The translations under genes and the position numbers were made by a program. DNA of 64,000 nucleotides from Saccharothrix deserti (lineage in GTDB: Bacteria > Actinomycetota > Actinomycetes > Mycobacteriales > Pseudonocardiaceae). The stretch spans positions 1-64,000 of the forward strand of contig NZ_VKAB01000021.1 in NCBI RefSeq assembly GCF_009769385.1. Direction: 5' to 3'. Shown piece by piece: positions 1 through 64,000 of this stretch. The notes beneath the pieces were generated by a model that was given only the letters and a program-made list of their open reading frames with translations, did not search any database and was not told the origin of the DNA. Numbering within the stretch: the first letter of the stretch is position 1; each line of letters starts with the position of its first letter.

Positions 1-60
1 CGGCTTGTGGCCGTCGTGGCCGTGGCCGTGCGGCTTGTGGCCGTGGTGGCCGTGGCCGTG
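1..60. repeat. Tandem 30-bp repeat, two units
   Basis: Positions 1-30 and 31-60 are identical except at one base. On the minus strand each unit encodes a His-Gly decapeptide ending HKP. The array continues to the window edge, so the copy number is unknown and may vary between strains. Confidence 0.85.
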
Positions 61-321
61 CTCGTCATCGTCCCCGTCCACGATGACGTTCACGTCCTCC
101 CAGACCACGCAGTCGCCGCCCCCGGTGTTCTCGGCCTCGGGGGCGCCCAAGAGCGGGATAGTGATGGCGGCGACGGAGGCGACGATGTCGTTGTGGCAGA
201 GGTTGACGTTGCTGTCCTCGATGTCAATCGGGAGAATGTTGATGTCTTGGGCGTAGGCGGGCGACGCGGACAGCAGCATCGCCACGGTGATGGCGGAAGC
301 TGCGCCAATCTTCTTCAACAT
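1..321 (-). CDS. Secreted His-rich small protein (3' end beyond left edge)
   Basis: I do not recognise a family. 107 codons are visible and the reading frame is open at the window edge. The ATG lies 8 nt behind an AAGGAG ribosome site. Residues 1-24 form a clear Sec signal peptide (Lys-Lys start, hydrophobic core, cleavage after SPAYA). The mature part has a short beta-prone region with two cysteines (C42, C71), an acidic DGDDDE stretch and then a tail of decapeptides HGHGHHGHKP and HGHGHDGHKP. The His-Gly-Lys tail suggests binding of a divalent metal (Ni, Zn or Cu) outside the cell; this is inference. The two-cysteine beta region is faintly reminiscent of chaplins, but the length and motifs do not establish that. 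Confidence 0.8.
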   Translation of the reverse strand, partial: MLKKIGAASAITVAMLLSASPAYAQDINILPIDIEDSNVNLCHNDIVASVAAITIPLLGAPEAENTGGGDCVVWEDVNVIVDGDDDEHGHGHHGHKPHGHGHDGHKP

Positions 322-667
322 GAAACTGACTCCTTAGTGTGTTCGATGAAGCAAGGGCTGGCTGCGTCGTCGGCGTTCCCCCGGCCGCACTGGCCGGCGA
401 CGTCGATATCGTCGGTGAACGCGGGCGAGGCCACCATCACGAGGCTCGTGGCGATGGGAGTCGTCGCTGCGCCTGCATCGGCACGAGCTTCTCTCCTTAG
501 AATGCGCTTCGTCGCACCGAACGGGATCCTCCCGTTCGGCGCGAAACATACCCAACCCGCGCTCCGACCAATAAGCGATGACCTACGATCGTGTGATCTT
601 TTCTTTTTCCGGTTTGGTCGCGGCGTGCGACCGGTAGCCCGGACGGGTGACGTAGGCTTTCCGTCCT
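322..667. other. Intergenic region upstream of two divergent genes
   Basis: No convincing gene is seen. Possible reading frames here lack family features, and one of about 70 codons on the minus strand is merely Arg-rich. The region should hold the promoters of the His-rich secreted protein (leftward) and the DUF885 gene (rightward). Its one striking feature is the perfect palindrome at 517-539. Confidence 0.5.
517..539. repeat. Perfect 10-bp inverted repeat with 3-nt centre
   Basis: ccgaacggga, tcc, tcccgttcgg. It lies in the divergent upstream region, about 195 bp from the start of the secreted His-rich protein and about 130 bp from the DUF885 start. It could be an operator or an RNA hairpin. 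It has no U-run on either side, and no regulator is assigned. Confidence 0.55.
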
Positions 668-1906
668 GTGGACGCCGGCGGGGTGGTGCGCGAGTACCTG
701 GTGCTCGGGCTGCGGCTCGACCGCCTGCACCCCGGTCTGGTCGACTCGTTCACCGGCGACCGGGCGCTGCGCCGCGCGGTGGACAACGAGCCGAGGCAGC
801 ACCCGGCGGCGCTGGCCGAACGGGCCGCGCTGCTACGTCGAGAGCTGCGCGGAGTCGACCTGGAGCCGGAGCGCAAACGGTTCCTGGACGCCCACCTGGT
901 CGCCGCCGAGACCACCGCGCGCAAGCTCGCCGGGGTGCGGATCGGATTCGTGGACGAGGTCCGGTCGTACTTCCAGGTCGACATCCGCCCCGGCCACCCC
1001 GACACCTACCGCCGGGCGCACGCCCTGGTGGACGAGTTGCTGCCGGGACCAGGCACGCTGGCGCAACGGCTGGCCGACCACCGCGCCCGGGACGAGGTGC
1101 CGCCGCGTCGGCTCAAGGCCACCGTGCACGCCCTGTCCAGCGCGCTGCGCGACCGCGTCCGGCAGCGGTTCGAGCTGCCCGCGCACGAACTCGTGGAGTA
1201 CGAGATCGTCACCGACAAGCCGTGGAGCGGGTTCAACTACTACCTGGGCGACTTCCGGTCGCGGGTGGCGGTCAACGCCGACCTGGGCCACCGGATGTCG
1301 AACCTGCCGCACCTGGTCGCGCACGAGTCCTACCCCGGCCACCACACCGAGCACTGCCGCAAGGAGGTGGGCCTGGTCGGCAAGCGCGGGCACGCCGAGC
1401 AGTCGCTGTTCCTGATCAACTCGCCGCAGTGCCTGATGGCGGAGGGCATGGCCGAACTCGGGCTGCACGCCGTGGTCGGTCCGGGGTGGGGCCGGTGGGC
1501 CCAGGACATCGTGGCCGACCTGGGCCTGCGGATGGACGGCGAGCTGGCCGAACGGGTCGAGAGCGCGCTGTCCGGGCTGCTCACGGTGCGCCAGGACGCG
1601 GCCCTGATGCTGCACGACCGGCGTGCCCACCCGGACGACGTGGTCGACTTCCTGTGCCGTTGGCTGCTCGTTCCCGAGCGCCGCGCCCGCCACATGCTGC
1701 GCTTCCTCGGTGACCCTCTGTGGCGGGCGTACACGACGACGTACGTGGAGGGCGTGCGGCTGGTCCGCGCCTGGCTCGACCTGCGTGAGCCCACGGACAC
1801 CTTGAGTGACCGTTATGTACGACTTCTCGACGAGCCGTTGACGCCGGCGGCGTTGGCGGAGGAGGTCGAGGCGGGGGTGCCCTGGTTGCCCCGCGACGCT
1901 CTGTGA
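668..1906 (+). CDS. DUF885 family protein (putative metallopeptidase-like)
   Basis: 412 residues if started at this GTG. GTG codons about 18-21 nt downstream, at VREYLVLGL, fit the usual family N-terminus equally well, and no strong ribosome site separates them. The family signature HESYPGHHTEH lies near residue 220, followed by a second conserved block NSPQCLMAEGMAELG. This HExxPGHH...E arrangement is typical of DUF885 and resembles a zinc-binding peptidase site. No signal peptide or membrane segment is visible, so a cytoplasmic location is expected. The substrate is unknown. It is transcribed alone, with at least 380 bp before the next gene. Confidence 0.8.
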   Translation: MDAGGVVREYLVLGLRLDRLHPGLVDSFTGDRALRRAVDNEPRQHPAALAERAALLRRELRGVDLEPERKRFLDAHLVAAETTARKLAGVRIGFVDEVRSYFQVDIRPGHPDTYRRAHALVDELLPGPGTLAQRLADHRARDEVPPRRLKATVHALSSALRDRVRQRFELPAHELVEYEIVTDKPWSGFNYYLGDFRSRVAVNADLGHRMSNLPHLVAHESYPGHHTEHCRKEVGLVGKRGHAEQSLFLINSPQCLMAEGMAELGLHAVVGPGWGRWAQDIVADLGLRMDGELAERVESALSGLLTVRQDAALMLHDRRAHPDDVVDFLCRWLLVPERRARHMLRFLGDPLWRAYTTTYVEGVRLVRAWLDLREPTDTLSDRYVRLLDEPLTPAALAEEVEAGVPWLPRDAL

Positions 1907-2145
1907 CCGGCCTGGTCCACGCCCGGCGGCACCGGCTCTGATCTGCGTGGACGAGGGCTTGTTGCGCCGATGGGACGGCTCGTGGTCGCCCGTGGGCACC
2001 CGATGTGGCCATCTTTCCGACGTTTTGCGACGAAGTGACGAGTTGACGAATCACCTGTGTGGCTGCCTGCACAAGAGGGACCTGCGGAGGTAACTTCCGG
2101 TTGGCGGGACGCGTCCACTGCGGACCGCGCAGGGAGGCCCTGATC

Positions 2146-2202
2146 GTGGCTGTGATGAGCGCGAGGGGACCGGCACCCGGCCCTCGTGGTCGGTACGCCT
2201 GA
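2146..2202 (+). CDS. Possible 18-residue leader peptide upstream of PIN-PhoH
   Basis: GTG-started frame reading MAVMSARGPAPGPRGRYA. It has an AGGGAGG ribosome site 8 nt upstream, and its stop codon falls inside the loop side of the hairpin at 2191-2219. Gly/Pro/Arg-rich, no known family. The geometry resembles a regulatory leader peptide, but it is too short to separate from chance on sequence alone. In mycobacteria a small antitoxin gene overlaps phoH2; this peptide is much shorter and does not overlap. Confidence 0.25.
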   Translation: MAVMSARGPAPGPRGRYA

Positions 2203-2219
2203 GCTAGTGGGGCGTACCG
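2191..2219 (+). repeat. 9-bp perfect hairpin in the PhoH leader
   Basis: Arms cggtacgcc (2191-2199) and ggcgtaccg (2211-2219) with an 11-nt loop. It lies 68 nt before the PhoH GTG start and overlaps the end of the small leader frame. It could be an RNA structure that controls phoH or an operator. No U-tract follows, so an intrinsic terminator is unlikely. Confidence 0.5.
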
Positions 2220-2286
2220 GTCGATCGGGGTGGTGCCTGGCCCAGCGAGGAGCGGACGCGGGTGCCGCGTTCGTGAGGGAGTTGCC

Positions 2287-3663
2287 GTGAACGCACGACG
2301 ACCCGCGAGCCGTTCCTCAGGCTCATCGCGCAGCACGTCCCGGCGCCGTGGCGCGCCGACGACCAACACGTACGTGGTGGACACGTCCGTGCTGCTCTCC
2401 GACCCCCTGGCCACCACGCGGTTCGCGGAGCACGAGGTCGTGCTGCCGCTCGTGGTGATCAGCGAGCTGGAGGGCAAGCGGCACCACCCGGAACTGGGTT
2501 GGTTCGCCAGGGAGGCGTTGCGCCTGCTCGACGACTTGCGGCTCCAGCACGGTCGGCTGGACAACCCGGTGCCGATCGGCGACCACGGTGGCACGCTGCG
2601 CGTCGAGCTCAACCACTCCGATCCGGAGGTGCTGCCCGCGGGTTTCCGCACGGACTCCAACGACGCCCGGATACTGGCCTGCGCGCTCAACCTCGCGGCC
2701 GAGGGCAACGTCGTCACGCTGGTCACCAAGGACATGCCGCTGCGCGTCAAGGCGGGCGCGGTCGGTCTCGCCGCCGAGGAGTACCGGGCCCACGACGTCA
2801 CGTTGTCGGGGTATTCCGGGATGTCCGACGTGGACGTGGACCAGTCCGTGGTGGACGCGCTGTACCGCGAGAGCGTGATCGACCCGACGCTGTTCGACCT
2901 CGGTCACATCGCCGAGCTGCCGTGCCACAGCGGGTTGCGCCTGCTGGCGGGCACGTCGAGCGCGTTGGGCCGGGTGACGCCGGACAAGCAGATCCGGCTG
3001 GTGCGGGGCGACCGCGAGGCGTTCGGGCTGCACGGCCGGTCGGCCGAGCAGCGCGTGGCGCTGGACCTGCTGCTCGACACCGAGGTCGGCATCGTCTCGC
3101 TGGGCGGACGGGCCGGCACCGGCAAGTCGGCGCTCGCGCTGTGCGCGGGCCTGGAGGCGGTCATGGAACGCCGCCAGCACCGCAAGGTCGTGGTTTTTCG
3201 TCCACTGTATGCAGTAGGCGGGCAGGAGTTGGGATACCTGCCCGGTTCCGAGAGCGAGAAGATGCAGCCGTGGGCGCAGGCGGTGTTCGACACCCTCGGC
3301 GCGCTGGTCAGCCAGGACGTGGTCGAGGAGATCATGGACCGCGGCATGCTGGAGGTCATGCCGCTGACCCACATCCGGGGCCGGTCGCTGCACGACTCGT
3401 TCGTGATCGTGGACGAGGCGCAGTCGTTGGAGCGGAACGTGCTGCTCACCGTGCTGTCGCGGCTGGGCTCCAACTCGCGGGTGGTGCTGACCCACGACGT
3501 GGCGCAGCGCGACAACCTGCGCGTCGGCCGGCACGACGGGGTGGCGGCCGTCATCGAGAAGCTGAAGGGGCACCCGCTGTTCGCGCACATGACGTTGACG
3601 CGGTCGGAGCGTTCTCCGATCGCCGCACTGGTGACCGAGATGCTGGAGGACTACGCCTCCTGA
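2287..3663 (+). CDS. phoH2: PhoH family protein with N-terminal PIN domain
   Basis: 458 residues. The GTG start is chosen because GAGGGAG lies just upstream; earlier in-frame starts lack one. After a basic, Ser-rich leader of about 25 residues, a PIN ribonuclease domain runs to about residue 160 (acidic motifs [33 protein letters not shown]). The C-terminal half is the PhoH P-loop ATPase with Walker [10 protein letters not shown] (Lys about 280) and Walker B VDEAQS (about 376). PIN-PhoH fusions in mycobacteria act as RNA helicase/ribonuclease. Cytoplasmic. No antitoxin-sized partner overlaps it here. The gene is monocistronic, with a hairpin terminator at 3733-3767. Confidence 0.92.
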
Positions 3664-3732
3664 CGGTGAGGTCGCGACTTCCCGGGTGACCTCGCCCGCC
3701 GTCTGCGGAGCAGCGGCCGTCCAACACAGTCG

Positions 3733-3767
3733 AAAGGGGGGCTTTCCCGGGCGGAAAGCTCCCCTTT
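3733..3767 (+). terminator. Strong hairpin terminator after phoH2
   Basis: Arms 3733-3747 and 3753-3767 pair over 15 bp with a single G-U, closing a 5-nt loop (cgggc). The run of A/G and C/T makes the stem purine/pyrimidine biased. No clear U-tract follows, as is usual in actinomycetes. Confidence 0.75.
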
Positions 3768-3792
3768 CCCTGGTGTTAAGCCTTTTCCATTC

Positions 3793-4506
3793 GTGCCGGT
3801 CGGGAGGTTCGGCGTCGGTACGCTCGCCCTTGTGTTGACGATGCCGCAGGCCGCCGTCGGGGGATTTTCGGCGCAGTACGCACTGGGTTACGGCGCCCTC
3901 GGCATCGGTATCGCCGCCGCCGTGGTCGCCGCCGGGCTCGCGGTCCGCGCGCAGGCCAGCCGGTCGAAGGACCGCCAGCAGTTGGCCGCCGAGGACGTGC
4001 AGGCCACCAAGCAGCTCCTCGACGCCGCGCCGGGCAGCACCGCGCCGCCGCAGCTCGCCAAGTGGGAGCAGCACGCCACCGAGACCGCGCGCACCCAACT
4101 CGACCTGTACCTGCGCAACTCCGAAGCCGCGTTGCGGCAGAGCGCCACCAGCTTCCGGGTCGGCATGGCCGCCGCCGCGGTCGGGTTCCTGGTCGTCATC
4201 GGGTCGTTGGTGTGGCTGCTCGCGGTGGACCGGGACGTGGCGCTCGCGGGCGTGATCAGCGGCGTGGTGTGCGAGGCGATGGCGGCGCTGTTCTTCGCCG
4301 AGACCAGGGCGACCCGCGCCCGCACCGCCGCCATGCTCGACCGGGCGCAGTCCGAGGCCGACCGGGTGGTGCGCGCCCGAGCCGCGCTCGCCGTCGCCGC
4401 CGACATCGCGGACGTGGCGACGCGGGAAGCGTTCCTGGCCGACATCGGCCGCTGGCTGCTCGGCGGCGAAGTGCCGGCGCCCACGACGACGGAGGCAGTG
4501 CAGTGA
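3793..4506 (+). CDS. Three-TM protein resembling TRADD-N-associated membrane domain family
   Basis: 237 residues from this GTG. ATG at 3841 (residue 17) is an alternative, and neither has a clear ribosome site. One membrane segment lies at about residues 31-52, followed by a charged helical stretch and a paired-TM unit (about 122-144 and 147-166), preceded by YLRNSEAALRQSATSFR and followed by ETRATRARTAAMLDR. That layout matches my recollection of the TRADD-N-associated two-TM family described from conflict systems in cyanobacteria and actinobacteria; this is a family-level guess. Its TGA overlaps the GTG of the next gene by 4 bp, so the two should be made together. Role unknown; it probably acts at the membrane with the SBP-VWA partner. 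Confidence 0.65.
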   Translation: MPVGRFGVGTLALVLTMPQAAVGGFSAQYALGYGALGIGIAAAVVAAGLAVRAQASRSKDRQQLAAEDVQATKQLLDAAPGSTAPPQLAKWEQHATETARTQLDLYLRNSEAALRQSATSFRVGMAAAAVGFLVVIGSLVWLLAVDRDVALAGVISGVVCEAMAALFFAETRATRARTAAMLDRAQSEADRVVRARAALAVAADIADVATREAFLADIGRWLLGGEVPAPTTTEAVQ

Positions 4507-6257
4507 ACCGGATGCCGATCGTGCTCGGCGCGGTGGCCGTGGTGTCGATCCTGCTGGGCGTCATCTTCCTGAGCGGGCCGTCCGAGAGCCCGGCCGACGA
4601 CGGCTGCCTGAAGCTGGGCATGTGGTCGTCGGACGAGAAGGCGCCGGTGCTCCAGGAGATCTCCCGCCGCTACAAGGAGTCCGACCGCAAGACCGACGGC
4701 AAGTGCGTCGACGTCGCCGTGTCCGTGTACTCCTCGCAGGGCTCGGTGGACGTGCTGTCCGACGCACCCGGCGCCGACCCGAACGCGAAGCCGGACATCT
4801 GGAGCCCGTCGTCGCGGTACTGGGTCGACAGCGTGCGCACGGCGATCGCGACCAGGCCGGGCCGGGTGCGGTCGGTGCCGGAGAACCCGCCGACGCTGGC
4901 CACGTCGCCGATCGTGATCGCCATGCCGGAGCCGATGGCCCGCGAACTGGGCTGGCCGGAGGGTGCCATCGGGTGGCGGGACATGCTGGCGTTGGCGCAG
5001 GACCCGAACGGCTGGGGCTCGCGCGGCGAGCCGTGGGGCGCGTTCAAGATCGGCAAGACGAACCCGACGTTCTCCACCACCGGCCTGCTCGCCACCATCG
5101 CCACCGCGACCGCGCTGTCCGGCTCGAACGAGGCGCTGACGCTGCCCGCGCTGGACGCCCCGGAGGTCGCGAGCGGGCTGCGGGCGTTGGAGAGCAGCGC
5201 CGTGCACTACGGCAAGCACTCCTCGGTGTTCGTCCGCAACCTGTACGCCGCGGACCAGGAGGGGCGGGCGCTGGAGTACGTCAGCGCGGTGGCGTTGGAG
5301 GAGAAGGTCGTCCTCGACTACAACCAGGGCATCCTGGTCGGCGACCCGCCCGTCAAGACCACGCCGCCCAAGGTGAAGCTGGCCGCGGTGTTCCCGACCG
5401 ACGGCACGACCGTGTCGGACAACCCCGCGATCGTCGTCGACGCCGAGTGGGTCACCGACGAGAAGAAGCGGGCCGCCGAGGACTTCCTGAAGTACGTGCA
5501 GGAACAGAAGGACCTGTTCACCGAGGAAGGTTTCCGGGACGGCGAGGGCAATCCCGGAAAGCGGCACGCGGTCGAGAACGGCACGCCCGCCAGCCCGTCG
5601 TTCCGGCTGGTCCGCACGCCCGCCTTCGAAGTGGCGCAGGGCGTGCGGAACCTGTGGCAGCGCAACCGCAAGCGGGCCAACGTGCTGCTCGTCGTGGACG
5701 TGTCCCGGTCGATGGAGGAGAACGTCGATGGCGTCGGCCGGTCCCGGCTGGCGCTCGCCAAGGACGCCGCCATGCTCGTGCCCGAGCAGCTCACCGAGGA
5801 CGACACGCTGGCGTTGTGGGAGTTCAGCAGTCCGTTGGGCACCGATCCGCGGCCCTGGCGGGAACGGGTCGCCGCCGGGCCGGTTGGCGTGGTGCGCGAC
5901 GAGTTCGGACGTGAGGTGGAAGGGCTCCAGCCGACCGGGGCGACCGAGCTGTACGAGTCGACGCGGGCCGCCGTGGCGGACGTGCGCGACCGCTACGACC
6001 CGACCCGCATCAACGCGGTGGTGCTGCTGTCGGACGGGCGACAGGAACCGCGCTCGGACGGCCTGCCGTCGCTGGAGGACAGCCTGCGTTCGGGCGACCG
6101 GGACCGTCCGGTGCGGGTGTTCTCCATCGCGTACGGCGACGAGGCCGACCGCGACGCGCTGGAGAAGATCTCCACGGCCGCGCGCGGCGGCTACTACGAC
6201 TCCACCGACGCGGCCAGGATCCAACAGGTCATGGCCGACGTGCTGTCGAATTTCTAG
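4503..6257 (+). CDS. Membrane-anchored solute-binding domain fused to von Willebrand A domain
   Basis: 584 residues. The GTG start overlaps the previous stop (GTGA). One N-terminal membrane helix (residues about 5-23) anchors the protein with its bulk outside. Residues about 35-370 look like an extracellular solute-binding fold (LKLGMWSSDEKAPVLQEI, SPIVIAMPEPMARELGW). Residues about 395-584 form a VWA domain with the complete MIDAS: DVSRS (D399), a conserved Thr in PTGATEL, and VVLLSDG. SBP-VWA fusions are widespread in actinobacteria without an assigned substrate. There is no transporter permease beside it, so a sensing or adhesion role fits better than import. The coupled upstream gene encodes a three-TM protein. 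Confidence 0.8.
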   Translation: MNRMPIVLGAVAVVSILLGVIFLSGPSESPADDGCLKLGMWSSDEKAPVLQEISRRYKESDRKTDGKCVDVAVSVYSSQGSVDVLSDAPGADPNAKPDIWSPSSRYWVDSVRTAIATRPGRVRSVPENPPTLATSPIVIAMPEPMARELGWPEGAIGWRDMLALAQDPNGWGSRGEPWGAFKIGKTNPTFSTTGLLATIATATALSGSNEALTLPALDAPEVASGLRALESSAVHYGKHSSVFVRNLYAADQEGRALEYVSAVALEEKVVLDYNQGILVGDPPVKTTPPKVKLAAVFPTDGTTVSDNPAIVVDAEWVTDEKKRAAEDFLKYVQEQKDLFTEEGFRDGEGNPGKRHAVENGTPASPSFRLVRTPAFEVAQGVRNLWQRNRKRANVLLVVDVSRSMEENVDGVGRSRLALAKDAAMLVPEQLTEDDTLALWEFSSPLGTDPRPWRERVAAGPVGVVRDEFGREVEGLQPTGATELYESTRAAVADVRDRYDPTRINAVVLLSDGRQEPRSDGLPSLEDSLRSGDRDRPVRVFSIAYGDEADRDALEKISTAARGGYYDSTDAARIQQVMADVLSNF

Positions 6258-6273
6258 GGCGCGGGCGCGGGTT

Positions 6274-7041
6274 CTAGTCCAGCGCTCGTCTCATGAAGCC
6301 GCGCATGCCCAGCGCGCCGAAGCCCAGGATCGAGGCGATCAGCACCAGGAAACACACCCACAGCGGGATGTGCTCGACGTTCGGCACGAGCACCGCCCGC
6401 ATCCCCTCGCTGACGTAGGTGAGCGGGTTGAGCGCGCACAGCACCTGGAACCAGCGCAGGCTGTCCAGCGCGGGCCACGGGAACTGCGCCGAACCGGTGA
6501 ACAGCAGCGGCGTCAGGATCACCGCGAACATCACGGTGATGTGCCGCGGCGAGACCGACGTGCCGATGACCATGCCCACCGCCGCACCCGCCAGCGAGCC
6601 CAGGACGACCACGAGCAACGCGACCGGCAGCCCCGACGCGGGCCAGGTGATGTCCAGCATGACGAACCCGATCGGGACCATCAGCACCGCGGCGAGCAGG
6701 CCGCGCAACGCGCCGAACACCATCTTCTCCACCGCGACCAGCGGGATCGGGATGGGCGCCAGCAGCCGGTCCTCGATCTCGCGCGTCCACGAGAAGTCCA
6801 GCACCAGCGGCAACGTGGTGTTCTGCAGCGCGCCGAGGAACCCGTTCATCGCCACGATGCCGGGCAGCAGCACGGCGGCGAAATCGTCCTGCACGAACCC
6901 GATGTCGCCGAGCACCTTGGCGAAGATGAACAGGATGAAGAACGGCTGGATGATCACCTGCGCGAGGAAGCTCGGCAGCTCCCGACCGGTGACGAAGATG
7001 TCCCGCCACAGGATGGCGTTGAACGTGCGCACCGAGGTCAT
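6274..7041 (-). CDS. ABC-2 type exporter permease (DrrB-like)
   Basis: 255 residues with six predicted membrane helices and the ABC-2 layout (VLLPGIVAMNGFLGA, WTREIEDRLLAPIP, LTPLLFTGSAQFPW, LNPLTYVSEGMR). These are the conserved landmarks of daunorubicin-resistance-type permeases. ATG at 7041 overlaps the end of the ATPase gene by 4 bp (ATGA), giving translational coupling. It should form the membrane part of a drug or lipid exporter with the neighbouring ATPase. The substrate cannot be read from sequence. It runs toward the SBP-VWA gene tail to tail with a 16-bp gap. Confidence 0.88.
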   Translation of the reverse strand: MTSVRTFNAILWRDIFVTGRELPSFLAQVIIQPFFILFIFAKVLGDIGFVQDDFAAVLLPGIVAMNGFLGALQNTTLPLVLDFSWTREIEDRLLAPIPIPLVAVEKMVFGALRGLLAAVLMVPIGFVMLDITWPASGLPVALLVVVLGSLAGAAVGMVIGTSVSPRHITVMFAVILTPLLFTGSAQFPWPALDSLRWFQVLCALNPLTYVSEGMRAVLVPNVEHIPLWVCFLVLIASILGFGALGMRGFMRRALD

Positions 7042-8009
7042 CGCAGCTCCCGGCCGGTCAGGTGGATGAAGACGTCTTCCAGGCTCGGCGTGCCGATGGA
7101 CAGGTCGGTGACCGGTGTGCCGAGCCGTTCGAGGGTCCGCAGCACCTCGGGCAGCGCCACGGCGGGCGCGACGTCGGTGTAGAGGCGGAACATGTCCTGC
7201 ACGTTCTCCACCCGCTGCACGCCCTCGACCTCGGTCAGCACCTCGTTGACCGGTTCGGGGCCTTCGCCGTCGAGGGTGACGGTGACGCTGAGCGTGGTGC
7301 TGCCCGGCAGGGTCTTGGTCAGCTCGGCGGGGGAGTCGAGGGCGAGCAGCTTGCCGTGGTCGACGATGCCGACCCGGTCGCACAGCTTGTGCGCCTCGTC
7401 CATGTCGTGCGTGGTGAGCACGACCGTGACGCCGTCCGCGTGCAGCGCGGCCACCCGGTCGTGCACGAACAGCCGGGCCTGCGGGTCGAGACCGGTCGAC
7501 GGCTCGTCCAGGAACAGCACCTTCGGCCGGTGCATCAGGGCGCGCGCGATCATGAGCCGCTGCGCCTGGCCGCCGGAGAGCGTGTCCACGAGGCTCGTCG
7601 CGTGGTCCTTGAGCCCCATCCGCTCCAGGACCTCGTCGGCCATCCGGACCCGTTCCGCGCGGCCGATGCCGTGGTAGGCGGCGTGGAACAGCAGGTTGTG
7701 CCGGACGTTCAGCGCCCGGTCGAGGTTGTTGCGCTGCGGGACGACGGCGAGCAGCTGCCGTGCCCGCTGCGAGTCCGCGACCACGTCGACGCCCTCCACC
7801 AGGGCCGTGCCGGACGTCGGCCGGACCCTGGTGGTCAGCACCCCCACGGTGGTCGTCTTGCCCGCCCCGTTCGGGCCGAGCAGGCCGAACACCTCACCTC
7901 GACGGACCGTGAAGCCCAGCCCGTCCACGGCCGGTTTCCGGCCGCTCTTGTAGACCTTCACCAAGTCCGTGACCACTACGGCTTCGTCCACCTTGGCCAG
8001 CCTAATCAC
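7038..8009 (-). CDS. ABC exporter ATP-binding protein (DrrA-like)
   Basis: 323 residues, GTG start. Walker A GPNGAGKTTT, signature LSGGQAQRLMIA, Walker B VLFLDEPSTGLD and the switch His in LTTHDMDEA are all present. The C-terminal 90 residues form the DrrA-type regulatory extension (ending SIGTPSLEDVFIHLTG). It is the first gene of a two-gene operon with the permease, overlapping by 4 bp. It couples ATP hydrolysis to efflux; the compound moved is unknown. A closely spaced downstream in-frame start is possible, but the N-terminus shown is family-like. Confidence 0.9.
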   Translation of the reverse strand: MIRLAKVDEAVVVTDLVKVYKSGRKPAVDGLGFTVRRGEVFGLLGPNGAGKTTTVGVLTTRVRPTSGTALVEGVDVVADSQRARQLLAVVPQRNNLDRALNVRHNLLFHAAYHGIGRAERVRMADEVLERMGLKDHATSLVDTLSGGQAQRLMIARALMHRPKVLFLDEPSTGLDPQARLFVHDRVAALHADGVTVVLTTHDMDEAHKLCDRVGIVDHGKLLALDSPAELTKTLPGSTTLSVTVTLDGEGPEPVNEVLTEVEGVQRVENVQDMFRLYTDVAPAVALPEVLRTLERLGTPVTDLSIGTPSLEDVFIHLTGRELR

Positions 8010-8042
8010 GTGTGGTGGCGGTGGCTCGGCGGTCGGGCCGCT

Positions 8043-9503
<1,461 letters not shown>

Positions 9504-9586
9504 TCAGGGCGAATTCGCCCTGGTTGTGCGCACCATAGGGGGTGGTCGCTACGGGGTCTGGGGTTGTGGGTTCCTCCAAGGCCGCA

Positions 9587-11137
9587 CTACTGCGGCTTCG
9601 GCAGGAGCGCGCGCACGGCGTCGATCGTGTCCGCCTCGCCCGCGTCCTTGTCCGGCCGGTACCGGAGCACGCGGGCGAACCGCAGCGCCACCCCGCCGGG
9701 GTACCGGGGGCTGATCTGCACGCCGTCCAGCTCGATCTCGATCACCATTTCGGGTCTGACCACCACCGCCCAGTCGGTCTTCTCCGTCGCGATCGCCATC
9801 AGCTCCCGCGTCTGCCACGCCAGCAACTCGTCGGTCAGGCCCTTGAACGTCTTGCCGACCATGATCGGCGGCCCGCCGTCCGGATCGCGTGCGCCGAGGT
9901 GGAGGTTCGACAGCAGCCCCTTGCGCCGACCGCTGCCCCACTCGACGCCCAGCACCACCAGGTCGAGCGTGTGCACCGGCTTCACCTTCTGCCACGCCCG
10001 CCCACGCCGGCCCGCCGCGTACACCGACTCCAGCGACTTCACCATCACGCCTTCGTGACCGGCCGCCAGCGCCTCGTCCAGGACCTGGGCCGCCTGGTCC
10101 TCCGTCGGTGAGACCGCTCCTGGGATGACGTGCCGGCCCGCCACGCCGCGCAACGCGTCCAGCCGCGCCCGCAGCGGCTCGTCCAGCAGGTCCACCCCGT
10201 CCAGGTGCAGGCAGTCGAAGAAGAACGGGCTGAGGAGCAGCTCTCGGACGTCTCCCGCCGACGTGCGTTTCCCAGCGGAGGCGGCATCGAGCAGAGCGCC
10301 GAACCTGCTCATCGTTTCCTGGAACGGTCTGGGCTTGCCGTCGTCGTTCAACGCCAGCGTCTCGCCGTCCAGCACCACCGACTGGCACGGCAGGCCGCGC
10401 ACCAGCTCCACCAGTTCGGGCACCGTTCCGGTGATCTCGCGCAACGTCCGGGTGAAGATCCGGACCTCGTCACCGGAGCGGTGCACCTGGATGCGCGCGC
10501 CGTCCAGCTTGTGCTCCACCACGCACGACCCCAGCTCGGCCAGCGCCTCGGGCAGCGACTCCGCCGGCGAGGCGAGCATCGGCCGCACCGGGCGGCCGAC
10601 TTCGAGCCGGAACCGCGCCAGGGCCTCCTCGCCGGTCATCGCGGCCATCGCGGTCTCGGGCAGCTTCCCCGACAGCATGAACGCCCGCCGCACCACCTCA
10701 CCGGGCACGTCGGCCGCACGCGCTATCGCGTCCAACATCACCCCTTCGAGAGCGCCTTGGCGCAGTTCCCCGGTCAGCAGCCGACGCAGGAAGTCCTGTT
10801 CGGCCGCCGTTGCTCTGCCGAACAGGTCGGTCAGCAACGCCGCACGCCGCGCGTTCGAACCCTTGCCGTTGATCGAGGCGAACTCGCCCAACGCCTCGTC
10901 CACGTCCGACACCGTGAGCGAAGGCGACGAGGCCGGCGGAACCGCCAGGTCGAACACGGTGCGCCAGCCCGCGCCGATCCGACCCTGGCTGGGCGCGCCG
11001 ACCAGGAACGACACCACCGCGGGCGTGTTCATCCGGCGCACCAGCTCGGCCAGGGCGGCGACCTTGGCCAGGCGGGAGCGCGTCGCCGTCACCGCGGCGG
11101 ACGTCTCGACGACTTCGGTGAACAACACGTCGACCAT
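9587..11137 (-). CDS. ligB: ATP-dependent DNA ligase (LigB type)
   Basis: 516 residues from ATG 11137 (MVDVLFTEVV), chosen over a GTG seven codons earlier because it fits the LigB N-terminus. An N-terminal helical DNA-binding domain (about 1-190) is followed by the nucleotidyltransferase core with the adenylated Lys in EHKLDGARIQ (K210), further motifs VVLDGETLAL and EGVMVKS, and the C-terminal OB fold with KPVHTLDLVVLGVEWGSG. It seals nicks using ATP. In mycobacteria LigB is dispensable and supplements NAD-dependent LigA. No Ku or LigD genes are beside it, so end joining is not implied. Confidence 0.92.
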   Translation of the reverse strand: MVDVLFTEVVETSAAVTATRSRLAKVAALAELVRRMNTPAVVSFLVGAPSQGRIGAGWRTVFDLAVPPASSPSLTVSDVDEALGEFASINGKGSNARRAALLTDLFGRATAAEQDFLRRLLTGELRQGALEGVMLDAIARAADVPGEVVRRAFMLSGKLPETAMAAMTGEEALARFRLEVGRPVRPMLASPAESLPEALAELGSCVVEHKLDGARIQVHRSGDEVRIFTRTLREITGTVPELVELVRGLPCQSVVLDGETLALNDDGKPRPFQETMSRFGALLDAASAGKRTSAGDVRELLLSPFFFDCLHLDGVDLLDEPLRARLDALRGVAGRHVIPGAVSPTEDQAAQVLDEALAAGHEGVMVKSLESVYAAGRRGRAWQKVKPVHTLDLVVLGVEWGSGRRKGLLSNLHLGARDPDGGPPIMVGKTFKGLTDELLAWQTRELMAIATEKTDWAVVVRPEMVIEIELDGVQISPRYPGGVALRFARVLRYRPDKDAGEADTIDAVRALLPKPQ

Positions 11138-11182
11138 GGTGCACCCGACCACCGACAAAAATCGGCTCAGGCAAAAACTGGT

Positions 11183-12553
11183 TCAGACGGCCGCGCGCAG
11201 CTCCCGGACGGCCTCCCGGAGCCGGTCCGGCGTCAGCGCCGCGTACCCGATGACCAGTCCGGGGAACGTCGGCGTCCGGGCGTAGCCGGCCAGCGCCAGG
11301 GCGTTGACGCCACGCCGGGCCAGCCGGTCCTGCAACGCCACGTCGTCGGTGCCCTCGGGCAGCCGCAGGACGACGTGCAGACCCGCCGCGACCCCGATCG
11401 GCTCCCAGTCCGGCAGGACGTTGCGCAGCTCGTCCAGCAACGCGTCCCGTCGGGCCCGGTACAGCTGACGGGTGCGGCGCAGGTGCCGGTCGTACCCGCC
11501 GGTGCTGAGCAGTCGGGCGAACGCGGCCTGGTGCAACGTCCCGGTGCCGAGGTCGTCCAGACGTTTGCGGTCCACGACGACATCGCGCAACGCGGGCGGC
11601 AGCACCAGCCAACCCAGCCGCAACGCGGGCGCCAGGACCTTGCTCGTACTGCCCTGGTACGCCACGTGCGTCGGGTCGAGCGCCTGCATCGCCCCCAGAG
11701 CCGGCCGGTCGTAGCGGTGCTCGGCGTCGTAGTCGTCTTCCACGATCAACCCGTCGCACGCGCGTGCCCAGTCCAACAGGGCGCGGCGACGCGTCGGGTG
11801 CAGCACGACGCCCAACGGGAACTGGTGCGCCGCCGTGACGACGACCGCGCGACAGTCTGTTGTGGACAGTACGTCGACGCGAAGTCCTCGGTCGTCAACG
11901 GGAATCGGGCAGATGGTGAGACCGTGTGAAGTCAGCATCTCCGCACCGCCGAAGTGGCTCGGCTCCTCGACCGCCACACTCCGGTGCCCGGCCGCGTGCA
12001 ACACCCGGCCCAGCAACGAAATCCCTTCCGCCGCACCGTTCGTGATGACCACTTCGGACGGTCGGGCGGCGACGGCGCGCACCCGGCCGAGGTAGTCCGC
12101 CAGCTCACGGCGCAACGGGCCGAAACCGGCCGGGTCGGGGTAGCCGAGGTCGTCGGTGGACAGGTCCGCCAACGCGGATTTCTGCGCCTGCAACCACTCC
12201 TCGCGTGGGAAGGCGCTCAACGCGGGCACGCCCGGCCGCAGGTCGTACCGGAACCTCGGGGCGGGTTCGGGGCCGGCGGTGGACGTGGCGGGCCAGGTGA
12301 CGGCGGCCGTCACGGTGGTGCCCGAGCCGTGCCGTGCGGTCAGGTAGCCCTCGCCGATGAGCTGCGCGTACGCGGACGTGACGGTGCCGCGGGCGACGCC
12401 GAGCTGGGCCGCCAGGTCGCGGCTGGACGGCAGGCGGGTGCCCGGCGCGAGCCGTCCGTCCCGCACCGCGCGGCGCAGCTCGGACTCCACCGCGCGCCGG
12501 CCGTTCGGGGCGGGGAGGAGGAGTTCGCGGTAAGTGGTCCAGTTGGTGGGCAT
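11183..12553 (-). CDS. MocR/PdxR family transcriptional regulator
   Basis: 456 residues. An N-terminal GntR winged helix (residues about 15-80, [35 protein letters not shown]) is fused to a fold-type I aminotransferase-like domain. The PLP lysine is expected in the segment [16 protein letters not shown]. Such proteins bind DNA as dimers and sense PLP or amines. The gene is divergent from an EamA transporter (47 bp between starts), the usual arrangement in which the regulator controls the exporter. The operator at 12533-12580 overlaps its own first codons, which suggests autoregulation. Confidence 0.92.
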
Positions 12554-12580
12554 CGAAGTGGAGCTTAAACCTGGACCACT
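12533..12580. promoter_or_regulatory. MocR operator: 10-bp inverted repeat across the divergent promoter
   Basis: agtggtccag (12533-12542) and ctggaccact (12571-12580) are exact inverted copies with 28 bp between them. A third partial copy, tggtc, abuts the right arm (gacca-c-tggtc palindrome). MocR regulators commonly bind pairs of TGGACCA-like half sites. The left arm lies inside the regulator gene, encoding Trp-Thr-Thr at residues 5-7. Confidence 0.75.
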
Positions 12581-12600
12581 GGTCGGTGATAGTCCTCGTC

Positions 12601-13515
12601 ATGAGATCCACCAGAACCGCGATCGCGTCGGGCGCCCTGGCCTCGGCGATCGTGGGCGCGTCCGTACCGGTGACCGGTATGCTCCAGGCGTATCCGCTGC
12701 TCACGGGGCAGGCGATGCGGTACGCGTTGGGTGGGATCGCGCTGCTCGGGTGGATCTGCCTGCGTGGCGGGCGGCTGCCGGTGCCGGGGCGGCGGGACTG
12801 GCCGGCGCTGCTCGGGCTGGTGACGACCGGGATGCTCGGGTTCAACGCGTGCGTGCTGTACGCGCAGCGGTACGCCGAGCCGGGGTTCGTCGCGGCCGTG
12901 CTCGGGGCGAGCCCGTTGGTGTTGGCGCTGGTCGCGCCGTTGGTGGCGGGGCGGAAGCCGGCCGTGTTCGCGGTGGTGGGCGCGGTGGTCGTGGTCGGCG
13001 GGGTGGTGGTGCTGTCCGGCGGCGGGTCGTGGCACGGGCCGGGGCTGCTGCTGGCGCTGTTGACGATGGCGGGCGAGGTGTCGTTCACGCTGTTCGCGGT
13101 GGGTGTGGTGCGGCGGCTGGGTGGTGCGGCGGTGGCGACGTGGTGCTGCTTCACCGCGGCCGTGGCCGGTGGGGTGCTGGGGACGGTGTTCGGCGGGTGG
13201 CAGGTGCCTTCGGTGCGTGAGGGCACGGCGCTGGTGGTGCTCGGGTTCGTGCTGACGGCGGTGGCGTTCGGGCTCTGGTACTTCGCGGTGGCGCAGTTGG
13301 GTGCGGACCGGGCCGGGGTGCTGATCGGGCTGATGCCGGTGGCGGGGTTGGTGGCTTCCGTCGCTCTGGGTGCGCAGGAGCTGACGGCGGTGGCGGTGGT
13401 GGGCGCGGTGGCGGTGGCCTTGGGGTGCGTGATCGGGTTGCGGGGCCGGACGGCCGTCACCGACCGTCCGCCCCAGGCCGACCCGAATGCCCAGCTCGCG
13501 CGTTCCGAACGTTGA
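12601..13515 (+). CDS. EamA family (DMT superfamily) transporter
   Basis: 304 residues with ten predicted membrane helices in two five-helix EamA repeats. ATG 12601 is preceded by a candidate operator rather than a strong ribosome site. EamA proteins export amino acids, amines or other small metabolites. Its divergence from a MocR regulator suggests an amine or vitamin-B6-linked ligand, but none is proven. The last codons run directly into the palindromic repeat cluster, so its stop codon may belong to a degenerate repeat unit. Confidence 0.88.
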   Translation: MRSTRTAIASGALASAIVGASVPVTGMLQAYPLLTGQAMRYALGGIALLGWICLRGGRLPVPGRRDWPALLGLVTTGMLGFNACVLYAQRYAEPGFVAAVLGASPLVLALVAPLVAGRKPAVFAVVGAVVVVGGVVVLSGGGSWHGPGLLLALLTMAGEVSFTLFAVGVVRRLGGAAVATWCCFTAAVAGGVLGTVFGGWQVPSVREGTALVVLGFVLTAVAFGLWYFAVAQLGADRAGVLIGLMPVAGLVASVALGAQELTAVAVVGAVAVALGCVIGLRGRTAVTDRPPQADPNAQLARSER

Positions 13516-13540
13516 ATTCGGGGGTCCTGGACACACGCAT

Positions 13541-13746
13541 CCTGAACGTAGGACTCTCGCGCTCTGAACGTAGGACACACCCGCCGCGAACGTAGGACAC
13601 ACGCGAGAGTCGAACGTTCGGGTGCCGAGAGTCGAACACTCAGGTAGGGCGAGTTCAACGCTCAGGTCGGGGCACGCGTGTTCTGAGCGTTGAACTCATG
13701 GGGTCTGAGTGTTCGACTCTCGGGGTCTGAGGGTTCGACTCTCGGG
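13541..13746. repeat. Cluster of nine short palindromic repeats at a convergent gene junction
   Basis: Units of about 15-20 bp with consensus cgagagtcgaacNCTCAGG or its complement fill the whole gap between EamA and fumC. Two pairs are exact inverted copies with private cores: 13625-13643 (ccgagagtcgaacactcag) with 13705-13723, and 13651-13665 (gagttcaacgctcag) with 13683-13697. A third pair (13541-13559 with 13604-13621) matches at 16 of 18 positions. The nested pairing could give a cloverleaf-like RNA from either strand and so terminate both genes. A second cluster lies at 52762-52939. Not a CRISPR: units are not evenly spaced and there are no spacers. Confidence 0.85.
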
Positions 13747-15141
13747 TCAGCGGCCGCCGTTGGCCATGCGGAGGACGTCCAGGGCCTCGTCCAGTTGGGA
13801 CTCGGTCAGCTTGGTGGGGACGTGGCCGCGCTCCAGGACCACCTCGCGGATGGTTTTGCGTTCCTTCAGGGACTGCTTCGCGATCGAGGCCGCCTCTTCG
13901 TAGCCCAGGTAGCGGTTCAGGGGGGTGACGATCGACGGCGACGACTCGGCGTACTCGCGCATCCGGTCCACCTGCGGTGCGGTGCCGATCAGGACCTTGT
14001 CGGCGAGCAGGCGCGCGACGGCGGCCAGGAGCCGGGAGGATTCGAGGACGTTGCGGGCGATTACGGGCAGCATCACGTTGAGCTGGAAGTTGCCCTGGGA
14101 GCCGGCGAACGCCACCGCCGCGTCGTTGCCGATCACCTGCGCGACCACCATCATCGTGGCCTCGGAGATGACCGGGTTGACCTTGCCGGGCATGATCGAC
14201 GAGCCTGGTTGGAGGTCGGGCAAGGCCAGCTCGCCCAGGCCGGTGCGGGGGCCGGAACCCAGCCAGCGCAGGTCGTTCGCGATCTTGTAGAGGCCGACGG
14301 CGGTGGCGCGGAGCTGGCCGGAGATCTCGACCACGCCGTCTTGGGTGGCCTGCGCCTCGAAGTGGTCGCGGGCTTCGGTCAGGGGTAGGCCGGTGACGGC
14401 GGCCAGCTCGGCGGAGACGGCCGCGCCGAAGCCGGCCGGCGCGTTCAGGCCGCTGCCGACGGCGGTGCCGCCGATCGGCAGCTCGGCCAGGCGCGGCAGC
14501 GACGACGTCAGGCGCTCGATGCCGTACCGGACCTGGGTGGCCCACGCGCCCACCTCCTGGCCCAGGGTGATCGGCACGGCGTCCATCAGGTGCGTGCGAC
14601 CCGACTTCACCAGCGACGTCCAGTCGGCGGCACGGGCGTCCAACACCGAGACCAGGTGCTCGAGGGCCGGGATCACGTCACGCGCCACCGCCTCCGTCGC
14701 CGCGACCCGCAGCGTGGTCGGGAACGTGTCGTTGGACGACTGCGAGGCGTTGACGTGGTCGTTCGGGTGGACTTCGCGGCCCAGCGCGCGGGTGGCCAGG
14801 GTGGCGATGACCTCGTTCGCGTTCATGTTCGACGACGTGCCGGACCCGGTCTGGAACACGTCGACCGGGAAGTGCGCGTCGTGCTCGCCCGCCGCCACCG
14901 AGTCGGCGGCTTCGGCGATGGCCGACGCGACTTCGGGTTCCAGCACCCCCAGCCGCTCGTTCACCCGCGCCGCCGCGGCCTTCAGCAGGCCGAGCGCGCG
15001 GATCTGGGCACGCTCCAGACCCCGTCCGGACACCGGGAAGTTCTCCACCGCGCGCTGCGTCTGCGCACGCCACAGCGCGTCGACCGGCACCTTGACCTCG
15101 CCCATGGTGTCGTGTTCGACGCGGTACTCCTGTTCAGCCAT
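13747..15141 (-). CDS. fumC: Class II fumarate hydratase
   Basis: 464 residues, full family length. It converts fumarate and water to L-malate in the TCA cycle; cytoplasmic homotetramer. Signature [11 protein letters not shown] (about residue 317), plus [16 protein letters not shown] and SSNDTFPT motifs of the fumarase/aspartase superfamily. ATG start is followed by [19 protein letters not shown], typical of actinobacterial FumC. It is convergent with EamA and separated from it by the repeat cluster, which begins to read as a terminator 3 bp after its stop codon. glpX follows downstream, as near fum in mycobacteria. Confidence 0.95.
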
Positions 15142-15221
15142 GTACCCGAGTTTGGACCGACTTGCCCTGCTCGGCCCGAGAAGGGTGGGACAGAGTGGGC
15201 TGGAACACCTAAGGTCGAGGC

Positions 15222-16193
15222 ATGGAGCTTGAGGTCGACCTGCTCATCGTCGGTGCGGGCCCGACGGGGCTCTTCGCGGCGTACTACGCGGGGTTCCGGG
15301 ACCTGTCGGTCGCGCTGGTCGACGCGCTGCCCGAGGCGGGCGGCCAGATCACCGCGATGTACCCGGAGAAGATGATCTTCGACGTGGCCGGGTTCCCGGC
15401 GGTGCGCGGGCGCGAGCTGGTGACCGCGCTCGTGCAGCAGGCCGACCAGTGGAAGCCGACCTACCTGCTGGGCCGCCAGGCCCGCACGTTGTCCGATGTG
15501 GACGGTCGGCTGGAGGTGGGGCTGGCCGACGGCGGCGTGGTGCGCGCGGGCGCGGTGCTGATCACGGCCGGTATCGGCGAGTTCCGGCCGCGTCCGCTGC
15601 CCGCGGGCGACGGCTGGCTGGACCGCGGCATGGTGCACTTCGTGCCCAAGCTCAACGTGCACACCGGCCAGGACGTGGTGGTCGTCGGCGGCGGCGACTC
15701 GGCGTTCGACTGGGCGCTCGCGCTGCACCCGATCGCGTCCAGCGTCACCCTGGTGCACCGCCGTGCGACGTTCCGCGCACACCCGCCGACCGTGCGGCAG
15801 GTGCGCGAGCTGGGCGTCGAGATCATCACGGATGCCGAGGTGCTGGAACTGCGCGGCGACCCGGACCTGGCCGAGGTGGAACTGGGCCTCAAGGGCGGCG
15901 ACCGCAAGGTGCTGCCCGCGCAGGCCGTGGTCGCGGCCCTCGGCTTCACCGCCGACCTGGGGCCGATCGAGTCGTGGGGCCTGGAACTCGACCACCGGGC
16001 GGTGCTGGTGGACACCACCATGCGCACCGCCCGGGATCGCGTCTACGCGGCGGGCGACGTCGCCCAGTACCCCGGCAAGGTGAAGTTGATCGCCACCGGG
16101 TTCGGCGAGGCCGCCACCGCGGTCAACAACATCGCCGTGCTGCTCAACCCGGAGGCCCACCTGTTCCCCGGACACTCCAGCAACGCGGGCTGA
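15222..16193 (+). CDS. Ferredoxin-NADP reductase, thioredoxin-reductase-like
   Basis: 323 residues. FAD-binding motif [15 protein letters not shown] at the N-terminus, the NADPH motif [13 protein letters not shown] near residue 153, and the C-terminal FAD motif [23 protein letters not shown]. There is no CxxC redox pair of thioredoxin reductase, and the [21 protein letters not shown] block is characteristic of the YumC-type ferredoxin-NADP+ reductases. It would exchange electrons between NADPH and ferredoxin, which in actinomycetes feed P450s and reductive enzymes. Single gene, ATG start. Confidence 0.9.
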
Positions 16194-16199
16194 AGCAAC

Positions 16200-16628
16200 T
16201 CAAGGCACGACCTGGACCTGCTCGCCCACGAACAGGTTGTCGAAGAACGTCACCGCGGCGTCGTGCGACAGGCGCACGCAGCCGTGTGACAACGTGTCGA
16301 GGCTGCCCTCGTGGAACGCGATGCCGCTGCTGGTGAAGTACACCGAGTACGGCATGGGCGCGTTGTACGGCACGCTCCAGTCGTCGCGGACCTTGCGCAG
16401 GACGGAGAACGTGCCCACCGGCGTCTCGTAGCCGGGCCGGCCGTGCGTCACCGGGACGGGGCCGTAACTGGCGTTGCCCTGGTAGATCAGCCACGCCTGG
16501 TTGGTGGACAACTGCAAGCACGCCCCGTCCCGGATGGAACAGGGCGTGCCCGTGGAAGCGTTGGCGGGTGCCGCTAGGCCGAACAGCAAGGCCGAAGCGG
16601 CCAGTGCGGTGCCGAGCGTCTTCATCAT
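16200..16628 (-). CDS. Secreted L,D-transpeptidase (YkuD) 1
   Basis: 142 residues (a second ATG is one codon later). Sec signal peptide to about residue 24 (ending PANA-ST). The YkuD catalytic motif is complete: HEGSLDTLSHGCVRLS, with the nucleophilic Cys in SHGCVR. At this size it is a stand-alone catalytic domain without a peptidoglycan-binding module. The activity expected is 3-3 crosslinking of meso-diaminopimelate peptides in the wall, though small YkuD proteins can have other acceptors. It is followed at 16687-17220 by a paralogue with about the same core. Confidence 0.88.
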   Translation of the reverse strand: MMKTLGTALAASALLFGLAAPANASTGTPCSIRDGACLQLSTNQAWLIYQGNASYGPVPVTHGRPGYETPVGTFSVLRKVRDDWSVPYNAPMPYSVYFTSSGIAFHEGSLDTLSHGCVRLSHDAAVTFFDNLFVGEQVQVVP

Positions 16629-16686
16629 CGAATCACTCCCTCGACACCTGGGTTACCCCGTCGAGGGAGTGATCCAACACGCTCGG

Positions 16687-17220
16687 TTACGCCACCACCT
16701 GAACCTGGTCGCCCACCTGGAGGGTTTCGAAGTAACGCGCCGCCGCATCGGGTGACAGGTGGATGCAGCCGTGCGAGTTGACGGTGAGGCTGCCCTCGTG
16801 GAACGCGATGCCGCCGCTGGTGAAGTACGTCGAGAACGGCATCTCACCGCCGAAGTCCCGGCTCCAGTCGTCCCGGACCTTCCACAGCACGGGGAAGTAG
16901 CCGACGGGCGTCTCGTAGCCGGGCCGGCCGTGCGTGATCGGCACCGGGCCGTAGCTCACCTCGCCGCCGCTGATCAGCCACGTTTCCTTGGTGGACAGCC
17001 GAACGCACGCGCCTTCGGTGAGGTCGCACGGCGTGCCGGGCACCGTCATCGGCGGGGGCGGCGGCGCGGGCTGCGGGTCCGGGGTCGTGGTTTCCACGGG
17101 CGGCGCGGACGCCGAAGAAGAAGCTGGTTCGGACGACGGCGACGAAGCCGGGCCGGACGCCTCGGACGTCCCGCACGCCGTCGCCAGGAAAGCGATTACC
17201 ACCAAGGCTGTTCTGCGCAT
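16687..17220 (-). CDS. L,D-transpeptidase lipoprotein (YkuD) 2
   Basis: 177 residues. The N-terminus MRRTALVVIAFLATACGTS carries a lipobox (LATAC), so it should be anchored to the outer face of the membrane. A Ser/Pro-rich linker of about 40 residues precedes the YkuD core, which ends HEGSLTVNSHGCIHLS (catalytic Cys intact; the usual Arg after it is Ile-His). The core is closely similar to the downstream secreted copy (both contain SYGPVPITHGRPGYETPVG-like runs), so the pair arose by tandem duplication and now differs in anchoring. Confidence 0.88.
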   Translation of the reverse strand: MRRTALVVIAFLATACGTSEASGPASSPSSEPASSSASAPPVETTTPDPQPAPPPPPMTVPGTPCDLTEGACVRLSTKETWLISGGEVSYGPVPITHGRPGYETPVGYFPVLWKVRDDWSRDFGGEMPFSTYFTSGGIAFHEGSLTVNSHGCIHLSPDAAARYFETLQVGDQVQVVA

Positions 17221-17325
17221 CGCGCATCCCCCCCAGAGATCAAGCTGTGTACTGATCCTGGAGACGCCGTGTCGAAGACCCCGGTTGTCACCCCACGGGT
17301 AACGAATTGGGCAGGCCGGAAAACC

Positions 17326-17363
17326 GGAAGGGCCGCCCCACCCGAAGGCAGGACGGCCCTTCC
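17326..17363 (-). terminator. Hairpin terminator after the secreted trypsin-like protease
   Basis: Arms ggaagggccg (17326-17335) and cggcccttcc (17354-17363) pair perfectly over 10 bp with an 18-nt loop. It lies 20 bp beyond the protease stop codon on the minus strand. Confidence 0.65.
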
Positions 17364-17382
17364 GCCACGGGAACCGAGCGGT

Positions 17383-18150
17383 CTAGACCGCGCCCGCGTA
17401 CTGGCCGATCCACGAGCGGAACGCCGGCACGTCCATGTAGATCGACGGGCCGGTCGCGCAGGTGGAGTTGTTGTTGCCCGCGCGGCTGGTGGCGCCGATC
17501 AGCTGCCACACACCGTTCACGGACTTGATCTGCGGGCCGCCCGAGTCGCCGTAGCAGGCGCCCGCGTTACCACCGGGGTTGCTGGTGCAGATCTCGTACG
17601 TGCCGTAGATCCCGGTGCAGCTGCCGTCCGACACGATGGACGTGTTCAGCTCCTGCAACGTGACCGGCGCGCCACCGCAGCCGCGCGGCGCGCAGGTCTG
17701 GCCCCAGCCGATGATGCGGGTGGCGGTGCCGACCGCGCCGGACGTCGACGCCACCGCGATCGGCGTCTGGCTCACCGAGGTGGCCAGGCGCACCAGCGCG
17801 ATGTCGTAGGACGAGTTGGTCACGATCTGCGCGCCGGACGCGACCGTGCCGCCACTGGTGCGGCTGGTCGAGCCGATGCGGGCCCGGATGGACGACGCCG
17901 ACCGGCCCTGCACGCAGTGCTTGGCCGTGACGACCCAGTTGGCCTTGATCAGCGAGCCGCCGCAGAAGTGGCTACCCGAGGTGCTCTGCAGGGACACCAT
18001 GAACGAGTAGGTCTGCGTGGCGTTGCCGCCGCCCACGACGAACGGGATGACCTCGCCATCGGTCGCCGGGGCCGCCGCCGCCCCGGCCGCCGTGGCGAAA
18101 GCCGCTCCTACCGCCACCGCGAAGGCGGTGAACAGGGTACGAACCTTCAT
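17383..18150 (-). CDS. Secreted trypsin-like serine protease (S1A)
   Basis: 255 residues from ATG 18150, which has GGAGAGG about 6 nt upstream; a GTG one codon earlier is possible. Signal peptide to about residue 28, then a short propeptide before the family N-terminus VVGGGNAT. The catalytic triad is visible: His in TAKHC, Asp in SYDIALVRL, Ser in CYGDSGGP. Six cysteines sit at positions that would form the usual disulfides. An exported protease, probably used in feeding or in processing secreted proteins. No chaperone or inhibitor gene is adjacent. Confidence 0.93.
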   Translation of the reverse strand: MKVRTLFTAFAVAVGAAFATAAGAAAAPATDGEVIPFVVGGGNATQTYSFMVSLQSTSGSHFCGGSLIKANWVVTAKHCVQGRSASSIRARIGSTSRTSGGTVASGAQIVTNSSYDIALVRLATSVSQTPIAVASTSGAVGTATRIIGWGQTCAPRGCGGAPVTLQELNTSIVSDGSCTGIYGTYEICTSNPGGNAGACYGDSGGPQIKSVNGVWQLIGATSRAGNNNSTCATGPSIYMDVPAFRSWIGQYAGAV

Positions 18151-18307
18151 CACTGTCCTCTCCGTCCCCGGCGCAGGGTGCTCGGGGACGAATCGGAAAC
18201 TAGGGATGAACGCCGAGTGATCACCACAGCCGATCGGCCGGTAACGCTGTGTTGACCGTTGACGGCGGCCCGTGGCATCCGGGCGGAGACCTGCTCCTCG
18301 GGCAGGC

Positions 18308-19360
18308 CTACGGCAGCGGCGGCAGCGGGTCGCCGTCGGTGGGCGGGATGTCGAAGTCGACCGAGGCGTACTCGCGGAGCTTGTTCAGCCGGTGGAAGCC
18401 GTCGATCATCCGCACCGTGCCGGACTTCGACCGCATCACGATCGACTGGGTCGTGCAGCCGCCCGCCCGGTAGTGCACGCCGCGCACCAGGTCGCCGTCC
18501 GTGACGCCGGTCGCGCAGAAGAACACGTTGTCGCCCTGCACCAGGTCGTCGGTCAGCAGCACGCGGTCCAGGTCGTGGCCCGCGTCCAGCGCCCGGCCGC
18601 GCTCCTCGTCGTCCTTCGGCCACAGCTTGGCCTGGATCGAGCCGCCCATGCACTTCAACGCCGCCGCCGCGATGATGCCCTCGGGCGTGCCGCCGATGCC
18701 GACCAGCAGGTCGATGCCGGTGTTCGGCCGGGCCGCCGAGATCGCGCCCGCCACGTCGCCGTCGGAGATGAAGTGGATCCGGGCGCCCGCCGCGCGCACG
18801 TCCTTCACGATCGACCCGTGCCGCGGCCGGTCCAGGATGCAGACCGTCACGTCCGACACGTCGAGGTGCTTGGCCTTCGCCACCCGGCGGATGTTCTCCG
18901 CGATCGGCGCGGTGATGTCCAGGACGTCGGCCGCCTCCGGCCCGGTCGCGAGCTTCTCCATGTAGAACACGGCGGACGGGTCGAACATCGCGCCGCGCTC
19001 GGCCACCGCGAGCACCGCCAGCGCGTTCGGCATGCCCTTGGCCATCAGCGTGGTGCCGTCGATCGGGTCGACCGCGACATCGCAGTCGGGGCCGTCGCCG
19101 TTGCCGACCTCCTCGCCGTTGTACAGCATGGGCGCCTCGTCCTTCTCGCCCTCGCCGATCACCACGACACCGCGCATGGAGACGGTGCCGATCAGCTTGC
19201 GCATGGCGTCCACCGCCGCGCCGTCGCCGCCGTTCTTGTCGCCGCGACCGACCCAGCGCCCGGCCGCCATCGCGGCGGCCTCGGTCACCCGGACCAGTTC
19301 CAGCGCGAGGTTCCGGTCCGGCGCCTCACGCCGACGCTCGTGGTTACTGTTTGTGACCAT
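18308..19360 (-). CDS. glpX: Class II fructose-1,6-bisphosphatase
   Basis: 350 residues. It removes the 1-phosphate of fructose 1,6-bisphosphate in gluconeogenesis; Mg- or Mn-dependent. Motifs include [30 protein letters not shown] (metal and phosphate binding) and [20 protein letters not shown], all conserved in GlpX. In mycobacteria GlpX is the only fructose bisphosphatase. ATG start; sits upstream of the protease and downstream of the exonuclease VII operon on the same strand, with gaps of about 50-155 bp. Confidence 0.95.
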
Positions 19361-19408
19361 GACGTTCCTCCCACGATGACCGGTCGGTAGACCAATCCTC
19401 GCACGTCC

Positions 19409-19618
19409 TCACGCCTCGGCCACGTCCTCCTCGGTCACACTGAGTGCTTGATCGATCCGTTCCCGGGCGCCCGCGAGCTGTCGTTCGCAGGTCTTCGCCA
19501 GGGCCTCGCCGCGTTCCCACAGCGCCAGCGACTCCTCCAGCGACAGGCCGCCCGCCTCCAGCTTGCGGACCACCTCCACCAACTCGTCCCTGGCCTGCTC
19601 GTAGCCCGGCTCGCTCAC
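19409..19618 (-). CDS. xseB: Exodeoxyribonuclease VII small subunit
   Basis: 69 residues. Typical XseB helical hairpin: [40 protein letters not shown] is the family core. It binds XseA to form the enzyme that degrades single-stranded DNA from both ends in repair. Its ATG overlaps the stop codon of the preceding unknown gene by 4 bp, so it is the last member of a coupled operon with xseA. Confidence 0.92.
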
Positions 19619-20025
19619 GTGGACAACTTCCCCAATCGGTTCTGGACGTGCACCACGACGGTCGCGACCGCCTGGTCGTAGCCGATGAACGCCTCGGCGA
19701 ACTCCGCGCCGTCACCCTCGCGCACCGCGTCGTCGATGCGGTGCTCGGCGGCCACGACACGCCTGCGGTGCACCGTGCCGTGCCCCAGCCACCACCGCAT
19801 CCCGGCGTAACCGGAGGTGGCCTCGGACAGGTCGTGCAGCCGGTTGATCAACGTCTGCCGGCCCGACGTGCAGCCGGCGACCAGTGACAGCCAGCAATCG
19901 GCGGCGGCCCGGTCGGCCGACTCGGCGCGGCTGCGCACCACGCGGGCGCCCTCGTCGTCCGCTTCACCCGCGGCGGCCATCGTCAAGGGCAGGAACGTGG
20001 GCTCATTGGCCGGGTTCGGCACCAC
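19615..20025 (-). CDS. Unknown protein between xseA and xseB
   Basis: 136 residues, GTG start overlapping the end of xseA by 23 bp and ending inside the xseB start codon. I do not recognise a family. The sequence is mostly helical and soluble, with a run of acidic and Arg residues ([25 protein letters not shown]) and conserved-looking Trp/Gly features ([17 protein letters not shown]). No signal peptide or membrane segment. Tight coupling on both sides means it is co-translated with both exonuclease VII subunits and may act with them; this is inference from position only. Confidence 0.7.
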
Positions 20026-21331
20026 CGCCTCCTTCCACTGCCTGATCGACGCCTCCGGCGGCGGCCGTCTGATTGCCGGCTCCGCCGGCAGTGACGACCG
20101 CGTGCACGGCTCCGTCGGCCACGCGCACCCTCAACTGGGTGCCCGCGGGAGCTTGGGAGGTCGACCGGAGCACCCCGTCGACCCCGTCGGGGGTGACGAG
20201 TTGCACCACCGCATACCCCCGCGCCAGCGTGGCGGCCGGTCCGAGGGTCGTCAAGCGTGCGGTGGTCGCGATGAGCCCGGCGTTCTCTGAATCGAGACGG
20301 TTCCGCACCGCCCTCCGGGCCCGTTCACGCAGCCGGTCGACGTCCTCCGCACGCCGGTCCAGCGGACCGTGCGGGTCGGAAAGCGCAGGTCGTGTGCGCA
20401 GCGCCGCGAGCAGCTTGCGCTCACGGTCCACCCAGCCGTGCAACGCACGGCGGCTGCGGTCGCGCAGTTGGCGGATCCGCTCGCCTTCCTCCGCCACATC
20501 CGGAACCACCCGTTTGCCGGCATCGGTGGGCGTGGAGCAGCGCATGTCCGCCACGTGGTCCACCAGCGGGGTGTCCGGCTCGTGGCCGATCGCGGACAGC
20601 ACCGGCGTCCGGCACTGCGCCACCGCCCGGCACAACGCCTCGTCGGAGAACGGCAGCAGGTCCTCCACGCTGCCGCCGCCGCGGGCCAGCACGATGACGT
20701 CCACTTCGGCGTCGCGGTCCAGAGTCGACAGTGCGGTGAGGATCTGCGGCACCGCCAAAGCCCCTTGCACCGCAACGTTCACGACCCGGAACCGGGCGCC
20801 GGGCCAGCGGGCGTGCGCGTTGGTCAGCACGTCCCGCTCGGCGGCCGACGCGCGACCCGTGATCAGCCCGATCTTGTTCGGCAGGAACGGCGGCCTGCGC
20901 TTGCGGCGCGGGTCGAACAGGCCTTCGGCGTTGAGCAGCTTCCGGAGGCGTTCGATCCGGGCCAGCAGCTCGCCGATGCCGACCTGGCGGATCTCGTCCA
21001 CGCGCAGGCTCAGCGTGCCGCGGTTGGGGAAGAAGTTCGGCTTGCCGTGCACCACCACCCGGCTGCCCTCGGACAGCTGCAGCTCGCGGACCATGGTGAC
21101 GGGTGCGGTCAGCTGCATCGACATGTCCACCGACGGGTCACGCAGGGTGAGGAACGCCGTCGCCGTGCCCGGCCGCGCGCTCAGCTGCGTGACCTGGCCC
21201 TCCACCCACACGTCACCGAGCCGGTTGATCCAGTCGAAGATCTTGCGCGCGACGGTCCGCACCGGCCACGGGTTCTCCGGGCTGGACTTCTCCTGCTGAG
21301 AACGCTCGGGGCCGGCCTTTTCGGGGCTCAC
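20003..21331 (-). CDS. xseA: Exodeoxyribonuclease VII large subunit
   Basis: 442 residues from GTG 21331, which overlaps the stop of the upstream gene (GTGA). An N-terminal OB fold ([23 protein letters not shown], residues about 30-130) is followed by the catalytic domain ([54 protein letters not shown]), then a coiled-coil region and a C-terminal beta hairpin (LARGYAVVQ). Together with XseB it trims single-stranded DNA. Overlaps the unknown gene downstream by 23 bp, which is an unusually long overlap for this operon. Confidence 0.95.
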
Positions 21332-21813
21332 GTGCTCTTGAGGTTCGCGATGCGGCGGGTGAGCATGCCGGTGAACTCGGGACGGGCCGCGTGCGTGCGC
21401 TCGTGCGCCAGCAGCTGCTCCAGGTCCTCCGCGGTGAGCGTGCGCAACCGGGCCCGGAGCTGCGCCAACGACAGCTCGTCGTAGTTCGGCAGCACCGCGG
21501 GCGGCTCGGCGGCCAACGCCCGCTCCTCCTCCGCCCACGGGTCCTCGGCGCGCACGGGCGCCGTGTCGGGCTCGTCCTCGTCGAACGTCGCCCACTCGGG
21601 TTCCTGCTCCACCGGGCGCAGCACGGACAGCACGTCGTCGCCCTTGATTGCGAGTTCCGTCACCCGCTGCTGGACCCGCATGGACAGCTGCAAGGCCTCA
21701 CTGACCACGGTGACCGGGAGGCCCGCGAGTTGCTGCGGAAGCTTCCGGGCCTGCTCGACGGCGGTGACCGCCAGTCCCGCGGCGAGCCGGACGGTCAGCG
21801 GCAGTGGCTTCAT
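21328..21813 (-). CDS. Lipid droplet-associated protein homologue (Rv1109c-like)
   Basis: 161 residues. The N-terminal half (residues 1-60) is an amphipathic helix-rich region ([26 protein letters not shown]) that could lie on a membrane or lipid surface. The middle is acidic, and the C-terminus holds the conserved block [21 protein letters not shown]. Homologues occupy the same place upstream of xseA and divergent from ispH in mycobacteria, where the family name refers to lipid-droplet association. First gene of the xse operon here; its stop overlaps the xseA start by 4 bp. Confidence 0.82.
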
Positions 21814-21876
21814 GCCTACAGCCTGCCGCAGTCGGCCGTCCGATGCCTATACCCGGCACGCCGTACCCTGGTGGCC

Positions 21877-22821
21877 ATGGACAAGCGAGTGCTCCTGGCC
21901 AAGCCGCGTGGCTACTGCGCCGGCGTGGACCGTGCCGTCGTGACCGTGGAGAAGGCGCTGGAGCAGTACGGCGCCCCGGTCTACGTGCGCAAGGAGATCG
22001 TCCACAACAAGCACGTCGTGGAGACGTTGTCACGTCGCGGCGCGATCTTCGTGGACGAGACCGACGAGGTGCCCGAGGGCGCGCTGGTGGTGTTCTCGGC
22101 GCACGGCGTGTCGCCCGCGGTGCACGAGGAGGCGGCAGATCGGGGGCTGCGCACGATCGACGCCACCTGCCCGTTGGTGACCAAGGTCCACAAGGAGGCC
22201 GTGCGGTTCGCCCGCGAGGACTACGACATCCTGCTGATCGGCCACGAAGGACACGAAGAGGTCGAGGGCACGTACGGCGAGGCGCCGTCGCACATCCAGC
22301 TCGTGGACACCGCGGAGGACGTCGACAAGGTCGTCGTGCGCGATCCGTCCAAGGTGGTGTGGCTGTCCCAGACCACGCTGTCGGTGGACGAGACGATGGT
22401 GCGGGTGCGCCAGCTGCAGGATCGGTTCCCGGATCTGCAGGAGCCGCCGTCGGACGACATCTGCTACGCGACGTCCAACCGGCAGACCGCGGTGAAGACC
22501 ATGGCGCCGGAGTGCGACCTGGTGCTCGTGGTGGGGTCGAAGAACTCGTCCAACTCGGTGCGGCTGGTCGAGGTGGCGCTGCAGGCCGGCGCCCGTGCCT
22601 CCTACTTGATCGACTACGCGCGTGAGGTCGACGAGGCGTGGCTGGAGGGCGTGACGACGGTCGGTGTGACGTCGGGCGCGTCCGTGCCGGACATCCTGGT
22701 GATGGAGCTGCTCGAGTTCCTGGCCGAACGCGGCTACGGGAGCGTCGAGGAGATCACCACGGCGAACGAGAAGATCGCCTTCGCCCTGCCGCGCGAACTG
22801 CGCAAGGACATGGTCCGCTAG
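21877..22821 (+). CDS. ispH: 4-hydroxy-3-methylbut-2-enyl diphosphate reductase
   Basis: 314 residues from ATG 21877 (a GTG two codons earlier is possible). Last step of the MEP pathway: reduction of HMBPP to IPP and DMAPP by an iron-sulfur enzyme. The three cluster cysteines lie in [21 protein letters not shown] and [10 protein letters not shown]. Also visible are the substrate-binding motifs FSAHGVSP and TSGASVP. Electrons would come from ferredoxin or flavodoxin. It is divergent from the xse operon with a 63-bp gap holding both promoters and is followed by a strong terminator. Confidence 0.96.
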
Positions 22822-22835
22822 AACGGTTGGTAAAC

Positions 22836-22876
22836 CGAAGCGCCCCACGCCGGTGGTCTACGGCGGGGGCGCTTCG
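22836..22876 (+). terminator. Terminator between ispH and the convergent DUF397 gene
   Basis: cgaagcgccccacgccg (22836-22852) pairs with cggcgggggcgcttcg (22861-22876), a stem of about 15 bp with one bulge and a small loop. It is symmetric enough to work for both converging genes. Confidence 0.75.
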
Positions 22877-22894
22877 CGGTTCTGTGGAATTCGA

Positions 22895-23101
22895 TCACGC
22901 CGAGCCGTCGAACCCGCCGTCCTTGGCGGCGCTGACGAACGTGGCCATCACGCCGGGTGTGAACGTCAGGATCGGGCTGTCCTCGCCCAGCTTGCTGTCC
23001 CGAACACCGACCTGAATGGAGTCGGTGCTGGTGCCAATCTCGACGCACTGGCCGCTCGTTGCCGAACGGGATGACTTTCGCCACGACCAAGTAGTGGTCA
23101 A
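22895..23101 (-). CDS. DUF397 domain protein
   Basis: 68 residues. Shows the DUF397 pattern W(R/K)KSSRS...GQCVEI near the start and VRDSKLG...L.FTPGVMATFVSAAKDGGFD. In streptomycetes DUF397 proteins are small partners encoded next to Scr1/AbaA-type helix-turn-helix regulators that affect development and antibiotic production; a toxin-antitoxin-like pairing has been proposed. The ATG overlaps the stop of the regulator gene by 4 bp, so the two are co-translated. Confidence 0.93.
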   Translation of the reverse strand: MTTTWSWRKSSRSATSGQCVEIGTSTDSIQVGVRDSKLGEDSPILTFTPGVMATFVSAAKDGGFDGSA

Positions 23102-23961
23102 CTCAACTCCTCGCGAATCTTGTGGATCACCGACGCCGAGTCGGGCTCTGGGAGCGCGAGTTCCAGCAGCCGGTCTGCAACTGCGGCGTACTCATCGATG
23201 TCCTCAGTATCGTCCCTGTATCGACCGCCGATGCGATCTTCGACGTACACGACGCCGGGATCTCGGTCGATCGGGAATTCGAGGATGGTGAACGGCCCGT
23301 GCAGAGCCGGATGCACCCCCGCGCTGTAGGGCAGCACTCTGATCGTGATGTTCGGCCGCTCGGCGGCTGTCAGCAGGTACTCCAGTTGTTGGCCGAGCAC
23401 TTCCGCGCCGCCGATCTGCCTGTGCAAGACGGCTTCGTCGATCACGGCAACCAGCTCCACCGGCGACTCATCCCGGTCGAGTGCACCCTGTCGCCGCATC
23501 CGCAGATCGATCTGACGCTGGACCTCGATGTCGGGCAGGCCCTTGTCGTGGCCGCGTAGCAGCGCCTCGGCGTACGGCTCGCACTGGAGGATGCCCATGA
23601 CCGTCATGGCGTCGTAGGACACGATGCGGCTCGCGCCCTGCTCCAGACCGAGGTAGAGGTCGAAGCCGGGCGGGAGGGTCATCGACTCGTCCCACTCGAA
23701 GACGGCGGCGGCGTTCCGGGTCTGCACGATCAGCTCGCGGAACCCGTCGACCAGCTCGTCCGCGCCGTAGAACGGCAACAGCAGCTCGACGTCGGTCAGC
23801 TTCGGCAGGTTACGGCCCGACTCGAAGTGCGCGATGCGCGCTTTCGACGTGTCCAGTCGCTTCGCGGCGTCGAGTTGGCTCTTGCTCGCAGTCTCGCGGA
23901 GGCGCCGCAGCTCGAACGCGATGTAGCGGCGCAGCACCGTGGGCGTGGTCGAGAGCGCCAC
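23098..23961 (-). CDS. Scr1-family helix-turn-helix regulator (DUF5753)
   Basis: 287 residues from GTG 23961, chosen because GGGAAG lies just upstream; a GTG five codons earlier (23976) is the longer option. N-terminal XRE-type HTH (LRRYIAFELRRLRETASKSQLDAAKRLDTSKARIAHFE) followed by the DUF5753 sensor domain (YLGLEQGASRIVSYDAMTVMGILQCEPYAEAL, VLPYSAGVHPALHGPFTILEFP). Such regulators pair with DUF397 proteins. It is divergent from an Ala-rich gene, with the repeated GTAACC element between them as a likely operator. Confidence 0.92.
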   Translation of the reverse strand: MALSTTPTVLRRYIAFELRRLRETASKSQLDAAKRLDTSKARIAHFESGRNLPKLTDVELLLPFYGADELVDGFRELIVQTRNAAAVFEWDESMTLPPGFDLYLGLEQGASRIVSYDAMTVMGILQCEPYAEALLRGHDKGLPDIEVQRQIDLRMRRQGALDRDESPVELVAVIDEAVLHRQIGGAEVLGQQLEYLLTAAERPNITIRVLPYSAGVHPALHGPFTILEFPIDRDPGVVYVEDRIGGRYRDDTEDIDEYAAVADRLLELALPEPDSASVIHKIREELS

Positions 23962-23996
23962 GAATCTTCCCTTCACCCGATCGGATCTCTATCTAA

Positions 23997-24039
23997 GTAA
24001 CCGATTACGTCGTAACCTAACCCAAGCGGAGAGGGTTAC
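23997..24039. promoter_or_regulatory. Candidate operator: three GTAACC boxes
   Basis: gtaacc at 23997-24002 and 24012-24017 are direct copies 15 bp apart, and ggttac at 24034-24039 is the inverted copy. The region is AT-richer than its surroundings and lies between the divergent Scr1-type regulator and the Ala-rich gene. The left box is part of a near-palindrome gtaaccgattac. Probably bound by the adjacent regulator. Confidence 0.5.
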
Positions 24040-24082
24040 ATCACGCTGGGTTGAACAAGATTCCCACAGAGGAGTTGGCGAC

Positions 24083-24604
24083 GTGAGTTGGGGACAGGGT
24101 GGGGTCGTGACGAGTCTCGGCCTGCGGCTGGAGGCCGGGGTTCCGGTGCGCCTGCGGGGAAGTCTGAACAAGACGGCGTTCCTGACGTTGGGGGACGCGG
24201 TCGAGATCGTCCTCGGGCGGGAGCACCTGGAGGCGTTGCGGGACCAGGCCACGACCGCGTTGGGGGACATGGCGGCGGTCGAAGCGGCCGAAGAGTTGGT
24301 GTTCGACACCTTCGACGCCGGCGTGCAGGCGCGCACGGCGGCCGAGCGGGCGTTGGCGCAGGTCGAGGCAGCAGAGCGGGCGGGGGCCGCCGAGCAGGCC
24401 GAATGGGCGCGCAGGGCGGCGCGGGTCGCGATCGAGGCGGCGGAACACGCCAAGCTGGCCGCGCGAGCCGCGTCCACGGCGATGGACTCGGCCGAAGAAG
24501 CCGCAGAGGAGGCCACGCGGGCGGCCGGTGCGGCGAAGGCTGCCGGGGAGTCCGCCGACGACAGGACGCGGCCCGTGGCTCTGTTCGAGGGGGCGGCGTC
24601 CTAG
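24083..24604 (+). CDS. Ala-rich helical protein of unknown function
   Basis: 173 residues, GTG start with GAGGAG 8 nt upstream. The first 60 residues form a compact region (LGLRLEAGVPVRLRGSLNKTAFLTLGDAVEIVLGREHLEAL). From about residue 75 the protein is almost entirely Ala/Glu-rich helix with repeated AAE/AAR steps and could form a long coiled coil. Low complexity limits family assignment, and I do not recognise it. It is divergent from the Scr1-type regulator with shared candidate operator boxes, so it is a likely target of that regulator. Confidence 0.7.
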   Translation: MSWGQGGVVTSLGLRLEAGVPVRLRGSLNKTAFLTLGDAVEIVLGREHLEALRDQATTALGDMAAVEAAEELVFDTFDAGVQARTAAERALAQVEAAERAGAAEQAEWARRAARVAIEAAEHAKLAARAASTAMDSAEEAAEEATRAAGAAKAAGESADDRTRPVALFEGAAS

Positions 24605-24809
24605 AGGGCTGAGCCGAGCAGTCCGGGTTCGAAGGGCCGGGTTCGAGCGGCCGGCGGCGAGCCGGAACGGCTTCGCGAGGGTCCTCGCCAAGGGGACCCC
24701 TGCTTTTACTTTACCGGCGGGGTACGACAATTCCATGGGTTCCGGGCACTGAGCTGCGCTGACGGTGAAAGCGGTTGGCGGGGTGGGGGAGTTCGCGTTT
24801 GCTGGAACG

Positions 24810-26693
24810 ATGAGCACCGTGCTGATCGGGGTGGAGAACGTGGCCACCCCCAAGTGGGCCCGTCGCCGCGCCGGGACGTCCGTGAGCCTGGGCAAGGCCT
24901 TGCGGAGTCTGCCGTCGGCGGTGTCGATGGTGGTCCGGCTCGCCTGGCGCACGTCGCCACGGCTCACCGTGCTGGCCGGTGTGGTGCACGTGTTGTCCGG
25001 GTGCGTGACGGCGTTCGGGCTCCTCGCCACGGCCGACGTGTTCGCGGCGCTGCTGCGGGACGGGCCGACGCCGCAGCGGATCGTCGAGGCGTTGCCCGCG
25101 TTGGCGGTGGTGGTCGCGTCGTTCGTGGTCCGGGCGTTGCTCGACACGGCGGTCGCGGCGGTGGAGAGTTCGCTCCGGCCCCGGGTCACCCGGGAGGCCA
25201 ACGACGAGGTCACCGCCGTGCTGGTGCGGGCCTCGCTGCTCGCGTTCGAGGACGCGGACTTCCGCGAACTGGCACGTCAGGGCGGTCGGCGCGGGGTCCG
25301 CTCGCTGGAGAGCAGCCTGCGGTACCTGGCGGACCTGGTGTCCGGTGGCATCTCGCTGATCGCGGCGGTGGTGACGGTCGGGCTGCTCAACCCGTGGCTG
25401 GCGCCTGCTCTGCTGCTGGCCGCGTTCGCGAACGCCTGGGCGTCGGCGCGGGCGTCCAAGCTGCGGTACGAGCACTTCCTCGACTCGGTGACCCGCAACA
25501 CCCGGAAGGGTGTGGTGGAGGAGGTCGCCACCGACCGCGACTTCGCCCTGGAACGGCACGCGCTGACGTTGCAGGAACGCCTGCTCGCCGAGCACCGGCG
25601 CATCGCGGACAGCCTGGTGGCCGACGAGATCCGGATGGCACACCGGACGAACCTGGTCCGGCTGACCGGGCGCGCGTTGGCCGGCGTCGGCACCGCGATC
25701 GCGTACGTCGTGCTGGGCCTCCTGCTGCACACCGGCGGCATGGAGTTGGCGCTGGCGGGCACGGCGGTGCTGGCCATGCGCACCGGGTTCTCGTCGCTGG
25801 CGACCACGACCCGCGCGGTCAACTCGCTCTACGAGGACTCGTTCTACATCGACTTCTACCGGAAACTGCTGGTCGAAGGCACGGAACGGGCGCAGGGCAG
25901 TTCACCGGTCAAGGCGCCGGCCGACCCGTCCCACATCACGCTGACGGATGTTTCTTTCACCTACCCGGGTGCTCCTAAGCCTGCGTTGCACGACGTGAAC
26001 CTGACCGTGGCGAGAGGCGAGGTCATCGCGCTGGTCGGGGAGAACGGGTCGGGCAAGACGACCCTCGGCAAGGTGCTGACCGGCCTGTACCCGGCGTCGT
26101 CGGGGACCGTCGCGTGGGATGCCGTGGACCTGGCGACGGCCGACCCGACCTCGGTGCACTCGTCCATCGCGGTGATCGCGCAGGACCCGGCGCAGTGGCC
26201 GATGACCGCGCGGCACAACGTGACGGTCGGCCGGCTGGAGCGCGAGGACGAGGAGGCGTGGCAGGCGGCGGTGGCGAAGTCCGGCGCGGACGAGGTGCTG
26301 GCGTCGTTGCCCGCCGGGCCGGACACCGTGCTGTCGCGGCAGTTCAACGACGGCCAGGACCTGTCCGGCGGGCAGTGGCAGCGGATGGGCATCGCGCGCG
26401 GCATGTACCGGGACGCGGCGGTGCTGGTGGCCGACGAGCCGACGGCCGCGCTGGACGCCAAGGCCGAGGCGCGGGTGTTCGAGGGCCTGCGGGAGGCGAC
26501 CGCGCGGCGCACCACGATCCTGGTGACGCACCGGCTGGCGAACATCCGCAACGCCGACCGGATCGTCGTGCTCGACCAGGGGCGGATCATCGAGCAGGGC
26601 ACGCACGAGGAGCTGATGGCGTTGCGCGGGCACTACTTCGAGCTGTTCGAGCTCCAGGCCGCCGCGTACCGGGGCGGGCTGCTCGCGTCCTGA
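24810..26693 (+). CDS. ABC transporter, fused permease and ATP-binding domains
   Basis: 627 residues from ATG 24810; a GTG at 24765 is possible and neither has a strong ribosome site. An N-terminal tail of about 35 residues precedes a six-helix type I exporter domain (to about residue 340). The ATPase domain has Walker A GENGSGKTT, signature DLSGGQWQRMGIARG and Walker B VLVADEPTAALD. The signature and domain order are those of exporters found beside ribosomal peptide clusters in actinomycetes, but I see no precursor peptide in the 205 bp upstream. It would work as a homodimer. Substrate unknown. Confidence 0.88.
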   Translation: MSTVLIGVENVATPKWARRRAGTSVSLGKALRSLPSAVSMVVRLAWRTSPRLTVLAGVVHVLSGCVTAFGLLATADVFAALLRDGPTPQRIVEALPALAVVVASFVVRALLDTAVAAVESSLRPRVTREANDEVTAVLVRASLLAFEDADFRELARQGGRRGVRSLESSLRYLADLVSGGISLIAAVVTVGLLNPWLAPALLLAAFANAWASARASKLRYEHFLDSVTRNTRKGVVEEVATDRDFALERHALTLQERLLAEHRRIADSLVADEIRMAHRTNLVRLTGRALAGVGTAIAYVVLGLLLHTGGMELALAGTAVLAMRTGFSSLATTTRAVNSLYEDSFYIDFYRKLLVEGTERAQGSSPVKAPADPSHITLTDVSFTYPGAPKPALHDVNLTVARGEVIALVGENGSGKTTLGKVLTGLYPASSGTVAWDAVDLATADPTSVHSSIAVIAQDPAQWPMTARHNVTVGRLEREDEEAWQAAVAKSGADEVLASLPAGPDTVLSRQFNDGQDLSGGQWQRMGIARGMYRDAAVLVADEPTAALDAKAEARVFEGLREATARRTTILVTHRLANIRNADRIVVLDQGRIIEQGTHEELMALRGHYFELFELQAAAYRGGLLAS

Positions 26694-26885
26694 GCGGTCC
26701 TCGTCCGAGCGCTCCACACGCCGCGAGGCACCCGCCGACCTGTGTGAAGGCCGCCTGCCTGCCGGTCCGCCCGCATGGGCGGGAGCCGCTGTCGACCACC
26801 GCTACGATCGGGCCGGGGAGACGCCGGCGCGCGATCGCGTGACGGCGTCGGGAGTGTCCGTGCGGCCGTTCGGTGTGGGGGAAGC

Positions 26886-27398
26886 GTGGACCTGGCTCGT
26901 GTGCGGAAGCGCTGCGAGGAACAGATCGGCCGGCTGCGCATCCGGGTGCCCTTGGACGTCGCGGCGTTGTGCCAGGAACTGGCGGGGCAGCGCGGACGGC
27001 CCATCCACCTGCTCGCACTGTCCTCGCGGACGTCCAGCCCGTCGGGGCTCTGGGTGGCGGCCAAGAAGGCGGACTACATCTTCTACGACGAGTCCGCCGG
27101 GGAGACACACCGCGCGCACATCATCCTCCACGAACTCGGCCACCTGGTGTTCGCGCATTCCGGGGTCCAAGAACTGGACGACCTCACCGCGCGCCTGCTG
27201 GCGCCCAACCTGGACCCCCGCGTGGTGCGGCAGTTGCTGTGCAGGGACAGCTACGACAACGTGGTCGAGCAGGAGGCCGAGCTGTTCGCCACGCTCGTCT
27301 TCATGCGGGCCGGCTTCCAGGTCGTGGGCGCCGTCGCGTCCGATGTCGTCGACGAGTCAGGCGTGTTGGCCCGTTTGAAGGCAGTGCTGAGTGCTTAG
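26886..27398 (+). CDS. ImmA/IrrE family metallopeptidase
   Basis: 170 residues from GTG 26886 with GGGGGA just upstream. The zinc motif HELGH is at residues 82-86, within THRAHIILHELGHLVFAH, and the third ligand is probably in the EQEAELFATLVFMR block. Members cut or antagonise XRE-type repressors (ImmA on ImmR, IrrE/PprI on DdrO). An XRE regulator lies 1 kb downstream on the opposite strand (28454-28888), and the next gene overlaps by 8 bp, so this is part of a small switch-like group. Confidence 0.88.
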   Translation: MDLARVRKRCEEQIGRLRIRVPLDVAALCQELAGQRGRPIHLLALSSRTSSPSGLWVAAKKADYIFYDESAGETHRAHIILHELGHLVFAHSGVQELDDLTARLLAPNLDPRVVRQLLCRDSYDNVVEQEAELFATLVFMRAGFQVVGAVASDVVDESGVLARLKAVLSA

Positions 27399-28503
27399 GG
27401 CCTTTCACATCGTCGTGGTCGTGCTGGCGTGGGCCGGCGCCGGGTACAAGGCCGCCGATCTCGTCCGACGACCGCCCGGGGACTTCGGCCGCGTGGCTGT
27501 CTGCTTGGCGCTGCTCTTCTTCGCGCTCGCTTTCACGGTCGGACTCCCACCGCTCTACCAGCGGATTCCGTGGCTTGCCGAGGGCGCGAGCACCGTTCGG
27601 CTGATCCAGCACGGCCTCGCCGTGTTGAGTCTGTTCTGGATCCAGATGTTCGTCGCGCACGTCACCCCGCGCACCGGGCACCCGGTGGGCGGGATCGTGC
27701 TGCGGACCGCGACGGTATCCGTGATCCTCGCCTCGATGGTCGTGCTGTTCGGGCTGGCCGCACCCGGCGCCGCCGCGGAGGACTTCGTCGGGACCTACGC
27801 CAAGGCGCCGTTCGTGACCGAGTACCTGCTCGCGTTCCTCGGCTACACCGCCCTCGTCCTGGCGGACATCTCCAGGCTCACGCTGCGGTATGCCGGCGGA
27901 GCCACCGAGCGTCCCATGAGGATCGGCCTTCGCCTGTGGTCGATCGCGAGCCTGGTGGGGTTCGCGTACGCCTCGCACAAGGCTTCCTACGCGGTTGCCG
28001 CACGCCTGGACCGACAACCGCCCTGGTACGAGGGACCGGTGTCCACCGTGCTGTCCGGACTCGTCCTGGTTCTGTTCGTCGTGGGCCTGACCGCGTACAC
28101 GTGGGGACCGCGGATCGCCCGCGCGGGTCGGCGGTGGCGCCAGTACCGCACTTATCGTGCTCTTCTCCCGTTGTGGCGCGCCTGCTACGACGTCATGCCG
28201 GGCATCGCGCTCGTGCCACCGGACGCCCGGCGAGTGCCGATCGACCTCCGCCTGTACCGGTGCGTCATCGAGATCCTCGACGGCCGACTGGCATTGCGGG
28301 CCTACTGGGACACCCGGATCGCCGAACAACGGGGTGAGGCGGCGGCGCTGGCCGCCGCACTGGCGGCGAAGGCGCGGAACGAGCCGACCGACCGCGCGCC
28401 GACCGGTCTGCCCGCTCTTGACGTCGCCGAGCTGACCTCGGTGGCACGCGACTTCAGGAGTCTTCCTGCGGCGGCAACCCCTCCAGTTCGCGTACGCGGT
28501 TGA
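27391..28503 (+). CDS. MAB_1171c family putative transporter
   Basis: 370 residues. GTG start overlaps the end of the ImmA/IrrE gene by 8 bp. About seven membrane helices occupy residues 1-240 (first HIVVVVLAWAGAGYKAADLV), followed by a cytoplasmic tail with the conserved LLPLWRAC...P..RVPIDLRLYRCVIEILDGR block of the family. Family members are recurrently encoded beside ImmA/IrrE peptidases and XRE regulators in streptomycetes and relatives. The function is unproven; the name transporter is an annotation convention. Its last 50 bp overlap the 3' end of the convergent XRE gene. Confidence 0.85.
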   Translation: MLRAFHIVVVVLAWAGAGYKAADLVRRPPGDFGRVAVCLALLFFALAFTVGLPPLYQRIPWLAEGASTVRLIQHGLAVLSLFWIQMFVAHVTPRTGHPVGGIVLRTATVSVILASMVVLFGLAAPGAAAEDFVGTYAKAPFVTEYLLAFLGYTALVLADISRLTLRYAGGATERPMRIGLRLWSIASLVGFAYASHKASYAVAARLDRQPPWYEGPVSTVLSGLVLVLFVVGLTAYTWGPRIARAGRRWRQYRTYRALLPLWRACYDVMPGIALVPPDARRVPIDLRLYRCVIEILDGRLALRAYWDTRIAEQRGEAAALAAALAAKARNEPTDRAPTGLPALDVAELTSVARDFRSLPAAATPPVRVRG

Positions 28504-28888
28504 TGACCTCGGCGATCGTATCCAGGCTCTTCCCCGAAAGCCCGGACGCCCGCATCGCGACATCCCGGACGCCGGTGTCCTTCAGGGCGGTGACCAGCGC
28601 GATCTCGGCTTCCACCTCCTCGCGGACCTGGTCGTCGAGGAAGTAGGCGGCGGGCACGCCGAAGAACGTCGCCAACGCGGTGAGGTGCTTGAGAGTCGGG
28701 TTGTCCCGCTGGCCGGTGCGCAGGTACCAGATGTAGGACGCGGAAATGGTCACACCCTGGTCACGGGTGATCGCCGCGGCGACCTCCTCGTTGCTGTGCT
28801 CGCGGCGGCCGGGCTCCCTGATCGTGTGGAACAGGTACTCCAGCTTCTCGGCCAGGGTGTGCCGCTGCGGCTTGTCGCGGTCGGTCAC
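28454..28888 (-). CDS. XRE family transcriptional regulator
   Basis: 144 residues, GTG start behind a GAGGTGGGG ribosome site. The HTH lies at about residues 29-75 (NEEVAAAITRDQGVTISASYIWYLRTGQRDNPTLKHLTALATFFGVPAAYF). The remaining 60 residues are an acidic helical tail, suited to dimerisation or recognition by the metallopeptidase. It is convergent with the MAB_1171c gene and overlaps it by 50 bp, so antisense pairing of the two 3' ends is possible. It probably represses promoters in this group and is inactivated by the ImmA/IrrE protein. Confidence 0.88.
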   Translation of the reverse strand: MTDRDKPQRHTLAEKLEYLFHTIREPGRREHSNEEVAAAITRDQGVTISASYIWYLRTGQRDNPTLKHLTALATFFGVPAAYFLDDQVREEVEAEIALVTALKDTGVRDVAMRASGLSGKSLDTIAEVINRVRELEGLPPQEDS

Positions 28889-28943
28889 CGCCCCACCTCG
28901 CTCTTGACTCCTGTGAATCAGCTCGGAAGAAAATTCATACCTG

Positions 28944-28973
28944 TTGACGACCTGGTTGGGCTGCGCGTAACTT
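28944..28973 (+). promoter_or_regulatory. Candidate housekeeping promoter of the serine protease gene
   Basis: TTGACG (28944-28949) and TAACTT (28968-28973) with an 18-bp spacer, 66 bp before the ATG of the secreted protease. Matches the -35/-10 pattern of the principal sigma factor; no transcript data. Confidence 0.45.
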
Positions 28974-29039
28974 ACACCGCTTCAACTGTGGTGAATCTCC
29001 TCTTGCTTCTCTTCACATCAGTCAATGGGGGAACTGTCG

Positions 29040-29846
29040 ATGAGGTTGCTCAACAGAGCCGTCGAGCTCGTCACGGCCATGGCGTGCGTGGTCGCGGCGG
29101 TGGTCGTCACGTCACCGGCGGCCGACGCGGCCGTCACGTACTGGTACATGCCTTCGCACCCGATGAACCGCTCCCCGAAGTCGCTGCCCAACAGCGACTG
29201 CACCGGCGGGTGGGGAGTCCGCTCCAACCTCAACAACGTCCCGTACTTCCTCACCGCTGGGCACTGCTTCACGGCCGGTCAGGACGTCTACGGCACCCAC
29301 GGCCGGTTCGGCATCACCGCCAACAGCCACCACGCTTCGGGTGGTGTCGACACCGCGATCGTCGCCCCGCTGTCCGGCGTCGACGGCCTGCAGGAGATCC
29401 CCGGTCTCGGTCGCGCCGTCGGCAAGATGAGCAACGGGTGGTCGACCACGGGCGGGAACGGCATCGCGATGCAGTCCCCGCGCACAGGCCGGGTGTACGG
29501 GACCATCGCGGGCGGTTGGCGCGCGTGGTTCAACGGCCGGCGGGTCGCCTGCGGCACCTACCCGAGCCAGGACGGTGACAGCGGTGCCCCGATGTTCGTC
29601 CACAACGCCGGCGGCGTTTTCGCCGCCGGCGTCCATGTCGGTCTGCTGACCGAAAACGGCGTCACCATGGCGTGCTTCGTGACGATCGACGACCTGCTCG
29701 CCGACTGGAACGCGTGGCTGCCGGTGTTCAGTTCGGCAGTGGCCCGGACCGGGGCGGCGTCCGCAGACGTCAGGCTCCAGGCCGATCTGAGCGGCCCCGC
29801 CGAAACGCTGCCGATCCGGTATGTCGGGGAGCCGATTCCGGAGTGA
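29040..29846 (+). CDS. Secreted chymotrypsin-fold serine protease
   Basis: 268 residues from ATG 29040, preferred over ATG 29025 because GGGGGAAC sits directly upstream. Signal peptide to about residue 31 (ending PAADA-AV). Triad residues: His in FLTAGHCFT, Asp in GGVDTAIV, Ser in DGDSGAPMF. The mature N-terminus lacks a long propeptide, unlike streptogrisins. The C-terminal 35 residues after the domain are Ala/Pro-rich. A second exported S1 protease is at 17383-18150; the two are not close relatives. Confidence 0.88.
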   Translation: MRLLNRAVELVTAMACVVAAVVVTSPAADAAVTYWYMPSHPMNRSPKSLPNSDCTGGWGVRSNLNNVPYFLTAGHCFTAGQDVYGTHGRFGITANSHHASGGVDTAIVAPLSGVDGLQEIPGLGRAVGKMSNGWSTTGGNGIAMQSPRTGRVYGTIAGGWRAWFNGRRVACGTYPSQDGDSGAPMFVHNAGGVFAAGVHVGLLTENGVTMACFVTIDDLLADWNAWLPVFSSAVARTGAASADVRLQADLSGPAETLPIRYVGEPIPE

Positions 29847-29875
29847 GAGCCGATTCGGTGCGAGGACTCGCGGGG

Positions 29876-32755
29876 TCAGGCGGTCAGTTCCAAGGTGGAG
29901 CCTTCTCGTGCTTTGCGCACGCGGAGCCTGGTCGGGATGCGTTGGCGCAGTTCTTCCACGTGCGAGACGAGGCCGACGACCCGGCCGCCGGCGCGGAGTT
30001 CGTCGAGCGTGGTCATGACCAGTTCCAGGGTCTCGGCGTCCAGCGTGCCGAAGCCCTCGTCGATGAACAGCGTGTCGAGCACGGCGCCCGCGGCGACCAC
30101 GTCGGCCAGGCCCAGGGCCAGGGACAGCGACGCCAGGAACGACTCGCCGCCGGACAGGGTCTTCGCCGGTCGCTGCTGACCCGAGTAGTCGTCCATGACG
30201 TCCAGACCCAGACCGCCCCTCGTTCCCCGCGGACCGGCCTCGATCGAGTGCACGAACCGGTAGCGGCCCTGGCTCATGCGCTCCAGGCGGGCGCTGGCGG
30301 CCACCGCGACCTCTTCCAGGCGGGCGGCCAGGACGTAGGTGCGCAGGGTCATGCTCTTGGCGTTCTGGCCCATGCCGTTGATCACGTCGGTCAGCGCGTC
30401 CAGCTCGGCGTACTCCGCCTCCACCGGTTCCAGGCGCAGCCACGCGGCCCGGAGCTGCTCGGCCAGGTCGGCGGCGCGGGCGGCTCTGGTGCGGGCGTTC
30501 GTCTGCGCCGTGGTGACCTCGGTCGCCCGGTCGCTCGCCTGGCGGAACCGCTCCTCGGTGCCGGTCACGTCGACCTCGACGTCCGGGTCGATTTCGGGCA
30601 GCTCGGCCAGCGTGCTCTCGGCCGCCGTCCTGGTCTTCTCGACATCGCGGATGCGGGTCTCCAACTCGGCGACCGCGGCGGCCGGGCGTGCGGCGGCCAG
30701 CGCGTCCGCCACGTCGGCGAACCCGGCGATCGACGCCAGCCGCGACACTTCGAGGCGTTGGTCGGCCAGGCGTTCCTCGTGCTCGGACACGGCGGCACGG
30801 CGCGGCGCCAGCTCCGTCAACGCGTCGGCCAGGTCGCTGAGGTGGGCTCGGCGCGTCACCACGTCCGGGAAGTCGCCGCGCGCCTCCTCCAGCCGCGCGC
30901 CCCGCTCCTCGACCGCCTCCACCAGCTGCGCCCGCTGCGCGCCCGCCTCGGCCAGCTCGCGTTCCAGCGCGTTGCGCTGTTCGACCGCCCGCTGCACCTT
31001 GGCTTCCAACTCCGCCAGCGCGGCCTGCCTGCTCTCGACCTGCTCGGCCAGGGCCGACACGGACCGGTGCTCGCGCTCCAGCTCGGCCGGGGGCCGGTCG
31101 CCCAGCTGCTCGCGCAGCAACCCCAGCCGCGCTTCGAGCTTCTGCGCCTCCTGCTCGGCCTTCTGACGCCGGTCGAGCGCGCGCTGGTCGGCCTCGGCCG
31201 CCCGCTCCTCGTCGGCCGCCGTCACCGAACCCAGCACCGGCTGCGCGGGCGACGGGTGCTCGACCGAACCGCACACCGGGCACTCGTGGCCGGTGTGCAG
31301 CTGCCCGGCCAGCTCGACGGCCATGCCCTCCAGCCGCTCCTGACGGATCCGCAGCAGCTTCTCGTAGGTCTTGAGGTGCGCGTCCACCGCGACCCGCCGT
31401 GCCTCGTCCGCCTCGTGGAACGCCCGCTCGACGCGCGGCAGCTCGGCCGCGGCGGCGGCCAGACCGGACACCTGCGCCAGCCGTGCGGCGGCCTCCAACG
31501 ACTCCTCGACGGCCTTCTTCGCGGCGTCCAGTCGGGGCGGCACCTCGTCCAGCTGCGTGACGAGCGTGGCCAGCCGTTGGGACGTGGTGGCGACATCGCG
31601 GTCCAGCTGCCCGATCCGCCGTTGGTCGACGCGCTGCCGCTCGGCGTCGGCCGCGAGGCTGGTCAGGCCGCCCGCCTCCTCGCGCAGGCGTTCACCGTCG
31701 CCGCGCAGGTCGGTGCCCTGGTAGCCGAGGGCCGACACCGCGTCGGCGGCGGCCTGCTCGTGGGCGACGGCGGCGTCGAGCTCGCGCGCCAGCTTCACCG
31801 CCCGTCCGTGCGCGGGCACCACGACCGCCGCCTGCCGGGCCGCGTCGCGTTCGGCCACCCACGCCCGCAGGCTCGGTTCCACCTCGGCGTACCGGTCGAG
31901 GTTCCGGCGCGCCTCCCGCACGCGGCGCACCTGCTCGTGCCGCGCCCGCGCCTCCTGCCACGCCTTCTCGGCCTCCGCGCGCCGGGCCATCGCCGCAGCC
32001 GCGATCTGGTCGGCCTCGCGTTCGGCCTCGTCCAGCCGTTTGAGCAGGGAGCTGAGCCACTCCTGGTCGCCACCGCCCTCCGGCGGCTCCTCCAACGCCA
32101 CCTCGGCCACCCGCTGCACCAGGTCGCGGTGCACGAGACCGAGCTGCTCGACCTCGCGCTTGCGCTCCTTGCGGCGCTCGCGGAACCACTTCTCGACGTC
32201 GAGGAAGCGCTCCGTGCCGAACAGCTTCTCCAGCAGCTTCTCCCGCTCGGCGGTCTCCGCGCGCAGGAACCTGGCGAACTCGCCCTGCGGCAGCAGCACC
32301 ACCTGGAAGAACTGCTCGGCCGTCATCCCGAGCAGGCCCTCGACCTCGCGGGCCACGTCGTCGATGCGGCTGTGGCCCTCGCCCTCCCAGCCGCTGATCC
32401 ACGTCAACGACACCTGGGCCTGCTGCCGCGTCGCGCCGTCACCGCGCTTCTTCGGCCGCTCGTACTCGGGACTGCGCTTGAGCCGGAACCGGCGACCGCG
32501 CACGGTCAGTTCCAGCTCCACGAATGTCTGCGTGTCGCGGTGCGCGTAGTCGCAGCGCAGGCGCTTCACGTCGCCGCGCGCGCCGGGCACCTTGCCGAAC
32601 AGCGCGAACGCCACCGCGTCGAGCAACGTCGTCTTGCCCGCGCCCGTGTCGCCGTGCAGGAGGAACAGGCCGTCCGCGCCGAGGACGTCGAAATCGACCT
32701 CCTCGCGCCCGGTGTACGGGCCGAACCCGCTGACCGCCAACCGGTGCAGCTTCAC
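29876..32755 (-). CDS. sbcC: DNA repair exonuclease ATPase SbcC
   Basis: 959 residues from GTG 32755 (VKLHRLAVSGFGPYTG), which has GGGAGG upstream. Walker A GDTGAGKTTLLDA is near the N-terminus, then two long coiled-coil arms separated by the zinc hook CPVC near residue 500, and the C-terminal ABC signature TLSGGESFLASLSLALGL with Walker B DTLFIDEGFGTLD. With SbcD it opens and cuts hairpins and protein-blocked DNA ends. Downstream of sbcD and linked to it through a 12-codon overlapping minicistron. Confidence 0.95.
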   Translation of the reverse strand: MKLHRLAVSGFGPYTGREEVDFDVLGADGLFLLHGDTGAGKTTLLDAVAFALFGKVPGARGDVKRLRCDYAHRDTQTFVELELTVRGRRFRLKRSPEYERPKKRGDGATRQQAQVSLTWISGWEGEGHSRIDDVAREVEGLLGMTAEQFFQVVLLPQGEFARFLRAETAEREKLLEKLFGTERFLDVEKWFRERRKERKREVEQLGLVHRDLVQRVAEVALEEPPEGGGDQEWLSSLLKRLDEAEREADQIAAAAMARRAEAEKAWQEARARHEQVRRVREARRNLDRYAEVEPSLRAWVAERDAARQAAVVVPAHGRAVKLARELDAAVAHEQAAADAVSALGYQGTDLRGDGERLREEAGGLTSLAADAERQRVDQRRIGQLDRDVATTSQRLATLVTQLDEVPPRLDAAKKAVEESLEAAARLAQVSGLAAAAAELPRVERAFHEADEARRVAVDAHLKTYEKLLRIRQERLEGMAVELAGQLHTGHECPVCGSVEHPSPAQPVLGSVTAADEERAAEADQRALDRRQKAEQEAQKLEARLGLLREQLGDRPPAELEREHRSVSALAEQVESRQAALAELEAKVQRAVEQRNALERELAEAGAQRAQLVEAVEERGARLEEARGDFPDVVTRRAHLSDLADALTELAPRRAAVSEHEERLADQRLEVSRLASIAGFADVADALAAARPAAAVAELETRIRDVEKTRTAAESTLAELPEIDPDVEVDVTGTEERFRQASDRATEVTTAQTNARTRAARAADLAEQLRAAWLRLEPVEAEYAELDALTDVINGMGQNAKSMTLRTYVLAARLEEVAVAASARLERMSQGRYRFVHSIEAGPRGTRGGLGLDVMDDYSGQQRPAKTLSGGESFLASLSLALGLADVVAAGAVLDTLFIDEGFGTLDAETLELVMTTLDELRAGGRVVGLVSHVEELRQRIPTRLRVRKAREGSTLELTA

Positions 32756-32790
32756 GACGCGCCCTCCCGGCTCACGATTCCCCGGCTCAT
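32752..32790 (-). CDS. 12-codon minicistron linking sbcD and sbcC
   Basis: ATG overlaps the sbcD stop codon (ATGA), and its TGA overlaps the sbcC start codon (GTGA). It reads MSRGIVSREGAS. It would carry ribosomes from the end of sbcD across the 31-nt gap to the sbcC start, a coupling device rather than a functional peptide. The sbcC ribosome site lies inside it. Not proven to be translated. Confidence 0.4.
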   Translation of the reverse strand: MSRGIVSREGAS

Positions 32791-33929
32791 GACTCGGTCT
32801 CCCGTGCGGCGGCGGCGAACGCCTCGCGCAGCAGGGCCAGTTCACGCGGGCCCGGCTGGTCGCCGCGCACGTCCTCGATGAAGCAGCAGGCGATCTCCTC
32901 GTCGCTGCGGCCGCGCACCCGCTCGGCGAACCGCAGCTCGCCCGTCCGCCCGCCCTCCGGCCGCCACTCCACGTGCACCGCGTGCGGGAACCGGGATTGC
33001 AGGCGCCGCAACGCATCCAGCGGACGCACCGGGTCGGTCAGCGTGACCGACAGGAAGTGGTCCTCGATCGACTCGTGATCGGGGTCGAGCAGCAGGTCGT
33101 CCAGCGCGCCGTTCAACGTGGACAACGCCCGCGGCACCGGCAGCGAACGACGCTCCACCCCGGCCAACCCGCCGGCGTCCAGTTCGACCAGCCACACCGA
33201 CTTGTGGTGCCGCGCCTCGGAGAACGAGTACGCCACCGGGCTGCCCGAGTAACGCAGGTGCTCGGCCAACGTCTGCTGCCCGTGCAGGTGGCCCAGCGCC
33301 ACGTAGTCGACCCCGGCGAACACCGCGCCCGACACGTCCTGCACACCGCCCACCGCGATCGTGCGCTCCGACTCGCACGGCTCGCCGCCCGTCACGAACG
33401 CGTGCGCCAACACCACCGACCGCGTGCCCGGCCTGGCGGCCAGGTCCTGCTTCACCCGCCGCATCGCCTCGGTCAGCACACCGCCGTGGCCCTTGGCTCC
33501 GACGCCGAGCGCGTGCCGCGCCGTTTCCGGCTCCAGGAAAGGGATTCCGTACACCGCCACCGGTCCGTGCGCGTCGGTGAACAGCACCGGCTCGTGCAGC
33601 TCGGCGACGCGCGTGCGCAGGTGCAGCCCGCCCGCCTCCGCGAACGCGCCCAGAAAACCCAGCCGTGCCGCCGAATCGTGGTTCCCCGGCGTGATCACGA
33701 TCTTCGCGCCGGCCGCGCGGATGCGCTTCAACACCCGCGAGCACACCGCCACCGCCTCGGCGTTCGGCACCGCCCGGTCGAACAGGTCGCCCGCCACCAC
33801 GACCACGTCGACCCGCTCGTCCGACACCGTCTCCGCCAACCCGCCCAGCACCGACTCCTGCTCGACGAGCAGGTCGCGGCCGTGGAACGTGCGTCCCACG
33901 TGCCAGTCGGAGGTGTGCAGGATCTTCAT
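32787..33929 (-). CDS. sbcD: Exonuclease SbcD
   Basis: 380 residues from ATG 33929 (MKILHTSDWHVGR), the normal family N-terminus; a start eight codons earlier would be longer than usual. Metallophosphoesterase motifs: DWHVG, VVVAGDLFD, ITPGNHDS, ALGHLHG. It is the Mn-dependent nuclease subunit of SbcCD and cuts DNA ends and hairpins during replication and repair. First gene of the sbcDC operon, divergent from rmuC. Confidence 0.95.
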   Translation of the reverse strand: MKILHTSDWHVGRTFHGRDLLVEQESVLGGLAETVSDERVDVVVVAGDLFDRAVPNAEAVAVCSRVLKRIRAAGAKIVITPGNHDSAARLGFLGAFAEAGGLHLRTRVAELHEPVLFTDAHGPVAVYGIPFLEPETARHALGVGAKGHGGVLTEAMRRVKQDLAARPGTRSVVLAHAFVTGGEPCESERTIAVGGVQDVSGAVFAGVDYVALGHLHGQQTLAEHLRYSGSPVAYSFSEARHHKSVWLVELDAGGLAGVERRSLPVPRALSTLNGALDDLLLDPDHESIEDHFLSVTLTDPVRPLDALRRLQSRFPHAVHVEWRPEGGRTGELRFAERVRGRSDEEIACCFIEDVRGDQPGPRELALLREAFAAAARETES

Positions 33930-34047
33930 GCCGGCCACGCTAGGGGCGATCACCGACAGAAACCGGTACTGCGGCTCGGCGTGTCGCTCGGACGTGTGAT
34001 CTCACAGTGTTCAACCCCGATCTTGGCGGTACGACATGATCTGACGT

Positions 34048-34986
34048 GTGACAGCGGTCCTCAGCACGGCGGCGGTGGTCGTGGCGCTCCTGCTCGCGGG
34101 TGCGCTGGTGTTCCTGTGGCGGCTCTACCAGGACAGCGTGCGGCGCACGGACGCCGCGCTGGCCGCGGTGCAGGCCGAACGGGAGCGCGGCGACGCGCAG
34201 TGGGCGGCGTTGCAGCGGTACGAGGTGGCGTTCTCGTCGGTCAGCGGTCGCGGTGAGCTGGGCGAGAAGGTGCTGGTGGAGACCGCGCGGGTGCTGGGCC
34301 TGCGCGAGGGGATCCACTTCAGCCTGCAGGTCGACGTCGCCGGCGGTGGTTCGGTGCGGCCGGACCTGGTGCTCAACGTCGGCGGCGGCCGGCAGGTGCC
34401 CGTGGACGCGAAGATGAGCATGGCCACGTGGGCGGAGGCGGTGGAGACCGACAACGCGGCGGAGCGCGTCGACGCGTTGCGCGTGCACGTCAGGAACATC
34501 CGTGCGCGCGCTGCGGAGCTGGCGGGCAAGGGCTACCAGCGGTGGGCCGACGCCATCTACGGGACGATCATGTTCGTGCCCAACGACGGCGCCGTGGTCG
34601 CGGCCTTGGACACCGACCCCGAGCTGCTGCGATGGCTGCTCGACCGGCGGGTGTTCCTGTGCGGTCCGACCGGGTTCGCGGTGATCGCGTCGGCGGCGAT
34701 GTTCGCGGTGACCGACCGGGCGTTGGCGGACGACGTGGAGCAGGTCAGGGCGGCGGCTGGGCGTGCTCATAGGGCGGCCGACAGCGCTGTCGACGCGGTG
34801 AACCTGTCGAGCACGCACCTCCAGCGGTTCCTCTCGGCACGTCGGCGTGAGCTGGACGCTCTTGAGGGGTTCCGGGCGGCCGTGGAGCCGTTGAGCAACG
34901 CGTCGTCCGACGTCACACCCCTGCCTGTGGTGCGGCGGACGGACGAGGCCGGCCTTGGTGCACCCTTGGACGCCCGCGAGGCGTAA
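34048..34986 (+). CDS. rmuC: DNA recombination protein RmuC
   Basis: 312 residues, shorter than E. coli RmuC because the coiled-coil region is reduced. GTG start. An N-terminal membrane helix (about residues 6-27) is followed by a short coil and the nuclease-like core (RPDLVLNVGGGRQVPVDAKMSM, in which the Asp and Lys of PVDAK fit a PD-(D/E)xK site). It is thought to limit inversion and recombination at short inverted repeats. Encoded divergently from the hairpin nuclease SbcCD, which has a related task. Confidence 0.88.
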   Translation: MTAVLSTAAVVVALLLAGALVFLWRLYQDSVRRTDAALAAVQAERERGDAQWAALQRYEVAFSSVSGRGELGEKVLVETARVLGLREGIHFSLQVDVAGGGSVRPDLVLNVGGGRQVPVDAKMSMATWAEAVETDNAAERVDALRVHVRNIRARAAELAGKGYQRWADAIYGTIMFVPNDGAVVAALDTDPELLRWLLDRRVFLCGPTGFAVIASAAMFAVTDRALADDVEQVRAAAGRAHRAADSAVDAVNLSSTHLQRFLSARRRELDALEGFRAAVEPLSNASSDVTPLPVVRRTDEAGLGAPLDAREA

Positions 34987-35022
34987 TAGAGTGTGTCGGA
35001 CTGGGCCGAACGAGGAGTGTGC

Positions 35023-35814
35023 GTGACCGCTGCTATGCGTGACGACTCGCGCAGCGAGCCGGAGGACGACGACTCTGTCGACGTCCGCTGGAACGACCGC
35101 GCCATGTTCGGCAGTTTTCGGGGTCTGCCCTGGTGGGCGGCGGTGCTCATCGCGTTCGTGGTGGCCATCGTCGGCACGTTCGTGGATGTCGGTTCGGCCG
35201 CGCAGACGGTGGAGTGGGTGTTCGCCGTCACGTTCTTCGTGGGGTGCGTCGGCGCGGTGGTGTTCGTCGAGCGGCGCTCGATGTTCGGCCCGATCGTCCA
35301 GCCGCCGCTGATCCTGGCGATCGTGGTGCCGATCCTGGTCGTGTTCACGCAGGGCATGCCGGACGGTGGGCTGGCGTCGGCGGGGCTCAAGCTGGGCAAG
35401 CCGCTGATCGACGGGTTCCCGGCGATGGCGGTGACGACGGCGTGCACCGTGATCCTGGGCATCGTGCGGGTGATGACGCAGAAGGACCCGAACCGGCTGA
35501 CGAAGGACGAGATCCGCGAGGCCAAGCGCAAGCCGGAGAAGCCCCGTCGGCCGGAGCGCGGCGAGCGTTCGTCCGACCGCGCCGAGAAGCCGCAGCCGGA
35601 GGACCGCCCGAAGCGCCCCCGCGGTGAGGCCGCCGCAGACCGTCGACGTCCCGCTTCGGCTTCGGGCTCGGGCTCGGACGAGGACCGCCCCAAGCGCCCC
35701 CGCCCACCGGCCTCGGGCGCCAGTCCCGGCGACCGTCCCCGCCGCGCCGCCGCACCACGTGACGGCGGCAGCCGCCCCGCCCGCCGCCCCCGCCCGCCGC
35801 GCGACGAGGACTGA
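35023..35814 (+). CDS. DUF6542 membrane protein with charged low-complexity tail
   Basis: 263 residues from GTG 35023 with GAGGAG upstream; in-frame ATG at residue 5 is an alternative. Residues 40-145 contain four membrane helices (WWAAVLIAFVVAIVGTFVDVG, WVFAVTFFVGCVGAVVF, LILAIVVPILVVFTQG and a last one near VTTACTVILGIV), the DUF6542 core. From about residue 165 the protein is a Lys/Arg/Pro/Asp-rich disordered tail, cytoplasmic by the positive-inside rule. Function unknown. Follows rmuC by 36 bp and may share its transcript. Confidence 0.85.
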   Translation: MTAAMRDDSRSEPEDDDSVDVRWNDRAMFGSFRGLPWWAAVLIAFVVAIVGTFVDVGSAAQTVEWVFAVTFFVGCVGAVVFVERRSMFGPIVQPPLILAIVVPILVVFTQGMPDGGLASAGLKLGKPLIDGFPAMAVTTACTVILGIVRVMTQKDPNRLTKDEIREAKRKPEKPRRPERGERSSDRAEKPQPEDRPKRPRGEAAADRRRPASASGSGSDEDRPKRPRPPASGASPGDRPRRAAAPRDGGSRPARRPRPPRDED

Positions 35815-35907
35815 CCCGGCCGATCCGTCCGCCCGCGGCCTCGGCCCGCCGCGTGACCTGCGCGACCTGCGTGACCGTGGATGACTCCGAGGTCAGATCA
35901 GGGCAGG

Positions 35908-36405
35908 TCAGGCCTCGTGGGCGAGTAGCCGGCGCTTCACGTCCACGCCCCAGCGGAAGTTGCCGATCGCGCCGCCCGTGCGGATGACGCGGTGGCAGGG
36001 GACGAACAGGGTGGCGGCGTTCCTGGCGCACGCGGTGGCGGCGGCTCGGACCGCTGACGGGCGGCCGGCCAGCAGGGCGTAGTCGGCGTAGCTGACGGGC
36101 TTGCCCGCCGGGACGGTGCGGAGGGCGTCCCACGCCTGCTCCATGAACTCGCCCGCGCGTTGGCGGACCGGGATGTCGGTGATCGCGTCCAGGTCACCCG
36201 CGTGATAGGCGCGGACGGCCCTGGTGACCGCGCCCAGGTCACGGTGGGTGGTGAGGGTGGTCGGGCGCAGTGACGGGGAGATCTGGGGGAGCAGGTCGTC
36301 CGCGCTCGCGGTCCAGCCGCTGGCCAGGACGGCGCCGTCCATGGCGACGATGGCGGTGAAAGGGCTGATCTGGGTGTCGATGGTCGACACGTGGCCGGTG
36401 CTCAC
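35908..36405 (-). CDS. ogt: Methylated-DNA-protein cysteine methyltransferase
   Basis: 165 residues from GTG 36405, which overlaps the stop of the Ada-AlkA gene (GTGA) and has AGGAGG upstream. Active-site motif PCHRVI and the winged-helix core (VPAGKPVSYADYALLAGRPSAVRAAATACARN) are present. It removes methyl from O6-methylguanine onto its own Cys in a single-use reaction. Second gene of an alkylation repair operon. Confidence 0.94.
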   Translation of the reverse strand: MSTGHVSTIDTQISPFTAIVAMDGAVLASGWTASADDLLPQISPSLRPTTLTTHRDLGAVTRAVRAYHAGDLDAITDIPVRQRAGEFMEQAWDALRTVPAGKPVSYADYALLAGRPSAVRAAATACARNAATLFVPCHRVIRTGGAIGNFRWGVDVKRRLLAHEA

Positions 36406-37670
36406 GCGGTCCTCCTGAGGTGCATCGCGGCGTACGAGCGCCAAGGGCGCCACGCGATGTTGTCGCTGGTCAAAGGGATGTCCGGGGCGCCGAGAACGCG
36501 CATCACGACGTACGAGGCGACGTCCGGGCCGACGCCGGGGAACGCCGACAGCTCGGCGTGCAGCTCGTCGGCGTCACGGCCCACGTCGACCTTCAACGTG
36601 CCGTCGGCCAACGCCTGGGCCACCGGGGAGTCGATCGCCGAAGGGGACGGGTACAGGTGCGTCACCGGGCCGTCGGGCTGCTGCAAGGCCTCACCCGCAG
36701 TGTTGTGACCAAGGGCTCTGAGCAGGGTCTCCGCGCCGTCGACACTCCCCGGCAGCCGCACACCCGGCCGGGCCAGGACCGATGGGCGCAACGTCGGGTC
36801 GCTGGACAGGAAGTCGTCCACGGCCACCGGGTCGGCGTCCAGGTCCAGCAGCCGCCTCACCCGGCTCACGGCGCTGCCCAGGTCACGCAGGTCGGTCAGC
36901 CGCAGCGAGCACGAGACGTACCCCGCCGCCGGCTCCAGCCGCACGGTCGCCTGACCGTGCGGCAGGCGCAGCGAACGCGCGTAACAGCCATCCGTCACGT
37001 GCTCCACGCCGGGAATCGCGTGTGCCCGGAAGTACGCCAGCAGACCCGCCGCGTCGAACGGCGGCCGGTACGGCAGGCGGAGCGTGATGCGGCCCGCCGT
37101 GGTCGACGCCGCACGGGTCGAGCGCATCGCCGACGGAGTGGTCGCGAACACCGTCCGGATCGTGTCGTTGAACTGCCGCACGCTGGCGAAACCCGCGGCG
37201 AACGCGATGTCGCCGAACGACAGGTCCGTCGTTTCGATCAGCAACCTTGCGGAGTGCGCGCGGTGGGCGCGGGCCAACGCCAGCGGCCCGGCGCCCAGTT
37301 CGGCGGTCAGGACGCGGGTCAGGTGCCGTTCCGAGTAACCGAGCCGTGACGCGAGCCCCGGCACGCCCTCGCGCTCCACCACGCCGTCCGAGATGAGGCG
37401 CATCGCGCGGGCCGCCAGGTCGGCCCGGAGGTTCCACTCCGGCGAGCCCGGCACGGCGTCCGGCAGGCACCGCCGGCACGCCCGGTAGCCGGCGGACTGG
37501 GCGGCGGCCGCGGTCGGGTAGAACTCGGCGTTGCGGCGCTTCGGCGTCACGGCGGGGCAGGACGGGCGGCAGTAGATGCGGGTCGTGCGCACCGCGAGGA
37601 TGAAGCACCCGTCGAACCGGGCGTCGCGGGCGGCGACGGCCCGGTAGGCGCGTTCGTCGTCGAGGAGCAT
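36402..37670 (-). CDS. Ada-AlkA fusion: methylation sensor, AraC HTH and DNA glycosylase
   Basis: 422 residues from ATG 37670 (MLLDDERAYRAVAARDARFDGCF). N-terminal Ada metal domain with four Cys (GCF, YCRPSC and CRRC; one of the six Cys listed is not a ligand), accepting methyl from phosphotriesters. An AraC-type HTH spans about residues 85-185. The AlkA-type glycosylase with its helix-hairpin-helix FPGVGPDVASYV follows. After the expected catalytic Asp (LTSDN) the protein jumps directly to WRPWRSYA; about 20-25 residues present in other AlkA proteins at this point are missing. Whether the glycosylase works is therefore uncertain. Drives ogt through a GTGA overlap. Confidence 0.88.
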   Translation of the reverse strand: MLLDDERAYRAVAARDARFDGCFILAVRTTRIYCRPSCPAVTPKRRNAEFYPTAAAAQSAGYRACRRCLPDAVPGSPEWNLRADLAARAMRLISDGVVEREGVPGLASRLGYSERHLTRVLTAELGAGPLALARAHRAHSARLLIETTDLSFGDIAFAAGFASVRQFNDTIRTVFATTPSAMRSTRAASTTAGRITLRLPYRPPFDAAGLLAYFRAHAIPGVEHVTDGCYARSLRLPHGQATVRLEPAAGYVSCSLRLTDLRDLGSAVSRVRRLLDLDADPVAVDDFLSSDPTLRPSVLARPGVRLPGSVDGAETLLRALGHNTAGEALQQPDGPVTHLYPSPSAIDSPVAQALADGTLKVDVGRDADELHAELSAFPGVGPDVASYVVMRVLGAPDIPLTSDNIAWRPWRSYAAMHLRRTA

Positions 37671-37750
37671 GCCGACCACTCTGCCAGGGGCGGGAGGTGT
37701 GGTCTCGCGGGAATCGGACACGGCGTCGGGGGCGCGTAGACTCACTCACC

Positions 37751-38819
<1,069 letters not shown>

Positions 38820-38830
<11 letters not shown>

Positions 38831-40013
38831 CCGGTTCTAGCGACCGTTCGGCCGCGTCGAGGAGTTCCTTGTAGGTGAGCACCTCGACGCGGCTGGATTC
38901 GGCGGTCCGGATGCGGAACACCTCGTTGATCGTCGTTTCTGTCACCTTGGGTTCGAACTCGGGATGCCCGATCAGCACGATTGCGTTGGCCCGGCGGGTG
39001 TCGACGGTGTGGTCGGCGAGGATCTGCTGCCGGTTCTCGTCCAGTCCGACGAGGTAGTTGGACGCTTGGCTGATGGCCTTGTCGACTTCGGCGCTCACCA
39101 CCCATGAATTCCGGTATCGCGTCACCACCGGCACCTTGGCCTTCTTCAACTCGATCACGCACAGCGACCCGTCCGGCCGGACGAGGGGGATGTCCACTTC
39201 ATCACCCTCGACGAATCGCCGACGGCGGGCTTTGCCGACATAACGCCCGCCGAAGATCCACAGCTGTCCTTCGAGCACCTTGTGGATCTCCGGCTCGGAC
39301 GAGCGCGGGTCCTCCACGACCGCCCGAAGCTCGGCCAAACCCTCCTGGCGTCGCTTCAGCTCCGCGGCTTGGAGCAGCACTTTGCCGGTTTCATCCGAAG
39401 CGAGCACGGCCAGCGCGTCAGGGCTCATGGCGATCCTGCGGCCAGCCGCGTCCACGTCCTCGATGTCGACGCGGTCGGCGAGCACGGCCTTGATCCACTC
39501 GGCGGTTTCGGCTCGACCGCGAACGAGCCGGTACCTGCCGGGGCGGTCCTCCGGCGCGTCCATGAAGGGCAGTTCCTGTCGGAACCCCTGCACATGGGCC
39601 AAGAGTTCGGCACCGGTCGCGGAAGGGGTCTCGGCGAGGAACTTGCCGCCGACCCCGATCCAGTACTCGATCGATGCCTCCAAGGACCTGACGACGAATT
39701 CGAGGTCTATGTCGCTGCGCTTTTTCCGGAAGAGCGGGTACCGGTCCTCCATGTCCTGTTTGAATGCGCGGCCCTCGGCGTAGTCGATGCCGTCCCGGAG
39801 CCGTTGCGTCACCTCGTCGCCCTCGACGGGCTCCGCAGTGGTCAATGCCACTTGCAGCAACTTGACGAGCTGGCGGCCACCACGGAAGGGCGACTTGCCG
39901 CTGTTGATGTGGCGCAGCACGTCGATGACGGCTTCTCGGCCGGTTTCGGTGGCGCAGAGGTCGCGAGCCTGCTCCACCATGATTTCCAACGTCCAATCGG
40001 ATCTCACGCTCAT
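38820..40013 (-). CDS. sduA: Shedu anti-phage nuclease (SduA, DUF4263)
   Basis: 397 residues. The C-terminal domain (about 230-385) shows the Shedu core: LWIFGGRYVGKARRR, then the nuclease motif GDEVDIPLVRPDG...VIELKKAKVP (Asp and ELK of a PD-(D/E)xK site), SQASNYL and the RRANAIVLIGHPEF block. The N-terminal 220 residues are a helical region that in this family varies and senses infection. Shedu is a single-gene defence system. It is divergent from an RHH-Doc pair with 93 bp between starts, so the two form a small defence island. Overlaps the ychF stop by 11 bp. Confidence 0.88.
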
Positions 40014-40072
40014 GGACAGGAGTCTTCAGTACGACCTCGGGGCCGATGTGCCGAATGAACTGATCCCGCTAT

Positions 40073-40099
40073 TTGATCTTGCTACCAGAGTGGTAGCAT
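40073..40099 (+). promoter_or_regulatory. Promoter/operator of the RHH-Doc toxin-antitoxin pair
   Basis: gctacca (40081-40087) and tggtagc (40091-40097) form a 7-bp perfect inverted repeat with 3-bp centre, 10 bp before the antitoxin start. TTGATC (40073-40078) and TAGCAT (40094-40099) flank it as possible -35 and -10 elements with a short 15-bp spacer. Transcription would begin close to the ATG, giving a nearly leaderless mRNA. Antitoxins normally repress through such palindromes. Confidence 0.65.
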
Positions 40100-40106
40100 T
40101 GTTGGT

Positions 40107-40310
40107 ATGGCGATGACGTTGCGGCTGTCCGACGAGCAGGAACGCGCGCTCGCCCTGCTCGCCGAGGCGGACGGGGTGAGCAAGCACGAAGCTGTGGTGC
40201 GCGCCATCGCCGACGCCGCCGCCCGCCGGGTCCGCGAGGACCGGGTCCGTGCGCTCTCCCTCGAGGGACGTGAGCGGTACGCGTCGTTGCTCGATCGTCT
40301 GGCTCGGTGA
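40107..40310 (+). CDS. Ribbon-helix-helix antitoxin of the Doc pair
   Basis: 67 residues. N-terminal MAMTLRLSDEQERALALLAEADGVSKHEAVVRAI is a ribbon-helix-helix (CopG/Arc) DNA-binding unit; the C-terminal 30 residues are the basic, helical part that should wrap the toxin. The second ATG (40113) is also possible. Its stop overlaps the doc start by 4 bp (GTGA), as is usual in toxin-antitoxin operons. Confidence 0.88.
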   Translation: MAMTLRLSDEQERALALLAEADGVSKHEAVVRAIADAAARRVREDRVRALSLEGRERYASLLDRLAR

Positions 40311-40723
40311 CGGTGGAGTACCTGACGCTGGAGGACCTGCTGGCGTTGGCGGACGACCTGGGTGTGCCCAAGGTCCGTGACGTGGGCCTGCTCGACTCGG
40401 CCGCCCACCGGCCCCGGTCGTCGCTGATGGGGCAGGACGCCTACGCGGGCGTGCACGAGAAGGCCGCCGTGCTGCTGGAGTCGATCCTGCGCAACCACCC
40501 GCTGATCGACGGCAACAAGCGGTTGGGGTGGATGGCGGCGTTCGTGTTCTGCGGGCTGAACGGGATCGACCTGGACGCGCCGGAGGACGACGCGTACGAC
40601 CTGGTCATCGCGCTGGCGACGAGTGAGATCGGCTACCCGGAGGCCGCGGTCCGACTGTCCGCGTGGACCAGGCCGGACACCACCCCGCCGCGCGGCCCCG
40701 CCGAGTTCCGCTTCGACGCCTGA
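40307..40723 (+). CDS. doc: Death-on-curing toxin (Fic/Doc family)
   Basis: 138 residues. The Fic/Doc catalytic loop reads HPLIDGNKR (His 64), close to the HxFx(D/E)(G/A)NKR consensus. N-terminal VEYLTLEDLLALADDLGVPKVRDVGLLDSAAHRP matches the Doc subfamily. Phage P1 Doc phosphorylates EF-Tu and stops translation; that activity is expected but untested here. Paired with the RHH antitoxin upstream, and located beside Shedu. Confidence 0.9.
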   Translation: MTVEYLTLEDLLALADDLGVPKVRDVGLLDSAAHRPRSSLMGQDAYAGVHEKAAVLLESILRNHPLIDGNKRLGWMAAFVFCGLNGIDLDAPEDDAYDLVIALATSEIGYPEAAVRLSAWTRPDTTPPRGPAEFRFDA

Positions 40724-40732
40724 CGGTCGGCG

Positions 40733-40910
40733 TCACAGGTTCGACTGGATCTTCGCCAGGTCGATGTCGATGTCGAACGGCACCGAGAGGTCGAGCGAGT
40801 CGCGGAAGATGCCGGTGGGGGCGTAGGACTTGGTCGGCTTGTCCAGTTCGTAGACGTGCGTCGTCCGCGAACCAGCCTTCCTCGCGTGGCGGCCACATCC
40901 ATTCGGGCAC
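40733..40910 (-). pseudogene. Remnant of a Uma2 family endonuclease
   Basis: Reading from GTG 40910, residues PEWMWPPREEGWFADD match the start of Uma2 (DUF820) nucleases. The frame then shifts, and the other frame gives GSRTTHVYELDKPTKSYAPT and SVPFDIDIDLAKI, resembling the C-terminal end of the family, up to the stop at 40733. Roughly 130 middle residues, including the PD-(D/E)xK site, are absent. This looks like an internal deletion in a once complete gene. Lies just downstream of doc on the opposite strand. Confidence 0.6.
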
Positions 40911-41048
40911 GGGGGCTCAGCCCGGACAAGATTTCCATCGCCCGTGAACGCTAGGCGGCGGGCGGGTGCCGAGGTAAGTGCGCGTTGGCGTGGCCTGGGC
41001 ACGGCTGCGGACCGTGGGTCCGCGACGGCGTTGGACGTGAACAAGATT

Positions 41049-41077
41049 CGGGGCGGTGCGCTCAGCGCACCGCCCCG
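41049..41077 (-). terminator. Perfect 13-bp hairpin after the 34-residue membrane protein
   Basis: cggggcggtgcgc (41049-41061), loop tca, gcgcaccgccccg (41065-41077). It lies 19 bp beyond the microprotein stop on the minus strand and is followed by an A/T-rich stretch (aatcttgtt). Confidence 0.85.
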
Positions 41078-41095
41078 AGGTACTGTGCTGTGTCG

Positions 41096-41200
41096 TCAGC
41101 GCACGTGGTTGCGGCTGTGGCGGGCCAGGGCGAAGACGCCCCCCGCGGTGGCCAGCATGGCCAGTGCGGCGAAGATGAACACGACGATGTCGGCGGTCAT
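41096..41200 (-). CDS. 34-residue single-pass membrane microprotein
   Basis: ATG 41200 with AAGGGGAAAA upstream as ribosome site. Sequence begins MTADIVVFIFAALAMLATAG, one membrane helix (residues 4-26), and ends in a basic tail RHSRNHVR, giving an N-out, C-in orientation. The gene has its own ribosome site and a perfect terminator, so it is very likely real although too short for family assignment. It is divergent from the PimE-like gene (103 bp between starts). Its role is unknown; single-TM microproteins often modulate a larger membrane protein. Confidence 0.75.
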   Translation of the reverse strand: MTADIVVFIFAALAMLATAGGVFALARHSRNHVR

Positions 41201-41302
41201 GCGATTTTTCCCCTTGCGTTGATCTCCCACTCGTCTTGACGCCTGGGTACCCGGTTTCGTGGCCCGACAGTCGTGCAATTCACACGATCGTGGAGGTAGA
41301 GG

Positions 41303-42562
41303 GTGGGACTGCGTGCACTTGAGGGGCGGGTGCTCGCCTTCGCGCCGTGGGTGTTCGGCCTCTCCCTGCTCGGACACCTGGCGATGGTCGCCTTCCAGAC
41401 GAAGATGACCATGGTGGACCTGATGGTCTACCGGAACGCCTCACCCGAGCTGTTCACCGGTCTGCTCTACGAGTGGCGGCTCAAGGAGTTCTCCGACCAG
41501 TTCGCCCTCCCCTTCACCTACCCGCCGTTCTCCGCGCTCGTCTTCGTCCCGCTGTCGTGGGTCCCGTGGGGCGCGGCGCGGTGGTTCTGGCAGCTGGTCA
41601 GCCTCGCCTGCCTGTGGTTCATCACCCGCAAGTCGTTGCAGCTGGTCGGCAGCAACGACCCGCGCCGCGCGCTGCTGTGGGCCGGCCTGTTCATCTGGGT
41701 CGAACCGGTCCGCACCACGCTGAACTACGGCCAGATCAACCTGGTGCTGGCGGCCCTCCTGCTCGGCACGATGGTCAGCGCGCAGAGCTGGAAGCAGGGC
41801 GCGGGCGTCGGGATCGCGGCCGGGTTGAAGCTCACGCCCGCGATCTCCGGGCTCTACTTCCTGGTCACCCGCCGGTACAAGGCGGCGGTGTGGTCGGCGG
41901 CGGCGTTCTTCGGCACGGTCGGGCTCGGCTACCTGATCTCGCCGAGCCAGTCGAACGAGTACTGGTTCCACCTGCTCGGCGACGCGACGAGGGTCGGCCC
42001 GGTCGGCAGCGCGATCAACCAGTCGCTGCGCGGCGCGCTGTCCCGCACGGTCGGCTACGACGTGGAGACCGGGCCGGTCTTCCTGGCCGGGGTGGCGGCG
42101 GCCGTCGTGCTCGCCGGGTTCGCCCTGCACGCGGCGGTGAAGGCGAAGGACACGCTGGCGATGATCGTCACCGTGCAGTTCCTCGGCCTGCTCGTCTCGC
42201 CGATCTCGTGGAGCCACCACTGGGTGTGGGCGGTGCCCGCGCTGATGTGGTTGATCTACCGGGCCGGGCACCGGCTCGCGACCGTCACGGCGATCGCGTG
42301 GCTCCTGGCCATCGGCAGCTACCTGATCTCGTTCCTGCTCAGGGTCCAGCCGTCGATCTGGATCATCCCGCGCCCCTGGTACTACTCCGCGCTCGGCTGG
42401 GTGTACCCGGCGGTGGGCGTGCTCACGCTCGTCACCATCGCCGTGGTGCTGAGGCAGCCCGCCCAGGAGAAGTCGGCCCAGGAGAAGTCGGCACCGGACA
42501 AGTCGGCGAGGGGGAAGTCACAGGAAGACGTCGAGCACCCCGTCGATCTCCTCCGCGAGTGA
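41303..42562 (+). CDS. GT87 mannosyltransferase, PimE-like
   Basis: 419 residues, GTG start. GT-C fold membrane enzyme (DUF2029) with about ten membrane helices; the catalytic Asp of the first outer loop is expected at D39 in MVDLMVYRN. Next to a pterin dehydratase gene, as mycobacterial pimE (Rv1159) is. PimE adds an alpha-1,2-mannose from polyprenyl phosphomannose to phosphatidylinositol tetramannoside; the same role here is inferred from family and synteny. The C-terminus carries a short repetitive, charged tail (QEKSAQEKSAPDKSARGKS). The last 45 bp overlap the convergent next gene. Confidence 0.82.
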   Translation: MGLRALEGRVLAFAPWVFGLSLLGHLAMVAFQTKMTMVDLMVYRNASPELFTGLLYEWRLKEFSDQFALPFTYPPFSALVFVPLSWVPWGAARWFWQLVSLACLWFITRKSLQLVGSNDPRRALLWAGLFIWVEPVRTTLNYGQINLVLAALLLGTMVSAQSWKQGAGVGIAAGLKLTPAISGLYFLVTRRYKAAVWSAAAFFGTVGLGYLISPSQSNEYWFHLLGDATRVGPVGSAINQSLRGALSRTVGYDVETGPVFLAGVAAAVVLAGFALHAAVKAKDTLAMIVTVQFLGLLVSPISWSHHWVWAVPALMWLIYRAGHRLATVTAIAWLLAIGSYLISFLLRVQPSIWIIPRPWYYSALGWVYPAVGVLTLVTIAVVLRQPAQEKSAQEKSAPDKSARGKSQEDVEHPVDLLRE

Positions 42563-42811
42563 CACGTCCAGCGTGGTGATCCCGCCGCTGGCGTGCGTGC
42601 TGCACCGGAACGTCAGCGTGCGCCAGCGGATGTCGATGTCGGGGTGGTGGTTGTCGTTCTCGGCGATCTCAGCGACCCGGTTCACCACCTGGAGGGCCTG
42701 CGCGAAGCTCTCCAGCTCCACCGTGCGCACCAGCGCGGCGTCCTGGGCCTTCCACGAGGGCAGTGAGGTCAGTGCGGCGGTCACCTGGTCGTCGGTCAGC
42801 AGCTCGGCCAT
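42518..42811 (-). CDS. Pterin-4a-carbinolamine dehydratase
   Basis: 97 residues from ATG 42811; earlier frames are not family-like. The PCD motif ENDNHHPDIDIRWRTLTFRCSTHASGG contains the two catalytic histidines. It would dehydrate 4a-hydroxytetrahydropterin formed by aromatic amino acid hydroxylases, though in actinomycetes its partner is often unclear. It is convergent with the PimE-like gene and overlaps it by 45 bp. Confidence 0.92.
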   Translation of the reverse strand: MAELLTDDQVTAALTSLPSWKAQDAALVRTVELESFAQALQVVNRVAEIAENDNHHPDIDIRWRTLTFRCSTHASGGITTLDVSLAEEIDGVLDVFL

Positions 42812-42851
42812 GGCCCCGATCGTCCCACCACGCGGGGTAAGCTGCCCGTTC

Positions 42852-42941
42852 ACCACGGGAGTCCGGTGCTGCGCCGGGCTGAGAGGAAGGCGCGCGAGCC
42901 TTCGACCGTCCACACCTGATCCGGGTCATGCCGGTGTAGGG
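42852..42941 (+). promoter_or_regulatory. TPP riboswitch
   Basis: Shows the conserved thi-box blocks in order: gggagtccggtg, cgggctgagagg, the variable P3 arm ggcgcgcgagcc, then acacctgatccgggtcatgc and ccggtgtaggga, ending next to the thiB start. It binds thiamine pyrophosphate and shuts down expression. Because the end of the element (gggaga) is also the thiB ribosome site, control is most likely at translation initiation. Confidence 0.93.
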
Positions 42942-42945
42942 AGAG

Positions 42946-43983
42946 ATGATGTTCCGACGTGTGCTGCCCGCCGTGACCGCGTTCGCGCTGCTCACGGCCT
43001 GTTCGGTGACCACTTCCGACGCGCCGCCGCAGGGCGAGCGGGTCGTCACGCTGGTGACGCACGACTCGTTCGCGCTGACCCCCGCGCTGCTGGAGCGGTT
43101 CAAGACCGGCACGGGCATCACGATCAAGCCCTTGGCCAGCGGCGACGCGGGTGAGATGACCAACAAGCTGGTGCTCACCAAGGACGCCCCGATCGGGGAC
43201 GTCGCCTTCGGCGTGGACTCCACGTTCGCCTCCCGCGCCCTCAAGGAGGGGGTGTTCGCCGAGTACGCGAGCCCCGAGGCGCAGAAGGGCGCGCAGCGCT
43301 ACCAGCTCGACCCGCCGAACCGGCTGCACGCGGTGGACGTCGGTGACGTGTGCCTGAACATCGACGTGGCCGCGTTCAAGGACATCGGCGAGCCGAAGCA
43401 GTACGCCGACCTGGCCGACCCCAAGTACAAGGACATGCTGGTGGTCGAGGACCCGGCCACGTCCTCGCCGGGCCTGGCGTTCCTGCTCGGCACCATCGCC
43501 GCGTTCGGCGAGGACGGCTGGGCGGACTACTGGGGCAAGCTCAAGGCGAACGGCGTGAAGGTCGTCAGCGGCTGGGAGGAGGCCTACACCCAGGACTTCT
43601 CCGGTTCCAGCGGCAAGGGGCCGCGCCCGATCGTGGTGTCCTACGCGTCGTCGCCGTCGGCGGAGATCGGTGACGACGGCACGCCGCGCACCAAGGCGCT
43701 GCTGGACACCTGCTACCGCCAGGTCGAGTACGCGGGCGTGCTGAACGGCGCGAAGAACCCCGACGACGCCGAGAAGGTCGTCGACTTCCTGCTGGGCGAG
43801 GAGGTCCAGGCCGACGTGCCGGGCCAGATGTACGTCTACCCGTCACGCGAGGGTGTCGCGCTGCCCGAGGCGTGGACGAAGGCCGCGCCGCTGCCGGCCA
43901 CCGCGCGGTCGCTGCCCGCCGCCGAGGTCGACGCGAACCGCGAGCGGTGGGTGCAGCAGTGGCGCACGTTGGTCCAGGGCTGA
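42946..43983 (+). CDS. thiB: Thiamine ABC transporter substrate-binding lipoprotein
   Basis: 345 residues (a second ATG follows at once). Lipobox LLTACS near residue 20 makes it a lipoprotein on the outer face. The ThiB-type fold is supported by VTLVTHDSFALTPALLERF, AFGVDSTFASRAL, and RLHAVDVGDVCLNID. It captures thiamine or a phosphate ester. First gene of thiBPQ, directly controlled by the TPP riboswitch. Confidence 0.92.
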   Translation: MMFRRVLPAVTAFALLTACSVTTSDAPPQGERVVTLVTHDSFALTPALLERFKTGTGITIKPLASGDAGEMTNKLVLTKDAPIGDVAFGVDSTFASRALKEGVFAEYASPEAQKGAQRYQLDPPNRLHAVDVGDVCLNIDVAAFKDIGEPKQYADLADPKYKDMLVVEDPATSSPGLAFLLGTIAAFGEDGWADYWGKLKANGVKVVSGWEEAYTQDFSGSSGKGPRPIVVSYASSPSAEIGDDGTPRTKALLDTCYRQVEYAGVLNGAKNPDDAEKVVDFLLGEEVQADVPGQMYVYPSREGVALPEAWTKAAPLPATARSLPAAEVDANRERWVQQWRTLVQG

Positions 43984-45578
43984 GGTCGCGTGCGGCACTG
44001 GGCCCGGGGCTGACCTGGTCGCTCGCGGCGCTGCTGCCGCTGGCGTTCCTGGGGGTGTTCTTCGCCTGGCCGGTGCTGGCGATCGTCGCGCTCGGCCTGG
44101 GCGAGGACGGTGCGCTGCCCGTCCTGGCCCGCGCCGACACCTGGGACCTGGTCGGGTTCACCCTCGGCCAGGCCGCCGCGGCGACGCTGTTGGCGCTGGT
44201 CACGGGCATGCCGGTGGCGTTCCTGCTGGCCCGTTGCCGGGTGCGCGGCGCGGGGGTGGTGCGGGCGGCGGTGATGGTGCCGTTCGTGCTGCCGACGGTC
44301 GTGGTGGGGCTGGCGTTCCGGGCGTTGTGGCCGGACGGCGGGGTGCTGCCGATCGTGCTGGCCAACGCGTTCTTCAACGTCGCCGTGGTCGCCCGCACGG
44401 TCGGCGGCCTGTGGGCGCGTGTCGACCGGCGTGCGGAGGACGCGGCGCGCGCTCTGGGCGCGTCACGCGTCCGCGCCTTCACGTCCGTCGTGCTGCCCTC
44501 GTTGGCCCCGGCGATCGGGTCGGCGGCGTCGGTGGTGTTCCTGTTCTGCGCCACCAGTTTCGGTGTGGTGCTGGTGCTCGGCGGCGCACGCCACCGCACC
44601 CTGGAGACCGAGATCTACCTGCGCACGGTGCAGCTGTTCGACCTGTCGGGCGCCGCCGCGCTGTCGCTGGTGCAGTTCGCCGCCGTGATCGCGGTGCTGG
44701 TCATCGGCGGTCTGGCCCGGCGCAAGCGGGAGAAGGCGTTGCCGCTGCGGATCGAGCCGCCGCGTCGTCCGGCGGGCGGCGAGCGGGGCGTGGTCGTGGC
44801 GGCCTGGCTGGTGGTGTCGGCGCTGCTCACGCCGGTGGTCGGGCTGCTGGTGCGGTCCTTGGCCACCGAGGACGGCTGGAGCTTCGCCGGGTACGCGGCC
44901 CTGGCCGGCACGGGGGAGCGCGGCACGCTGGCGGTGTCCGGGCTCGACGCGGCCCTCAACTCCGTGCGCACGGCGACGGACGCCACCGTGGTCGCGCTGC
45001 TGGTCGGCGTGACGTCGGCGGTGGTGCTGGTGGGCCTGCGACGGCACCGCTCGTGGTTCGCGGAAACCCTCGACACCGCGCTGATGCTGCCGTTGGGTGT
45101 GTCCGCGGTGACGCTCGGCTTCGGGTACCTGATCACCATGGACGCCCTGCCCGGCGATTTCCGCACGTCACCGCTGCTGGTGCCGTTGGCCCAGGCGCTG
45201 GTGGTGACGCCGCTGATCGTGCGGATCGTGCTGCCGGTGCTGCGGGCCGTGGACGAACGGCTGCGGCAGGCGGCGGCGACGTTGGGCGCGAGCCCGTGGC
45301 GGGTGTGGCGGGAGGTCGACTTCCCGTTGGCGTCGCGGTCGCTGCTGGCGGCGGCCGGGTTCGGGTTCGTGGTGGCGCTGGGGGAGTTCGGCGCGACGAG
45401 TTTCCTGGCCCGGCCGGACGCGCCGACGTTGCCGGTGGTGATCGCCCGGCTGATGTCGCGGCCGGGGGAGTTGAACAGCCAGATGGCTTACGCGGCGTGC
45501 GCGTTGCTGATGGTGGTGACCACGGTGGCCGTGCTGGTGATCGAGCGGTTGCGGGTGCCGAGCGGCGGGGAGTTCTGA
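43959..45578 (+). CDS. thiP: Thiamine ABC transporter permease
   Basis: 539 residues if started at GTG 43959, overlapping thiB by 25 bp; the true start is uncertain since no ribosome site is clear. Twelve membrane helices in two halves, each with the EAA loop (ARALGASRVRAFTSVVLPSLAP and AATLGASPWRVWREVDFPLAS), the duplicated architecture of ThiP. Coupled to the ATPase gene by TGATG. Confidence 0.88.
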   Translation: MAHVGPGLRSRAALGPGLTWSLAALLPLAFLGVFFAWPVLAIVALGLGEDGALPVLARADTWDLVGFTLGQAAAATLLALVTGMPVAFLLARCRVRGAGVVRAAVMVPFVLPTVVVGLAFRALWPDGGVLPIVLANAFFNVAVVARTVGGLWARVDRRAEDAARALGASRVRAFTSVVLPSLAPAIGSAASVVFLFCATSFGVVLVLGGARHRTLETEIYLRTVQLFDLSGAAALSLVQFAAVIAVLVIGGLARRKREKALPLRIEPPRRPAGGERGVVVAAWLVVSALLTPVVGLLVRSLATEDGWSFAGYAALAGTGERGTLAVSGLDAALNSVRTATDATVVALLVGVTSAVVLVGLRRHRSWFAETLDTALMLPLGVSAVTLGFGYLITMDALPGDFRTSPLLVPLAQALVVTPLIVRIVLPVLRAVDERLRQAAATLGASPWRVWREVDFPLASRSLLAAAGFGFVVALGEFGATSFLARPDAPTLPVVIARLMSRPGELNSQMAYAACALLMVVTTVAVLVIERLRVPSGGEF

Positions 45579-46549
45579 TGTCGTTGCGCGTCAACGGGTT
45601 GAGCGTCCGGTACGGCGACGTGACGGCGGTGTCCGATGTGGACTTGGGCATCGCGGACGGCGAGGTGGTCGCGCTGCTCGGGCCGTCCGGGTGCGGCAAG
45701 TCGACGTTGCTGCGCGCGGTGGCCGGGTTGGAGCCCGTCGGTTCCGGGGTGGTGTCGTGGGACGGGGTGGACCTGGCCGGGACGCCCGTGCACCGGCGGG
45801 GTTTCGGGTTGGTGTTCCAGGACGGTCAGCTGTTCCCGCACCGGGACGTGGCGGGGAACGTGGCGTTCGGCCTGCGGATGCACCGGGTGGAGCGGGAGGC
45901 GCGCGAGAAGCGGGTGGCCGAGCTGCTGGAGCTGGTCGGTCTCGCGGGGTACCGGAAGCGGCGCGTCACCGAGCTGTCCGGCGGCGAGCAGCAGCGGGTC
46001 GCGCTGGCCCGTGCCCTCGCGCCCAGGCCCAAGTTGTTGTTGCTGGACGAACCGCTGTCCGCGCTGGACCGGGCGTTGCGGGAGCAGTTGGCGGTGGACC
46101 TGGCCCGGCTGCTGCGCGAGACGGGTGCGACGGCGTTGGTGGTGACGCACGATCACGACGAGGCGTTCACGCTGGCGGACCGGGTGGCGGTGATGCGCGC
46201 GGGACGGATCGTGCAGGTCGGCGTGCCGACGGAGGTGTGGCAGCGCCCGGCGGACGTGGAGACCGCGCGGTTCCTGGGGTGCGGCAAGGTGCTGCCGGCC
46301 TCGGTGGCGCGGGCGTTGGTGGGCGTGGACGCGCGGGTCGGCCTGCGGTCCACCGCGTTGCGCGTCGACCCGGACGGCACGATCGAGGCCGAGGTGCTGG
46401 AACGCGTGCACCGCCGTGACCACGTGCGGTTGTTGGTGCGTCTGGACGGTGAGGAGTTCGAGGCGGTGGCGCCGGTCGCCGAGCCACCGTCGCCCGGCGA
46501 CCGGGTCACGCTGTCCGTGGACCACGACGGGGTCGCGGTCATCGGCTGA
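45578..46549 (+). CDS. thiQ: Thiamine ABC transporter ATP-binding protein
   Basis: 323 residues, ATG overlapping the thiP stop (TGATG). Walker A GPSGCGKST, signature LSGGEQQRVALARAL, Walker B LLLLDEPLSALD and switch His TALVVTHDHDEA are complete. A C-terminal TOBE-like domain (residues about 240-323) makes it longer than E. coli ThiQ and more like the iron/spermidine importer ATPases. Powers thiamine uptake. Its last 11 bp overlap the convergent GNAT remnant. Confidence 0.88.
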   Translation: MSLRVNGLSVRYGDVTAVSDVDLGIADGEVVALLGPSGCGKSTLLRAVAGLEPVGSGVVSWDGVDLAGTPVHRRGFGLVFQDGQLFPHRDVAGNVAFGLRMHRVEREAREKRVAELLELVGLAGYRKRRVTELSGGEQQRVALARALAPRPKLLLLDEPLSALDRALREQLAVDLARLLRETGATALVVTHDHDEAFTLADRVAVMRAGRIVQVGVPTEVWQRPADVETARFLGCGKVLPASVARALVGVDARVGLRSTALRVDPDGTIEAEVLERVHRRDHVRLLVRLDGEEFEAVAPVAEPPSPGDRVTLSVDHDGVAVIG

Positions 46550-46757
46550 GGTCGCGGTCCAGGGCGTACTCGACGTCACCGTGTTCCGCGCCCTCGATGT
46601 AGTCCGGCCACTCCACGTCGGCCCGTGACACCGGCTTGCCGTCCTCGATGTACCGCATCACCCGAGGCTCGCCCAGCAGCCACGCCAACGAGTCCACATC
46701 GGACTCGACGAACTCGCGCAGCGCCAACCGCTCGGTCTCCGGGAACACAGACCTCAT
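46539..46757 (-). pseudogene. GNAT acetyltransferase with large internal deletion
   Basis: 72 residues. TERLALREFVESDVDSLAWLLGEPRVMRYI is the usual first third of RimJ-type GNAT proteins. The sequence then passes directly into EWPDYIEGAEHGDVEYALDR, which resembles the last residues of the same family. About 90 residues, including the acetyl-CoA binding site, are missing while the frame is kept. It is therefore probably a decayed gene rather than a small functional protein. Confidence 0.6.
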
Positions 46758-46788
46758 TGCCCCGGGACGGGCAAGCCGATTGCCCCGG

Positions 46789-47622
46789 CTAGTTGTCCTT
46801 GGTGGCCAACCGCATCGCCGCCAGCGACAGCCCGATCACGATGTAGCACCCCGCCAACGCCGTGCTGCGCCACAACTCCTCGGTCGGCAACGGGTCGCGC
46901 ATCACGTCGACCAGGCCGTTCCAAGCCGACGTGATGAGGTACGGGTGCAGCCAGTCCAGCGCGCTGAACACGCCCAGCACCGCGAACACGATCACGCCCG
47001 CCATCGTCGCGGCCATCACCACCAACGGGTGCTCGGTGCACGCCGAGATCGCCATCGCGACCGCCGCCACACCCCACACCTGCACGGTGACCAGCAGGAT
47101 CGTCAACACGATCCGCCCCAGCGCCGCACCGAACGACAGCGTGGAGCCGGACAGCGTGAGCATCCCCTCGCCACCGAACAGCACCGCGCCGGTGATCGCG
47201 CCCACGACCGCGATCAACGTGACCGCGACCAACGACATGGTGGCCACGCCGAACGCCTTGATCCCCAGCAGCCGGATCCGGCCGACCGGCGACAGCATCA
47301 ACCCGCGCAACGTGCCGTGCTGCGCCTCACCGGCCAGCCCGTCGGCCGCCCAGATCGCACCCACCAGCGGCAGGAGCAGCGGCAGCGCCAGGAACAGCGT
47401 GAACACCGGCAGCACCAAGCCGTTGCCCGCGATGATCCCGGCCAGACCCGGACCCGCCGGCCCGTCGCCGTCCACCGCGAACCACAGCCCGATCCCGGCC
47501 AGGATCGGCACCAGGCACAGCGACGCGAGCCCGATCACGGTCCGCGGCCGACGCAGGATCCAGCGCAGCTCCGAGCGCAGTTGCCTGCCCAGCGGCGCGC
47601 GCGTGGCGACCAGCGCGCTCAT
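46789..47622 (-). CDS. ABC-2 type permease
   Basis: 277 residues from ATG 47622, which overlaps the ATPase stop by 4 bp. Six membrane helices with a large extracellular loop between the first two (AVDGDGPAGPGLAGIIAG). It is the membrane part of an exporter whose ATPase is just upstream. Third gene of the operon that begins with a LolA-like protein; together they could move lipoproteins, lipids or a peptide. Substrate unknown. Confidence 0.85.
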   Translation of the reverse strand: MSALVATRAPLGRQLRSELRWILRRPRTVIGLASLCLVPILAGIGLWFAVDGDGPAGPGLAGIIAGNGLVLPVFTLFLALPLLLPLVGAIWAADGLAGEAQHGTLRGLMLSPVGRIRLLGIKAFGVATMSLVAVTLIAVVGAITGAVLFGGEGMLTLSGSTLSFGAALGRIVLTILLVTVQVWGVAAVAMAISACTEHPLVVMAATMAGVIVFAVLGVFSALDWLHPYLITSAWNGLVDVMRDPLPTEELWRSTALAGCYIVIGLSLAAMRLATKDN

Positions 47623-48638
47623 CGGGTCCCCTCCTCGATCGTGTCCACCGCGGACATGTTGTGCTCGGACTCCTCGGCCTCGGTGAGCCGCGCGAACAGG
47701 TCCTCCAGGCCGGTGCGGTGCCGGCGCGCCTCGTGCACCGCGACCCCCGCGTGCACCAACGTCTCCAGCACCACGGGCGCCGTCGTGCCGATCAGCTCGA
47801 CCCGGACGCCCTCCTCGATCGGACGTGCCGAGATCCGCCCGGCGCGCAACGCGTTCAACGCGTCGTCCACGTCCGGCGTGACGATCAGCAGCGAACTGCT
47901 GTCCGCGTGCAGCAACTCGGCCAGTTCCCCTTGCGCGACAACGGTTCCCCGGTGCAGCACGGCCACGTGCGTGCACGTCGCCTCGATCTCGCTGAGCAGG
48001 TGCGACGACACGACGACCGTGCTGCCCGACGCGTGCAGGTCCGCGATCACCTTGCGCACCTCGCGGGTGCCCGCCGGGTCCAGGCCGTTGGTCGGCTCGT
48101 CCAGCACGATCAGCTTCCGCCGCACCAGCAGCGCCGAGGCCAGCCCCAGCCGCTGCTTCATGCCCAGCGAGTACCCGCGGTAGCGGCGGTGCGCGGCGGC
48201 GCCGAGGCCGACCCGCTCCAGCGCGTCCTCCACGGCCTGCCTGATGTCACCGGTGGCCAGCAGCGGTTCGAACGCCGCCGCCCGCCGCAGGTTCTCCCGG
48301 CCGGACAGGAACGGGTGGAACCCCGGACCCTCGACCAGCGCGCCCACGTGCGGCAACGCCTCCGCGACGCCGTCGGGCAGCGCCTTGCCCAGCAGCTCGA
48401 CCTCCCCCTCGGTCGGCCGCACGAGCCCGAGCAGCATGCGGATCGTGGTGGTCTTGCCCGACCCGTTCGGGCCGAGCATCCCGAGCACCGCACCGTGCGG
48501 CACGTCGAGGTCCACCCGGTCCACCGCGACCGTGCGCCCGTACACCTTGCGCAGTCCCCGCGTCCGGGCCGCGAAGACCGGGGTGGAGCCGGCCGCCGAA
48601 GCGGCCGACTCCACCCGTGCGCTGGTCGAGGTGGTCAC
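47619..48638 (-). CDS. ABC transporter ATP-binding protein
   Basis: 339 residues from GTG 48638, overlapping the LolA-like stop (GTGA). Walker A GPNGSGKTTT, signature YSLGMKQRLGLASAL, Walker B LIVLDEPTNGLDP, switch His VVSSHLLSE. The signature YSLGMKQRLGLA is the variant typical of exporters for bacteriocins or antibiotics such as BcrA and LanF types. The first 25 residues are Ser/Ala-rich and probably disordered. Member of a coupled three-gene operon. Confidence 0.9.
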   Translation of the reverse strand: MTTSTSARVESAASAAGSTPVFAARTRGLRKVYGRTVAVDRVDLDVPHGAVLGMLGPNGSGKTTTIRMLLGLVRPTEGEVELLGKALPDGVAEALPHVGALVEGPGFHPFLSGRENLRRAAAFEPLLATGDIRQAVEDALERVGLGAAAHRRYRGYSLGMKQRLGLASALLVRRKLIVLDEPTNGLDPAGTREVRKVIADLHASGSTVVVSSHLLSEIEATCTHVAVLHRGTVVAQGELAELLHADSSSLLIVTPDVDDALNALRAGRISARPIEEGVRVELIGTTAPVVLETLVHAGVAVHEARRHRTGLEDLFARLTEAEESEHNMSAVDTIEEGTR

Positions 48639-49771
48639 TTGACCTGGCCGATCGCGTCGACCAGCACCTGCTCCGGCACCGCGCCCACGGCCACCCGGCC
48701 GTCGTCGGCGATCAGCACGCCGCCGACCCGCGTGGTGATGAGCGTGCCCGAGCCCCAGGTGCCGCTGAGCGGCTTGCCCAGCTGCTTGAGCAGGCCCTGG
48801 ACGTCCACGTCCTGACCTTCGCGCTCCTCCCACCGGCGGTTCTCACCCTGCTGCTCCTGCTGCTGGGCGAGGCCCGTCAACGCGTCCTGCGACACGCGCG
48901 CGGCCAGCACGGTGTCCCAGCCCTCGCCGATGACCTGCGTGTTCGCCTCGGTGATCGCCTTCTCGGCGGCGGCCTTCTCCTCCGCCGACGGCTCCTCGAC
49001 CTCGGGCTCGGTCACCTTCGCCCCGGCGGGCGGGGTGAACGCGAACAGCGACGCGTCCTGCGGGCCGACGTTCAGGTCGGAGAACCCGACCTGCACGGCG
49101 GGCGCGTCCGTGCCGTTGGTCAGCACGGCCACCCGCAGCGGTACCCGCAGCTCCGAGTCGACCGCGACGCGCACCTCGCGCAGCACCGTCTTCTCGGTCG
49201 GCTTCGGGGTCAGCACCAGCTCGTACACCGGCCGGTTCGCGACCCGCGCGGTGCCGTCGACGGTGACGTCGCTGTACTCCTGGACCGCCGCCACCACCTG
49301 GCGCGACAGCGTCACCGGGTCCGTCGGCGCGGCCTGCTGCTCACCGGGCTTCAGCTCCGGCTTCCGCTCCTCGAACGAGCCGTGCGGCAGCTTGGTCACG
49401 GTCTGCTCGGCCGAGTCCCACAGCCACGCGGTCTCGCCGTCGTCGACGAACGTGCGCTCCGAGTCGCCGTTGGGCAGCTGCACCCGCAGCTTGCCCGTGC
49501 CGTCGGTCCACATCCGCACCGTGCTGGCGCCGTCGGACAGCTGCGGAACGCCCGCGACGGACGGGATGCCCAGGTCGTTGTTCACCGCGACCGTGCCGCC
49601 GAACGCGGCCGGCTTGGCGCCCAGCACCGACTCGACGAGCGCCTCGGCGCTGACGTCCGGCAGCACCGGTGCGGGCCCCGCGCCGGCGGGCATCGCGAGC
49701 ACCCCCAGCCCGGTGGCCCCGGCGACCACACCGACCGCCGCCGCCACAACGGTCACCCTTCTCCGGTTCAT
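48635..49771 (-). CDS. LolA-like outer lipoprotein carrier family protein
   Basis: 378 residues from ATG 49771 with AGGAGG ideally placed. A signal peptide (MNRRRVTVVAAAVGVVAGATG...) precedes a LolA/LppX-type beta barrel (residues about 45-270: VRMWTDGTGKLRVQLPNGDSERTFVDDGETAWLWDSAEQTVTKL in pieces, later PVYELVLTPK). The C-terminal third is a helical, Glu-rich part and an end domain (GTLITTRVGGVLIADDGRVAVG). Actinomycetes lack an outer membrane of the proteobacterial kind, so it more likely carries a hydrophobic ligand at the cell surface. First gene of the operon with the ABC exporter. Confidence 0.82.
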   Translation of the reverse strand: MNRRRVTVVAAAVGVVAGATGLGVLAMPAGAGPAPVLPDVSAEALVESVLGAKPAAFGGTVAVNNDLGIPSVAGVPQLSDGASTVRMWTDGTGKLRVQLPNGDSERTFVDDGETAWLWDSAEQTVTKLPHGSFEERKPELKPGEQQAAPTDPVTLSRQVVAAVQEYSDVTVDGTARVANRPVYELVLTPKPTEKTVLREVRVAVDSELRVPLRVAVLTNGTDAPAVQVGFSDLNVGPQDASLFAFTPPAGAKVTEPEVEEPSAEEKAAAEKAITEANTQVIGEGWDTVLAARVSQDALTGLAQQQEQQGENRRWEEREGQDVDVQGLLKQLGKPLSGTWGSGTLITTRVGGVLIADDGRVAVGAVPEQVLVDAIGQVK

Positions 49772-49833
49772 GACCCCTCCTCCTACCGGGCAGCCCCTTG
49801 CGACCCGACAACCCAGACACTCCTCCGGCGGCC

Positions 49834-49869
49834 CTGAGATGGCGCTGAGAGCCTGAGAGCGCACTGAGA
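49834..49869. promoter_or_regulatory. Four ctgaga direct repeats: likely OmpR-type operator
   Basis: ctgaga at 49834, 49845, 49853 and 49864. The first two and the last two are each exactly 11 bp apart, the spacing with which OmpR-family regulators bind as tandem dimers. The array lies in the gap between the LolA-like operon and the response regulator gene, 42 bp before the latter, so it could control both. Confidence 0.65.
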
Positions 49870-49910
49870 CTCCCGCGCCGATTGTCCCTCCGACCGGGCA
49901 TGCTGTGGGC

Positions 49911-50633
49911 GTGAGACCACGGGTGTTGGTTGTGGACGACGAAATCGGCGTACGACGCGCGCTGGAACGCGGCCTGACCGCGGAGGGCATGGAAGTGGTC
50001 ACCGCCGCCGACGGCCCCAACGCGCTGCGGGTGGCGTTGACCGGCGCGTTCGACGTGGTGCTGCTGGACATCATGCTGCCCGGCCTGTCCGGCTACCGGG
50101 TGTTGCAGCGGATGCGGGCGGAGGGCGTGCGCACGCCCGTGCTGATGGTGTCGGCCAAGGACGGCGAGGTCGACCAGGCCGACGGCCTCGACCTCGGCGC
50201 CGACGGCTACCTGGTGAAACCGTTCTCGTTCGTGGTGCTGGTGGCGCAGGTGCGCGCGTTGTTGCGGCGCAACTCGGCGGACCTGGCGCGCCGCAGGCTC
50301 AAGCTGGGCGACCTGGTGGTGGACCGGGCGATGCGCGAGGTGAGCTGGGCCGGTGAGCAGGTCGCGCTGTCGCCGCGCGAGTACGCGGTGCTCGACGTGC
50401 TGGCCAGCCGGGCGGGATCCGTGGTGACCAAGGACGAGCTGCTGCGCACGGTGTGGGGCGACGAGCAGGCGGCGACCCGCAACGCGGTCGAGGTGTACGT
50501 CGGCTACCTGCGGCGCAAGCTCGACGCGATGGGCGCGGGCGAGGTCGTGCGGACCGTGCGCGGCCACGGCTACCTGGCGTCCACGCCCGACCTCGACGCG
50601 GCGCTGGGTTCGGCGGGGACCAGGCGCAGGTGA
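49911..50633 (+). CDS. OmpR-family response regulator
   Basis: 240 residues from GTG 49911; a GTG two codons earlier is possible. Receiver domain with phospho-acceptor D53 (VVLLDIMLPG) and the conserved Lys in YLVKPF, then a winged-helix output domain (residues about 140-232: LSPREYAVLDVLASRAGSVVTKDELL, VYVGYLRRKLD). It forms a two-component system with the kinase encoded next, overlapping by 4 bp. The operator boxes upstream suggest autoregulation and control of the divergent LolA/ABC operon. Confidence 0.93.
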   Translation: MRPRVLVVDDEIGVRRALERGLTAEGMEVVTAADGPNALRVALTGAFDVVLLDIMLPGLSGYRVLQRMRAEGVRTPVLMVSAKDGEVDQADGLDLGADGYLVKPFSFVVLVAQVRALLRRNSADLARRRLKLGDLVVDRAMREVSWAGEQVALSPREYAVLDVLASRAGSVVTKDELLRTVWGDEQAATRNAVEVYVGYLRRKLDAMGAGEVVRTVRGHGYLASTPDLDAALGSAGTRRR

Positions 50634-51898
50634 ACCCGCGCCGGTGGTGGCTGCGGCGGACGCTGCGGTTCCGGATCACCGTCGTGGCGACCGGCGTGGC
50701 CCTGCTGTGCCTGCTGGCGTTGACCCTGCTCGCCCCCCGTCTGATCGGGTTCGTGCAGGTCAGCGCGGTGGACTCGGAGCTGGCCAGATCGGGGAACATG
50801 CGCGTGCTGGACACCGCCGGCAACCCGTTGGACGGCGGTCCTCGGCCGGACCTGACGACGGCGGACATCCGGCGGCTCAAGGCCGGTGAACCCGTGCTGC
50901 GGATCGACGGGTCGAGCGCGCACCGGTGGATCGGGCGGGTGGAGTTCACGGCCGACGGCACGCCGCAGCTGCACGTCGCCGGTGACACGCTCGTCGGCTA
51001 CCAGGAGGCCAACAGCCTCGGCACGCGGTGGCTCGCGGTGGCCGCGGTGCTGGTCGCGGGCCTGGTGGGCATCGCGACGTGGCTGGCCGTGCGGTCGTCG
51101 TTGCGGCCGGTGGAGCGGATGCGGGTGGCCGCGGCGGAGCTGCCGCGCGGTCAGCGCCTGCCCGTGCCGGCCGCGCGGGACGAGCTGCAAGCGCTTGCGG
51201 AGGCGTTGAACGCCCTGCTCGCCCGGCGCGACGAGGCCACCGAACGGCTGCGCCGGTTCACCGGTGACGCCGCGCACGAGCTGCGGTCACCGGTGACGTC
51301 CGTGCGGGCGCAGGCCGAGGTGGCGGTGGCGCACCCCGATCCGGACTTCTCCACAGAGGTGCTGGAATCGGTGGTGGAGGAGTCGGTGCGGATGTCCGCG
51401 CTGGTCGACGCGTTGCTGATCCTGGCGCGTGCGGACACCGGCGAACTGCCCCGCGCCGAGCCCGTCGACCTGGTGTTGCAGGCGCAGGCCGCGGTGGACC
51501 GGTTGGGGGAGACGGACCTGCTGGTGCAGATCGCCGCGCCGATCAGCGCGTGCCTGATCTCGGCCGCCGGGACCGAGGTCGAGCTGGTGCTGGACAACCT
51601 GCTGCGCAACGCGGCCCGTTACGCCCGCACGTTCATCCGGATCTCGGTGCTGCCGGCCGCGCGTGAAGTGCGGCTGCTGGTGGACGACGACGGCCACGGC
51701 ATCCCCGAGGAGCACCGGGACAAGGTGTTCGACCGGTTCTACCGGGTCGAATCGGACCGCGGACGTGCCACCGGCGGGTTCGGCCTGGGGTTGGCGCTGG
51801 TCGCGCACCTGGTGCGGCGGCGTCGCGGCACGATCCGGGCCGGCGAGTCGCCCGAGGGCGGTGCCCGGCTGGAAGTGCGCTGGCCGCTCTACCGGTGA
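50630..51898 (+). CDS. Sensor histidine kinase
   Basis: 422 residues, GTG start overlapping the regulator stop (GTGA). Two membrane helices (about 16-40 and 128-150) flank an extracellular sensor of about 85 residues. A HAMP linker and the H-box follow (AAHELRSPV, phospho-His 216). The ATP-binding domain has N-box LDNLLRNAARYA, G1 DDDGHGIPEEH and G2 GGFGLGLALV. It senses an unknown envelope signal and phosphorylates the response regulator. Confidence 0.93.
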   Translation: MNPRRWWLRRTLRFRITVVATGVALLCLLALTLLAPRLIGFVQVSAVDSELARSGNMRVLDTAGNPLDGGPRPDLTTADIRRLKAGEPVLRIDGSSAHRWIGRVEFTADGTPQLHVAGDTLVGYQEANSLGTRWLAVAAVLVAGLVGIATWLAVRSSLRPVERMRVAAAELPRGQRLPVPAARDELQALAEALNALLARRDEATERLRRFTGDAAHELRSPVTSVRAQAEVAVAHPDPDFSTEVLESVVEESVRMSALVDALLILARADTGELPRAEPVDLVLQAQAAVDRLGETDLLVQIAAPISACLISAAGTEVELVLDNLLRNAARYARTFIRISVLPAAREVRLLVDDDGHGIPEEHRDKVFDRFYRVESDRGRATGGFGLGLALVAHLVRRRRGTIRAGESPEGGARLEVRWPLYR

Positions 51899-52761
51899 GG
51901 GCCGCGTCCCGGCGGTGGCAGGCTGTGCTGGTGACAGGATGGGCGACCGTGCCCGAGCTCAGAACCACCACGCTGGTCGACGCCCCGCTGCGGACGGTCG
52001 CCGCCGCGTTGCTGGACGCCCGACTGCTGACCCGCGCGGTCCGGGGCCTGGGCGTGCGGATCTCGGGTGGGCCGGTGCTGTACGCCGGGGCGAGGCTGGC
52101 CGGGTCGGTGGGGCCGGTCAACGGGACGCTGGTCGTGACGCGGGCCGACACCACGGGCGTGTCGGCCGAGCTGGTCGGTGGGCCGTTGCCCCGGTTGACG
52201 CTGGTCACGGACCTGCTGCACACCGGCGGCGGCACGATGGTGGTCGACTCGGTGGAGTGGTCCAGCCCCGGCGGGCCGTTCGGACGCCTGGCCGACGTCC
52301 TCGTCGGGCGCGGGTTGGCGTTGAAGGTCCTGGAAGCGCGCGCTTCAGCGGTGTCGCAGCGCAGCGTCGAGCTGCTGAGCGCGCGCGTAGTAGTAGGTGC
52401 CGCGATCATCCGCGACGGCCTCCTGCTCGCCCAACAACGCTCGTACCCCGCCGAAGCCGCGGGCAAGTGGGAGCTGCCCGGCGGACGCGTGGAACCCGAC
52501 GAGACCGATCACGCCGCCGTGATCCGCGAGTGCTCCGAAGAGCTGGGCGTGACCGTCGCCCCGGCCGACCAGATCGGCCCCGACGTCCCCCTGCGCACCG
52601 ACCTGCTGCTCCGGGTGTACGCCGCCCACCTCACGACCGGCGAACCCGAACCCGTGGAACACCGCGCCCTCCGCTGGCTCACCGCAGCCGACCTCGACAC
52701 CGTCGACTGGCTCCCCGCCGACCGCGTCCTACTCCCCGCCCTGCACCCCCTCCTCCCCTGA
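51895..52761 (+). CDS. SRPBCC-like domain fused to Nudix hydrolase
   Basis: 288 residues from GTG 51895 (overlapping the kinase stop as GTGA); GTG codons at 51931 and 51949 are alternatives. Residues about 20-150 resemble an SRPBCC/START-type ligand pocket (TTTLVDAPLRTVAAALLDARLLTRAVRG). Residues 165-288 are a Nudix domain whose box is complete (GRVEPDETDHAAVIRECSEELGV), MutT-like. Nudix enzymes remove oxidised or noncanonical nucleoside diphosphate compounds; the N-terminal pocket could bind a lipid or metabolite. Its co-transcription with a two-component system is unusual. Confidence 0.85.
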   Translation: MRAASRRWQAVLVTGWATVPELRTTTLVDAPLRTVAAALLDARLLTRAVRGLGVRISGGPVLYAGARLAGSVGPVNGTLVVTRADTTGVSAELVGGPLPRLTLVTDLLHTGGGTMVVDSVEWSSPGGPFGRLADVLVGRGLALKVLEARASAVSQRSVELLSARVVVGAAIIRDGLLLAQQRSYPAEAAGKWELPGGRVEPDETDHAAVIRECSEELGVTVAPADQIGPDVPLRTDLLLRVYAAHLTTGEPEPVEHRALRWLTAADLDTVDWLPADRVLLPALHPLLP

Positions 52762-52939
52762 CCCGAGAGTCGAACACTCAGACCCCGAGAGTCGAACCTC
52801 CAGGCAGGGCGAGTCGAACGCTCAGACCCCGAGAGTCGAACACTCAGGTGGGGTGAGTTCTACGTTCGTGTCGACGCGAATGCAGAACTCGGGGTACCTG
52901 AACGTTCGACTCTCGGGACCTGGAGGTTCGACTCTCGGG
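52762..52939. repeat. Second cluster of palindromic repeats at a convergent junction
   Basis: Eight units of the family seen at 13541-13746 fill the gap between the Nudix gene and trpS. Units at 52784-52804 and 52919-52939 are exact 21-bp inverted copies with a private cctcca/tggagg core. Those at 52828-52848 and 52897-52917 match at 19 of 21 positions, and 52855-52868 with 52877-52890 at 12 of 14. The order gives nested hairpins readable from both strands, as expected of a bidirectional terminator. First unit begins right after the Nudix stop, last unit ends 2 bp before the trpS stop. Confidence 0.85.
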
Positions 52940-52941
52940 GG

Positions 52942-53907
52942 TCAGGCCAGGCCGGACATGCGGAGGGCGGCGTCCAGGCGGTGGCGGCAGCGTTCGCGGG
53001 AGCGGTCGGCGCCGTGCGCGCGGGCGCGGTCGAGTTCGGCCGGGTCGTCCAGGAGGCGCTGTGTCCCTTCGCGCACGGGCCGCAGTTCCTCGACCACCGC
53101 CTCGGCGGTGACCTCCTTCAACTGCGAGTAGTCCTTGATCGTGCCCGCCAACTCCTCCGGGTCCTTGCGCGTGCACGCGGCCAGGATCTCCAGCAGGTTA
53201 GCCACGCCCGGCTGCTCGTCCGGCGCGTAGCGCACCTCGCCCCGGTCGTCCGTCACCGCACGCTGGATCTTGCGGCGCACCAGGTCCGGCGGGTCGAGGA
53301 CGAACACCGTGCCGGCGGCGTCCTTCGCGCTCTTCGCCATCTTCCGCGACGGATCGGCCAGGTCACGGACCCGCGCCGCGGTCGGCGGCACGACGGAGCG
53401 CGGCATCACGAACACCTCGCCGTACGTGCCGTTGAACCGCCGCGCCAGCACCCGGGCCAGCTCGACGTGCTGCCGCTGGTCGTCACCGACCGGCACCTCG
53501 TGCGCGCCCTGCAGCAGGATGTCGGCCGCCATCAGCACCGGGTAGGTGAGCAGGCTCAACCGGACCGACGACCGCCCCGCCGACTTCTCCTTGAACTGGA
53601 TCATCCGGGCGGCCTCGCCGTACGTGCAGGTGCACTCCAACACCCACGTCAGCGCCCCCAGTTCGCGCACCAGGTCGGACTGCACCGCCACCGACCTCGG
53701 ATCGACGCCGGCGGCGATGAGCACCGCCAACTGCTCCCGGGTCAGTGATCGCAGCCTCGACGGGTTGTGCGACGTCGTCATCGCGTGCAGGTCGCTGATG
53801 AAGTAGACGTCCTCTTCGGTGCCCTCGGCGGCCCACCGCCTGACGGCGCCGAGGTAGTTGCCCAGCTGGACGTGCCCGGACGGGGTGATCGCGGACAGCC
53901 TGATCAT
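52942..53907 (-). CDS. trpS: Tryptophanyl-tRNA synthetase, attenuation-controlled
   Basis: 321 residues. Class I synthetase motifs: PSGHVQLGN (HIGH) and KMAKS (KMSKS). It charges tRNA-Trp with tryptophan. The short length, compact N-terminus and the Trp-Trp leader peptide upstream resemble the auxiliary TrpRS1 of Streptomyces coelicolor, which confers indolmycin resistance and is controlled by ribosome-mediated attenuation. Whether this is the auxiliary or the only enzyme cannot be told from the window. Converges on the Nudix gene across a repeat cluster. Confidence 0.92.
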   Translation of the reverse strand: MIRLSAITPSGHVQLGNYLGAVRRWAAEGTEEDVYFISDLHAMTTSHNPSRLRSLTREQLAVLIAAGVDPRSVAVQSDLVRELGALTWVLECTCTYGEAARMIQFKEKSAGRSSVRLSLLTYPVLMAADILLQGAHEVPVGDDQRQHVELARVLARRFNGTYGEVFVMPRSVVPPTAARVRDLADPSRKMAKSAKDAAGTVFVLDPPDLVRRKIQRAVTDDRGEVRYAPDEQPGVANLLEILAACTRKDPEELAGTIKDYSQLKEVTAEAVVEELRPVREGTQRLLDDPAELDRARAHGADRSRERCRHRLDAALRMSGLA

Positions 53908-53955
53908 GGTGATCCTCTCGGGTGTGCCCGCTCGACGTGGCCCCCGAAAGCACGA

Positions 53956-53977
53956 AGGCCGCCCCAGCGGGCGGCCT
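53956..53977 (-). terminator. Attenuator hairpin of the trpS leader
   Basis: aggccgccc (53956-53964) and gggcggcct (53969-53977) pair over 9 bp with a 4-nt loop, extended by flanking cgaa/ttcg pairs. On the minus strand it is followed by ttcgtgcttt, a weak U-run, and lies between the leader peptide stop and the trpS start. Expected to terminate trpS transcription unless the ribosome stalls at the Trp codons. Confidence 0.78.
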
Positions 53978-54000
53978 GCGTTCGTCTGGACGCGCAGTTC

Positions 54001-54048
54001 TCAGGGCCGCCGGAAGGCGGACCACCAGAACGTGTAAAGACTGCGCAT
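54001..54048 (-). CDS. trpS leader peptide with tandem Trp codons
   Basis: 15 residues, MRSLYTFWWSAFRRP, ending 94 nt before the trpS start and 24 nt before the attenuator stem. Two adjacent UGG codons would stall the ribosome when charged tRNA-Trp is scarce, favouring read-through into trpS. Arrangement matches the known Streptomyces trpS leader; peptide itself has no other role. Confidence 0.82.
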   Translation of the reverse strand: MRSLYTFWWSAFRRP

Positions 54049-54099
54049 AGCCGGGATCTTAGCGTGTTACGGCGGTGTGTCGCGGTCTACATTTCTTCT

Positions 54100-54399
54100 A
54101 TGTACGTCGTGCTGCTGGAGTACACCGCACCGCTGGACGAGGTCGACTACGCCCTCCCGGACCACGTGGAGTGGCTGAAGAAGCAGTACGAGGCCGGGTA
54201 CTTCCTGGCCTCGGGCCGTCAGGTGCCCCGCGTGGGCAGCGTGATCATCGCGCGGCCGATGCTGCGCGGGAAGCTGGACGCGCTGCTCGCCACGGACCCG
54301 TTCGCGGTCCGCAAACTGGCGAAGTACCAGGTGGTGGAGTTCCAGGCCACCCGGACGGCGCCGGAACTCGCCAGGGTCAACGAGGCGGTGCTGGGCTAG
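54100..54399 (+). CDS. YciI family protein
   Basis: 99 residues from ATG 54100. YciI-like ferredoxin-fold with the conserved His and Asp (DHVEWLKKQYEAGYFLASGRQVPRVG). Members are small dimers, some of which act as dehalogenases or metal-binding enzymes; function here is unknown. Divergent from the trpS leader with a 51-bp gap and convergent with the Lys/Cys-rich gene. Confidence 0.9.
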   Translation: MYVVLLEYTAPLDEVDYALPDHVEWLKKQYEAGYFLASGRQVPRVGSVIIARPMLRGKLDALLATDPFAVRKLAKYQVVEFQATRTAPELARVNEAVLG

Positions 54400-54447
54400 T
54401 CGCGGCAACGGCCCGCGTGCCACCCGGCGCAGGTCGGGCGGTGGGTC

Positions 54448-54690
54448 TCACGCGGCCGTCTTGCGGTCGTCCTTGAGGTCCTTGCGGTCCTTCTTCTGGT
54501 CCTTCTTCTGGGGCTTGGCGTCCTTGCGCTCCTGCTTGGCGGCCTTCTTCTCCGCCTTCTTCTCCGCCTTCTTCAGGGCCTTCTTCCTGGCCTTGAGCAG
54601 CACCACGACCGGGCAGCTCTTGCAGCGCGGCGTCGACCGGCAGCACTTCTTCTTCACCTTGACCTTGCCCACGCGGCGTGCTCCACTCAT
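54448..54690 (-). CDS. Lys-rich small protein with Cys cluster
   Basis: 80 residues from ATG 54690; a GTG four codons earlier (54702) is possible. The N-terminal 30 residues hold a Cys cluster (KKKCCRSTPRCKSCPVV) that could bind a metal. The rest is a Lys/Ala/Asp low-complexity helix (repeats of KKAEKKAEKKAAK and KDQKKDRKDLKDD). Small proteins with this Cys pattern are conserved in actinobacteria, but no function is known to me. An iron-box-like palindrome lies 16-34 bp before the ATG. Confidence 0.7.
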   Translation of the reverse strand: MSGARRVGKVKVKKKCCRSTPRCKSCPVVVLLKARKKALKKAEKKAEKKAAKQERKDAKPQKKDQKKDRKDLKDDRKTAA

Positions 54691-54705
54691 CCAGGTGCCC
54701 ACAGA

Positions 54706-54724
54706 CTAGGTGAGGCTGACCTCA
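54706..54724. promoter_or_regulatory. Iron-box-like palindrome (IdeR/DtxR type)
   Basis: ctaggtgaggctgacctca matches the classical 19-bp DtxR/IdeR box TTAGGTTAGGCTAACCTAA at 15 of 19 positions. Its core aggtgagg-ctga-cctcacct (54708-54727) is a perfect inverted repeat. It lies in the divergent region between the Lys/Cys-rich small gene (16 bp from its ATG) and typA (114 bp from its GTG). Confidence 0.55.
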
Positions 54725-54837
54725 CCTGCCGTAGGTGTGTGGTAAGGGCGATCCGCCCGGTAAGCTGTCGTAAGGCTGCGCGCGATCTAACGTCCGGCGC
54801 CTGGCTTCCCTCGCACAGACAGCTCTAGGAGTTCCGC

Positions 54838-56739
54838 GTGCCCACGGCCACCGCGTCGATCAAGGAAACGCTGGTCCGCAACGACCTGCGCAACGTCGCG
54901 ATCGTCGCGCACGTTGACCACGGCAAGACCACACTCGTCGACGCCATGCTCCGCCAGTCCGGCGCCTTCTCCGCACGAGCCGAGCTCGTCGACCGGGTCA
55001 TGGACTCGGGCGAGCTGGAGCGCGAGAAGGGGATCACGATCCTCGCCAAGAACACCGCGGTCCGCCGCCACACGCCCGACGGCCCGGTCACCATCAACGT
55101 GGTGGACACCCCGGGTCACGCCGACTTCGGTGGTGAGGTCGAACGCGGCCTGTCCATGGTCGACGGCGTCGTGCTGCTGGTGGACGCGTCCGAAGGCCCG
55201 CTGCCGCAGACCCGGTTCGTGCTGCGCAAGACGTTGGCCGCCGGTCTGCCGGTGATCCTGGTGGTGAACAAGGTCGACCGCCCCGACGCCCGGATCTCCG
55301 AGGTCGTCGACGAGGCCCACGACCTGCTGCTCGACCTGGCCAGCGAGGTCGGCGCCGACGACTCGGTGCTGGACCTCCCGGTCGTCTACGCCTCGGCGCG
55401 CGCCGGCCGGGCGTCGCTCAACCAGCCCGAGGACGGCGGCCTGCCGGACGAGGAGAACCTCGACGTCCTGTTCGAGGTCCTGTTCAAGCACATCCCGGCC
55501 CCGATGGGTGACGCGGACGCGCCGCTGCGCGCGTTGGTGACGAACCTCGACGCGTCGTCGTTCCTCGGCCGTATCGCGCTGTGCCGCATCGAGGCCGGTC
55601 GCATCCGCAAGGGCGAGACCGTGTCGTGGTGCCGCGAGGACGGGTCGATCCAGAAGGTCCGGATCACCGAACTGCTGATCACCGAGGCGCTGGACCGCGT
55701 GCCCGCCGAGGAGGCGCGCGCGGGTGACCTGGTCGCCATCGCCGGCATCCCGGAGATCACCATCGGCGACACGCTCGCCGACGTGGACAACCCCGAGCCG
55801 CTGCCGCGGATCACCGTGGACGAGCCCGCGATCTCGATGACGATCGGCGTCAACACCTCGCCGCTGGCCGGTCGCGGTGGCGGCACCAAGCTGACCGCGC
55901 GCGTGCTCAAGGCCCGGTTGGACTCCGAGCTGGTCGGCAACGTGTCGGTGCGCGTGCTGCCCACCGAGCGCCCGGACACCTGGGAGGTGCAGGGCCGCGG
56001 TGAGCTGGCGCTGGCCATCCTGGTCGAGCAGATGAAGCGGGAAGGCTTCGAGCTGACCGTCGGCAAGCCGCAGGTGGTCACCAAGACGATCGACGGCAAG
56101 CTGCACGAGCCGTTCGAGCGGCTGACCATCGACGCGCCGGAGGAGCACCTGGGCGCCATCACCCAGCTGCTGGCCAACCGCAAGGGGCGGATGGAGAACA
56201 TGTCCGGCCACGGGTCCGGGCGGATCAAGCTGGACTACGTCGTGCCGTCGCGCGGCCTGATCGGCTTCCGCACCGAGTTCCTGACCGAGACCCGCGGCAC
56301 CGGTATCGCGAACGCGGTGTCCGAGGGCTACGGCCCGTGGGCCGGCGAGATCCGGACCAGGCACAACGGTTCGCTGGTCGCCGACCGGTCCGGGTCGATC
56401 ACGGCGTACGCGATGATCCAGCTGGCCGACCGCGGCACGTTCTTCGTGGAGCCGGGCGCGGACGCGTACGAGGGCATGGTCGTCGGCGAGAACCCGCGCG
56501 CGGAGGACCTGGACGTCAACGTCTGCCGCGAGAAGAAGCTGACGAACATGCGGACGTCGACGGCGGACGTGATGGAGACCCTGGCCCGGCCGCGCAAGCT
56601 GTCGCTGGAGGAGGCGCTGGAGTTCTGCGCCGCCGACGAGTGCGTCGAGGTCGCGCCGGACGTCGTGCGGGTGCGGAAGGTCATCCTGGACGCCAACCAG
56701 CGGGGCCGCGAGCGCAACCGCAACAAGCTGCGGGGCTGA
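54838..56739 (+). CDS. typA: Translational GTPase TypA/BipA
   Basis: 633 residues, GTG start. GTPase of the EF-G class: P-loop [10 protein letters not shown], switch region EREKGITI, G3 [15 protein letters not shown]4 [12 protein letters not shown] domains II, III and V follow, with the TypA C-terminal domain ([29 protein letters not shown]). It binds the 70S ribosome and assists assembly and stress responses. Followed by a strong UUCG-loop terminator and an LpqW-like gene, the mycobacterial arrangement (Rv1165-Rv1166). Confidence 0.96.
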
Positions 56740-56777
56740 TCACCCACTCCTTATATATGGATATATGGGGTCTGCTG

Positions 56778-56811
56778 ACGGGCACCCCGGGCTTCGGCCC
56801 GGGGTGCCCGT
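56778..56811 (+). terminator. Perfect 15-bp UUCG hairpin terminator of typA
   Basis: acgggcaccccgggc (56778-56792), loop ttcg, gcccggggtgcccgt (56797-56811), then tcgtttgg. Stable tetraloop and long GC stem. A short AT-rich stretch (56751-56766) precedes it. Confidence 0.9.
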
Positions 56812-57014
56812 TCGTTTGGCCGACATGCCCGCGCGACATGCCGCGTGACGGGGCGTGTCGTCGGCGCGGCGATCACGCGGCGATCCTGTGGCAGGCGCGT
56901 GACGGGCGCGTGACGGCGGCACCCGGCGCTGGTTCGGCGTGGTCCGGGAAACGTGGTGGGCGACTCGCGGGGCCTGGGCGTCGACTGTCAGCGCCGTCTG
57001 GCACGCTCGTACGC

Positions 57015-58685
57015 ATGGGGAAGCGAACGGTTCTTGCGCTGGTGGCTGCGTTTGCCCTGGTGGGCTGCTCGGCGACACCTCCGCCACCCCTGGTGCCCTC
57101 CACGCCGGGGATGGAGGTCGTCCCGAAGGAGAAGCTGAACGAGATCGTCGTCGGTCTCGACGACGTCAAGGGCGGCTACAACCCGCACACCCTGGCCAGC
57201 CAGAGCACCGTCACCACCGCCCTGGCCTCGCTGCTGCTGCCGTCGACCTTCCGGACCGACGCGGACGGCAGTCCGCGGCTCGACCTGGACCTCGTGGTCA
57301 GCGCAGAGGTGACCAACGCGGCTCCGTACACGGTCACCTACACGCTCCGCCGCGACGCCAGCTGGTCCGATTCGGCCCCGATCGCGGCCGAGGACTTCGT
57401 CTACCTCTGGCAGCGGATGCGGCAGGAGCCGGGGGTGGTCGACCCGGCCGGGTACCGGCTGATCAGCGACATCACCAGCCGCGAGGGCGGCAAGGTGGTC
57501 GAGGTCGTGTTCAGCAAGCCCTACCCCGGCTGGCGGAGCCTGTTCCGCAACCTCCTGCCCGCCCACCTGCTCAAAGACGCCCCCGGCGGCTGGAGCGCGG
57601 CCCTCGCGGACAGCTTCCCGGCCACCGCCGGGCCGTTCGCCGTCCGCACGCTGGACCAGCCGCGCGGCGAGATCATCCTGGAGCGCAGCGACCGGTTCTG
57701 GGAGGCGCCGCCCGCACTCGACCGGCTGGTCCTGCGCCGCGCCAGCCACCACGACACGGTCGAGGCGCTGAACACCGGTGACGACCAGGTCGCCCTCATC
57801 CGCGCCGACGCGATCGCGACCAAGGACGTCGAGGAACTGGCCAAGACCACCTCGCTGGCCACGGTCGTCGTGCCCCGCCCGGAGGTCGTCCAACTCCTCC
57901 TCCGCCCCGCCTCCCCGCGCATGCAGGACGTCCGCGTCCGCACCGCCGTCATGAACGCGCTCAACCGCGACGAGCTGATCGCCGCCGGCACCCGCAGCGG
58001 CCCGAGCGCGAACCTCCGCGCCGACGCCCAGGTGGTCCCGCCGAGCAAGCCCGGCTACACCGCGACCATGCCCGCCAAGGCCGGTGACCCGGTCCAACTG
58101 CTCACCGAGGCGGGCTACACCCGGCCCGAGGGCGGGCAGTGGGGCCGCGACGGCAAGCCCGTCGAGTTGACCATCGCCGCACCGGCCGGCATCGAGCCGT
58201 ACGTGACCATCGCGAACGCGGTCCAGCGTCAACTGTCATTGTCCGGAATCGCCGCACGCGTCCTGACAACGCAGCCCAATCAGTTGTTCGGGCAAGATCT
58301 GTCGGATACCGCCACTTCCAATGAGATCGTCGACATTGCTGTCGTGCCGCAGGTCGACACCGGTGATTCGGCGGCCGTTCTGGCTTCCGCATTCGGCTGC
58401 CGGCCGTCGCCGGAGGACGGCGGTACGCCCATTCCGGCGAATCTGTCCGGTTTCTGCGACCAAGTGGTCCAACCGGTGATCGAACAGGCCCTCAGCGGGG
58501 AGCTGCTGCTCGCCGACGCGCTGAAGACGATCGAGCCGGTCCTCTGGCAGCAGGCCGTCTCGATGCCGTTGTTCCAGGTAGCGGACCTGTTGGTGATCCT
58601 CCCGGAGGCCCGGAACGTCACCGCGGGCGCGCCGTTCGCCGGTCCGATGAGCGCCGCGCGCACTTGGCAACGCGAAGATCGTTGA
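57015..58685 (+). CDS. LpqW-like solute-binding lipoprotein (SBP family 5)
   Basis: 556 residues from ATG 57015. Lipobox LVGCSA in the first 20 residues; family 5 binding protein features follow (TYTLRRDASWSDSAPIAAEDFVYLWQR). In M. tuberculosis the gene after typA is lpqW (Rv1166), a solute-binding-like lipoprotein that channels intermediates between PIM and LAM synthesis together with PimE rather than importing peptides. The synteny and the PimE-like gene 15 kb upstream support that assignment; family alone would also allow a peptide-binding role. The segment about 58230-58430 has noticeably lower GC at third codon positions than the rest. Confidence 0.72.
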   Translation: MGKRTVLALVAAFALVGCSATPPPPLVPSTPGMEVVPKEKLNEIVVGLDDVKGGYNPHTLASQSTVTTALASLLLPSTFRTDADGSPRLDLDLVVSAEVTNAAPYTVTYTLRRDASWSDSAPIAAEDFVYLWQRMRQEPGVVDPAGYRLISDITSREGGKVVEVVFSKPYPGWRSLFRNLLPAHLLKDAPGGWSAALADSFPATAGPFAVRTLDQPRGEIILERSDRFWEAPPALDRLVLRRASHHDTVEALNTGDDQVALIRADAIATKDVEELAKTTSLATVVVPRPEVVQLLLRPASPRMQDVRVRTAVMNALNRDELIAAGTRSGPSANLRADAQVVPPSKPGYTATMPAKAGDPVQLLTEAGYTRPEGGQWGRDGKPVELTIAAPAGIEPYVTIANAVQRQLSLSGIAARVLTTQPNQLFGQDLSDTATSNEIVDIAVVPQVDTGDSAAVLASAFGCRPSPEDGGTPIPANLSGFCDQVVQPVIEQALSGELLLADALKTIEPVLWQQAVSMPLFQVADLLVILPEARNVTAGAPFAGPMSAARTWQREDR

Positions 58686-58973
58686 CCGTTGACTCTTACG
58701 AAACACTGGCTTCAAGATGCGTTCGCGGTGCAGTATTGACAGTATTCCCGTCGTCCGGTTAACGAACGCTCCCGCCCGGTAACGATGGAGTCGCGTGCTG
58801 CGACCAACGTGTCACCCTTTGGTCACGATCGGCCGATGGGCAGTGACCGTGCCGCGTACAGCTTCTTATCGTGCTGCAACGGTGTGTCGGTTCGGGGCGC
58901 GTTTGGCACATCACGGTTATGGGTGTGGAAGTCGGCCCAAACGGTCGCTTCAACCCAGTGCTAGGAGGGCACG
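58686..58973. other. 288-bp region upstream of the oligopeptide transporter operon
   Basis: No gene seen. It holds short repeats (cagtatt twice at 58731-58746; ccggttaacg/ccggtaacg near 58756-58784) and the promoter of the transporter operon. AGGAGG at 58963-58968 is the ribosome site of the next gene. Confidence 0.5.
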
Positions 58974-60782
58974 TTGTCGATGAGGAGATCAAAGGCTGTC
59001 TCGGCGCTTGCGCTGTTGACGAGCGCCGCGCTCGTGTTGAGCGCGTGCGGCGGCGGCGGTTCGAGCGACGGTGACCAAGGCGGGCAGCAGGACGCCGACC
59101 CGGGTTCGATCGGCGGTCAGGACGAGCTGTTCAAGCGTCCCAAGGTGGACGACATCGGTGAAGTCGCCGTTGCGGTGGAAGAGGGCTTCCACAACTACAA
59201 CAACAACATCGGCGCGACGAACAACTTCTCCAACGCCATCGCGCTGTCGAACGTGCAGCCCTCGCCGTACATCGCGGAGCTGGTCGACGGCAAGATCGTG
59301 ATCAAGGTCGACAACGACCTCATGGAGTCGATCAAGGTCACCTCGACCAGCCCCCAGACGATCGAGTGGAAGGTGCAGAAGGCGGCCGTCTGGTCCGACG
59401 GCGAAGCCGTCGACTGCGACGACTTCTACCTGAAGTGGCTGGCGGCCACCAGCAAGGCCACCGAGGGCGAAGCCGCGATCTTCGACTCGACGCCCACCGG
59501 CTTCGAGGACATCGAGAAGCTCGAGTGCTCGGACGACGGCAAGACGATCACCACGACGTTCAAGAAGCCGTACGCGGACTACCGCGGTCTGTTCTCGCAG
59601 CCGTCCAGCGACAGCCTGCTGCCGGCGCACATCCTGGAGCAGAAGACCGGCACGGCGGACATCACCAAGATCACGCCGACGCAGAACGACGAGACCGTCA
59701 AGAAGATCGCCGAGTTCTACACCAAGGGCTGGCTGGGCTTCGACCCGACGGTCGCGCTGTCCGCCGGTCCGTACATGATCGAGTCCTCGGACCTGAAGGA
59801 CCAGACGGTCCTCGTGCGCAACCCGAAGTGGTGGGGCAACCCGGCCGGTCCGGCCAGGGTCATCCTGAAGACCAACACCGACTCCCAGTCCGCGGCGCAG
59901 CAGCTGCAGAACAAGGAAGTCCAGGTCATCGCGCCGCAGGCGGACAACGCGGTCGCGTCCCAGTTCCGCGGTAACGGCGAGTTCGACATCTACGCGGCCG
60001 GTGGCCAGACCTACGAGCACGTCGACTTCAACATGGCGCTGCCGCTGTTCAAGGACAACCGGGAACTGCGCCTGGCGATCGCCCAGTGCTTCGACCGCGA
60101 CGCGCTGATCGAGAAGCTCGTGGCGGACGTGAACCCGAACGCCAAGCCGCTCGGCAGCCTGACGTTCATGCCGAACGAGGTCGGCTACGAGGACCACTAC
60201 GGCGACATCGGCAAGGGCGACATCGCCGCGGCCAAGAAGACCCTCGAGGACGGCGGCTGGAAGCAGGGCGCCGACGGCATCTACACGAAGGGCGAGTTCC
60301 GCGCGTCCTTCAAGCTGGGCCACAAGATCGTCACGCGTCGTGCCGACACGGTCCGCATCCTCCAGGACAAGTGCAAGCAGGCCGGCATCGAGATCGTCGC
60401 CGACCAGGCCGCCGACTTCAACGACAAGCGCCTCCCGGCGAGCGAGTTCGAGGCCGCGCTGTTCGCGTGGGTCGGGCAGCCGCTGAAGGCCGGTGCGTTC
60501 GGCAACTACGCCCAGAAGGCCAAGGGCGGCACGGCGAACTACAACAACTACGACTCCGCCGCGTTGACGGAGAAGTGGTCGGCCGCGAACGCCGAGCTCG
60601 ACTACCAGAAGCGCATCACGCTGATGAACGAAGCCGACAAGATCATGCGGGACGACCTGCACAGCATCCCGCTGTTCCAGTTGTCCGACTTCGCCGTCTC
60701 CAGCGCGGAAATCGGTCCGATCTCCTACGTCGGCGTCGCCGGCGGTGTGACCTGGAACCTGTACGCCTGGCAGAAGAAGTAA
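58974..60782 (+). CDS. Peptide/nickel-type ABC transporter substrate-binding lipoprotein
   Basis: 602 residues from TTG 58974, 5 nt after AGGAGG; ATG 58980 is the alternative with a long spacing. Lipobox LSACGG, then SBP family 5 fold (AVWSDGEAVDCDDFYLKW, ELRLAIAQCFDRDALIEKL). Captures oligopeptides or similar ligands and delivers them to the permeases encoded after the intercistronic hairpins. A second, different binding protein precedes it. Confidence 0.88.
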   Translation: MSMRRSKAVSALALLTSAALVLSACGGGGSSDGDQGGQQDADPGSIGGQDELFKRPKVDDIGEVAVAVEEGFHNYNNNIGATNNFSNAIALSNVQPSPYIAELVDGKIVIKVDNDLMESIKVTSTSPQTIEWKVQKAAVWSDGEAVDCDDFYLKWLAATSKATEGEAAIFDSTPTGFEDIEKLECSDDGKTITTTFKKPYADYRGLFSQPSSDSLLPAHILEQKTGTADITKITPTQNDETVKKIAEFYTKGWLGFDPTVALSAGPYMIESSDLKDQTVLVRNPKWWGNPAGPARVILKTNTDSQSAAQQLQNKEVQVIAPQADNAVASQFRGNGEFDIYAAGGQTYEHVDFNMALPLFKDNRELRLAIAQCFDRDALIEKLVADVNPNAKPLGSLTFMPNEVGYEDHYGDIGKGDIAAAKKTLEDGGWKQGADGIYTKGEFRASFKLGHKIVTRRADTVRILQDKCKQAGIEIVADQAADFNDKRLPASEFEAALFAWVGQPLKAGAFGNYAQKAKGGTANYNNYDSAALTEKWSAANAELDYQKRITLMNEADKIMRDDLHSIPLFQLSDFAVSSAEIGPISYVGVAGGVTWNLYAWQKK

Positions 60783-60826
60783 CAGCCGGAAGTTCGCACT
60801 CCAGGTAGTCAGCACGACCCAGCCGC

Positions 60827-60861
60827 CGGGGGGCCGGTGCCACAAGCACCGGCCCCCCGGA
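60827..60861 (+). terminator. Perfect 15-bp intercistronic hairpin
   Basis: ccggggggccggtgc (60827-60841), loop cacaa, gcaccggccccccgg (60847-60861), between the binding protein and permease genes. In ABC importer operons such a partial terminator lowers permease levels relative to the binding protein. Confidence 0.85.
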
Positions 60862-60878
60862 CGGTGCCCGCGTCCGGT

Positions 60879-60910
60879 AGGCTCCCCCGCTTGCACGCGG
60901 GGGTGCCTAG
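60879..60910 (+). repeat. Second hairpin in the transporter leader
   Basis: taggctcccccgc (60879-60891) and gcgggggtgccta (60898-60910) pair at 12 of 13 positions, ending 18 nt before the permease ATG. Could stabilise the mRNA 5' end or limit ribosome access. Confidence 0.6.
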
Positions 60911-60928
60911 GGAGACTAGAGACTCGTC

Positions 60929-61927
60929 ATGTTCCGTTACATAATCCGGCGGTTGTTGATCTCGATTCCGCTGTTGATCGTCGCTTCATTCCTCTGCTTC
61001 GGACTCGTCAACGCCATGGGCGACCCCCTGGGCGAGTGGAAGCTCCAGAAGGCCCGGACACCGGCGGAGATCGCCGCCGCCTACGAGCGGACGGGCTACA
61101 ACAAGCCGTTCGTGGAGCGCTACGTCTCCTGGGCCGGCGACTTCGTGACCGGCGACTGGGGCGAGTCCGTCGTCCCCGGCAACGCGGGCAGGCCGGTGAA
61201 GGACGAGCTGCTCAAGGCCTTCGGCGTGACGCTGCGGCTGATCCTCGGCGCGGAGCTCATCGCGCTGCTGCTCGGTATCGCGGTCGGCGTCATCGGCGCG
61301 GTCAGACAGTACTCGATATTCGACTACACGGCGACGGGAATATCGTTCGCCATGTTCTCGATGCCGTTGTTCTGCGTTGCGCTGGTGCTGAAGGCCGGCG
61401 GTATCGAGTTGAACAACTGGCTGGAATCCCTGGGCGCCGACCGGTGGATCATCACGGCGGGCCCGCCGGGCGACGGGTTCGGCGGCAGCTTCGGCGAACA
61501 GGTGTTCCAGTACAGCGGGGCGTACATCCTGCCGACCATCTCCCTGGTCGTCATCCAGTTCGCGCTCTACAGCCGTTTCCAGCGTGCTTCGATGCTGGAG
61601 ACCCTGAACGCCGACTACGTGCGCACGGCGCAGGCGAAGGGTGTTTCCGAGGCGCGGTCCATCTTCCGGCACGCGTTCCGCAACGCCCTCATCCCCATCA
61701 TCACGGTCTCCTCGCTGAACATCGGCGCGGGCTTCGGCGGCGCGGTGATCACCGAAACGGTCTTCGGCTGGTCCGGCATGGGCAAGTTCCTCATCGAGGC
61801 GATCGTGAAGATCGAGCCATTCCAGGTGCTCGGCTTCATGATGGTGACGGCTGTGTTCATCATCGCGTTCAACCTGATCGCGGACATCCTGTACGCCTTC
61901 CTGGACCCGAGGATTCGCCTTGACTGA
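60929..61927 (+). CDS. Oligopeptide ABC transporter permease 1 (DppB/OppB type)
   Basis: 332 residues. N-terminal helix MFRYIIRRLLISIPLLIVAS, six membrane helices, and the EAA motif region (ADYVRTAQAKGVSEARSIFRHAFRNALIPIITV). Works with the second permease as a heterodimer. The next gene starts with TTG 8 bp before its stop. Confidence 0.92.
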   Translation: MFRYIIRRLLISIPLLIVASFLCFGLVNAMGDPLGEWKLQKARTPAEIAAAYERTGYNKPFVERYVSWAGDFVTGDWGESVVPGNAGRPVKDELLKAFGVTLRLILGAELIALLLGIAVGVIGAVRQYSIFDYTATGISFAMFSMPLFCVALVLKAGGIELNNWLESLGADRWIITAGPPGDGFGGSFGEQVFQYSGAYILPTISLVVIQFALYSRFQRASMLETLNADYVRTAQAKGVSEARSIFRHAFRNALIPIITVSSLNIGAGFGGAVITETVFGWSGMGKFLIEAIVKIEPFQVLGFMMVTAVFIIAFNLIADILYAFLDPRIRLD

Positions 61928-62876
61928 GATCGGTTCCCCCGTGGCGCAGGCGCCATCGCCGAGCCCGAACGAGGCGAGCACTTTCGACACGACCACGGCG
62001 CGCAAGCAGTGGCAGATCATCCTGCGCCGGTTCGCCCGGCACCGGGCCGCGCTGTTCGGCCTGGTCCTGTTCGTGATCCTGGTGGTGTTCGCCTTCATGG
62101 GCGGGCTGTTCTGGCAGTACTCGTACACGGACCTGGGCTTCAAGCGGTACCTGCCGCCGAGCGTCGACCACCCGTTCGGCACGGACCGGCTGGGCGGCGA
62201 CATGGTCGCCCTGATCATCCGCGGCATGCAGTTCTCGCTCCAGATCGCGATGGTCGTCGCGTTCCTGTCCACGCTCATCGGCGTGGTGCTGGGCGCGTTG
62301 GCCGGTTACCTGAAGGGCTGGGTCGACACCCTGATCAGCCGCTTCATCGACCTGATGCTGGTGATCCCCGGCTTCGTGATCGCGGCCGTGCTGGTGCGCA
62401 ACAGCTTCGTGGTGTCGGTGGCGGGCGGCAGCGGCGGCAGCAACTGGCTGATCGTGGCGCTCTACCTGGGCCTGATCATGTGGCTCCAGATCGCCCGGGT
62501 GATCCGCGGCATGGTGCTGTCGTTGCGCGAGAAGGAGTTCGTGGAGGCCGCCCGCGCGCTGGGCGCGTCCACGTTCCGGATCGTGTTCCGGCACATCCTG
62601 CCCAACACCATCGACGTGATCATCGTCAACGCCACGCTGGCCATCGCGCAGGCGGTGCTGCTGGAGGCCGCGCTGTCGTTCATCGGTCTGGGCGTGCAGA
62701 GCCCGGACACGTCGCTGGGCCTGATGATCAGCCTCAACAAGAACGAGCTGACGCAGCACCCGTGGCTGTTCTTCACCCCGTTCGTGTTCATCGTGCTGAT
62801 CTCGCTCGCGGTGAACTTCATCGGTGACGGTCTCCGGGACGCCTTCGACCCGCGGCAGAAGAGGGTGAAGGCATGA
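61920..62876 (+). CDS. Oligopeptide ABC transporter permease 2 (DppC/OppC type)
   Basis: 318 residues, TTG start overlapping the previous gene by 8 bp. The N-terminal cytoplasmic tail (QIILRRFARHRAALFGLVLF) and EAA motif (VEAARALGASTFRIVFRHILPNTI) are DppC-like. Its stop overlaps the ATPase ATG by 4 bp (ATGA). Confidence 0.92.
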   Translation: MTEIGSPVAQAPSPSPNEASTFDTTTARKQWQIILRRFARHRAALFGLVLFVILVVFAFMGGLFWQYSYTDLGFKRYLPPSVDHPFGTDRLGGDMVALIIRGMQFSLQIAMVVAFLSTLIGVVLGALAGYLKGWVDTLISRFIDLMLVIPGFVIAAVLVRNSFVVSVAGGSGGSNWLIVALYLGLIMWLQIARVIRGMVLSLREKEFVEAARALGASTFRIVFRHILPNTIDVIIVNATLAIAQAVLLEAALSFIGLGVQSPDTSLGLMISLNKNELTQHPWLFFTPFVFIVLISLAVNFIGDGLRDAFDPRQKRVKA

Positions 62877-64000
62877 GTGAGTTGGACGTGATGGACGCAC
62901 CAGAGCCCTCGCCCTGGGAGAAAACCGACGGCAGGGGCGGCGAGAAGCTGCTCAGGGTCGAGAACCTGTCGGTGGACTTCCCGACCGACGACGGCACGGT
63001 GCACGCCGTGCGGGACGTGTCGTTCACCCTCGGCGCCGGCGAGGTGCTGGGCATCGTGGGCGAGTCGGGCTCCGGCAAGTCGGTGTCGTCGATGGCGATC
63101 ATGGGCCTGCTGCCCAAGACCGCGAAGATCGGCGGCTCGATCAAGTTCAAGGACCGCGAGCTCGTCGGCCTGAGCTACAAGCAGATGCAGCCGATCCGCG
63201 GCAACGGCATCTCGATGATCTTCCAGGACCCGATGACGTCGCTGAACCCGGTGTACACGGTGGGCTGGCAGCTCGCCGAGGCGCACCAGGCGCACCACGA
63301 CGTGTCGAAGAAGGCGGCCTTCGCCAAGGCCGTCGAGGTGCTGGAACTCGTCGGCATCCCGCAGCCGGACCGCCGTGCGGCGCAGTACCCGCACGAGTTC
63401 TCCGGCGGTATGCGGCAGCGCGCGATGATCGCCATGGCGATCATCAACGACCCGGACGTGATCATCGCGGACGAGCCGACCACGGCGCTGGACGTGACGG
63501 TGCAGGCGCAGATCCTGGACACGCTGCTGCGCATCCGGGACGAGACGAGCGCCGGCATCATGATCATCACGCACGACCTGGGCGTGGTGGCGGGCATGGT
63601 GGACCGCGTGCAGGTGATGTACGGCGGCACCGTGGTCGAGCAGGGCACCGTGGACGAGGTCTTCGAGGCCCAGCGGATGCCCTACACGGTCGGCCTGCTG
63701 GGGTCGATCCCGAACCCGAACATGCTGGGCAAGCGGCTCACCCCGATCAAGGGCGCGCCGCCCTCGCTGATGAACCTGCCGCAGGGCTGCTCGTTCTCGC
63801 CGCGCTGCCCGCTGGCGATCGACGAGTGCCGCGAGACCGAGCCGTTGCTGCTGGAGACCGACCGGGCCGGCCACTTCGCGCGGTGCCACCGCTCCGCGCA
63901 CCTGGCCACGATCGAGAACCCGCAGCGGCTGTTCGCGCACGACGAGATCGGCGTGGTGGAGAACCCGGCGTCGCTGACCATGGCGAACCCGGACATCCCC
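62873..64000 (+). CDS. Oligopeptide ABC transporter ATP-binding protein (cut by right edge)
   Basis: 376 codons visible with no stop before the window end. Walker A GESGSGKS, signature FSGGMRQRAMIAMA, Walker B VIIADEPTTALD, switch His MIITHDLGVV. The C-terminal oligopeptide motif with Cys ligands (CSFSPRCPLAIDEC...CH) is present, as in DppD/OppD, where it holds an iron-sulfur cluster in some members. A second ATPase (DppF type) probably follows beyond the edge. Confidence 0.93.
   Translation, partial: MSELDVMDAPEPSPWEKTDGRGGEKLLRVENLSVDFPTDDGTVHAVRDVSFTLGAGEVLGIVGESGSGKSVSSMAIMGLLPKTAKIGGSIKFKDRELVGLSYKQMQPIRGNGISMIFQDPMTSLNPVYTVGWQLAEAHQAHHDVSKKAAFAKAVEVLELVGIPQPDRRAAQYPHEFSGGMRQRAMIAMAIINDPDVIIADEPTTALDVTVQAQILDTLLRIRDETSAGIMIITHDLGVVAGMVDRVQVMYGGTVVEQGTVDEVFEAQRMPYTVGLLGSIPNPNMLGKRLTPIKGAPPSLMNLPQGCSFSPRCPLAIDECRETEPLLLETDRAGHFARCHRSAHLATIENPQRLFAHDEIGVVENPASLTMANPDIP

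Follow-up and report, generated by a model that had tools for sequence, protein, structure and literature searches.

The window, i.e., the whole stretch of 64,000 nucleotides that we analyzed, contains a gene for an EamA-family transporter (12586..13515, + strand; Pfam PF00892, E 1.7e-23) that converges on fumC, encoding a class II fumarase (13747..15141, - strand; PF00206, E 4.4e-96, and PF10415). The gap between them (13516-13746), from the EamA stop at 13515 to the fumC stop codon at 13747, is filled by a repeat with a period of 22 bp. Scanning with a position weight matrix (PWM) resolved ten units from 13502 to 13746, in the order + + + + - - - + + +, with successive spacings from 13502 of 37, 22, 22, 19, 22, 22, 34, 22, and 22 bp; a laxer scan adds one further degenerate unit near the left end. 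The leftmost unit (13502..13524, +), a PWM match of the type that we call S, with the core GAACGTTGAATTC, contains the EamA stop codon (C-terminus ...QLARSER*), and a similar unit lies at the EamA stop in other carriers of the repeat. A unit remnant (13525..13538, +; part of GTCCTGGACACACGC) follows where the spacing is 37 instead of 22, and next to it are three + units of the GAACGTAGGAC type (13539..13605; PWM matches at 13539, 13561, and 13583). These meet three - units (13602..13668; S unit at 13646-13668) in a tail-to-tail joint with 19-bp spacing, and a head-to-head joint, i.e., S to S, with 34-bp spacing leads on to three + units (13680..13746; S unit at 13680-13702), the last of which directly adjoins the stop codon of fumC.

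The middle and right arms make up an imperfect hairpin (13601..13747), with exact arms at 13625-13643/13705-13723 (19 of 19) and 13651-13665/13683-13697 (15 of 15). An earlier note on this DNA had quoted these two inverted pairs and had described the gap as built from one motif in both orientations; both observations are confirmed, with a unit of about 22 bp and with the gap being one locus of a genome-wide family. Its further statement that each copy has an exact partner goes too far, since the outer hairpin pair and the leftmost + units have none. When both strands of 13529-13746 were folded, as the earlier note had suggested, the z scores were -8.4 (+ strand) and -6.8 (- strand), with none of 200 shuffles of either strand as good, and the outcome under which the proposal was to be given up, paired copies no better than shuffled sequence, did not occur. 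The scan for U-tracts or terminator-like sites across the fumC locus (13300-13950) returned none, and the Rfam search returned nothing at gathering score, with two microRNA matches at 19.9 of 71 and 17.5 of 93 bits.

A second array (52762-52939) fills another tail-to-tail gap, between a NUDIX-domain gene (51949..52761, +; PF00293, E 1.6e-17) and a gene for a class I tRNA synthetase, here called trpS (52942..53907, -; PF00579, E 3.4e-50, for which Pfam gives W or Y). Its units run - - - - - + + + in the scan, forming a left arm of five - units (52762..52872, -) and a right arm of three + units (52873..52939, +), each with its S-type unit innermost (52850-52872 and 52873-52895, respectively). 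Altogether, 12 motif matches lie in the window, six per array, versus 3.36 expected, and 0 of 100 shuffles reach 12.

A dispersed repeat with its own grammar at gene ends

Two forms of the motif have 141+121 and 75+66 exact matches in the 10.83-Mb genome to which the window belongs, and the reversed patterns have none. We placed units with a PWM trained on this genome, and genes with a codon-usage script, in a sample of 1.264 Mb comprising C1:1-660000, C5:1-400000, parts of C4 chosen for known matches, and the window. This identified 240 units in 44 clusters, while the same threshold gave 9 matches in 660 kb of simulated sequence; dropping six single-match clusters left 38 arrays, 24 with two arms and 14 with a single arm.

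Arrangement of the units follows a strict grammar, both in this genome and in relatives, where we counted in 200 kb of each of five genomes. Neighbors in the same orientation up to 80 bp apart are spaced by 22 bp in 178 of 185 cases here and in 113 of 113 in the relatives; tail-to-tail joints measure 19 bp in 17 of 17, and head-to-head joints 33 or 34 bp in 7 of 14 here and 8 of 12 in the relatives. The S unit (core GAGCGTTGAAYTC and variants) comes first in 54 of 63 arms of at least three units, and in 33 of 35 such arms in the relatives, and is found at later arm positions in 0 of 173 and 2 of 112, respectively. The commonest arm in this genome has three units, about 66 bp, and accounts for 40 of 75 arms of all lengths. 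By eye, GTAGG-type units tend to lie near S, and GTTCG-type units near stop codons, in the head-to-head arrays of C1, C4, and C5; the tail-to-tail arrays of the same sequences show a mixed order of the two types.

Placement relative to genes was assessed in a census of C1, C5, and the window, covering gaps of at least 1 bp and arrays of at least two units, with overlapping gene pairs excluded. Arrays occupy 13 of the 139 convergent gaps, 16 of the 543 co-directional gaps, and 1 of the 169 divergent gaps; when only gaps of 100 bp or more are considered, the figures are 11 of 53, 16 of 230, and 1 of 114 (Fisher tests: convergent versus divergent, 1.4e-5; co-directional versus divergent, 0.015; convergent versus co-directional, 0.007). 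Of the 29 convergent or co-directional gaps that are occupied, 23 have their array no more than 20 bp from a stop codon, a plain count that gap-filling arrays enter necessarily; in co-directional gaps the array is closer to the upstream stop than to the next start in 12 of 16 cases and not in the other 4. The gap-class counts and the proximity to upstream stops indicate that the arrays are mainly 3'-end elements, and not simply elements of convergent gaps. The earlier note had asked whether copies sit preferentially in tail-to-tail gaps; they do prefer gene 3' ends and tail-to-tail gaps, and are not placed at random with respect to gene orientation.

One exception to extragenic placement is an arm at C15:159298-159364, where three repeat units lie in frame inside a gene for a UvrD/PD-(D/E)XK helicase-nuclease. 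An arm is present in frame in the linker between the UvrD and PD-(D/E)XK parts in this genome, G014, G022, and G002, and absent from G003 and G024, i.e., present in 4 of 6 genomes, which shows that an arm can be present or absent at a locus. These proteins have 1102 to 1193 residues, and the scan recognizes two or three units in each arm-bearing genome. The linker is too variable for the ends of the insertion to be defined, and no target duplication was established for insertions of the repeat. We also considered this stretch as an RNA gene and rejected the idea; it gave no Rfam match and is a protein gene holding an arm.

Clade restriction and turnover of positions

A survey of 297 genomes of the family demonstrated that the single-unit pattern is frequent in this genus alone, the 272 genomes of other genera having 0 to 2 matches each, about as many as the reversed control. 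Within the genus, 14 of 25 genomes are carriers: 11 core carriers with at least 123 pattern matches each, together with G024 (94), G007 (37), and G021 (8). The 14 carriers are monophyletic, with a support of 96, in a fumC+trpS tree. The exact S core occurs 90 times in the genome under study (reversed control 0); the other core carriers have 68 to 187 copies each, G021 has 7, G024 has 2, and G007 has none, and a single copy occurs across all 11 non-carriers. The sister group formed by G024, G007, and G021 uses other dialects of the repeat, e.g., GGACGTACGACTCGC, and GAGCGCATGACACGC in G021. At the trpS gap of G021 we also observed a strongly divergent dialect, CTGAGCGCATGACACGCGCGGC, that retains the 22-bp period and the inverted arrangement, and of which the scan recognized only 3 units. 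In the open literature, searches for exact strings of the motif led to papers that appeared unrelated, searches by topic showed no description of it, and the part of the S. espanaensis genome paper that we consulted does not use the word "repeat."

Orthologous gaps differ in how consistently they are occupied. All 14 carriers, and none of the 11 other genomes of the genus, have an array at the trpS gap. Ten of the 11 core carriers have an array at the fumC gap, 8 of them as a single arm, and the number of units varies; the eleventh, G017, has no array there, and its EamA and fumC genes overlap by 4 bp. Among the non-carriers, three have EamA-fumC gaps without an array, of 90 bp (G010), 52 bp (G016), and 6 bp (G023), and in four others (G006, G009, G011, and G015) the convergent genes overlap by 62 bp, leaving no gap between them; the two genes are thus set apart by the array in 10 of 11 core carriers versus a 62-bp overlap in these four. 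Across a 200-kb syntenic region, the gaps hold arrays in 5 of 5, 6 of 7, 1 of 6, 1 of 6, 4 of 4, and 2 of 5 comparable genomes, from which we conclude that some positions persist and others are patchy.

Folding, pairing, and ordinary hairpins

We folded both strands of 36 arrays of at least three units. The predicted folds of two-arm arrays are strong, with mean z scores of -10.0 for tail-to-tail arrays, -11.5 for head-to-head arrays, and -9.8 for arrays with both kinds of joint, whereas single arms average -0.44 (range -5.8 to 2.2; 26 strand folds of 13 arrays). Since lone arms do not fold, and one of them sits inside an open reading frame that runs on past it, termination by a lone arm is unlikely. 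This qualifies the role as a bidirectional terminator that the earlier note had thought likely: it is supported to the extent that two-arm arrays are predicted to fold on both strands and that an array takes the place of a hairpin at two gaps, and it does not extend to the 14 of 38 arrays with a single arm, or to the arm in the helicase gene.

The two gaps concerned, individual loci rather than a general survey, are the trpS gap and gap 137 of the syntenic region, where the array stands in place of the ordinary GC hairpin of relatives. Behind the trpS stop, the best fold of any 60-nt window in the first 80 nt has a median of -41.5 kcal/mol for the 11 array-free genomes and of -16.2 for the 14 with arrays; a narrow margin separates the two sets (-25.1 versus -24.3). 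Gap 137 contains an ordinary GC hairpin of -30.6 to -38.5 in five genomes; in G024 an eleven-unit array runs from stop to stop, and the best 46-nt fold, -26.5, lies within the array. At gap 187 of G000 and G014, an array was added beside an ordinary hairpin. The fumC-gap array is no replacement either, because a strong fold is present in the end of EamA (a GC-rich 50-nt fold of -30 kcal/mol or better in the coding end in 7 of 11 core carriers, including the array-free G017) and because the genes overlap in four non-carriers.

A general shortage of other hairpins at array-bearing 3' ends was considered and rejected: the effect was large in unmatched comparisons and nearly disappeared with matched windows. 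With matching, array-bearing convergent ends are only slightly more often without other hairpins (105 of 5000 draws as weak), and co-directional ones showed no shortage (2360 of 5000 draws). In windows from -20 to +30 at the stop, convergent ends with arrays fold more weakly than array-free ends (-15.8 versus -27.1), and two-arm and single-arm gaps differ little in their other hairpins. The array hairpin itself would close only once most of the array had been read.

The earlier note also held that the private matching cores of inverted pairs, each change being complemented in the partner, mean that pairing and not primary sequence is kept. The likeness of nested partners, 15.06 of 19, indeed exceeds that of non-partners (13.63), tandem neighbors (14.65), and random units of other clusters (13.35), and 0 of 20000 within-locus reshuffles gave a value as high; this excess is mostly explained otherwise, because S units lie innermost in head-to-head arrays. 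Compared with same-rank arms of other loci in this genome, one of six classes is in excess (120 of 10000), with the others at 1586 to 4952. Outside S units, the core dinucleotide matches in 21 of 24 partners and likewise in 21 of 24 same-locus non-partners; the relatives have 15 of 20 partners versus 12 of 20 same-locus non-partners. These same-rank and same-locus controls removed most of the covariation in this genome, and we no longer take it as proof of pairing. Partners do exceed reshuffles in the head-to-head arms of relatives (18, 810, and 46 of 10000 for ranks 1-3) and at the trpS gap of 13 genomes (230, 475, and 0 of 20000), and as both comparisons mix genomes, species dialect alone could produce these excesses. 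The S pair of the trpS gap is TTCAAC/GTTGAA in most genomes and TTGAAC/GTTCAA in G003 and G017, a difference that took either two changes or a single conversion from one arm to the other. Selection may act on pairing at S pairs. Transitions among partner mismatches, as G-U pairing would lead one to expect, show a weak and uneven excess.

Origin of the arrays and comparison with known systems

The reading that we favor, to which we give about an even chance, is that of a clade-specific dispersed repeat resembling REP/BIME, with inverted pairs of polar arms adopted at some gaps as bidirectional 3'-end hairpins. The basic piece is a polar arm, with one S unit followed by two or more 22-bp units. 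Most such arms lie directly after a stop codon, and they occur either singly or as inverted pairs. Presumably, REP/BIME-like copying disperses them, the copies last mainly at the 3' ends of genes, and some homogenizing process maintains their likeness within a species; where two arms face each other, a long hairpin is predicted for the transcript of either strand. The array of the trpS gap and that of gap 137 most likely end and protect both mRNAs, although termination itself is something we infer. The mobile or self-copying origin that the earlier note had mentioned as a further possibility gains from these data, since the repeat is dispersed and has the look of a self-copying element. Carriage by phages or plasmids was examined and rejected (29 stretches of viral contigs with one match each and none with two; no match in the phage and plasmid collections), and none of the three enzyme families tested, i.e., Y1 transposase, reverse transcriptase, and integron integrase, tracks the repeat. 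Y1_Tnp (PF01797) is present in 5 of 25 genomes, 3 of the 14 carriers (this genome included) and 2 of the 11 non-carriers, and RVT_1 in 4 of 14 carriers and 6 of 11 non-carriers.

The alternatives below overlap with this reading and with one another, so that the weights given to them are not exclusive and do not sum to one. The arrays could serve no function for the host, being purely selfish or passive repeats that are tolerated behind stops, where they do least harm, and that form hairpins as a consequence of inverted insertion. We regard this as rather improbable. It would fit the patchy orthologous gaps (two gaps with arrays in 1 of 6 genomes and one in 2 of 5), the insertion in a variable protein linker, the turnover of sequence, the nearly negative outcome of the matched-window test, and the addition beside an existing hairpin at gap 187; it sits poorly with the occupation of the trpS gap in every carrier, with the absence of the ordinary hairpin from the array bearers at that gap and at gap 137, and with the rigid unit spacing of diverged copies. 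Rather unlikely, in our estimate, are binding sites for a DNA-binding protein, with S as a nucleation or end site and phased 22-bp units, of about two turns each, bound side by side, the arrays serving as a roadblock or insulator at gene ends and the hairpins being by-products of inverted site order. The rigid 22-bp spacing, the fixed tail-to-tail joint, a skeleton common to the dialects, the nearly constant single S at one end of each arm, and the existence of single arms that do not fold all speak for such sites, and a co-evolving factor would account for the species dialects; the arm tolerated within coding sequence and the array in place of a hairpin at two gaps speak against them. The fixed grammar (nearly always one S per arm, the 22-bp phase, and the fixed tail-to-tail joint) does point to a putative recognizing factor. 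A dedicated trans-acting system, either a protein that binds DNA or an enzyme that copies a template of 22 nt, that recognizes S and writes or maintains dialect-specific caps behind stops is a speculative idea that we think very doubtful. If true, it would amount to a gene-end marking system that co-evolves with the repeat in each species and has displaced hairpin terminators.

That the arrays are an RNA fold maintained by compensatory change, i.e., a bidirectional terminator selected for pairing, overlaps with the favored reading and is quite unlikely as formulated. The two exact nested pairs, the strong folds of both strands, the double changes at the trpS-gap S pair in G003 and G017, and the partner excesses over reshuffles in relatives' head-to-head arms and across the trpS gap of 13 genomes would all follow from it; the cross-genome excesses are confounded by species dialect, the matches of partners in this genome are in excess of those of same-rank arms from other loci for only one of the six classes, and are not in excess of those of non-partners from the same locus, and single arms exist. 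Integron-like attC sites were suggested by the position of the units behind stop codons and by the S cores, some pairs of which fit the attC core consensus, GTTRRRY/RYYYAAC. Several other S pairs break this consensus, and the integron integrase model TIGR02249 is over its cut-off in 0 of 25 genomes, with weaker matches in all 25 and likewise in all 14 control genomes, which leaves this origin highly improbable. We also dropped a tRNA-derived origin, which had been suggested by the resemblance of the TTCGANTC-like core of one dialect to a T-arm and for which the analysis comprised a tRNA scan.

Returning to the REP/BIME-like reading, the REP unit is a single palindrome of about 35 bp, and BIMEs have alternating orientation with fixed joints. 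The repeat described here differs in its unit, a 22-bp direct repeat led by an S unit, in that a lone arm forms no hairpin, and in the lack of a correlated Y1 transposase among the 25 genomes. It resembles REP/BIME in being dispersed, high in copy number, extragenic (with one intragenic copy seen), limited to a group of species, arranged in alternating orientation with fixed joints, and able to form hairpins when paired. The portions of the REP/BIME source that we consulted likewise describe many short extragenic copies, often between convergent genes and species-specific (PMC1525189). The closest functional analogy is with the inverted pairs, with dialects, of the neisserial DNA uptake sequence (DUS): in the consulted portions of two papers, DUS has dialects among related species, and its inverted pairs are linked with terminators behind genes (PMC2397512, PMC3630211). 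The present repeat shares the dialects and the inverted pairs at gene ends; unlike DUS, which are single motifs of 10-12 nt that are needed for transformation and in some cases lie inside genes, it forms phased 22-bp arrays nearly confined to 3' ends. Ordinary bidirectional GC-rich terminators have the same position and a predicted hairpin on both strands, as two-arm arrays do and single arms do not; in contrast to them, the arrays are built from a dispersed repeat family, have stems of several 22-bp units, and at the fumC locus have no U-tract. The MIRU elements are tandem intergenic repeats in an actinobacterium, some of which overlap stop codons, and have longer units in one orientation between co-directional genes; the inverted pairing grammar sets the present repeat apart from them as so described.

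The repeat is bounded by a clade, and close relatives offer orthologous gaps that lack arrays, ordinary hairpins in the corresponding places, and distinct species dialects; for this reason the long-standing question whether REP-like repeats become working gene ends by exaptation is testable here. The same comparison makes testable what keeps dispersed copies alike within a genome. At the trpS gap, the position is kept and similarity from common descent is no longer visible: in a descriptive comparison of 10 genomes, the likeness of non-S units is 0.751 between trpS gaps of different genomes, 0.750 between different gaps of different genomes, and 0.785 between the fumC and trpS gaps of the same genome.
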